Below, in pieces: positions 1-34,808 of a stretch of DNA of 34,808 nucleotides. Each line of letters opens with the position of its first letter. Position 1 is the first letter of the stretch. The notes under the pieces were generated by a model, which was not told the DNA's origin, did not search any database, and worked only from the letters and a program-made list of their open reading frames with translations. The position numbers and the translations under genes are program-made. The stretch spans positions 1 through 34,808 of the forward strand of contig JASGCQ010000018.1 of the NCBI GenBank assembly GCA_030054025.1, written 5' to 3'. This DNA is from Phycisphaerales bacterium (GTDB lineage: Bacteria; Bacteroidota; Bacteroidia; Chitinophagales; Chitinophagaceae).

Positions 1-196
1 CCAAAGCGAATAAAATCAATACTTTCTTCGTGAGACCTAAACGCCTATACCTATACTTTAATTTTTATTGCGTCTTGATTTTTTTTCTCTTGTTGATACA
101 TATCCTTGTATATATCGTATCCGAATTGAAAATCAGCAGACTCAAATTCCTTTTCATCATCTTTGGGGTTTGCAGTAGATTTTCCAAAGTGCAATT

Positions 197-290
197 GCAC
201 GTAGCACACTGAAAGCCACGCAGAAGATGGCACGCCCTAAAACAAAAGGGTGTGTCCTCTGCGTTGGTTTTTCAATAGTGTGTTGGGTGC
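197..290. repeat. Long imperfect inverted repeat (arms 197-238 and 247-290)
   Basis: The left arm (GCAC at 197-200, CACACT at 205-210, ACGCAGA near 218-224, CCCT at 235-238) is complementary, with small bulges, to the right arm (AGGG 247-250, TCTGCGT 258-264, AGTGTG 277-282, GTGC 287-290). The loop is 8 bases, 239-246. Arms of over 40 bases are too long for a simple terminator. It could be a small non-coding RNA, a MITE-like remnant or an unusual terminator for a gene left of the window. The arms are seen directly; function is unknown. Confidence 0.6.
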
Positions 291-346
291 TTGGTCGTAC
301 CTTTAGAACTGTTGGATACTAACAAAGAGACACATCCTTTTGTTTT
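239..346. repeat. Second inverted repeat, 18-base arms, overlapping the first
   Basis: AAAACAAAAGGGTGTGTC at 239-256 is complementary over its full 18 bases to GACACATCCTTTTGTTTT at 329-346; the single mismatch becomes a G-U pair in RNA. The left arm shares bases 247-256 with the right arm of the repeat at 197-290, so the two hairpins cannot form together. The right arm runs into a T-rich stretch (343-347) about 60 bases before the XRE gene. It could be a terminator/antiterminator switch, or terminal inverted repeats of a ~108-base miniature element. Confidence 0.6.
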
Positions 347-407
347 TATAGTTTTATTAGAGACTGTTGTATTAAGATAACATAACAACTCAATAAAAGC
401 TAGGAAG

Positions 408-755
408 ATGTCACTAAATTATATTGCCAAATTATTAAAAGAATTGAGATTGAAGCATAATCTGACACAAGGTTATCTAGGACATAAATTAGGCAAAAAT
501 CAAACATATTACTCAAGGTTAGAATCAGGAAAGGCAGAATTGACGATACCCGAAGCCAAAATTCTTGCTAAAGAATTTAATGTTTCATTAAATAAGTTTT
601 TTGAAGAGATTGATTGTGAAGATGAACTGATAGAAGATAACTCGGCAGTATTCAGCGAATATCTTACAAAGTGTTTCAAAGAAGAATATTTCAAAATACT
701 TAAAGAATATTTAAAAGTTTGTCAAGACAAAGGAATTGAACCAAATTTAAAATAA
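408..755 (+). CDS. XRE/Cro-type helix-turn-helix DNA-binding protein
   Basis: A 115-residue protein whose first ~60 residues form an HTH_XRE domain: LRLKHNLTQGYLGHKLGKN gives helices 1-2 and the turn, and TYYSRLESGKAELTI is the recognition helix and following segment. The acidic C-terminal half (residues 65-115) has no family I recognise and may dimerise or bind a partner. The role is inferred to be transcriptional control, target unknown. No toxin or restriction gene is seen beside it inside the window. By my count G+C is about 29% over 421-720, against 40-50% in two 60-base lines of priA, which suggests recent transfer. Its stop lies 3 bases from the priA stop, tail to tail. ATG start at 408. 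Confidence 0.85.
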   Translation: MSLNYIAKLLKELRLKHNLTQGYLGHKLGKNQTYYSRLESGKAELTIPEAKILAKEFNVSLNKFFEEIDCEDELIEDNSAVFSEYLTKCFKEEYFKILKEYLKVCQDKGIEPNLK

Positions 756-758
756 AGC

Positions 759-3230
759 CTACACCGTATCTACATCAAAAATGATCTGCACACCCGAAAA
801 CCCCTTCTTGCCGAGGCTTTGCATGCGTTGAACCCTAAGAGATTCTTTTACTTGCTTTAAGATTTGGCTATCACGTGGACATTTTATCCATACCTCCTGA
901 ACGTATTGGTTGCGCACCCTTGCTACTCCTGCCGGCACGGGACCTTGTATCGTTATTCCTTCCATATTGGCTATGGCGGAAGCCATTTCTGTTGCTGCTT
1001 CAATGGCTTTTTGTTCATTGCGGTGGCGGCAAATAATTTTGATAATACGGCAAAATGGAGGATAATCAAATTGCTGACGGAAATGAATTTCGTTGAGATA
1101 AAAACTACGAGTGTCATGTTGCTGTACCCATTGCAAAACAGGATGCTGCAAATTGTAGGCTTGTACCATTACTTGACCTTCGCCATCTAGCCTACCCGCT
1201 CTTCCGCTTACTTGGCTCATCAGCTGAAAGGCACGCTCATTCACCCTATAGTCGGGATAATTGAGCAAACTATCGGCACTCAAGATACCTACCAAAGTTA
1301 CATTCGGAAAATCCAATCCTTTCACCACCATTTGTGTCCCCACCAAAACATCAATCTGCTGTTTATTGAGTTTGTCTAGTAATTGGCTAAACTGTTGCTT
1401 GCCCCTAGTGCTGTCCAAATCTATACGAGCTACACGAGCTTTTGGGAAAAGCATTTGCACCTCTTCCTCTATTTTTTGCGTGCCAAATGTTTTACTCACA
1501 AGGTCAGTACTGCCGCATTTAAGGCAATGGTGCAAGACCCGTACTTTGCTGCCACAATAATGGCAATGCAATTTATCGGTACTCTTGTGATAAGTAAGTG
1601 CCACGGAGCAATTGCTGCATTGGGGCACCCATCCGCAGGTGCGGCAAATCTGAAAAGGACTATAACCCCGTTTATTTTGAAAGAGTATGACTTGTTTGCC
1701 ATTGTGCAAGGCCATTGTCATGGCTTCTTGCAAAGCGGGCGTGAGTAGTCGGATGCCCTGTTTATATACTTGGTCGAGGCTACGAGCGTCTATTAGCTGT
1801 ACCTTGGGCATTTTTACTCCTTGAAATCGTTCGTTCAAGAGAGCAAAACCATATTTGTGTTGTTGTACGTTGTACAAACTTTCTACAGAGGGTGTTGCAG
1901 AGCCCAGTAACACTTTTGCTTGGTATAATCGAGCCAAATAAATGGCAGCATCACGCGCATGAAAACGGGGCGCAGGATCTTGTTGCTTGTAGGAGGCATC
2001 GTGTTCTTCGTCCACAATAATGATGCCCAAACTATTGTAGGGAAGCCATAGCGCAGAGCGTGTGCCTACCACTAATTTATAAGTGTTGCGGCGTACTTTT
2101 TCCCAAATTTCCACACGCTCATTATGCGAAAATCGGCTATGATAAACACCCATTTCTTCACCAAAATAGGCACGTAAACGATTGACTAATTGGGTAGTGA
2201 TGGCAATCTCCGGCAATAAAAAAATCGCTTGCTTGTCTGAGCTGATACAGTCTTTTATTTTTTGAATATATAGCAAGGTCTTGCCCGATCCGGTAACGCC
2301 TTGTAACAAGCAAACTCCTTTCTCGATAAAATTTGAACTGATGGTATCAAAAGATTTTTGTTGTGCTTCGGTAAACACTATTGAACCTGTTTGTTCGCTG
2401 GGGATGTATTGTAGTCGGTCCACATCACGAAGCTCTACTTCGAAAATCCCTTTGTCTATCAAAGGCTTTAATTGAGCTGCTGTAGCTTTTATTTGGTCTA
2501 ATAATTCGTTGCGCAAAACATAGCCTTGCTTTTTGTTCATTTGTAAATAAGCCATTAGCAGACTCAATTGCTTGGGCGATTTTTGCAGTTTGTCAAACAG
2601 TTGGTGCAAAGCCCCTTCTTCAGTATAGTTCTGAGCAAGGCAAATGACTTTTTCTTTTCGAGGGCTATAACTTTGTTCTAATCCTTCATTGATATAGACG
2701 CATTCGTTTTCGATGAGTTCGTTGAGCACTTTAGGCAGGTAAGCCGCACCTACTGTTTGGCGCAACTCACTAATGGTCATCTCTTTTTTGAGGAGTAGAG
2801 ATTGAAGTGCTAAAAAGGCTTCGTTGCTCCAAGGTATCGAGTCGTAGTCAGTTCTATCAGCCCATTCGATGCGGGTTTCACTCATTAGTTTCAAATGAGC
2901 AGGAAGCGCAGCGTTCATCACTTCGCCGGGCGATGCAATGTAATATTGCCCTACCCAATCCCAAAATTGTAATTGTTTTTCGTTGACAATAGGTGCTTGA
3001 TCAAGAATGTTGCGAATGGGTTTTACAGAATAAGCGTCTGGTGATTCATTATGCAAGCGTTGCACAATACCTGCAAAAAATTTATTGCCTTTGAGGGCTA
3101 CTTCTACGCGCATACCCACGACAATCTTTTCTTGCAACTCGATAGGTACACCATAAGTAAGTGTTTGGGGTAGATTGAGCGGCAAGATGACTTCGGCAAA
3201 ACGAAAATTTGATACAGGACTAGAAATCAC
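759..3230 (-). CDS. priA: Primosomal protein N' (replication restart helicase PriA)
   Basis: PriA is the superfamily 2 DNA helicase that recognises stalled forks and reloads the replicative helicase. The 823 residues show the N-terminal 3'-DNA-binding domain (about 1-110), Walker A GVTGSGKT at 311-318, a DEEH box at 407-410, and the zinc-binding cysteine cluster (CRTC, CSNC, CHYC, CLKC pairs) from about residue 529 to 571, followed by the second helicase lobe with the QVSGRAGR motif. Length is slightly above the roughly 730-residue E. coli protein, as is common in Bacteroidota. The start codon is GTG at 3230: no in-frame ATG precedes it and the next Met is residue 40, inside the conserved N-terminal domain. 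It is transcribed away from the DUF2461 gene and converges on the XRE gene. Confidence 0.97.
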   Translation of the reverse strand: MISSPVSNFRFAEVILPLNLPQTLTYGVPIELQEKIVVGMRVEVALKGNKFFAGIVQRLHNESPDAYSVKPIRNILDQAPIVNEKQLQFWDWVGQYYIASPGEVMNAALPAHLKLMSETRIEWADRTDYDSIPWSNEAFLALQSLLLKKEMTISELRQTVGAAYLPKVLNELIENECVYINEGLEQSYSPRKEKVICLAQNYTEEGALHQLFDKLQKSPKQLSLLMAYLQMNKKQGYVLRNELLDQIKATAAQLKPLIDKGIFEVELRDVDRLQYIPSEQTGSIVFTEAQQKSFDTISSNFIEKGVCLLQGVTGSGKTLLYIQKIKDCISSDKQAIFLLPEIAITTQLVNRLRAYFGEEMGVYHSRFSHNERVEIWEKVRRNTYKLVVGTRSALWLPYNSLGIIIVDEEHDASYKQQDPAPRFHARDAAIYLARLYQAKVLLGSATPSVESLYNVQQHKYGFALLNERFQGVKMPKVQLIDARSLDQVYKQGIRLLTPALQEAMTMALHNGKQVILFQNKRGYSPFQICRTCGWVPQCSNCSVALTYHKSTDKLHCHYCGSKVRVLHHCLKCGSTDLVSKTFGTQKIEEEVQMLFPKARVARIDLDSTRGKQQFSQLLDKLNKQQIDVLVGTQMVVKGLDFPNVTLVGILSADSLLNYPDYRVNERAFQLMSQVSGRAGRLDGEGQVMVQAYNLQHPVLQWVQQHDTRSFYLNEIHFRQQFDYPPFCRIIKIICRHRNEQKAIEAATEMASAIANMEGITIQGPVPAGVARVRNQYVQEVWIKCPRDSQILKQVKESLRVQRMQSLGKKGFSGVQIIFDVDTV

Positions 3231-3312
3231 AATGCAAGATAGTGGATTGCTCTAAATTCCTTAATTCTATTCCGATATTAACAACAAGAATAGGTTTGTG
3301 CATCAGGAGTAT

Positions 3313-3320
3313 TATTTTTG
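3313..3320 (+). promoter_or_regulatory. Candidate -7 box of the DUF2461 gene
   Basis: TATTTTTG matches the Bacteroidota sigma-A -7 consensus TAnnTTTG exactly and ends 18 bases before the ATG at 3339. I see no TTTG at the usual 19-21-base distance upstream; one at 3295-3298 is too close. The 5' leader would be about a dozen bases. Confidence 0.55.
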
Positions 3321-3338
3321 CGTATAATCTTTTAAAAC

Positions 3339-4001
3339 ATGCTTCAAAAGTCAACGCTCGAATTTCTAAGTCAGCTCAACGATAATAACAATAAAGTTTG
3401 GTTTGACGACAACCGTAAAAAATACGAGGCTGCCAAACAAGATTTTGAAGCCTTTATTGCCGAAGTATTGTTGGCGAATACTACCTTAATTCCTGAACTA
3501 GAAGGAAGAAAAGCAAAGGATTGCATTTTTAGAATTTTTAAAGATGTACGTTTTTCGAAAGACAAAGCACCGTATAAAAATAATTTTGGAGCGGCTTTTG
3601 GTAAAGCCGAAAAAAAGACGATGGGAGCTGGATTTTATATTCACTTACAACCTGGGAATCATAATTTTATAGGAGGTGGAATATGGATGCCAGAGGCGGA
3701 AACCTTAAAAGCAATCAGGCAAGAAATTGATTATAATTTTAAAGAGTTTCAGAAAATAGTCAGTAAGCCTTCTTTCAAAAAAATGTTCGGAGATTTGGAT
3801 GCTTCAGAAAAATTAAAAAAATGCCCTAAAGATTACACTGAGGACAATCCTGCCATCGAATATTTGAAACTCAAAAGTTTTACTGTTGGTACAGCCATAA
3901 GTGATAAAGATATGTTGAGCAAAGAGGTTATTGCTAAGGTGGTCGCAGTAGTAAAAGAAAAGAAGCCCTTAATTGATTTCTTAAACAGAGCGATTGCTTA
4001 A
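3339..4001 (+). CDS. DUF2461 domain-containing protein (TIGR02453 family)
   Basis: The 220 residues match, by eye, the DUF2461/TIGR02453 family along the whole length: N-terminal LEFLSQLNDNNNKVWFDDNR, then the typical FRIFKDVRFSKDKAPYKNNF (about residues 65-84), and a central GAGFYIHLQPGNHNFIGGG segment. The family is widespread and its biochemical function is not established; no signal peptide or membrane span is visible, so it is probably cytoplasmic. It stands alone between priA (divergent) and porP/sprF (convergent, 3-base gap). The ATG at 3339 follows a good -7 box. Family assignment is firm; function is not. Confidence 0.9.
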   Translation: MLQKSTLEFLSQLNDNNNKVWFDDNRKKYEAAKQDFEAFIAEVLLANTTLIPELEGRKAKDCIFRIFKDVRFSKDKAPYKNNFGAAFGKAEKKTMGAGFYIHLQPGNHNFIGGGIWMPEAETLKAIRQEIDYNFKEFQKIVSKPSFKKMFGDLDASEKLKKCPKDYTEDNPAIEYLKLKSFTVGTAISDKDMLSKEVIAKVVAVVKEKKPLIDFLNRAIA

Positions 4002-4004
4002 TGT

Positions 4005-5051
4005 TTATCTTCTCGGACAAACAGTTTTATTAAATCCTCTTTGAGGGTCACTCAATAAACCTGTTTTAATCATGGAGATTTCAAAACCACCACGCAAATT
4101 GGATGCAGCTTTCAGTTTCGAAACATTCATATCATAGCTCATAGCCACCGTAAATTGATTGTAATCCAGCTTTACAATTGGTATCAGCGCATCACTTACT
4201 CGGTACATAATACCCGCATACAAGATGATTGAATTTTCCGTCTCTGCCGCATCATTTTTACGACCTACTAATCCCCCAAGTATAGTTTCATTGTATTTAC
4301 CTTGCAGCATGAAATTGTTTTGTGTTTGAACACTCCAAGTTTCATTAACCAGCCAGTTGATTCCTAAATTCAAATTCCAACGAAAATTTTGTCGCACTCC
4401 TGCCAAGTCATTATAAAAGTTCGATTCGGGGCGCGTGAGGTGGTAACCGGCTATCCCAAAAGAGTAATTCGTTTTGTTATCGGCACCGGTATTGCTGGTA
4501 TAATTGATGCCAAATCCCAAATCCATTTGACCAACTTTGGGGTTGGGTAACTTTTCACCGCTTGGCCTGTTGGGGTCATAACCTGTACTCGGGTTGTATT
4601 GGCTGCCAAAAGTCATTTTGTTTGGATCGTAAAAGCGTTGTAAATATCCGCCCATCAATCCGAAAGATAAAAGTGTGCTATGATCTTCATTGAGCATTTT
4701 GTTGTACGAAAAAGCGAGGCTGCCCGAGAGTGTAGTCAAATTAATGCTACCCGTTTTGTCGTAAAATCCGATAAAACCGATTCCTAAATAATCTTGAGAT
4801 TCACCGATTTGTCTTTTGATTTCGGCACTGGTTGTCGCAGTCTGAAAAGCTGCGCTAATACTGCTCCATTGGTTGCGATACATCAAGCCCATTCTGTAAT
4901 CCCCATTGTACAAACCTGTAAGTGCAGGATTGCGCAAAATGCTCGTTTCATAAAATTGAGAAAAATGGATGTCCTGGGCAAGACCTCTTTGGCTAAAACT
5001 CAAAGTAAGTGTTGCTATAAAAACGATAATTTTTTTTGAAAAAATGCTCAT
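4005..5051 (-). CDS. PorP/SprF family type IX secretion system outer-membrane protein
   Basis: The protein has 348 residues with a signal peptide ending near FSQRGLAQ, then QDIHFSQFYETSILRNPALTGLYNGDYRMGLMYRNQW, the hallmark start of PorP/SprF proteins, followed by a beta-barrel-like run of alternating aromatic and polar strands. Family members sit in the outer membrane and are needed for secretion or surface attachment of T9SS substrates with type B (CHU_C) C-termini. The gene lies 16 bases downstream of exactly such a substrate, in the same direction, so the two are almost certainly one transcription unit and a secretion pair. The C-terminus continues past the usual final strand with LSDPQRGFNKTVCPRR. 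Confidence 0.93.
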   Translation of the reverse strand: MSIFSKKIIVFIATLTLSFSQRGLAQDIHFSQFYETSILRNPALTGLYNGDYRMGLMYRNQWSSISAAFQTATTSAEIKRQIGESQDYLGIGFIGFYDKTGSINLTTLSGSLAFSYNKMLNEDHSTLLSFGLMGGYLQRFYDPNKMTFGSQYNPSTGYDPNRPSGEKLPNPKVGQMDLGFGINYTSNTGADNKTNYSFGIAGYHLTRPESNFYNDLAGVRQNFRWNLNLGINWLVNETWSVQTQNNFMLQGKYNETILGGLVGRKNDAAETENSIILYAGIMYRVSDALIPIVKLDYNQFTVAMSYDMNVSKLKAASNLRGGFEISMIKTGLLSDPQRGFNKTVCPRR

Positions 5052-5067
5052 CTCTGTTTTTTAAAGA

Positions 5068-8000
5068 TTACTTAATTAAGGTTACATCACTTTTCCAAAA
5101 AATTGTTTCACCATTGTCGCAAGTAGCTTCTAAAGTATAAACAAAAGTGTCTGGGTTTTGAGCTTCGCCTTTAAAAGTGCCATCCCATCCTTGTTCCTTT
5201 ATATTTGCCTCTATGTTAGTACGTTCATATACTTTTTGTCCCCAACGATTATAGACGATGAAAGATTTTATTTTACCGACACCTTTGCCTTGAGGGTAGA
5301 AATAATCGTTCAGACCGTCACCATTTGGCGTAAAGGTGTTCGGGATAAATAATTGACTTTGATCGCAGAAAACGACTATCACAACATCGTCAGAGTCGGA
5401 GCAACCAAAATCTGTAGTTCCTTTTAAAGTATATATGGTTGTGACCAGTGGTTTGGCTACAGGATTGGCACAGTCGGAGCAGCTCAAACTATCTGTAGGC
5501 GTCCAAGTATATTTTACGGCAATCTTACTCGAGCCATTCAATTGAACTGAAGTTCCTGCCAATACTTTTTGGTCAGTTCCTGCATTTACTTCAGGCAATG
5601 GATGAACGACCACTTTTATAAAGCCGGTATCTGGAATACAAGAACCTTCGCTACCAATTACTCGATAAATAATCGTACTATCTGGTGTAGCGATTGGGTT
5701 GGAAATATTTGCATCGTTCAAGAATGTGGCCGGAGTCCAAAGATACTTTTGTGCTCCAGATGCTACAAGTTGGATTGGTCTTTGCGCACAAGCATCTATA
5801 GCTTTTGCCAGTATCAGGGTTGTTTTAGTTTTAATGCCTACATCAAGCGTGTCTTTGTTGGTGCAGCCATGCTCGTCTGTTCCAAACACAATATATTTAA
5901 TCGGCACTTTTGTAGAGGTAGTAGGGCTTGCGCAATCGATACAACTCAATGTAGGGTCGTATATCCAAGTATAGGACACTGCCCCATTTACAAGCAATGT
6001 TGCTTGGTCGCCCAAACAGATAAGGGTATCTTTTGCTTTTATTTTGGGCAAATCATAAACGGTAATAGCTTTCGTTACAGAATCTATACAGCCATTCGTA
6101 TTGGTGTTCACCAATTTGATTGTGTAAGCACCTGCCTTTGGATATACACGAATCGGATTTTTGCTTGTACTCTTACTAGCATCATCAAAAGTCCATATAG
6201 AAGACAGGTAAGACGACATAAAGCTATAAGAAGAATCATTCAAAGTAATAGAAGTACCTACGCAAGCAGGAGAATAAGTAATTATAGGAGTAATGCCATC
6301 CACTTTTATGGTATCTAATCCTTTGCTTGATGTCGAACAGCCCTTTCCATCACCCAATATAAGGCTTGGAATATAATAGCCAGGGGTAGTATAAGTGTGT
6401 GATGTCTTTAGCTTACCAACGGCACTTTCTGTATAACCATCTGCAAAGTCCCAAATCATTACTTTGGCATTGATGAGCTCTGCCTCAAAATCAACTGTTA
6501 GTGGTTTGCAGCCTTTAAGAGGTGCGTATTTTATGGCACCATCATAACCCAATACTCGAGCCTTGCCAAATGCAGTATCATTACAGCCATGCTTATCAAA
6601 TGCAACCAGCACGATACGATAGACGCCTGAGTCAACATAAGGAGTTACCGGACTGGGTATGGTGGCTGTGCTACCGTTATCGAAATCCCAACTATAAGCA
6701 ATCGCATTAGTTGAGGTATTGGTAAAGCTGACAAATAATGGCGGGCAAAGTGCAATACTGTCGCTCATTGTAAAGGATGCAGTAGGTTTAGTTGTTTTTA
6801 CATAAGCTGTTTTTGTGAGCGAATCTTTACAGCCGGTGGCATCGGTAACCACAAGTTTCACATTGAAAGTGCCGATTGTTTTGTAAGTGTAAACAGGATT
6901 GGGCAATGTTGAGCTGCCAATACCATCACCAAAATCCCAGAAAAAATTCAGCCCAACACCCGTTGTTTTATTGAAAAATTCATTAGCACGACCGATACAG
7001 GTAAAGGTGTCCAAGAGTGCCGTAAAGTCAGCTTTAGGTCTTCTCGATTCCACAGCAAGAGTGTTAGAATCTTTACATCCTAAATTATCTGTAACAATTA
7101 GTTTGACAGTATAAGCACCCGGACTCGAATAGGATTTCGAGGCTTTAATTGAAGTATCTGTAGTAGAGGTGAGGTCGCCCCAAAGCCAGGTCCTTAAAAC
7201 ATTTTTGATGCCTTTGCCTTTCGTATTGGTACTACTGTCCGTAAAATTGATGGTAGAGGGGAAGCAAGACAATAGAGGGCTAGGGACAAATTTTACAAAA
7301 GGTTTAGCTACAGCCAGATAATTGCTTCTTGTATAAGACCCACTGCATTTATGAATGTCTTGGTACAGTAGTGTGACAGAATAAATACCCGTATCTCTAA
7401 AAACGACAAAGTATTTATTAGAAACAGAATCATACAACACTTTGCTGCCCGTGTCGGAAGTACTCCATGCGATTTTGGCAATATAGGGAGAACTCGTATT
7501 GGTCAGCCAAAAAGTATCGCGAAAACATTGGTCGGAATCTACTGCGGTAAAAGTGGGTTGAATCTTAAACAGTTGAATATAACGTGTAAGAGAATCTCTA
7601 CAGCCAAAACTGTCGTTGGTAGTAATGAGCGATACTGCATAAGTTCCGGTGTCTGAATAGATATGAACCGGATTTCTAAGCGTAGAAGTAGCACCATCTC
7701 CAAATCGCCAAAACCATGATGTTGGGCGGTAAGAAGAGTCTATGAAGCTGACCTTCAAAGGCGTATCACAAGAATATTTTATACCGAAAAAAGAACTGGG
7801 TGGATTAATAGTAACAGGTTTAGAAATAGTATCTACACAACCATAACGATTGGCTACTAGCAGTATTCTCCTATTTCCTGCAACTTTATACTGATGGTTT
7901 ACAAATTTGCTGGTGTCTTCCAAAGTAAAGGCATCGCCAAAATCCCAAGTGTATTTAATGCCTCCAGTTGAAAGATTGGTGCAGTACACATAATCATTCT

Positions 8001-9843
8001 TGCAAATTACGTTTGGATAAAAAGAAAAATCTGCATGAGGCTTATTGCCTGTTTCTACAAAAAAAGAATCGGTAAATGCACAATTGCTATCCGTCAGAAC
8101 AGTAACCGTAATCTTATGTCTTCCCTCTGTTGTGTACGTGTGTACAGGGCTTGCTAATGTTGAGGTAAAGCCATCGCCAAAATCCCAAGCATAAGTTTTG
8201 ATTTTATAAGGGTAATAGAAATCCGGTGTAACATCAGGGTCTAATGGGTCGAAAAATTCATCGGGGTAAGGGTCTTTGAATGTGAAGACTTTAACGCAAT
8301 ACCAATAAGGAGGGGAACTATACCCCTTTATTGGTGAACATAGGGCAAATAGTTTTGAAGTATCTTCTGCTGAGGGTAAATGTGTATGGGTGAATAACTT
8401 AACACTTGCTGTAACTTTAAGCGGAAGGCAGCCGCTGGGAGAATCCACCTTAATCGTGGCATAACCATCATAGATTCTAATAATCACCGGAGCGTTAGTG
8501 CTATCGTAATAAGGGTTAGGATAACCACCGGGAAAAGCTTTTGTGGTATCCCTGACCCTTGAAGTGTCCATACAGCCCAGGCTGTCTTTCACGATTAAAT
8601 AAACGGTAAAAATGCTGTCATGTGTATAGGTGTGTACAGGATTCTTGAGTTTCGAAGTGCTGCCATCGCCAAATACCCAAAGAAAACTATCTGCTCCACT
8701 GCTTTTGTTGGTAAAAGTAATGTTCACGGGGGCCGGACAAGGGTAAATTTTATCGTATTTAAAATTAGCTTTGGGTTTGGGGTTTACCTTGTAAGTGTTT
8801 ACTGCAGTGTCTTTACAACCCAGACCAAAAGAATCTATCATGGTAATGGTATAAGTACCACCAGTCCAAAAATTTCTTTGAGGATTTAATCCTGTAGCAC
8901 CACCTCCGTCGCTCCAAACCCATTTTGTACTCAAAGGCGAAGGGGTAGAAGTATTTTCGAACATCACCAAGCTTGTTCCCGCGCAAATACTGGCGGGTAC
9001 TTTAAAGGTTGAATTCATGGGAACAGCTTTGATCAAATTGAGCTTTGTAAGCGTATCCTTACAGCCATTAGCATCAGTTACTATCATCGTAACAGTATAA
9101 ATACCGCTAAGCGAATAGTTGTGTACCGGATTGCTAAGCGTAGAAGTCCCACCATCACCAAAATCCCAACTATAAGTATAAGGTGATTTTCCTTTTGTAG
9201 CCGTAGCATTGAAGGAAACAGTATCGGGTACTTTACACAAATTGACCTTTGAAGTACTGAAATCTCCTTTCGGTTTTTCGAAGATGATGACTTTGCTGCT
9301 ATCTATGCGAGTGTTTTCGCAGCCAGCACTGTTGGTTACCTTCAGTGCAACATTATAGCTCCCTGAGGCACAATACAAATGAGTGGTATTATTGCTTGTA
9401 GCAGTATAGCCATCGCCGAAAGACCAAACAGTAGTATAAGCTCCGGGTGCATTGGCAACAGAAGTATTGGTAAAAGTTACATTCGTGCAAGGGCATCCGG
9501 AAATTGGTACACTGGTATAGTTGGCTATTGGGCTTGGGTACACATTAATCGTAGCTGTTTTACTGCTGGAAGGTCCGGATCCAGTTTTTACAGTTAATCG
9601 TACAGTATAGGTGCCAGTAGCAATATAGGTCGTTGATGGGCTTGCCAAAACAGATGTTTTAGAATCGCCAAAATCCCAAGAATAAGTAGTACCACTAGTA
9701 GTACCAGTGCTTTTATCAGTAAAATGTACATATAATGGATTGCACCCCGAATAAATATCTGCAACAAAATCAGCGGTTTGTGCCGAAGATTTGTAAAAAA
9801 TGAGTGCAAAAAGAAAGAATAATAATTTTGTAAAGAGCTTCAT
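5068..9843 (-). CDS. Giant PKD-repeat surface protein with CHU_C (type B) T9SS sorting domain
   Basis: I place the start at the ATG at 9843 (MKLFTKLLFFLF, giving a clean signal peptide ending SSAQT), not at an in-frame ATG 12 bases earlier; the product has 1591 residues. I count about 14 PKD-type modules by their WDFGDG-like motif, several degenerate (KWVWSDGGG, IAWSTSDTG, WLWGDLTS). One module near residues 430-555 carries an insertion of about 100 residues. Two or three Cys-rich modules (CIDCAS, CSDCAN) follow, then the gliding-motility-associated C-terminal domain from about residue 1497 (FIPNTFTPNGDGLNDYF, YNRWGQKVYE, GWDGTFKG). It is predicted to be secreted by T9SS and held at the cell surface, perhaps as an adhesin. 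The adjacent porP/sprF is its likely partner. Ligand unknown. Confidence 0.92.
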   Translation of the reverse strand: MKLFTKLLFFLFALIFYKSSAQTADFVADIYSGCNPLYVHFTDKSTGTTSGTTYSWDFGDSKTSVLASPSTTYIATGTYTVRLTVKTGSGPSSSKTATINVYPSPIANYTSVPISGCPCTNVTFTNTSVANAPGAYTTVWSFGDGYTATSNNTTHLYCASGSYNVALKVTNSAGCENTRIDSSKVIIFEKPKGDFSTSKVNLCKVPDTVSFNATATKGKSPYTYSWDFGDGGTSTLSNPVHNYSLSGIYTVTMIVTDANGCKDTLTKLNLIKAVPMNSTFKVPASICAGTSLVMFENTSTPSPLSTKWVWSDGGGATGLNPQRNFWTGGTYTITMIDSFGLGCKDTAVNTYKVNPKPKANFKYDKIYPCPAPVNITFTNKSSGADSFLWVFGDGSTSKLKNPVHTYTHDSIFTVYLIVKDSLGCMDTSRVRDTTKAFPGGYPNPYYDSTNAPVIIRIYDGYATIKVDSPSGCLPLKVTASVKLFTHTHLPSAEDTSKLFALCSPIKGYSSPPYWYCVKVFTFKDPYPDEFFDPLDPDVTPDFYYPYKIKTYAWDFGDGFTSTLASPVHTYTTEGRHKITVTVLTDSNCAFTDSFFVETGNKPHADFSFYPNVICKNDYVYCTNLSTGGIKYTWDFGDAFTLEDTSKFVNHQYKVAGNRRILLVANRYGCVDTISKPVTINPPSSFFGIKYSCDTPLKVSFIDSSYRPTSWFWRFGDGATSTLRNPVHIYSDTGTYAVSLITTNDSFGCRDSLTRYIQLFKIQPTFTAVDSDQCFRDTFWLTNTSSPYIAKIAWSTSDTGSKVLYDSVSNKYFVVFRDTGIYSVTLLYQDIHKCSGSYTRSNYLAVAKPFVKFVPSPLLSCFPSTINFTDSSTNTKGKGIKNVLRTWLWGDLTSTTDTSIKASKSYSSPGAYTVKLIVTDNLGCKDSNTLAVESRRPKADFTALLDTFTCIGRANEFFNKTTGVGLNFFWDFGDGIGSSTLPNPVYTYKTIGTFNVKLVVTDATGCKDSLTKTAYVKTTKPTASFTMSDSIALCPPLFVSFTNTSTNAIAYSWDFDNGSTATIPSPVTPYVDSGVYRIVLVAFDKHGCNDTAFGKARVLGYDGAIKYAPLKGCKPLTVDFEAELINAKVMIWDFADGYTESAVGKLKTSHTYTTPGYYIPSLILGDGKGCSTSSKGLDTIKVDGITPIITYSPACVGTSITLNDSSYSFMSSYLSSIWTFDDASKSTSKNPIRVYPKAGAYTIKLVNTNTNGCIDSVTKAITVYDLPKIKAKDTLICLGDQATLLVNGAVSYTWIYDPTLSCIDCASPTTSTKVPIKYIVFGTDEHGCTNKDTLDVGIKTKTTLILAKAIDACAQRPIQLVASGAQKYLWTPATFLNDANISNPIATPDSTIIYRVIGSEGSCIPDTGFIKVVVHPLPEVNAGTDQKVLAGTSVQLNGSSKIAVKYTWTPTDSLSCSDCANPVAKPLVTTIYTLKGTTDFGCSDSDDVVIVVFCDQSQLFIPNTFTPNGDGLNDYFYPQGKGVGKIKSFIVYNRWGQKVYERTNIEANIKEQGWDGTFKGEAQNPDTFVYTLEATCDNGETIFWKSDVTLIK

Positions 9844-10011
9844 AGTGCATATCATATTTAAGTAGAGTATCGGAATAATTTAAAATCTGAATAGGGTTTT
9901 CAGTAATAAAAGTAACAAGACATTTCGAATTAAACAATTTAATAAATGTCAATTTGCCACAGGTTGCGGTCTTATAAGTTGATTTGGCTATTAATTTCAA
10001 ATTTTGCGCTA

Positions 10012-10019
10012 TACTTTTG
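10012..10019 (+). promoter_or_regulatory. Candidate -7 box of kynureninase
   Basis: TACTTTTG fits TAnnTTTG. A TTTG at 9983-9986 could be the -33 element, but its spacing of 25 bases is longer than usual. The box sits in the loop of a short inverted repeat (AATTTTGC at 10000-10007 against GCAAAAATT at 10019-10027), a possible operator. Confidence 0.45.
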
Positions 10020-10046
10020 CAAAAATTAATTCGTAAAATTACTGTG

Positions 10047-11309
10047 ATGCAAAGCACTTTCAAGGCAACACTAGAATACGCCCAAACCCAAGACCACTTA
10101 GATGTTTTGCATTCTTTTCGTGAGCGATTCTTGTTTCCGCAACATAATGGTAAAAACACTGTATATTTTTGTGGCAACTCCCTTGGCTTACAATCAAACG
10201 CAGTAAAATACCTGATGGATTGTGAATTGGCAGATTGGGCAAAATATGGTGTGGAAGGGCATTTTGAAGCCCGTAGCCCTTGGTTTTCTTATCACCAACA
10301 ATTTTCTGAAAACCTAGCTAAAATTGTCGGTGCTCATAAAGATGAGGTAGTGGTCATGAACACTCTTACTGTCAACTTGCATCTTTTACTCTTGTCCTTT
10401 TACCGTCCTAAGAATGGGAGATATAAAATTATCATGGAGGCTGGAGCTTTTCCGAGCGACCAATATGCCATAGAAACACAAGTGCGTATGTATGGCTATA
10501 ATCCTGACGATGCGATTATTGAAATTGCGCCAAGAGCAGGGGAACACTTGATAGCAGAAGAAGATATTCAGAAAGCTATTGCCGATGCAGGCGATAGCTT
10601 GGCGGTAGTTTTGTTTGGCGGGGTCAATTACTATACTGGACAATTGTTCGATATGAAAGCCATTTGCCAAGCAGCACATCAGGTCGGTGCTTATTGTGGT
10701 TTCGATTTGGCACATGCCGTAGGTAATGTGCCAATGCAATTACACGATTGGGATGTTGATTTTGCTTGTTGGTGTTCTTATAAATATTTGAATTCTGGTC
10801 CAGGTGCAGTGGGCGGTGCCTATGTGCATGAACGCCATGGCAATAACCCTGATGTTTTTAGATTAGCCGGTTGGTGGGGCAATGATGAAAGTACCCGATT
10901 CAAGATGAAAAAAGGCTTCATTCCTCAAAAAGGGGCCGCTAGTTGGCAGATGAGCAATGCACCCATATTTAATATGGTGGCACATCGCGCATCCTTAGAT
11001 TTGTTTGCCAAAGCAGGTATGAAAGCCTTGAGAGAGAAAAGCGTCCGAATGACGGCCTATTTAGAATTCCTTTTGCTACAACTATCGCATTTATCTTTTA
11101 CCATTATCACGCCCAAAGAAACAGAAAAGCGTGGTGCTCAATTGTCTTTACTATTTGATGCTAGGGGCAGAGAACTTTTTAAGGCATTGACCGATAATGG
11201 TGTAATAGCAGACTGGAGAGAACCCAATGTTATTCGTATAGCACCAGTGCCGATGTACAATAATTTTGAAGACTGTTATCGTTTTTACGAAATATTGGCA
11301 AACATTTGA
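10047..11309 (+). CDS. kynU: Kynureninase
   Basis: This PLP-dependent fold-type I hydrolase cleaves kynurenine or 3-hydroxykynurenine to (3-hydroxy)anthranilate and alanine. Family signs are YFCGNSLGLQ near the N-terminus, the conserved EARSPWFSYHQQF segment, FDLAHAVGN (cofactor aspartate), and SYKYLNSGPG with the PLP lysine at residue 246. The frame extends upstream to 9984, but the -7 box at 10012-10019 lies in that extension and homologues begin near MQSTFKATLEYA, so ATG 10047 (420 residues, normal for the family) is chosen; a GTG directly before it is possible. The gene is divergent from the PKD gene, and a kinase gene follows 85 bases later with its own promoter. Other tryptophan-degradation enzymes are absent nearby except the RidA homologue at 20615. 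Confidence 0.95.
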   Translation: MQSTFKATLEYAQTQDHLDVLHSFRERFLFPQHNGKNTVYFCGNSLGLQSNAVKYLMDCELADWAKYGVEGHFEARSPWFSYHQQFSENLAKIVGAHKDEVVVMNTLTVNLHLLLLSFYRPKNGRYKIIMEAGAFPSDQYAIETQVRMYGYNPDDAIIEIAPRAGEHLIAEEDIQKAIADAGDSLAVVLFGGVNYYTGQLFDMKAICQAAHQVGAYCGFDLAHAVGNVPMQLHDWDVDFACWCSYKYLNSGPGAVGGAYVHERHGNNPDVFRLAGWWGNDESTRFKMKKGFIPQKGAASWQMSNAPIFNMVAHRASLDLFAKAGMKALREKSVRMTAYLEFLLLQLSHLSFTIITPKETEKRGAQLSLLFDARGRELFKALTDNGVIADWREPNVIRIAPVPMYNNFEDCYRFYEILANI

Positions 11310-11334
11310 TGATTAAGACCACATTCTAAATTTG
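11305..11334 (+). promoter_or_regulatory. Promoter of the histidine kinase gene
   Basis: TTTG at 11305-11308 and TAAATTTG at 11327-11334, separated by 18 bases, give the best full match in the window to the Bacteroidota -33/-7 promoter (TTTG, ~19 bases, TAnnTTTG). The -33 element overlaps the kynureninase stop codon. The 5' leader would be about 55 bases. It supports separate transcription of the kinase-sigma-anti-sigma group. Confidence 0.6.
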
Positions 11335-11394
11335 CGTTAAAGCCTTTTAGCCCTCGCGGATAAAATAGATACTACACTCTAACTTCGATTTCTT

Positions 11395-12690
11395 ATGAAA
11401 AAAGTTTATCCGCTTATAATATTTCTCATTACATTTTCGGTATTGGGTATTCTATATATTCAAATGTCGTGGATAAAGAATGCACTTATTATTAAACAAG
11501 AGGATTATCTTACCAATCTGAAAAAATCCCTCGAAGATGTCCGCACTACGGCTCAAAATTCCTTCATCAATGCAGAGGGCTATAATCCCGATCAATTGGA
11601 TGATGTAAACAAAGAGATGATGTTGTCTTTAAGATTTTCGGCACAAAAGATACAAGTAGAAGAAATGAAGATGATTATTGTGCAAGCCATGAAAAACAGA
11701 GGAATCAAACAACCTTTCGAGTTTTGTGTCACCAATATATTCAATAGCCCCATTTCGCTCAGCGAAGGGTTTACCAATGAAATGTTCTCTGAAAGCATTT
11801 ACACAAGACTTACACCCCCTTCTAGTGCGCAACCTGAAACCATCTTTTTGTATGTAAAAGAGCCTAAAAACTATATCATGCGTCAAATGGCTTCTATGAT
11901 TATAGCTTCGATACTCTTTACGATTATCATTATTTCTGCCTTTGCACTCACAATTCGCACTATGCTGCGCCAAAAAAACATTTCAGAAATCAAGTCGGAT
12001 TTTATCAATAATATGACCCACGAGCTGAAGACCCCCTTGGCTACTATTTCGCTTGCTGTGGATGCGCTCAATAATGAGAAAGTAATACACGATACCGATA
12101 AAATACGCTACTACAGCGGCATGATAAAAGAAGAGAACAAACGTATGCACAAGCAGGTAGAAACCATTTTGCAGGCAGCCAAACTCGAAAAACAAGAAGA
12201 CCTCAACCTGAATATACAAAGCTTGGATGCCCACACGGCTATTGATAAAGTAGCACGAAATTTATCCTTACAAATACAAGAAAAGTTGGGCGACCTTCAC
12301 CTCAATCTTTTGGCAACAAAATATTTTATTGATGTGGACGAAGTTCATTTTTCCAACATCATTTTTAATCTGTTGGATAATGCCATTAAATATTCCAAAG
12401 ACGCTCCAATCATAGATATCAGTACCCAAGTGAACAATGATATGTTGGCGATTAAAATAAAAGACAATGGTATTGGCATGAGTCGCGAAACAGTAAGTCG
12501 TGCCTTTGAAAAATTTTACAGAGCACATACGGGCAATCTGCACAATGTGAAAGGATTTGGCCTAGGCTTGAGTTATGTAAAAACAATGGTAGAAGCACAA
12601 AATGGTTTTATCAAATTGGAGAGTGTGCTGGGTAAGGGTAGTACCTTTACTGTCAATCTGCCATTGACTAAGGACAAGCAAGATGCTTAA
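11395..12690 (+). CDS. Membrane sensor histidine kinase
   Basis: The 431 residues have a transmembrane segment at about 5-24, a periplasmic sensing domain at 25-160 that I cannot assign, and a second span at about 163-188. HisKA follows, with NNMTHELKTPLA (phospho-acceptor His209), then a HATPase_c domain with an N box at 325 (NLLDNAIKYS), G1 at 357 (DNGIGM) and G2 at 387 (GFGLGLSYVK). It should autophosphorylate and pass phosphate to a response regulator, but none lies in the window. Instead an ECF sigma gene follows after 57 bases. Many Bacteroidota kinases of this architecture have an adjacent regulator, so either the partner is elsewhere or this kinase acts with the sigma pair. The signal is unknown. 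Confidence 0.93.
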   Translation: MKKVYPLIIFLITFSVLGILYIQMSWIKNALIIKQEDYLTNLKKSLEDVRTTAQNSFINAEGYNPDQLDDVNKEMMLSLRFSAQKIQVEEMKMIIVQAMKNRGIKQPFEFCVTNIFNSPISLSEGFTNEMFSESIYTRLTPPSSAQPETIFLYVKEPKNYIMRQMASMIIASILFTIIIISAFALTIRTMLRQKNISEIKSDFINNMTHELKTPLATISLAVDALNNEKVIHDTDKIRYYSGMIKEENKRMHKQVETILQAAKLEKQEDLNLNIQSLDAHTAIDKVARNLSLQIQEKLGDLHLNLLATKYFIDVDEVHFSNIIFNLLDNAIKYSKDAPIIDISTQVNNDMLAIKIKDNGIGMSRETVSRAFEKFYRAHTGNLHNVKGFGLGLSYVKTMVEAQNGFIKLESVLGKGSTFTVNLPLTKDKQDA

Positions 12691-12747
12691 AAGACAGTTG
12701 TGGAAAAAACTAAAACGAGCGTCTAATCATTAAATAAACTTTGTCTT

Positions 12748-13317
12748 TTGTCTCTCAGCGAATGGAAACATAAAAGTGATGAAGAACTGATTGTTCATTA
12801 CCAACAATCGGGAGATAATCAATGGCTGGGTTTGCTATTGGAACGCCACATCCTACTGTTGCTTGGTATTGCCATGAAGTATCTGAAAGATAAAGCACAA
12901 GCGCAAGATGCCGTACAGCAAGTATTTATCAAAACCATTACCAATTTTCCGAAAGAACCTGTTCAGAATTTTAAAGGCTGGCTATATATCTTGATGCGTA
13001 ATCATTGCTTTGGTGTATTGCGCAATGCCAATTTTCATGCGTCCGACCAAGTATTGATACATCTTGAAAGCCCCGAAAGCAAAAGCCATGAAGAATGGAT
13101 GAGCGACGAATTGATGCGCCAACAAATGTATCAAGCAATAGACAGCCTTAATGCGGAACAACAAATTTGTATCCGACTATTTTATATCGAAGAGCTTAGT
13201 TATAAAGAAATCATGGAACGTACACAGTTTAGTTTTGAGCAAGTAAAAAGCTATGTGCAGAACGGAAAACGAAATTTAAAAATAGCTTTGCAAAAATTGA
13301 ATCCAAATTTCGAATGA
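12748..13317 (+). CDS. ECF-type RNA polymerase sigma factor
   Basis: The 189 residues carry a sigma-70 region 2 at about 20-95 (DAVQQVFIKTITNF, then NFKGWLYILMRNHCFGVLR) and region 4 at about 130-180 (LNAEQQICIRLFYIEELSYKEIMERTQFSFEQVKSYVQNGKRNLK). It should direct RNA polymerase to an envelope or stress regulon. The start appears to be TTG at 12748: an in-frame stop lies at 12724 and there is no ATG before the conserved region. The stop overlaps the start of the next gene by 4 bases (ATGA), so the two are translationally coupled, as is usual for ECF sigma and anti-sigma pairs. Confidence 0.93.
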   Translation: MSLSEWKHKSDEELIVHYQQSGDNQWLGLLLERHILLLLGIAMKYLKDKAQAQDAVQQVFIKTITNFPKEPVQNFKGWLYILMRNHCFGVLRNANFHASDQVLIHLESPESKSHEEWMSDELMRQQMYQAIDSLNAEQQICIRLFYIEELSYKEIMERTQFSFEQVKSYVQNGKRNLKIALQKLNPNFE

Positions 13318-13679
13318 GCCAAAAACAAGACATACATAATTCTGACGCACACCACAAAGGCAATATGAGCCTGAGCGATGAGCATTTGATGGCTTATACA
13401 GAAGGCAAATTGAGTGCTGAAGAGCAACGAATTGTAGAAGAACTGATGAGTGATGCTGGTGTCGAAGCAGATGCCATTGAAGGCTTGCAGATGATGCATA
13501 CTGTAGAAAGCAAGCGCATGGTGGCAGAACTCCAACGCAAACTTCACACCGAGTTGTTGCGCAACAACCCAAAGCGAAAAAACAAATTTGCCGAAGACTA
13601 CTGGAGCTGGATAGCTGTGGTCATTATCCTTCTTTTAATGATTGTAGGCTATATCGTAGTAAGGATTGCGAGCAAGTAG
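13314..13679 (+). CDS. Probable membrane anti-sigma factor
   Basis: This 121-residue protein has an acidic helical N-terminal domain (SLSDEHLMAYTEGKLSAEEQ, about residues 19-38) like the start of anti-sigma domains, a basic stretch near residue 85, and one transmembrane segment at about 97-116 (WIAVVIILLLMIVGYIVV) close to the C-terminus. It lacks the His-Cys-Cys zinc motif of ZAS anti-sigma factors. Coupling to the ECF gene by an ATGA overlap and the cytoplasmic-domain-plus-one-span layout support the role. Almost nothing projects beyond the membrane, so any signal must come from a partner, possibly the kinase upstream. Confidence 0.75.
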   Translation: MSQKQDIHNSDAHHKGNMSLSDEHLMAYTEGKLSAEEQRIVEELMSDAGVEADAIEGLQMMHTVESKRMVAELQRKLHTELLRNNPKRKNKFAEDYWSWIAVVIILLLMIVGYIVVRIASK

Positions 13680-13788
13680 TTTTGTTTGGCCAGAGATTTC
13701 CTTATTAAAGATAAACGGTAGTCCAATTTTAATAACTTATTCCTACAAGCAAGACGGTTCTAAAATCCCTTTTCCTTATCTTGCAGGC

Positions 13789-16020
13789 ATGTCTGTTATT
13801 GAAACCACAAACCCTGATTTTGACCTCGCAGTACAATACGTTTGTCAGACTGACAAGCCTATTTTCTTGACAGGAAAAGCGGGTACTGGCAAGACTACTT
13901 TTCTTCGATACATCTGCGAACATTGCCCTAAAAAAATGGCTATAGTAGCTCCTACCGGTGTGGCGGCCATTAATGCGGGCGGTGTAACGATGCACTCTTT
14001 TTTTCAATTGCCTTTTGGTGCTTACATCGCCGACCACAAAACTGAATGGGGTGCTAGCAGCATGGAAATCAATAACCGTCATAGCTTGCTCAAAAATCTC
14101 CGACTCAATCATAATAAACGCCAACTGATTCAAGAATTAGAATTGCTGATTATTGATGAAGTTTCCATGCTGCGTTGCGATATGCTCGATGCCATTGATA
14201 CAGTTTTGCGTCATATCCGAACAAAATATGAAATCCCTTTTGGCGGAGTCCAAATTTTATTCATCGGCGATTTGTATCAATTACCTCCAGTGGTGAACAG
14301 AGAAGAGTGGCAATTGATGAGTCCCTATTATAAAAGTCCCTTTTTTTTCGATGCAATAGCATTGCAAGAAGCCAATTTGGTCAATATCGAACTCAAAAAA
14401 ATATATCGTCAACAAGATTTCGAATTCATATCGGTACTCAATAGCATCCGCAATAATATTGCGGATGCTGAAGATATGAAAGTACTGGAGCGTTGTTATA
14501 ATCCGAGTTTTACACCCAATGCCGACGAAGGATATGTTTTGCTGACCTCGCATAATGCCAAAGCAGATGTGGTGAATAAAACAGAGTTGGAAAAATTGTC
14601 GAGCAAAACTCATTTTTTTGATGCTGTGGTAAAAGGTGATTTTGGCGAACGAGTATCACCCGTAGAAAAAAAAATGCCTCTAAAAGTAGGTGCTCAAGTA
14701 ATGTTTGTGAAAAATGATAAAGGGGAGAATAGAAGATACTATAATGGCAAAATCGTAAAAGTTACCCGAATCGAATTGGGTAAAATATTTGTTGCATTGG
14801 AAGACGATTCTGAAATGGAATTGGAGAAAGAAACTTGGCGCAACATCAATTATAAATACAACCAAGAAAACGATGATGTAGAGGAAGAAGAATTAGGTTC
14901 TTTTACTCAATACCCGATTCGTTTGGCTTGGGCTATTACCATTCACAAAAGTCAAGGTCTTACATTCGAAAAAGCGATTGTAGATGCAGGAGCCTCCTTT
15001 GCCCCAGGTCAGGTATATGTAGCCCTTAGCCGATTGACTTCTTTAGAAGGTCTAGTATTGCATACCCGTATCAATCCTGCGCAAGTAATGACAGATGATC
15101 GTGTGGTGCGCTATACCGAGCAAATGGAAAGTCAAAAGGACTTACAGACTGATTTGCAAGCCGAACAAAAAGAATTTGCTGCTCGAAAATTAGTAGAAAG
15201 TTTTAACCTCGATAAACTCTGCGAGGCGTATAAAGAAAATTATTTGGGCTTTTCCAAATCGGCAATACCCGACAAAGCGGATGCTGTAATACTTGCCCTT
15301 AAATGGAGTGATAAGGTTAATGAACTGCAAGCAGTGGCTCAAAAATTTAATCGTCATTTGGCCGGAGTTTTTGGCAGTGGTTCCCGACCCGACTATGCAC
15401 ACCTGCAAGAGCGTACTCTAGCAGCAGCTCAATATTTTTCCAAAGAACTGGATATGTTGGAGCTAGTGCTAAAGCTCCATATAGAGAAATATAAACTAAA
15501 ACAAAAAACCAAAAAATACATTGCACAATTGCGTTTTATATTCTTGCTTTTGGGGCGTAAGAAAATGCAAATTGACCAAGCAGCCAAATTAGCAGTGGGC
15601 TTGAATAAGGGAACAGACATTGCCTCGCTACTCAATATGATAGCTGAAGACAAGAAACAATTTTTGGTTGCTCAACACCAAGAGGAAGAAAAAATAATTA
15701 CGGTAAAAAAGGAAGTAGGCTCCAGTAAGGCTATTAGTTTTGATTTGTACAAACAAGGCAAAACAATTGAAGAGATAGCTACTACACGCAGTATGGCGCA
15801 AAGCACTGTAGAAGGTCATCTTGTTGCGTATATTGCTACGGGCGAACTCGAAGTGAGTGCGTTTGTCAGTTCGTCAGAGCTATCGCTTATTCTGCAAAAA
15901 ATTAAAGAATTAAAAGGATTGAGTGCTACTATTTTAAAAGAAAATTTGCCTCCCGAAATCAGTTATACCAAGCTCAGAGCAGTAATCACCTATCATCAAA
16001 GAATGAAAGAGCTGGGTTAG
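13789..16020 (+). CDS. PIF1/RecD-like AAA helicase with C-terminal helix-turn-helix domain
   Basis: I choose ATG 13789 (MSVIETTNPDFDLAVQYV), giving 743 residues; the frame runs back into the anti-sigma gene but the extra 41 residues are not family-like. Walker A GKAGTGKTT is at 29-37 and Walker B IIDEVSM at about 121-127, followed by QILFIGDLYQLPPV, and the UvrD_C_2-like motif AWAITIHKSQGLTFEK with YVALSRLTSLEGL at about 380-425. A basic linker leads to a C-terminal HTH/RQC-like module at about 650-743 (GKTIEEIATTRSMAQSTVEGHL). It probably unwinds DNA at G-quadruplexes, forks or recombination intermediates, inferred from PIF1 relatives. A 27-base palindrome lies inside the gene at 14443-14469. 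Confidence 0.88.
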   Translation: MSVIETTNPDFDLAVQYVCQTDKPIFLTGKAGTGKTTFLRYICEHCPKKMAIVAPTGVAAINAGGVTMHSFFQLPFGAYIADHKTEWGASSMEINNRHSLLKNLRLNHNKRQLIQELELLIIDEVSMLRCDMLDAIDTVLRHIRTKYEIPFGGVQILFIGDLYQLPPVVNREEWQLMSPYYKSPFFFDAIALQEANLVNIELKKIYRQQDFEFISVLNSIRNNIADAEDMKVLERCYNPSFTPNADEGYVLLTSHNAKADVVNKTELEKLSSKTHFFDAVVKGDFGERVSPVEKKMPLKVGAQVMFVKNDKGENRRYYNGKIVKVTRIELGKIFVALEDDSEMELEKETWRNINYKYNQENDDVEEEELGSFTQYPIRLAWAITIHKSQGLTFEKAIVDAGASFAPGQVYVALSRLTSLEGLVLHTRINPAQVMTDDRVVRYTEQMESQKDLQTDLQAEQKEFAARKLVESFNLDKLCEAYKENYLGFSKSAIPDKADAVILALKWSDKVNELQAVAQKFNRHLAGVFGSGSRPDYAHLQERTLAAAQYFSKELDMLELVLKLHIEKYKLKQKTKKYIAQLRFIFLLLGRKKMQIDQAAKLAVGLNKGTDIASLLNMIAEDKKQFLVAQHQEEEKIITVKKEVGSSKAISFDLYKQGKTIEEIATTRSMAQSTVEGHLVAYIATGELEVSAFVSSSELSLILQKIKELKGLSATILKENLPPEISYTKLRAVITYHQRMKELG
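14443..14469. repeat. Perfect 12-bp palindrome inside the helicase gene
   Basis: AGCATCCGCAAT at 14443-14454 and its exact reverse complement at 14458-14469 flank a 3-base loop. It encodes residues around SIRNNIADA of the helicase. In mRNA it would be a very stable hairpin; in DNA it could be a cruciform or a protein site. Confidence 0.75.
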
Positions 16021-16072
16021 TATCGGGTTATCGAAAAAGAACAATTCTAAATGGAATAAGGTAGAAAGAGTA

Positions 16073-17560
16073 TCATTTTTCTAAACGATTGAGTCCTGCC
16101 TTGGCTAGTTGATCAATAGACAATTGTGCATCATGGTTCCGCATAGTCAAGCAATCATTAAATTGTTGCATAGCTTCATTTTTCATTCCTTTTCGTTCGA
16201 ATATAAAACCCATTTGTAATGCTGCTCTTGCAGCAAAATACTCTTTTTTGTCTCGTCCTTTTTGAACCGTTGCGGTATAAAATAGCAAAGCCTTTTCGTC
16301 GTTTTTTAATTCTTCGAAAATCCGTCCATAGCGAAAATTATAGTCCAAAACATTGACCGTATTGCCTAGCTCCTTTTTGCCAATGCTTTGTATTTTTTCT
16401 AAAGCTTTTGTATAAGATCCCCCGTCAATGAGCAAGCGTACTTCGAGCAAGCTCCGCAAGGGCCAAATTGGTTTTTCGGCAAAACGCTGTGCTTGTTTAT
16501 CTGCATCTGTAAGCGCATTTCCTTTGCTAGATATTAGGCTCAAATATTCATTGTAAGCAGTTTTGTTCCCTTGCAGATAGGCTACCCAAGCTATTTTCAG
16601 CCAAGTGTCTTTTACAAAATGGCCTCCTTTATATGATTTTAAAAATTGTTGATAAACCGAAAGACAATTCATATCTAAGCGAAGCAGCATAGATTCTGCC
16701 AGCTCATATTGCAGGATAGGATATTGTTCGTAATAGGAAATATTTTTTGCTTTGTTGAGTATAGAGTAAGCAATATCTGCTTTGCGATAATTGAGTGCAA
16801 TATTGGCTTTGATAAAGCTGCGCATCAAGTTATTTTGCTCCACAAATTGTGTGCTGTTCAAATATCTCCAAGCCGTTTCAGGGGCACTTTGCAAATAGAA
16901 CTTAAGATAACAATAATAAATCATCGCTTCTTCTTGCATCGCTCCTATTCCATCCAAATGCGTATTGAGGTAATGCGCAATTTCCGATACTCCTTTATTG
17001 ATATTACCCTTGATGCCAAAAACGGCACCAATCCATTTGTAATTTTCGGGCATTGCTCCGGCTACCGCTTCTTCTAATCCCCAAAGCACTTTGTTTTCTT
17101 CGAATAGAGGGTATAAATTTTTGTTTTCTTTTAAGTATAAAAATGACTTTCGAAATCTATTTGCAGCTTTAAAGTTCTCGCCTAAGCGTAAATGAACCAA
17201 TGCCCAATGGAATTGAATATTAGCTTTACAAAACAAATGCCAAGGACTCGATTTATCGCCTTGTTCCAATAAATCTAAACGATTATCCAGATTGATTTTG
17301 AATGTGGTTAGTTCGCCTTCATTGCCATTAAAAAGTATGCGAAGGCAGTCGCTATAATCAGCTAAATAATGTGGTATGAGATTATTGGGATTTTTTTCAA
17401 TTTCTGCTTTCAATGTTTGATTGGCCTCCTCTTGTTGTAAAGCCATGATTTGTTTGTAAGCTTTCAGACAATTGCCATTGAAGTCGTATCTATACTCTGT
17501 GGCAAAGGTGAGCGAACAATGCGCTATAATAAAACACAACAACAATAAAACTCTTTTCAT
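16073..17560 (-). CDS. Exported TPR-like helical repeat protein
   Basis: A signal peptide (MKRVLLLLCFIIAHCSLTFA) is followed by about 475 residues of paired helices with TPR-like spacing, for example HLRLGENFKAANRFRKSFLYL, then FRYGRIFEELKNDEKALLFYTATVQ, and ALQMGFIFERKGMKNEAMQQFNDCL at the C-terminus. A central GAVFGIKGNINKGVSEIAHYL segment is distinctive. I do not recognise a characterised homologue; a periplasmic or surface scaffold is the most that can be said. It lies 30 bases downstream of comEC on the same strand, but a perfect -7 box just before its ATG suggests its own, nearly leaderless transcript. It converges on the helicase gene across a 52-base gap in which I see no terminator. 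Confidence 0.8.
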   Translation of the reverse strand: MKRVLLLLCFIIAHCSLTFATEYRYDFNGNCLKAYKQIMALQQEEANQTLKAEIEKNPNNLIPHYLADYSDCLRILFNGNEGELTTFKINLDNRLDLLEQGDKSSPWHLFCKANIQFHWALVHLRLGENFKAANRFRKSFLYLKENKNLYPLFEENKVLWGLEEAVAGAMPENYKWIGAVFGIKGNINKGVSEIAHYLNTHLDGIGAMQEEAMIYYCYLKFYLQSAPETAWRYLNSTQFVEQNNLMRSFIKANIALNYRKADIAYSILNKAKNISYYEQYPILQYELAESMLLRLDMNCLSVYQQFLKSYKGGHFVKDTWLKIAWVAYLQGNKTAYNEYLSLISSKGNALTDADKQAQRFAEKPIWPLRSLLEVRLLIDGGSYTKALEKIQSIGKKELGNTVNVLDYNFRYGRIFEELKNDEKALLFYTATVQKGRDKKEYFAARAALQMGFIFERKGMKNEAMQQFNDCLTMRNHDAQLSIDQLAKAGLNRLEK

Positions 17561-17568
17561 AAACGGCG

Positions 17569-17576
17569 CAAAAATA
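17569..17576 (-). promoter_or_regulatory. Candidate -7 box of the TPR-protein gene
   Basis: Read on the minus strand this is TATTTTTG, an exact TAnnTTTG match, ending only 8 bases before the ATG at 17560. A transcript from it would be nearly leaderless. No clear -33 TTTG is seen in the comEC 3' end. Confidence 0.45.
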
Positions 17577-17590
17577 AACTAAATAATCCG

Positions 17591-19630
17591 CTATGGATAA
17601 ATGAATGCGCCTTGAGATTTGGTATTGTGTAAGTTAATATTTGCTCTCTTGCATTGTTCTGCCCATGCTGCTGCTTGTCCATTGCTACTGATGACTATTT
17701 GTTTGGGTAAAAATGTTTGAATCACTTTGGTAATATTCATTGGCTTTTCCCAAGATGTAATGATTAAAATGTCTATTGGAAAGGCTTTGCTCAAATTGTA
17801 TTCTTCATGCAGCAGCAAAATAGAATGATTTTCAAGCGTTATAATTTTCCGACTATCTCGACCATTTTTATAGGAAGCTCCATAAGCAATATGCGCATTC
17901 TTGGTGGCAAATGTTTCGCTGTCATCTCCATTTAGGATGCTATAATGATTGCCTTTGATGAGTTCACAATGCACTTCTTTCGATTGGTTGAAAACGATGA
18001 ATTTTTCTTGACGATGAATTGAAATGCTTCTTTCTAAATGAACGAGAGCAATAAGCAACAAGCTTAAAAATGACATCCAAATAGCGATCTTCTTTTTTTT
18101 GAGTACAAAAAATGTGGACGCTGTAATAAACAAATACAGCAATATCAATACTGTCGGCGATACATAAATACTTCTGAAACTTGAGAAATTTACTGCTTGC
18201 AAAATGCCGATAATACGATGAAAAATATCGGATACAAATACAATAACTGTAGCAACAATCGTAGCCAAAAAACCGATTTTGCTCACCAAGAGCAAAATCA
18301 TACCCATCACCAAAATAAAGCCCATAGCGATACCAGCTAGGATATTGGCTAGAATGAACATGGGTGGAAAACTATGAAAATAGTAGCCTACAAGTGGTGC
18401 CACCAATATCTCTGCTGCAATACTTGCTGCAATAGCATCAATGCCGTATTGGATAATACGGTGAGGGGAGCTGTATAAAGAGCGGAGTGGTTTGTAAAAA
18501 ATGATGAGTGATAAAACCGCAACGAAAGAAAGTTGAAATCCAATATTGAACAACCACATGGGCCGGAGCAATAAAAGTATAAAAGCCGTAGTCAGTAATT
18601 GATTGAGCGGATTGTGTTGTTGTTTAGTCACATTGCCCAAGATTAATAGGCTAAACATAATTGCTGCTCGCAAAGCGGGTGTGGATGCTCCGGCGAGTAG
18701 CACATAAAACCATATTAAGGCTAGGCTAAAAATGAATTTTAGCCATTGATGTTTTTGCTGCCGAGTCAATTGAAATAAAAAACTTATTGCAGCAAACAAA
18801 ATAGCCACATGAGCTCCTGATATAGATATAATATGAATAATGCCTGTATCGTTATAGGCTGATCTGGTGTTGGGGTCAATATCTTGCTCATCGCCAAGCA
18901 GCATAGCTTTTAGTAATGCTTTGCAGGTACTATCTTTTATAGATTCTTCAATAGTGCTGATGCAATATTGATGTGTCTTCTCTAAGAAAGAATAGGTATT
19001 CTTTTTGCCATAAACAAATACTTGTTCTGCCGAAAGAAATTGCTGTATGTATATATGCTTGCGTGCGCAATTCTTTTCGAAATCAAGCTCGAAAGGATTG
19101 CCTGCATTATGAATAGCCTGCCACTGATTGGGCAAGAGAATAGTATCCCCAAAGTTGATGGAGAGCCGATTGTTTTTAGTATATAGATAAACTAAAGCCT
19201 TGCCCTTAATGGTTTTTGTTGTTTGCTTGTCTATTAGTTTAAGGAGGCAGAGTTCATATTTTGTTGTCTTATTTTTTAGGGTAGGTATTGCAGATACTTG
19301 GGCTAATATTTTCTGAGATGAGCTTTTGAGTTCAGTTATGCTTTGCACCTTATACTGTTGCTCTTGGTAAAAGCATATAGTAAAAGCTAAAGTGCAAATC
19401 GAAATCATGGCAGCTACAGTAGCAGCGATTTGATATCTCTTTTTGCTTAAAGAAAGCAGCCCTAAAATGAGGCAACAGCATGTTGCTACAACCAATGCGA
19501 TGAAAGGCAAATAGTAATTTATGCTTTTTTCTGTCAGCTTATCATACAACAGGATACCCATGATGAAAGGCAGTACCAAACGTATCATTGGTGCCTTTTC
19601 CCATATAGGTACAGTTTTTCCAGATTGCAT
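17591..19630 (-). CDS. comEC: ComEC/Rec2 family DNA-uptake membrane channel
   Basis: The 679 residues are mostly transmembrane. The N-terminal DUF4131-like part (about 1-200) has several spans and an OB-like soluble region. The Competence domain (about 235-500) includes HIISISGAHVAILFA and GASTPALRAAIMF, the hallmarks of the channel that passes single-stranded DNA into the cytoplasm. The C-terminal soluble part (about 540-679) aligns in layout with the metallo-beta-lactamase-like domain of ComEC (DILIITSWEK, FLPKQIVISSNGQAAAW) but has no HxHxDH zinc motif, so any nuclease function is probably lost. ATG start at 19630. It runs with the downstream TPR-like gene. No other competence gene is in the window. 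Confidence 0.92.
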   Translation of the reverse strand: MQSGKTVPIWEKAPMIRLVLPFIMGILLYDKLTEKSINYYLPFIALVVATCCCLILGLLSLSKKRYQIAATVAAMISICTLAFTICFYQEQQYKVQSITELKSSSQKILAQVSAIPTLKNKTTKYELCLLKLIDKQTTKTIKGKALVYLYTKNNRLSINFGDTILLPNQWQAIHNAGNPFELDFEKNCARKHIYIQQFLSAEQVFVYGKKNTYSFLEKTHQYCISTIEESIKDSTCKALLKAMLLGDEQDIDPNTRSAYNDTGIIHIISISGAHVAILFAAISFLFQLTRQQKHQWLKFIFSLALIWFYVLLAGASTPALRAAIMFSLLILGNVTKQQHNPLNQLLTTAFILLLLRPMWLFNIGFQLSFVAVLSLIIFYKPLRSLYSSPHRIIQYGIDAIAASIAAEILVAPLVGYYFHSFPPMFILANILAGIAMGFILVMGMILLLVSKIGFLATIVATVIVFVSDIFHRIIGILQAVNFSSFRSIYVSPTVLILLYLFITASTFFVLKKKKIAIWMSFLSLLLIALVHLERSISIHRQEKFIVFNQSKEVHCELIKGNHYSILNGDDSETFATKNAHIAYGASYKNGRDSRKIITLENHSILLLHEEYNLSKAFPIDILIITSWEKPMNITKVIQTFLPKQIVISSNGQAAAWAEQCKRANINLHNTKSQGAFIYP
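18275..18299. repeat. Perfect 10-bp inverted repeat inside comEC
   Basis: GATTTTGCTC (18275-18284) and GAGCAAAATC (18290-18299) flank a 5-base loop within the sequence coding for a transmembrane stretch. It may simply reflect codon choice; an RNA hairpin in the mRNA is possible. Confidence 0.5.
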
Positions 19631-19702
19631 TTGTTAACTTTATCTATTCTTGAAACCACTAATTTAAAGTCAAGTATAATGCTATTTTTTAAAAAGGAAA
19701 TA

Positions 19703-19756
19703 ATTAGTGATTGACAAAAAGTCTATTTATTTTCGCACAGTCTATAAATCACTAAT
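19703..19756. promoter_or_regulatory. Inverted repeat flanking a possible promoter
   Basis: ATTAGTGATT at 19703-19712 and AATCACTAAT at 19747-19756 are perfect 10-base inverted copies with 34 bases between. A third CACTAAT half-site is at 19657-19663, giving half-sites at about 46-47-base intervals. A near-consensus -7 box TATTTTCG (19728-19735) for the lipoprotein gene lies between the arms. This looks like an operator for the divergent comEC/lipoprotein region; the regulator is unknown. Confidence 0.4.
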
Positions 19757-19762
19757 GCTGTT

Positions 19763-20605
19763 ATGAGAAAGTTGATTACAATACTTTTTATAAGCGCTCT
19801 TGTTTGTGTACAGGCTTGCGACTCTAGCAATGCACACAAGACTAGGGGTGCCATTGTTTTTGGCGATTCTGCAACAATAGTGAACGAAAAAGACCCACAA
19901 TATTTGAGTGATAATGTTGCCGATTTTGTACCTGCAAAAGCAGAAGTTTCTGCTAAAGATACGGTGACTATCCCCGAGAAAACGACCGTTGAAGTGACTA
20001 GCTCGCCAAAGCCTATAAGCAATAATGAAATACCGAAAAATTCCGCTAAAGGACTTGAAGTGCCTTTTAAGGGCTTAACTATTACTATATCCGGCATAGA
20101 AGTAAGAAATAATAAAACGATTGATTGGGAGAAAGCAAAGGGAGTTGCCTATACTATCGAAAAAGGAAACTTAGCAAATTCTTCTTTAACCTGCAAAGGA
20201 GCTACCGTAAATAAAGTAATGCAACGCATTCAAACAGTAGTATTGCTCAAAACAAAAAGTGGTAAAAATATCAAATTGTCCGGATTGCCCACTTACAGTA
20301 CCGAATGGCAAACCTTAAAAGGAAATGGAGGCACTTACGTTCTAAGTGGTGTTAGCGATAATCGCCTGCCTTACAGACAGCAATTCTCTTTAAAAGCTGC
20401 TAAAAATGCCGTTCAGAAGGCATCCAGAGCCAATAGAATGAATAGGAAAGAAGAAGAACTTCTACTCAAATCCGTAAATCGGCTTCGAGCATACAATCAA
20501 GCACCATTGAGCATTGCCCTCAAAAGTGTAATCTGGAAAATAAGTGCCAAAGATGCCGTAGGCAAGCCTATCGAAAAAGAAGTACGAATAGACTATGAAC
20601 GATAA
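19763..20605 (+). CDS. Lipoprotein of unknown function
   Basis: The 280-residue product starts with a lipoprotein signal peptide (MRKLITILFISALVCVQAC, lipid-modified Cys at 19). A Thr/Val/Lys-rich low-complexity linker spans about 50-95. A C-terminal domain (about 97-280) mixes beta-strand-like stretches (GLTITISGIEVRNNKTIDW) with a basic helical part (KAAKNAVQKASRANRMNRKEEE). I do not recognise a family. Location is presumably the inner or outer membrane facing the periplasm. It is divergent from comEC and converges on the RidA gene with a 9-base gap. ATG start at 19763. Confidence 0.8.
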   Translation: MRKLITILFISALVCVQACDSSNAHKTRGAIVFGDSATIVNEKDPQYLSDNVADFVPAKAEVSAKDTVTIPEKTTVEVTSSPKPISNNEIPKNSAKGLEVPFKGLTITISGIEVRNNKTIDWEKAKGVAYTIEKGNLANSSLTCKGATVNKVMQRIQTVVLLKTKSGKNIKLSGLPTYSTEWQTLKGNGGTYVLSGVSDNRLPYRQQFSLKAAKNAVQKASRANRMNRKEEELLLKSVNRLRAYNQAPLSIALKSVIWKISAKDAVGKPIEKEVRIDYER

Positions 20606-20614
20606 ATCTTTAGA

Positions 20615-21031
20615 TTAGTCTGCTAGGGCAATACATTTCAACTCTATAGCAATAGGTGTGGGCAATGCTGTGATAGAGCAGGTAGTACGACAGGGTAGAT
20701 TGTCTTTAAAATACTCGGCATATACCCTATTGTAAATTTGAAAATCACGTTTCATATCTACTAAGAAAACGGTAACATCTACCAGTTTATCCCAACTGCT
20801 GCCACATTCTTCCAATACCAATTTTACATTATCAAAAACACTGCGGCATTGCGCTTCGAAATCAAATTCGAGGAAATTGCCGTATTTGTCCAATTTCAAC
20901 CCTGGTATTTCGTCGGTATCCACTTTGCGCGGACCAATGCCCGAAAGAAACAAAAGACCAGCCGCTTTGCGCGCATGGGGGTATAGGCCTACAGGTCTAG
21001 GAGCCTTTTCTAAAAAATGTTTTTCGGACAT
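20615..21031 (-). CDS. RidA/YjgF family protein, resembling 2-aminomuconate deaminase
   Basis: The 138 residues cover one complete RidA fold. Conserved PRPVGLYPHAR (about 11-21), FLSGIGPRK, DKLVDVTVFLVDMKRDF, and the active-site residues Arg115 (CRTT) and Glu130 (IAIELK) are present. The N-terminal KAPRPVGLYPHARKA and the GPR-containing insertion (about 32-52) recall the 2-aminomuconate deaminase branch (NbaF/AmnD-like) of the 3-hydroxyanthranilate pathway rather than generic RidA, but this subfamily call is from memory of motifs. Generic imine/enamine deaminase activity is the alternative. ATG start at 21031; a near-consensus -7 box (TATTTTCG on minus, 21046-21053) precedes it. Confidence 0.88.
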   Translation of the reverse strand: MSEKHFLEKAPRPVGLYPHARKAAGLLFLSGIGPRKVDTDEIPGLKLDKYGNFLEFDFEAQCRSVFDNVKLVLEECGSSWDKLVDVTVFLVDMKRDFQIYNRVYAEYFKDNLPCRTTCSITALPTPIAIELKCIALAD

Positions 21032-21133
21032 GAGGTATTTTTTTGCGAAAATAAAGCTAAATCTCCTTGTTTACTATCGTTTTATAACAAAATCAAATAC
21101 ACACATTAAATAAAAATCACAAAAGTGTTAAAA

Positions 21134-21160
21134 AAATATCAATTTGTTTTGTTGATATTT
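21134..21160. repeat. Short inverted repeat upstream of the adhesin gene
   Basis: AAATATCAA (21134-21142) and TTGATATTT (21152-21160) are perfect 9-base inverted copies around a 9-base spacer, about 80 bases before the ATG. A one-mismatch -7 box (GATATTTG, 21154-21161) overlaps the right arm, so it could be an operator or a 5' hairpin. The rest of 21032-21237 is A+T-rich with nothing else recognisable. Confidence 0.45.
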
Positions 21161-21237
21161 GTATAAAATAGACTACCTTACGCACTCTTACATTACCAAA
21201 GAAAATGTTTATCAAATTATTTTTTATAAATTTTGCC

Positions 21238-24200
21238 ATGAAAAAAAATTACAGAAAACAAATTTTAAAAGGTGCATTGTGCATTTTTACAGTATTATGT
21301 TTAGTTTTTTCTAGCAGACTGAATGCTCAAACTACAGCTGCTGTGTATTCTTTTGCTCCGTCAACAACTACCTTTAGTTATTTGTCAAGTGGAACTTCGG
21401 TTTCAACACTTCTGTCAGATGATACTTATAGTGGAGCAATACCTATTGGTTTCACATTTAATTATTGTGGTACCAACTATACCAACGTTTATGCGGGCTC
21501 AAATGGATGGCTTTCATTTTCGGCACTAGTCTCATCTTATTCATTTAACTCCTCTGGAACTTTAAGCAATACATTATTTCCTCTTTGGGATGATTTGGAT
21601 GGTAGTAGTGGTTCTGCAACATACGCAACAACAGGTACTGCACCTAATAGAGTTTTTACAATGGAATGGAAAAATTGGCAATGGAACTATTCTGCTACAG
21701 GAGTGACTATCTCTTTCCAAGTTTTACTATTTGAAACTAACAATAAAATTCAATTCATTTACAAACAAGAGTCAGGTTCTGTAAATTCTCCCTCTGCAAC
21801 TATTGGAATTTCAGGAGTTCCCGCAGCTGATTTTCAAACTTTAGACGGCACTGGCACCTCACCAAGTTCATCCACCTCTGTGTTTACAACATCACTTTCA
21901 ACCAAACCTGCGGATGGTCAAATTTATCAATTTACACCGCCACCACCGTGTTCTACACCTGTACCTGGTGCCACAGTAGCTACACCTTCAACACTGTCTT
22001 GTTTAGGTAAATCAACAATACTTTCATTTGGAACTTTACCTATTGCCTCTGGTTATTCTTATCAGTGGCAATCCTCTCCTGATGGTGTAACCTATACAGG
22101 TATTACTGGTGCTACAAGTGCCACTTATGTGGCAACCCCTATAAGTCCAACTTGGTACAAATGTCTTGTTACTTGTTCCACGGGGCCTTCGACTGTTGAG
22201 TCAACACCTGTTCAGGTTCTTTTCGCCAGTGCAGCCCCGACTACTACCTCGGGTGTTAGATGTGGTACTGGGGCAGTAACCCTTTCTGCCGCTACAAGTA
22301 TTTCTGGTACTACGTTGAGATGGTATCCTTCATTATCTGGAGGTAGCCCTTTAGCATCTGGTACTACATATACTCCAACAGTTTCCTCTACAACAACTTA
22401 TTATGTGGGTGCCGAAACTGGTGGCACAACTACCGGAACAGGTGCTCGTCCAGCCCCTGCGGCAACTACAGGTACGACTCCAAGCAGTTACGGTCTTGTA
22501 TTTAATGCAAGCAGCGATTTTACCCTTAATTCCGTAGATGTTTACAGTGCTACATCTGCTGGTACTTTTGTAATACAATTGCAAAATAGTTCAGGCACAC
22601 CAATATATACTTCAGGTACTTTTACCCTGCCTGTAGCTTCTAGTGCTAGCACTCCTTTTACTGCTTCCTTAGGTTGGAATATTACAATAGGAACAGGGTA
22701 TAGAATTTTGATAATCTCTGGTACCGCCTCTCTCGTTCGAGAAAGTGCATTGGGTGGATATCCCTATTCAATAGGCACAGTTGGTAGTATTACTAGTGGT
22801 TATATTTCAGGTACAAGCTCGACTTACTATTTTATGTATAATTGGAATTATACAGCACCACCTATATGTAGCACTCCGCGTACCCTAGTTACAGCAACAG
22901 TGAATACGCCTCCAACCTTTAGCATAGCTGGCTCACAAACAGCATGTAATAATGCTGCTGCAATGATGAATGTAACTTCTAGCTTAGCCAGTTTCAATAG
23001 TTATGTGTGGACACCCTCTGCCAATCTCTATACAGATGCGGCTTGCACCGTGCCTTATGTTGCAGGAGCAAGTGCCAGCACTGTATATGCAAAAACAACA
23101 ACCGCAGGTACTATTACTTATACATGTACTGCCAATAACTCTACTACACTTTGTGCTTCTACGGCTACAGCAATTGTTACGACTTTACCATCATCTGTTA
23201 CTGTTATTGCTACCCCTGCCAATATATGTAATTCGGGTGCTACCAACTTGTCTATTAGTCCTGCAACTACTACATTTGGTGGGGCTACATGGCAATGGGC
23301 ATCTTCCGCTGATAATATCATGTTTAACGATTCTCTTGGGATGACTGGAGCTACATTAAGAACCAACACACTTAGCTTTAGAAGATACTATCGTATTACG
23401 CTTAAAAATAGTGCAGGTGCTTTTTGCTTGAACTCAACATCAGACACTGCTCTTGTACTAATACCAGCCATTACCTCTGTAACAGGTGCTGCCAGTTGTG
23501 GCACGGGAACATTAACTTTAGGTGCTACGGCTGTTGATGGAACCATTAATTGGTACGCTGCAGCAAGCGGAGGCTCTTCTTTGGCTACTGGCACCAGTTA
23601 TACCACACCGTCATTAACGACAACTACTACTTATTATGTTGGTGCTATTGCAACCCCAAATTTCAGCGCTCAGGTGGGTACTGGTACACTAACCAATTCT
23701 ATCACTTCATACCCTACTCCTTTTGGTAATTATTATGGAAGTTCGCATGATCAGTATTTAATTACTGCTGCAGAATTGACTATCGCTGGTTTTTCGGCGG
23801 GATCTTTCTCATCTATTGCATTTGATTTGGCTACGTCCTATACTTTTGATGCATTGTCTAATTTTCAAATCTTGATGGCACCCACTACCGCAACTTCATT
23901 GACAACTACATTAATTTCCTCGGGCTTTACTACAGTAGTACCCAGTACTACTTATACACCTCCCGCCTCAACCGGATATGCAGCTATTCCATTTACCAAT
24001 AAGTTCATTTGGGATGGCGTCTCCAATATTGTGGTTGATGTAAGCTTCTCCAATTGTAGTTCTTGTACCGGTACATCGTCTTGTGTCACATCTTATACTA
24101 ATAATGGTACAGTGAACCAAACAAGTACATCATACGTTTCAACTGTAACCTACTATGCTGATGATAATTGTACTATTAATACATTTACTCCATCAGGCGG

Positions 24201-26217
24201 CACTTCCTCCAATACTTATTCTCAGCGTCCTAATATGAGGTTTATTCAAAATGGTTGCGAAACAGGAACTCGTACCCCTGTGACGGCTACTATTAATACC
24301 ATACCAACAGTAACTGCTACCGCTACACCCGCTGTAGTTTGTGCAGGTTACTCTACTACTTTGACTGGTGGTGGTACCCCAATCGGTACTACTTACACTT
24401 GGTCTGGAGGTGTTACAAACGGAGTTGCCTTCACTCCTTCTAGTACTGGCACCTACACTGTAACGGGTACTAGCCCAGCTGGCTGTCAAGCTACAGCAAA
24501 CGTAACGGTAACAGTAAACCCTGCTCCAATTGTATCTACCACTCCTCTTGGTACTTATACGGTTTGTGCGGACTCTGGCGTGATGTTGAGAAGTACATAC
24601 TCTAGTGCAGGTCTTGCATTCCAATGGTATAATGGTGCAACACCAGTTTCGGGTGCTACCAACGACTCTTTACTTGTAGGTGGTGCTTCAGGAGGTTCGG
24701 GCACTTATACACTCAAAGTAAGTCTTGGTACTTGTAGTGCGCAAAGCACTCCGGGCACTACAGTGATTGTTAATCCTCTACCAACCCCATCCGTTTCGCC
24801 CTCTGGTACCCTAAATGTGTGTTCTACAACCCCAACTACCTTAACGGGAACTGGCACTGGAAACTATCAATGGTGTGATGCCTCGGGACCAATATCAGGA
24901 GCCACAGGCACTACCTATACTCCTTCGGTAACAGGAGCGTATAAACTTTTATTGACCAACCCATATACCGGTTGTCGTAAATTGACCCTTGCAACCAATG
25001 TGAACATTACACCAACGCCTACGGTTTCTATCAGCCCTAGCTTGAGTAAAGTTTGTATTGATTCATTTGCAGCATTAACCAGTGTTCACTCCGCTGGTTT
25101 CGGAACAGGAAATGTTTATCAATGGTATAATGGAACTACCCCAGTTTCTGCTCCTGAGGGTACAGCTGATTATTATACCCATACCACGCCAGGTGTTTAC
25201 ACGTTGAAAGTAACCAATAATGGTTTGTGTAGTACTACAAGCAACACAGCCACAGTTATCGTTAACCCCTTGCCTGCGTCTAGCTTTACCAAAACTGGAA
25301 CCACTGGTGCTATATGCCTTGGTAGCACTATGGAACTTACCGCATTAACAATTCCAACAGGTTCTAAATACCAATGGATGCTGAATGGTATGGACATTTC
25401 GGGTGCTAATGGTCAGAGATATTATGCTCCAGTGGGAGGTGTCTATACTGTACGCATTATTGACTCCAATAATTGTAGAAAAATATCTGATACATTGTCA
25501 TTAATCAATACGCCAATGCCAGTGCCAATTCCTTCTCCATTGAACGCTCGATTCTGCGAAGGAGATATTATTAGGATTTATGCCAATGCAGGTCCTTATG
25601 CAGTTTCTTTCAAATGGACTAAAAACGGTAGTCCACTACCTGATATTAGTTCGTCAATCACAACAGCTACAAGTGGTATTTTTTCTGTAAGAGTGATGGA
25701 CATATACGGTTGTAATGCAACCTCACCGAATGCGACAATTGCAGTAGATCTACTACCATCAAAACCAGTTATTACCAAGATAGGTAGGGTACTGACAACA
25801 ACAACACCCTATTCTACCTATCAATGGTATAGAAATGGCAAGCTGATTGCTGGTGCAACTTACAGTAGTTATACCCTGCTCTTTGATGGTGATTACCATG
25901 TAGTAGTGACTAACAGCACTAATTGTAATAATGTATCCGATACCATATCAATCCAAGGATTGTCTGTTAAACAAATATCCAGCAATTCCATAAACGTAGC
26001 AGTTTATCCCAATCCAAGTCAGGATTTGGTAAACATTGATGCTCCAGTTGAAGTAAACCTTTATGTAAAAGACATACAAGGCAAACAAATCTTGGAACTC
26101 AAGAACGCCAAACAAGTGGATATGGCAGCTTACGCCGATGGTATTTATATCTTTACCATTACAGACAAAGAAGGAATGGTATTGAAAATGGATAAAGTGG
26201 TTAAAAAGACTAACTAA
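21238..26217 (+). CDS. Giant Thr/Ser-rich Ig-like surface protein with type A T9SS sorting domain
   Basis: I choose ATG 21238 (MKKNYRKQ), which gives a normal signal peptide ending SSRLNAQ; an in-frame ATG at 21205 would add 11 hydrophobic residues. The product has 1659 residues. After an N-terminal beta domain (about 35-210, GFTFNYCGTNYTNVYAGSNGWLSF) come multiple Ig-like modules, including two with the TTTYYVGA ending (coded near 22390-22415 and 23620-23650), a lectin-like stretch between them, and later modules each starting from a VC/IC cysteine and ending in TVIVNPLP-like linkers. The last ~75 residues (VAVYPNPSQDLVNI to VLKMDKVVKKTN) form a type A T9SS sorting domain. It is predicted to be exported by T9SS and anchored or released as an adhesin. 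A strong terminator follows 24 bases after the stop. Confidence 0.9.
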   Translation: MKKNYRKQILKGALCIFTVLCLVFSSRLNAQTTAAVYSFAPSTTTFSYLSSGTSVSTLLSDDTYSGAIPIGFTFNYCGTNYTNVYAGSNGWLSFSALVSSYSFNSSGTLSNTLFPLWDDLDGSSGSATYATTGTAPNRVFTMEWKNWQWNYSATGVTISFQVLLFETNNKIQFIYKQESGSVNSPSATIGISGVPAADFQTLDGTGTSPSSSTSVFTTSLSTKPADGQIYQFTPPPPCSTPVPGATVATPSTLSCLGKSTILSFGTLPIASGYSYQWQSSPDGVTYTGITGATSATYVATPISPTWYKCLVTCSTGPSTVESTPVQVLFASAAPTTTSGVRCGTGAVTLSAATSISGTTLRWYPSLSGGSPLASGTTYTPTVSSTTTYYVGAETGGTTTGTGARPAPAATTGTTPSSYGLVFNASSDFTLNSVDVYSATSAGTFVIQLQNSSGTPIYTSGTFTLPVASSASTPFTASLGWNITIGTGYRILIISGTASLVRESALGGYPYSIGTVGSITSGYISGTSSTYYFMYNWNYTAPPICSTPRTLVTATVNTPPTFSIAGSQTACNNAAAMMNVTSSLASFNSYVWTPSANLYTDAACTVPYVAGASASTVYAKTTTAGTITYTCTANNSTTLCASTATAIVTTLPSSVTVIATPANICNSGATNLSISPATTTFGGATWQWASSADNIMFNDSLGMTGATLRTNTLSFRRYYRITLKNSAGAFCLNSTSDTALVLIPAITSVTGAASCGTGTLTLGATAVDGTINWYAAASGGSSLATGTSYTTPSLTTTTTYYVGAIATPNFSAQVGTGTLTNSITSYPTPFGNYYGSSHDQYLITAAELTIAGFSAGSFSSIAFDLATSYTFDALSNFQILMAPTTATSLTTTLISSGFTTVVPSTTYTPPASTGYAAIPFTNKFIWDGVSNIVVDVSFSNCSSCTGTSSCVTSYTNNGTVNQTSTSYVSTVTYYADDNCTINTFTPSGGTSSNTYSQRPNMRFIQNGCETGTRTPVTATINTIPTVTATATPAVVCAGYSTTLTGGGTPIGTTYTWSGGVTNGVAFTPSSTGTYTVTGTSPAGCQATANVTVTVNPAPIVSTTPLGTYTVCADSGVMLRSTYSSAGLAFQWYNGATPVSGATNDSLLVGGASGGSGTYTLKVSLGTCSAQSTPGTTVIVNPLPTPSVSPSGTLNVCSTTPTTLTGTGTGNYQWCDASGPISGATGTTYTPSVTGAYKLLLTNPYTGCRKLTLATNVNITPTPTVSISPSLSKVCIDSFAALTSVHSAGFGTGNVYQWYNGTTPVSAPEGTADYYTHTTPGVYTLKVTNNGLCSTTSNTATVIVNPLPASSFTKTGTTGAICLGSTMELTALTIPTGSKYQWMLNGMDISGANGQRYYAPVGGVYTVRIIDSNNCRKISDTLSLINTPMPVPIPSPLNARFCEGDIIRIYANAGPYAVSFKWTKNGSPLPDISSSITTATSGIFSVRVMDIYGCNATSPNATIAVDLLPSKPVITKIGRVLTTTTPYSTYQWYRNGKLIAGATYSSYTLLFDGDYHVVVTNSTNCNNVSDTISIQGLSVKQISSNSINVAVYPNPSQDLVNIDAPVEVNLYVKDIQGKQILELKNAKQVDMAAYADGIYIFTITDKEGMVLKMDKVVKKTN

Positions 26218-26241
26218 ATCCTTACGACTAATATCAATTTT

Positions 26242-26275
26242 AAACCGTCGCATCATCAAGATGCGACGGTTTTTT
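26242..26275 (+). terminator. Intrinsic terminator of the adhesin gene
   Basis: AAACCGTCGCAT (26242-26253), a 7-base loop, and ATGCGACGGTTT (26261-26272) make a perfect 12-bp stem running into a T tract to 26275. It directly abuts the aroC promoter. Confidence 0.9.
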
Positions 26276-26278
26276 CTT

Positions 26279-26286
26279 TACATTTG
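26279..26286 (+). promoter_or_regulatory. Candidate -7 box of aroC
   Basis: TACATTTG is an exact TAnnTTTG match ending 7 bases before the aroC ATG at 26294, so the mRNA would be leaderless or nearly so. Its -33 region would fall inside the upstream terminator hairpin. Confidence 0.55.
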
Positions 26287-26293
26287 AACTTGT

Positions 26294-27262
26294 ATGAATA
26301 GTTTTGGAAGGAAAATTCGCATCCATATTTTTGGAGAATCACATGGAGCATCTATAGGGATTACCATTGATGGATGCCCGTTTGGAATATCCCTGTCAGA
26401 ACAGGATTTTCTAAACGATATCAATCGCCGAAAAGCAGGTGCGATGGGAACAACTACTCGATTGGAAGAAGATGTCCCGAAAATTGTCAGCGGAGTATTT
26501 AATCAGCATACTACAGGTGCTCCATTGACCATTCTTTTCGAAAATACCAATACCCAATCCAAAGATTACGAAGCATTGCGCCACACACCTCGTCCTGGTC
26601 ATGCAGACTTTGTGTTGGATAAAAAATACAAAGGTTTTAATGATTACAGAGGGGGAGGATATTCTTCAGGCAGGTTGACACTGGCATTGGTTGCTGCCGG
26701 AGTAATCGCAAAAAAAATACTAAAGGACATTACTGTAAAGGCGCAATTGGTAGAAGTGGGGGGCAATAAAAATATTGAGGAAGCAATTGCCAAAGCTGTT
26801 GAAGACCAAGATAGCATAGGGGGAATTGTGAGTTGCTGTGTTCAAGGTCTTCTAGTAGGGCTAGGTGAGCCTTTTTTTGACTCAGTAGAATCAGTGATTA
26901 GCCATTTGATATTCTCCATCCCTGCAGTGAAAGGAATTGCTTTTGGTAGTGGTTTTGCGGCAGTCAAGATGAAAGGAAGTGAACACAATGATGCCATCAT
27001 GAACGCCGAGGGGCATACGCAAACAAATCATTCAGGAGGGATAAATGGGGGGATAACCAATGGCAATGAGCTTTATTTTGAAGTAGCTATAAAACCTACC
27101 AGCAGTACTCCTCGCGAACAGAAAACATGGAATCAACAAACACAATCCGTAGCACCCTTTACTATAAAAGGGCGGCACGATTTGTGTGTCGCCCTTAGAG
27201 TACCTGTTGTGGTAGAAGCCGTTACGGCAATTGCTCTTGCCGATTTACTCTTGCTTCAATAA
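26294..27262 (+). CDS. aroC: Chorismate synthase
   Basis: This enzyme carries out the last shikimate-pathway step, converting EPSP to chorismate with reduced FMN. Signatures present are FGESHG (14-19), RRKAGAMGTTTR, RPGHADF, GGGYSSGRLTLALVAAG, GSEHNDA and SGGINGGITNG, and the late GRHD histidine motif. At 322 residues it is shorter than the usual 350-360, mainly through a compact middle and a short C-terminus. The normally conserved GRHDPC and following VPRAVP read GRHDLC and ALRVPV here. The catalytic histidines (in ESHG and GRHD) remain, so it is probably active. It has its own promoter and converges on the subtilase gene with a 3-base gap. No other shikimate genes are nearby. Confidence 0.95.
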   Translation: MNSFGRKIRIHIFGESHGASIGITIDGCPFGISLSEQDFLNDINRRKAGAMGTTTRLEEDVPKIVSGVFNQHTTGAPLTILFENTNTQSKDYEALRHTPRPGHADFVLDKKYKGFNDYRGGGYSSGRLTLALVAAGVIAKKILKDITVKAQLVEVGGNKNIEEAIAKAVEDQDSIGGIVSCCVQGLLVGLGEPFFDSVESVISHLIFSIPAVKGIAFGSGFAAVKMKGSEHNDAIMNAEGHTQTNHSGGINGGITNGNELYFEVAIKPTSSTPREQKTWNQQTQSVAPFTIKGRHDLCVALRVPVVVEAVTAIALADLLLLQ

Positions 27263-27265
27263 CTA

Positions 27266-29527
27266 TTACTGAAGCGTTGCTTTCAGAGTGATGTTGCCCT
27301 TATTGCTTTGCACGCTTACAATATAAATTCCATTTGAAAAACTGCTCAAATCTAAAGGCAGGATATTGCTGCCCGAGTTCGTTTGCCATGATTGGTTCAT
27401 AATCGTTTTGCCAGTCATATCGAGTACTTGTACCTTTAATTCTTCTCGTTTAGAACCATTGTAATCGAGGTTAAAAATTCCATGACTGGGGTTGGGGTAC
27501 AAGACACAGTCTAGTTCATTGGTACCTACAAAATTACCCACACTCAGGTCTTTTAATAATTTGCGAACAGCACCATAGGCATTGATTTTTCCTTGCCCCC
27601 AATACACCGAACCTGCGGCAGGTAATGTTCCTGTATAAGTGTCTTGAATAGCAGTTTGGTACAATATTGTTCTTACCCTGTCAGGACTAAGTGTTGGGTC
27701 TATTTGAAGTAGTAAAGCAATTATTCCTGAGGCAATAGGAGCAGATGCAGAAGTGCCAGCAAATTCCCCAAAATAATATTTTTTGCCACTTACAGGATGT
27801 GTGAATTTGCTTACTACATTAGAACTGCTAGTGCCTGTTTCTGTATAAGCAGTATCCCAAGAGTTGACACTCGTTGCAATCGTGAGACCCGGTGCTGTGA
27901 TGTCGGGTCTGATTCTGCCATCTACATAAGGACCTTTGCTCGAAAAAGGAGTAATGTAGCCCACAGAAGCACGATAGGACCTGGGAATACCATTGACATC
28001 CGTAAAATCAGATTTTGAAGTATAAGCACCGATTAACAAAGTTGATTTTCCGGCACCCATATCGCTTATTGTTGTGTTTGTATTGCCTAATGTACCCCAA
28101 GAGAAGAGATTGGTAAAGGTGCAATTGTATTTGTAGGTATAGCCATAATAATAATATTCATTCCACATATGGATATTGCCATTGTTTCCAGTAGCATTAA
28201 TGCCAATACTATCGGTGGTTTTGCTGTACACATTAATCGTTACTCTGGGTTTCATATTGTACTCCGCCGATGAGGTATAAGTTTGAACAAAACAAGTGTC
28301 CAAGCCGTTTGCAGAGATTAACGTATGTGTTTTGGTGCTATTGTCAATACAAATTTTACCCGTGCTGTTTCCTGCAATCCCTTTGCTATACAGTGTAGTT
28401 TTTACACAAAAAGTTTTTGCGGTATCGCCCCAGACATCAATCCAGGTGCGCTTATAAGCAGGACTACTGAACTGTAAGAAAGTAGTAACACTGGTATCAA
28501 TTGCGGTAAAACTTTTGTTCAAATGAATATTTGTGCTACCGTCATTGCCGCCACTCATCACAATAATCTTCCCTTTGCCGGAAAGCGTATCAAAAGCCTG
28601 ATTGACCAATGAAGTGCCATCGTGAGGCCCTGAATGCGAACCCCAACTAATATTTACCACAATTGGTTTACCAACCGATTTGGCATATTTCATCATATAA
28701 CTTACACCGTCAATAAAATCGGAGAAGCCACCTGTGAGCCATTGATTGCCTATCGAATCGCGACGTACCCCTACAAAAATTAGTTCACTTTCGTAAGCCA
28801 TACCTCTAAATCTACCCACGCTGGGGCTGCCATATCCCGAACCTGCAGCTAAACCTGCTACTCCGGTGCCGTGTGTTTGATCTTTATTATCTGTTCCTTT
28901 TGCTTTAAGAGAAAGGGTATCACTTATTTCATTCCCATAGCTAAAACCCGCAGGAGCGGTACCCGTTCCGTTCATTTCCCAAGATTTGATGATTCGATAC
29001 TTATTGCCTGAAGTGTCGTATAGGGTAGGGTGATTATAATCAAATCCAAAATCCATGATGCCTACAAGCACACCTTTACCACTATAACCCATTGGCAAGC
29101 TAATGCCACCTTGTACAGAATCTACACGAGTGGTTTTGCGAGCCACATCCAGTTGCGGAATTACAGGTTCGTCTAATTGTATGTAGCTGATACCTTTGAT
29201 TGTGGTAAAAGAAACTACATTTTCAAGGGGTATTTGAACCGTCCAAATACTACCGGCTTTTGTGCCAACGGTGGCATTGAGCTTATCAAGGCCTTCTTGC
29301 ACTTTTGCCGCTTCCGTGCTACTAATTTTAATAATCGCACTCACGCAAATCTTTCCATCATTTCTCTTCTTGTACACATAGCCTTGAGGGATACTATTAT
29401 TACTGCTTTGTTTTGCAGCATCTTGAAGATAGGCTTTTGTAACAGGAGATAGTTTGGGCAAAACATCCTGAGCCATTGCACTAACATTAAAGCTCACAGC
29501 TAAAAGAAAGAGGTAAATTTTTTTCAT
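27266..29527 (-). CDS. Secreted S8 (subtilisin-like) serine peptidase with T9SS sorting domain
   Basis: The 753-residue product has a signal peptide (MKKIYLFLLAVSFNVSAMAQ), a prodomain to about residue 130, and the subtilase catalytic triad Asp159 (GIMDFGFDYNHP), His219 (THGTGVAG) and Ser593 (GTSASAP). The 374 residues between His and Ser exceed the roughly 157 of subtilisin; an insert at about 345-480, rich in beta-strand-like sequence (CVKTTLYSKGIAGNSTGKICI), accounts for most of this. The last ~80 residues (VLYPNPSHGIFNL to NGIYIVSVQS) are a type A T9SS sorting domain, so the enzyme should act outside the cell or on its surface, degrading proteins or maturing surface proteins. ATG start at 29527. 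Confidence 0.95.
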   Translation of the reverse strand: MKKIYLFLLAVSFNVSAMAQDVLPKLSPVTKAYLQDAAKQSSNNSIPQGYVYKKRNDGKICVSAIIKISSTEAAKVQEGLDKLNATVGTKAGSIWTVQIPLENVVSFTTIKGISYIQLDEPVIPQLDVARKTTRVDSVQGGISLPMGYSGKGVLVGIMDFGFDYNHPTLYDTSGNKYRIIKSWEMNGTGTAPAGFSYGNEISDTLSLKAKGTDNKDQTHGTGVAGLAAGSGYGSPSVGRFRGMAYESELIFVGVRRDSIGNQWLTGGFSDFIDGVSYMMKYAKSVGKPIVVNISWGSHSGPHDGTSLVNQAFDTLSGKGKIIVMSGGNDGSTNIHLNKSFTAIDTSVTTFLQFSSPAYKRTWIDVWGDTAKTFCVKTTLYSKGIAGNSTGKICIDNSTKTHTLISANGLDTCFVQTYTSSAEYNMKPRVTINVYSKTTDSIGINATGNNGNIHMWNEYYYYGYTYKYNCTFTNLFSWGTLGNTNTTISDMGAGKSTLLIGAYTSKSDFTDVNGIPRSYRASVGYITPFSSKGPYVDGRIRPDITAPGLTIATSVNSWDTAYTETGTSSSNVVSKFTHPVSGKKYYFGEFAGTSASAPIASGIIALLLQIDPTLSPDRVRTILYQTAIQDTYTGTLPAAGSVYWGQGKINAYGAVRKLLKDLSVGNFVGTNELDCVLYPNPSHGIFNLDYNGSKREELKVQVLDMTGKTIMNQSWQTNSGSNILPLDLSSFSNGIYIVSVQSNKGNITLKATLQ

Positions 29528-29627
29528 GAAAAAAACAAATTAGTAAGGGTAAAGATAAAAGAAAATAAAGGATTCTCAATTATTTTGAGCTATTAAAATG
29601 CCGTTCGTTTGTTCGATAAAAGGGCGC

Positions 29628-29660
29628 AAAAAAAAGTGCTGTCTTTTTAGGACAGCACTT
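29628..29660 (-). terminator. Intrinsic terminator of the sigma/anti-sigma operon
   Basis: Read on the minus strand, AAGTGCTGTC pairs with GACAGCACTT (plus-strand arms 29634-29643 and 29651-29660, 7-base loop) and runs into a T tract (plus-strand A run 29628-29635). It lies about 20 bases past the anti-sigma stop. Confidence 0.85.
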
Positions 29661-29678
29661 ACAATTATTCTATCGTCA

Positions 29679-30512
29679 CTAACTTGTTTTGCCCGCCACA
29701 ACCATTTGATCCATTGTAGGGATAGGGCTACCCCCCATTTTTTCTATAGTTACGGCAAACATTTCTGCTTTGAAAAAGGTCTTCATTTTGAATATCATGT
29801 CACCCGAGCTAGGGTCGTACATTCCTGCATCTACAGGCTTTCCATCTACAATTGCCCACAGTTGATACTGTTTGCCTTCGGGGGCAGCAGGCATACTGTT
29901 CAAATCCAAGAATACATTTCCTGTGGCAGCATCCCAATACAACATACCCGAGTGTTGAGCATGAGTGCCCACACCGGCAAGATTTATTTTTTTGAGTGAA
30001 GGGAGCGACATAATATCCAAAGCTTCTTTTGCTTTTTGAGCAGCTATTAGGGCTTTGTTTGTTCCATCCAACAGCTTTTTTTCTTGTGCGCTGATGTTGG
30101 CAATTTCGGCACTCATTTTTTTATGCTCTTGCATCATCCACATATTGCAAATGCCACTTGCAATAAGCAATGCAATCGAGGCAGCCATAGCATATCCTTT
30201 CCAACTTTTTTTGCTAGAGGGTTTTTCGGTAAGCGATATTTTAGGAGTTTCTGTTTGGGTTGCAATTTTAGAGGCTGTAGAATTAGGTTCTTCTTGTATT
30301 GCAGCCCAAATATTTTGTTTCAGATGTTCAGGAGGATTTGCCGAATGGGATTGAGCATACTGAGCTAATAGAGCCTCTTGCTCGGCAACAGTAGCACGAA
30401 CCGACGGATACTGCTCTATCAATTGCTCGATTTCGCATACCTCATCGGTGGTGGCTATTCCCAAAACATAAGCCTCTATGGTACCACTAGATATGTATTC
30501 CTCAATATTCAC
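29679..30512 (-). CDS. RskA-type anti-sigma factor
   Basis: The 277 residues have a cytoplasmic N-terminal anti-sigma domain (MNIEEYISSGTIEAYVLGIA, about 1-75), a low-complexity linker, one transmembrane segment at about 106-126 (AMAASIALLIASGICNMWMM), a short coiled-coil, and a C-terminal periplasmic RskA domain at about 180-275 (GKQYQLWAIVDGKPVDAGMY, FAVTIEKMGGSPIPT). It should hold the ECF sigma factor encoded just upstream until proteolysis of the periplasmic domain. The start is GTG at 30512. The 24-base gap from the sigma gene and the terminator after its stop define a two-gene operon. Confidence 0.92.
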   Translation of the reverse strand: MNIEEYISSGTIEAYVLGIATTDEVCEIEQLIEQYPSVRATVAEQEALLAQYAQSHSANPPEHLKQNIWAAIQEEPNSTASKIATQTETPKISLTEKPSSKKSWKGYAMAASIALLIASGICNMWMMQEHKKMSAEIANISAQEKKLLDGTNKALIAAQKAKEALDIMSLPSLKKINLAGVGTHAQHSGMLYWDAATGNVFLDLNSMPAAPEGKQYQLWAIVDGKPVDAGMYDPSSGDMIFKMKTFFKAEMFAVTIEKMGGSPIPTMDQMVVAGKTS

Positions 30513-30536
30513 CTTTTTTTACCCCTTACTATTTTT

Positions 30537-31082
30537 TTAAACAAAAATTGATTTTAATTCTAAAAGAGCATTTCGCATTCGTGTTTTTACCGTTCCCAAA
30601 GGTATATTCAATGTTTGGGAAATTTCTTCTTGAGTGAAGCCCTGAAAGTAAGCGAGGTTAATCAATACCCTAAACTCAGGCTTCAAATTCAGGACAGACT
30701 TTTTGAGCCCAAGAACATCAGTATTGTTGGTGCTACTTCTTCTGCCGTCATTCAAATAGGCATTATTGCCTATATCGCTAGTTTTTTGACCTTGTTGAAA
30801 ACCCTTAGAGCGAAGCGTGTCAATGGCTGAGTTGCGCGCAATATTCAACATCCAAGTGTATAATCTACCTTTGCTACTGTCGTATTGTTCTATACTTCGC
30901 CAAATTTTCACGAATACTTCTTGCAATACATCGTTTGCAAGTTCTTCTTGGTTCAATACCTTTAATATGATGCCACACAAAGCTCCCGAGTAATTATCAT
31001 AGAGATAATTAAATGCTTTCTCATCTTTGATTTTCAGCAGGGCAATGAGTTCAGTTTCGAATAAAGCAATGTTGTTGGTCAA
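30537..31082 (-). CDS. ECF-type sigma factor (SigK-like)
   Basis: The 181 residues show sigma region 2 at about 20-90 (AFNYLYDNYSGALCGIILKVL, LANDVLQEVFVKIWRSIEQYD, LYTWMLNIARNSAIDTLR) and region 4 at about 128-178 (LKPEFRVLINLAYFQGFTQEEISQTLNIPLGTVKTRMRNAL). With an RskA-type partner downstream it resembles the SigK/RskA arrangement, which in other bacteria responds to redox or envelope signals. The start appears to be TTG at 31082: no in-frame ATG precedes the conserved region. It lies about 100 bases downstream of the peroxiredoxin gene on the same strand, with a hairpin between. Confidence 0.94.
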   Translation of the reverse strand: MTNNIALFETELIALLKIKDEKAFNYLYDNYSGALCGIILKVLNQEELANDVLQEVFVKIWRSIEQYDSSKGRLYTWMLNIARNSAIDTLRSKGFQQGQKTSDIGNNAYLNDGRRSSTNNTDVLGLKKSVLNLKPEFRVLINLAYFQGFTQEEISQTLNIPLGTVKTRMRNALLELKSIFV

Positions 31083-31135
31083 AAAAATTAAATTGGCTAT
31101 TTAAACGTATATAATTCGAGTTTTAAATGATAGAC

Positions 31136-31180
31136 CCAACAGACCCTCTTTATCTACGATAAAGCAAGTCTGTTGGTTTT
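31136..31180. terminator. Hairpin between peroxiredoxin and ECF sigma genes
   Basis: CCAACAGAC (31136-31144) pairs with GTCTGTTGG (31168-31176), and inside it CTTTAT (31148-31153) pairs with ATAAAG (31159-31164). A T tract (31177-31180) follows on the plus strand, whereas the peroxiredoxin gene ends on the minus strand, where no T run follows. It may terminate either strand weakly or partly insulate the sigma operon. Confidence 0.6.
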
Positions 31181-31189
31181 CCATATCAA

Positions 31190-31657
31190 TTAAAGTGTTT
31201 TTAATACCGCCTGTACAGCATCAAAATCAGGGATTTTACCCGCATCTTCCAATACCTCGCTGTGGCGAATGATACCTTCCTTGTCTATCACAAATGCAGA
31301 ACGTTTGGATACGCCCTTCATGCCAAAACCAAAAGTTTCGTAGATAGTTTCGTAGGCAGTAGATACCGTTTTATTAAAATCACTCAACAAAGGAAAATTG
31401 ATATTTTGTTCTGCCTTGAATTTGCCTAAGCTGAATAATGAATCTACCGAAATGCCCAATACTTCAGCATTCAATCCGCCATAGATATTGATATTGTCGC
31501 GTAGCGAACAAAGTTCGGCAGTACAAACACCAGTGAAGGCTAGAGGAAAAAATACCAATACTACATTTTTGCCTTTGAGCGAACTCAAGCTCAGTTCTTG
31601 TTTTTCGGTATTAAAAAGAGTAAAGTCGGGGGCTGCTTGCCCTATTGCTATTGCCAT
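31190..31657 (-). CDS. Peroxiredoxin (AhpC/TSA, redoxin domain)
   Basis: This is a thioredoxin-fold thiol peroxidase of 155 residues. The peroxidatic cysteine is Cys45 in FFPLAFTGVCTAELCSLRD, with Thr42 two turns before it; Cys50 could be a resolving cysteine, as in atypical 2-Cys or AhpE/PrxQ-like enzymes. Substrates should be hydrogen or organic peroxides, with a thioredoxin-like reductant, in the cytoplasm (no signal peptide). ATG start at 31657 with a perfect -7 box upstream. It is divergent from groES; the 210-base region between them holds three repeated AAAATGTC motifs. The AhpE-like or PrxQ-like subgroup is not settled by eye. Confidence 0.94.
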   Translation of the reverse strand: MAIAIGQAAPDFTLFNTEKQELSLSSLKGKNVVLVFFPLAFTGVCTAELCSLRDNINIYGGLNAEVLGISVDSLFSLGKFKAEQNINFPLLSDFNKTVSTAYETIYETFGFGMKGVSKRSAFVIDKEGIIRHSEVLEDAGKIPDFDAVQAVLKTL

Positions 31658-31676
31658 AATAATTGAAGATTTGGAG

Positions 31677-31684
31677 CAAATGTA
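31677..31684 (-). promoter_or_regulatory. Candidate -7 box of the peroxiredoxin gene
   Basis: Read on the minus strand this is TACATTTG, an exact TAnnTTTG match about 20 bases before the ATG at 31657. The first AAAATGTC repeat begins 13 bases further upstream. Confidence 0.55.
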
Positions 31685-31696
31685 GCTAATGCTTGC

Positions 31697-31789
31697 AAAA
31701 ATGTCCTATTATCATTTGGAGCATGAAAAAATGTCGCTATAAGCCAAATCTATAGCTGATAAACACAATAGCTCTGCTAAAATGTCCTA
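31697..31789. repeat. Three AAAATGTC motifs between peroxiredoxin and groES
   Basis: AAAATGTCCTA (ending 31708), AAAATGTCGCTA (ending 31739) and AAAATGTCCTA (31779-31789) lie in the same orientation. Their ATGTC cores begin at 31701, 31731 and 31782, intervals of 30 and 51 bases, close to 3 and 5 turns of the helix. This phasing suggests a DNA-binding site array acting on one or both divergent stress genes. No CIRCE element is present. Regulator unknown. Confidence 0.5.
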
Positions 31790-31867
31790 CAAAGTGGGTT
31801 TGGCATAAAATATGACAGTCCTTGTTAAAACACTTAAACATCTTTATATTAACAAAAATAATAGATT

Positions 31868-32161
31868 ATGGCAAAAAAGACAAACAATTCTGTAAGCATT
31901 ACTCCGCTCCACGACAGAGTAATCGTAAAAGCTGATGCCGCAGAACAAAAAACAGCAGGTGGCATCATTATTCCCGATACCGCTAAAGAAAAACCACAAC
32001 GTGGTTCGGTGATAGCAGTAGGCTCTGGTAAAAAAGATGAGCCAATGACTGTAAGCGTAGGCGATTTCGTATTGTATGGCAAATATGCCGGTACAGAAAT
32101 CAATCTCGAAGGTGTTGACTACCTGATTATGCGCGAAAGCGACATCCTTGCAATTATCTAA
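31868..32161 (+). CDS. groES: Co-chaperonin GroES
   Basis: The 97-residue heptameric lid of the GroEL folding chamber. The family start [38 protein letters not shown] contains the mobile loop (about 26-35) that docks on GroEL, and the C-terminal [21 protein letters not shown] is typical. ATG start at 31868. It is followed after 38 bases by groEL in the usual operon. I do not see a clear consensus promoter; the upstream region has the AAAATGTC array and an A+T-rich stretch near 31840-31867. Confidence 0.97.
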
Positions 32162-32170
32162 TTAATTTTC

Positions 32171-32191
32171 AAATCTTTAAATCTTTAAATC
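32171..32191 (+). repeat. Short tandem repeat in the groES-groEL gap
   Basis: The unit AAATCTTT occurs 2.6 times in a row directly before the groEL start. It may be neutral slippage, or set the spacing and openness of the groEL ribosome-binding region. Confidence 0.7.
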
Positions 32192-32199
32192 AAACAACA

Positions 32200-33840
32200 A
32201 TGGCAAAACAATTGTTTTTCAATATTGAGGCTCGCAACAAAATGAAAAAGGGTGTTGATATCCTTGCAGATGCGGTAAAAATAACCCTTGGTCCTAAAGG
32301 ACGTAATGTAGTTATCGAGAAAAAATTCGGAGCACCAGCTATCACTAAAGATGGTGTGAGTGTAGCGAAAGAAATAGAACTGGAAGACGCTATCGAGAAC
32401 ATGGGCGCTCAAATGGTGAAAGAAGTAGCCAGCAAAACTGCTGATATGGCGGGTGATGGTACTACTACCGCTACCGTTTTGGCTCAGTCTATCATTTCAG
32501 AGGGTCTTAAAAACGTAGCTGCCGGTGCTAATCCGATGGATTTGAAACGCGGCATTGACAAAGCGGTAATCGCTGTGGTGGAAGACCTTCGTCGTCAAAG
32601 CCAAACTGTAGGTAAAGACAATAAAAAAATCGAACAAGTAGCTACCATCTCTGCCAATAACGATAGCAATATTGGTAAACTAATTGCACAAGCAATGGGC
32701 AAAGTAGGTAATGAAGGTGTCATTACCGTAGAAGAAGCAAAAGGAACTGAAACTACGGTGGATATAGTAGAAGGGATGCAATTTGATCGTGGATATTTGA
32801 GCCCATACTTTGTGACCAACACAGAGAAAATGCAAATCGAGTTTTCAAATCCTTATATCCTTATTTGCGAAAAGAAAATCAGCACTTTGCAAGACATTTT
32901 GCCTATCCTCGAAGCGACAATGAAAGCAGGTCGTCCGCTGTTGATTATTGCTGAAGATGTAGAAGGCGAAGCATTGACTACTTTGGTAGTCAACAAATTG
33001 CGCGGTTCTTTGAAAATTGGTGCGGTAAAAGCTCCTGGCTTTGGCGACCGTCGCAAAGAAATGTTGCAAGATATTGCTGCCTTGACTGGTGGTACTGTAA
33101 TCAGCGAAGAACAAGGCATTCAATTGAACTCTGCTACATTGGAATTCTTGGGACAAGCAGAAAGTATCACCATTGATAAAGACAATACAACTGTGGTAGG
33201 TGGTAAAGGCAAAAAAGCTAATATCGTTGCCCGCGTCAATCAAATCAAATCTCAAATCGAAACAACTACTTCAGACTACGACCGCGAGAAATTGCAAGAA
33301 CGTTTGGCTAAGTTGGCAGGCGGTGTAGCTGTACTCTATGTAGGTGCGGCAACAGAGATGGAAATGAAAGAGAAAAAAGACCGTGTGGACGATGCTCTTC
33401 ATGCTACTCGCGCTGCGGTAGAAGAAGGTATCGTAGCAGGTGGTGGTATCGCATTCATCCGTGCAATTGAAAGTATCAGCAAAATGAAAGGCAGTAATGG
33501 CGACGAAGCAACCGGTATCGCTATCGTACGTCGTGCGCTTGAAGAGCCATTGCGTCAAATCGTTGCCAATGCGGGTATCGAAGGCTCTATCGTGGTACAA
33601 AAAGTAAAAGAAGGAAAAGATGATTTCGGCTTCAACGCCCGTACAGAAGTGTATGAAAAAATGTTGGCTGCCGGAGTAATTGACCCTACTAAAGTAAGCC
33701 GTGTAGCATTGGAAAATGCCGCTTCTATTGCCGGTATGTTGCTCACTACCGAGTGTGTGATTGCCGACAAGCCAGAACCAAAATCTACAGCACCTGCTAT
33801 GCCAGGTGGTATGGGTGGCGGAATGGGTATGGACTACTAG
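32200..33840 (+). CDS. groEL: Chaperonin GroEL
   Basis: The 546-residue tetradecameric ATP-dependent folding chamber is complete. Landmarks are [18 protein letters not shown], the ATP-binding [13 protein letters not shown] and [15 protein letters not shown] motifs, the apical-domain segment [17 protein letters not shown], and the C-terminal flexible [11 protein letters not shown] tail. Length is normal and there are no unusual residues I can point to. It is cotranscribed with groES and ends at a clear intrinsic terminator. Confidence 0.98.
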
Positions 33841-33871
33841 TCTGCTTTATCATATAAAAGTTCAAGTATAA

Positions 33872-33910
33872 AAACCGCCGCAGACGCTAGTTTGTGGCGG
33901 TTTGATTTTT
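33872..33910 (+). terminator. Intrinsic terminator of groES-groEL
   Basis: AAACCGCC (33872-33879) pairs with GGCGGTTT (33896-33903), extended by a CA/TG pair after one mismatch, and is followed by a T-rich stretch to 33910. It lies 31 bases past the groEL stop. Confidence 0.85.
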
Positions 33911-34174
33911 CAAAGTTTGTGCGAAAAAGACTTCAGCTAAGTCCTAATGTTACCATAGACAAAAAAGCACAACAATTAGTTGTGGCGCAATAAATTACTT
34001 GTAAAAGCTATCCGAATTTTTCAATATTGTGAAATTTATCTCGGACAATAGTAATTGAAAACACCACTACTCGGCAAATGAGGCTTTTTTTTTGAATAAT
34101 CCTATGCTTAATTTTTCTTTTTCAAAAACATTCTTACCTTTAAGCTCAATTTTTATTCATATTTTAATCTTATT
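33911..34174. other. Intergenic stretch between the groEL terminator and the last lipoprotein
   Basis: I see no gene here. Weak hairpins are present: CACAAC/GTTGTG around 33968-33984, and TCCGA/TCGGA with A+T-rich inner pairing at 34011-34045. A near-consensus -7 box TACCTTTA (34135-34142) precedes the last gene. Confidence 0.5.
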
Positions 34175-34672
34175 ATGAAACAATTATTATACTGCCTTTC
34201 TTTTTTGTTGTTGTTGGCATCATGCACCAAAACTTCCAGCACTACGGAAAATACTACGATTTTGCGCAGTAGCAAATGGAAAATGACTGCCTATACAGCT
34301 AAGTTTCAGTTTATAGTGGGTGTCGACTCTGTGTACGATATTTACAAGAACTACGATTCTTGTCGTTATGATGATTATATCACGTTCGATTCCAGCTATC
34401 ATGGTCTTCAGTATTCCAACACCAAAAAATGTGGTGCTGAATTGGATCAAACCTCTTTTGATTGGGAATTAAGAAACAATCAAACGGTATTGATGTTGAA
34501 CAATGCACAATATACGACCAACAAAGTATATTTAGAAGCAAAAATTGCTAAAATCAATAAGAGTACAATGACCATTACCTACGACGATATCGTTTATGTT
34601 CCAATTGCTACATTTCCCATTACGTTTAGACCAGAACCCATATACTATACGCAAACATTCTCTAAACTATAA
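34175..34672 (+). CDS. Small lipoprotein, possibly lipocalin-like
   Basis: A 165-residue product with a lipoprotein signal peptide (MKQLLYCLSFLLLLASC, lipid-modified Cys at 17), then a compact beta-rich domain opening with SSKWKMTAYTAKF and a later SFDWELRNNQTVLMLNN. This start-and-strand pattern recalls the lipocalin-like proteins common in Bacteroidota, but identity cannot be shown by eye. Cys62 and Cys86 could form a disulfide. It is probably anchored to a membrane and faces the periplasm. It is followed by a good terminator and stands alone. Confidence 0.82.
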   Translation: MKQLLYCLSFLLLLASCTKTSSTTENTTILRSSKWKMTAYTAKFQFIVGVDSVYDIYKNYDSCRYDDYITFDSSYHGLQYSNTKKCGAELDQTSFDWELRNNQTVLMLNNAQYTTNKVYLEAKIAKINKSTMTITYDDIVYVPIATFPITFRPEPIYYTQTFSKL

Positions 34673-34696
34673 GTACGAATTTTTTGAAAGATCAAC

Positions 34697-34725
34697 AACC
34701 GTCGGTCTTACCGGCGGTTTTTTTT
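34697..34725 (+). terminator. Intrinsic terminator of the last lipoprotein gene
   Basis: AACCGTCGGT (34697-34706), loop CTT, and ACCGGCGGTT (34710-34719) form a 10-bp stem with one T-G pair, followed by an unbroken T run to 34725. It lies 24 bases past the stop. Beyond it, to the window end, I see no gene. Confidence 0.88.
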
Positions 34726-34808
34726 ATGCACCTAATGCACCTTTATTTCCCTTTTTATACCAATTTAATATCAGAATGACGTAGTGTATAAATCCCATCC
34801 TGTTATAG

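Follow-up and report, generated by a model that had tools for sequence, protein, structure and literature searches.

The repeat array that lies between a peroxiredoxin gene and groES in the stretch of DNA analyzed here (34,808 nucleotides, referred to as the window) is best explained, with a probability of about 0.8 as judged from sequence comparisons, as the upstream activating sequence (UAS) of a sigma-54-dependent heat-shock promoter driving groESL. Sigma-54 promoters of chaperone genes had already been predicted in the Bacteroidota, and what appears to be new here is the enhancer code together with a candidate activator. In the available parts of the survey by Carrera-Reyna, Cruz-Flores and Merino (2025, PMC12316311), predicted sigma-54 promoters were enriched in Bacteroidota upstream of groEL, groES, grpE, dnaK, dnaJ, ibpA, and protease genes, and GroES and GrpE of Bacteroides thetaiotaomicron as well as GrpE of Flavobacterium psychrophilum were given as sigma-54-dependent, citing a 2009 Blattabacterium paper. 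The promoters are of the kind considered in this study, whereas no enhancer sites, phasing or activator are named for them in those parts, which state that the specificities of enhancer-binding proteins (EBPs) are not available for all the organisms covered. Likewise, neither an enhancer-binding protein nor an enhancer code for Bacteroidota heat-shock genes was found in the open-licence literature, which was covered mostly through titles and the beginnings of abstracts, and subscription work on the subject could exist. The control of heat shock in the Bacteroidota, a major phylum in gut and soil, is unsettled. With the gene proposed here, its defined DNA site, and the rule for the spacing of the sites, the question can be put to the test in common laboratory strains. 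If the proposal presented below is true, a repressor would have ceded control of the housekeeping chaperones to an ATP-driven sigma-54 activator.

The Repeat Array and Its Unit

The 8-mer AAAATGTC was found in three exact copies on the same strand, at 31698-31705, 31728-31735, and 31779-31786 (+), spaced by 30 and 51 bases as the original prediction had indicated. Three same-strand starts within 81 nt were obtained in none of 1000 dinucleotide shuffles of the window, and the total number of copies in the whole window was mildly high (6 vs. 2.7 expected, a value reached in 5 of 100 shuffles). The longer form AAAATGTCNTA was not over-represented genome-wide (17 matches vs. 26 for the reversed control); therefore, the 8-mer alone carries little information and was rejected as an independent motif. 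The array lies in the gap between a divergent AhpC/TSA peroxiredoxin gene (31190..31657, −; PF00578, E 2.6e-37), which is probably outside the regulon, and groES (31868..32161, +; PF00166, E 1.6e-33), behind which lies groEL (32200..33840, +), a 546-aa ORF that reads as GroEL and was named from its own sequence. Next to the peroxiredoxin gene there are an ECF sigma factor gene and then an RskA-type anti-sigma gene (window 29679-31082, −). An Rfam scan of the window at gathering thresholds gave no match, thus no known RNA element is present there.

The copies are real, but the unit is not the 8-base direct repeat that had been proposed. It is a dyad of about 15 bp, CTGnCA-n3-TGnCAG-like, of which AAAATGTC spans positions 6-13. 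A 17-base palindromic model (11.7 bits), trained on the groES promoter regions of the window's order, places dyad 1 at 31692..31708 (+; 10.7 bits, centre 31700), dyad 2 at 31722..31738 (+; 12.7 bits, centre 31730), and the promoter-proximal dyad 3 at 31773..31789 (+; 11.2 bits, centre 31781), each containing one of the three copies in that order. Relative to the inferred transcription start, their centres correspond to about −127, −97, and −46, respectively. In four same-genus loci (L002-L005), dyad 2 has a counterpart that is displaced by no more than 3 bases.

The order groES set comprised 60 loci from 57 of the 59 genomes of the window's order, once two weak partial GroES-like matches (G018:C26 and G038:C27) had been excluded, and 58 of these loci were used. 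L047, which shows only 32 upstream bases, and L059, the second copy of groES in G052, were left out. Dyads were present in all 58 promoters. CTGACA occurred in 33 of the order groES regions vs. 2.1 in shuffles, and CTG-N7-GTC in 22 vs. 1.4. Conservation was highest (0.96) at a G and at the C that follows it at a distance of ten bases, both flanked by CT/AG, and the centre was A/T-rich. In promoters on which the model had not been trained, 60 dyads were found for dnaK (49 promoters; 5.0 in shuffles), 76 for clpB (48 promoters; 4.6 in shuffles), and 46 for groES of the wider class (27 loci; 1.8 in shuffles). The dnaK set represents 49 of 53 matches, leaving out L197 (duplicate of L142), L224 (too short), and three others; the clpB set represents 48 of 55, leaving out L209 (no clear start) and six others; and the wider-class groES set excludes L264, whose genome is also in the training set. 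The test put forward with the original prediction was thus run and passed, since orthologous groES promoters retain the sites and an excess of them precedes other stress genes, it being noted that all the promoter counts come from related sequences and overstate independence.

The Sigma-54 Box Facing groES

Downstream of the dyads, the window carries a sigma-54 −24/−12 promoter, TTGGCATAAAATATGA, at 31800..31815 (+). It faces groES and scores 19.4 bits, in a model whose training set includes this box. Its GG is located at 31802-31803 and its G at 31814, with ten bases between them, and we infer that it is used by sigma-54 polymerase, in which case transcription would start at about 31827. In the order groES promoters, the conserved box is TTGGCA(C/T)-N5-(T/A)TG(C/A)-like and begins 34-102 bases before the start codon used. 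The two bases of its GG were found in 56 and 57 of the 58 promoters and the −12-region G in 56, in an alignment that took the best-scoring place in a fixed range and was thus partly chosen for consensus. A box of at least 8 bits was also present in 48 of the 49 untrained dnaK promoters (shuffles 4.8%) and in 25 of 27 groES loci of the wider class (shuffles 5.4%), or 25 of 26 without L277, one of the two misses, which belongs outside the class. Three further order or class loci (L324-L326) all had a box and at least one dyad. The clpB promoters reached 8 bits in only 13 of 48 cases (shuffles 4.2%), their −24 element being weaker or degenerate; when any TTGG-N10-G box was admitted, 48 dyad-box pairs were counted in clpB promoters vs. 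0.45 in shuffles. The original prediction had offered two words for the array, operator and upstream activator site. The second fits a sigma-54 promoter downstream of the dyads, and operator, in the sense of a repressor site, is the less likely of the two.

RpoN is encoded in the window's genome (G000:C98; PF04552, E 4.1e-51), in 58 of 59 order genomes, and in 138 of 138 sampled genomes of the phylum. Given that rpoN is nearly universal in these samples, sigma-54 itself does not discriminate among them. A loose −24/−12 pattern was also tried across the own genome and was rejected as too unspecific (170 matches).

The array had been predicted to be shared with the peroxiredoxin gene as a regulator site common to both transcription units. 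The two genes are indeed divergent, and dyad 1 appears to overlap the place expected for the upstream element of the peroxiredoxin promoter. The probable −7 element of that promoter, TACATTTG (31677..31684, −), is present in five of five same-genus loci (L001-L005) and is presumably of the Bacteroidota TAnnTTTG type. Against a common site stands the single directional box, which faces groES; on the minus strand of 31641-31868 no peroxiredoxin-facing sigma-54 box was found at 8 bits, the best scoring 7.5. Moreover, peroxiredoxin was seen next to groES in only 8 of 60 loci, yet dyads occur in 58 of 58 order promoters. The upstream sequence covered was 1500 bases in 30 of the 60 loci, which include all eight, and about 600 bases or less in the remaining half. 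A regulator site common to both genes is therefore quite improbable. With peroxiredoxin seldom seen beside groES and the only good box facing groES, the oxidative half of the heat and oxidative stress regulator originally envisaged is unproven.

Helical Phasing of the Sites

The dyad centres cluster, relative to the box, near −18, −29, −39, −49, −60, −70, −81, −92, −102, and −113. The phasing between dyads and box, expressed as the resultant length R, was strong in groES (R 0.77 at 10.5 bp, 123 sites), dnaK (R 0.82 at 10.35 bp, 60 sites), and class groES (R 0.89 at 10.5 bp, 44 sites) promoters, and R was 0.81 in the named loci (45 sites, which may overlap the class set). With the four same-genus copies removed, the observed phasing was reached in none of 1000 jittered sets, for the 112 sites and also for the 76 distal ones alone. 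The spacings between neighboring sites, which do not depend on the box, gave R 0.77 at 10.4 bp (58 spacings) and were mostly of 2-9 turns. For clpB, phasing was weak with 8-bit boxes (R 0.43, 23 sites); with TTGG-N10-G boxes, R was 0.67 at 10.4 bp and an in-phase pair was present in 22 of 48 promoters. In the window, the dyad centres lie 19, 70, and 100 bases before the box. With 10.4 bp per turn, the spacings of 30 and 51 bases correspond to 2.9 and 4.9 turns; the placement on one helix face claimed for the copies is thus about right and agrees with the phasing seen across promoters.

Helical spacing and an A/T-rich dyad centre are also compatible with phased A-tracts that curve the DNA or with sites of a nucleoid protein. 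We consider this highly improbable, because the conserved G and C and the CT/AG flanks are not needed for curvature and the distance between neighboring sites is mostly of several turns.

The enhancers of bacterial EBPs (bEBPs) are usually located 80-200 bp upstream of the transcription start. The window dyads near −97 and −127 are within this distance and the one at −46 is outside it. The position of the latter, −18/−19 from the box start, is the one most often occupied in the groES and dnaK promoters. Being nearer than usual bEBP enhancers, the −46 site could serve another protein. In this regard, the protein on the dyads might be, in place of the sigma-54 activator, a repressor or a two-component regulator, for which RprY of the OmpR family is an example, with the −46 site occluding or contacting the polymerase. 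This is unlikely in our judgement: the sites are dyads, whereas OmpR-family proteins usually bind direct repeats, and the in-phase sites, spread between about −18 and −114 relative to the box, resemble those of looping activators and not those of a repressor. In favor of such a regulator, the commonest dyad is close to the promoter and, in the available parts of a Porphyromonas gingivalis study, gel shifts showed RprY binding to the promoters of groES, dnaK, and clpB, for which a repressor role of RprY was put forward (PMC3646045). The words “consensus” and “binding motif” are absent from the text of that study, so its RprY sites could not be compared with the dyads. In addition, the essential list of B. 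fragilis, in the portion available, includes rprX/rprY together with groEL, groES, grpE, and several sigma factors (PMC4072883).

CIRCE and the Box in Other Lineages

The CIRCE pattern TTAGCACTC-N9-GAGTGCTAA, allowing up to 3 mismatches, was found in none of the 60 groES regions of the order (one of them showing only 32 bases) and in none of the 98 dnaK/clpB regions. This includes the groES upstream region of the window, as had been noted for the intergenic gap at the outset. CIRCE is likewise absent according to the available text on P. gingivalis, whose authors assume that control is exerted in some other way (PMC3646045).

Outside the class, the groES regions of 38 of the 104 sampled genomes were covered, most of the 38 being picked for family diversity. 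CIRCE without the box was found in 29 of them, the box without CIRCE in 9, and both in none; the box-type regions belong to 4 families and the CIRCE-type to 19, so that few independent events are represented. A full-length activator match was present in 9 of 9 box-type and in 4 of 29 CIRCE-type genomes. In 37 of the out-of-class regions, 13 dyads were counted vs. 2.2 in shuffles, 8 in box-type and 5 in CIRCE-type regions. The 8 box-type dyads were distributed over 6 of the 9 regions and were, by eye, all within 2 bases of the class phase; the remaining three box-type groES regions had none. Four loci of one out-of-class family (f40; L300, L305, L310, and L312) have a variant box before groES, in which TTGGTACGG/TTGGTATGG...TTGC replaces TTGGCA.

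HrcA/CIRCE is likewise an operator placed before groES in sister lineages, but it is a repressor operator and was mutually exclusive with the box in the 38 outgroup genomes. Control of the window's groESL by HrcA/CIRCE, or by the nearby ECF sigma factor, was also considered. CIRCE is common in the out-of-class regions, and the ECF sigma and RskA-like anti-sigma genes are about 0.8 kb away. We consider either form of control highly improbable; CIRCE was missing from every groES, dnaK, and clpB region of the order. In Chlamydia, tandem sigma-66 and sigma-54 promoters precede hrcA-grpE, according to the available part of the source (PMC8762339).

Predicted Target Genes

A pattern joining the proximal dyad and TGGCA had 26 matches in the own genome vs. 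13 for the reversed control. Four of the 26 passed both models. Three of them precede groES, dnaK, and the grpE-dnaJ operon, and the fourth, within an M13-peptidase gene, is probably due to chance. The joint motif (thresholds of 10 bits for the box and 8 bits for the proximal dyad) was scored in 80 named loci chosen for the activator gene described below (1.09 Mb), where it appeared 23 times: 21 before groES, one before hsp20, and one before clpP. Since groES neighbors the activator in many of these loci, its share is biased. The remaining loci and the window gave 93 distinct joint matches, 91 before groES, dnaK, clpB, or grpE and two intragenic, in a set mostly chosen for these four genes, including the training promoters, with genes named by reading their proteins. 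Upstream of the hsp20 gene (L340, 5967-6443, +) there is a sigma-54 box with a proximal dyad; upstream of the clpP gene (L342, 12840-13664, −) the box is sigma-54-like and the proximal dyad is strong.

The Candidate Activator and Its Possible Mode of Action

The own draft genome (127 contigs) encodes two intact proteins with a strong sigma-54 activator match, in loci L065 and L066; five further matches, of 33 bits or less, were considered too weak to be counted as bEBPs. The L065 protein (1072-2244, +) has a receiver and a sigma-54 activator AAA+ domain and no match to a helix-turn-helix (HTH) or other DNA-binding domain. The L066 protein, of 420 residues (L066:1468-2730), is encoded between miaB and lptE, neighbors that were named from sequence. 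It has an AAA+ domain at residues 12-264 (PF00158, E 7.3e-68), a GAFTGA loop at residues 87-92, which is GSFTGA or GSFTSA in some of six aligned relatives, and a Fis-type HTH at residues 376-416 (HTH_8, E 1.5e-12), and the domain search gave no N-terminal sensor match. As the only intact bEBP found to have a DNA-binding domain, the L066 protein is the candidate by elimination; together with its co-occurrence and neighborhood, this makes it the likely activator and suggests that it binds the dyads.

One activator match of at least 437 bits was found in each of the 59 order genomes, the next best reaching 254, and a match of at least 414 bits in each of 34 class genomes. The activator gene precedes groES in the same orientation, at a distance of 1686-3682 bp, in 24 of these 34 sampled class genomes; in the other 10, which comprise the seven sampled from the window's family and three more, it is not beside groES. 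Judging from the names of the nearest named activator loci, the window's family is probably the Chitinophagaceae. Within the order but outside the family, it lies no more than 6 kb upstream of groES in 7 of 23 genomes, by reading of assemblies of which many are fragmented. In the 80 named loci, of which 64 have that much sequence, groES was found within 6.5 kb downstream of the activator in 34, with the box in 33 of these, and miaB was just upstream in 51 of the 76 with room for it.

The sites, the box, their phasing, the regulon, their conservation, the gene neighborhood, and the mutual exclusion with CIRCE are sequence findings in the genomes compared, and they would fit the following mechanism. 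Sigma-54 RNA polymerase would wait as a closed complex at 31800-31815, while dimers of the enhancer-binding protein would occupy the three 15-bp dyads through their Fis-type HTH, on roughly one helix face. The bound dimers would then assemble an AAA+ ring, ATP would open the complex, and groESL would be switched on; once binding to the dyads is granted, the opening of the sigma-54 complex by the ring follows the established mechanism of bEBPs. The box and the phased dyads would likewise drive dnaK and grpE-dnaJ, as well as clpB, whose −24 element is weaker. Heat would be the signal. It must be considered that an activator with no sensor match counts against reading it as a heat activator and would leave the heat input unexplained. 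Given that no sensor domain was found, we guess that the signal may reach the L066 protein in the manner of PspF, by release from a partner or chaperone, perhaps through residues 286-314 of its linker. We would give even odds to the full proposal, in which one sensor-less activator, its gene placed between miaB and lptE in many of these genomes, is the master of heat shock in the whole class Bacteroidia and some sister lineages, replaced HrcA/CIRCE, reads a phased dyad code that includes the −46 site, and is restrained by a partner acting on the linker, perhaps chaperones.

The L066 protein resembles PspF and other receiver-less bEBPs in having the AAA+ domain first, the Fis-type HTH last, and no N-terminal sensor match, and PspF AAA+ structures were among its structure matches. 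In contrast to PspF, its predicted targets are cytosolic chaperones, and its AAA+ domain is joined to the HTH by a linker some 110 residues long (about 265-375), a length that might permit the unusual −46 site. The array, for its part, is comparable to the UAS of the NtrC/NifA type, which are likewise dyads for Fis-type HTH dimers upstream of a sigma-54 promoter, but it differs from them in the G-N9-C core of the dyad and in that one prevalent site is as close as about 20 bp upstream of the −24 box. Segment 286-314 of the linker is conserved and the rest is variable, with YKLFF...K.D (292-301) invariant in seven aligned proteins; it is a candidate regulatory or dimer contact, and it was helical in an AlphaFold model built from 7 sequences (mean pLDDT 52, a poor value). 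Frames of a length like that of L065 (about 386-404 aa) are found among the weaker activator matches of many relatives, and a third strong activator match in L067 (1648-1854, +) is a gene remnant with an internal stop codon.
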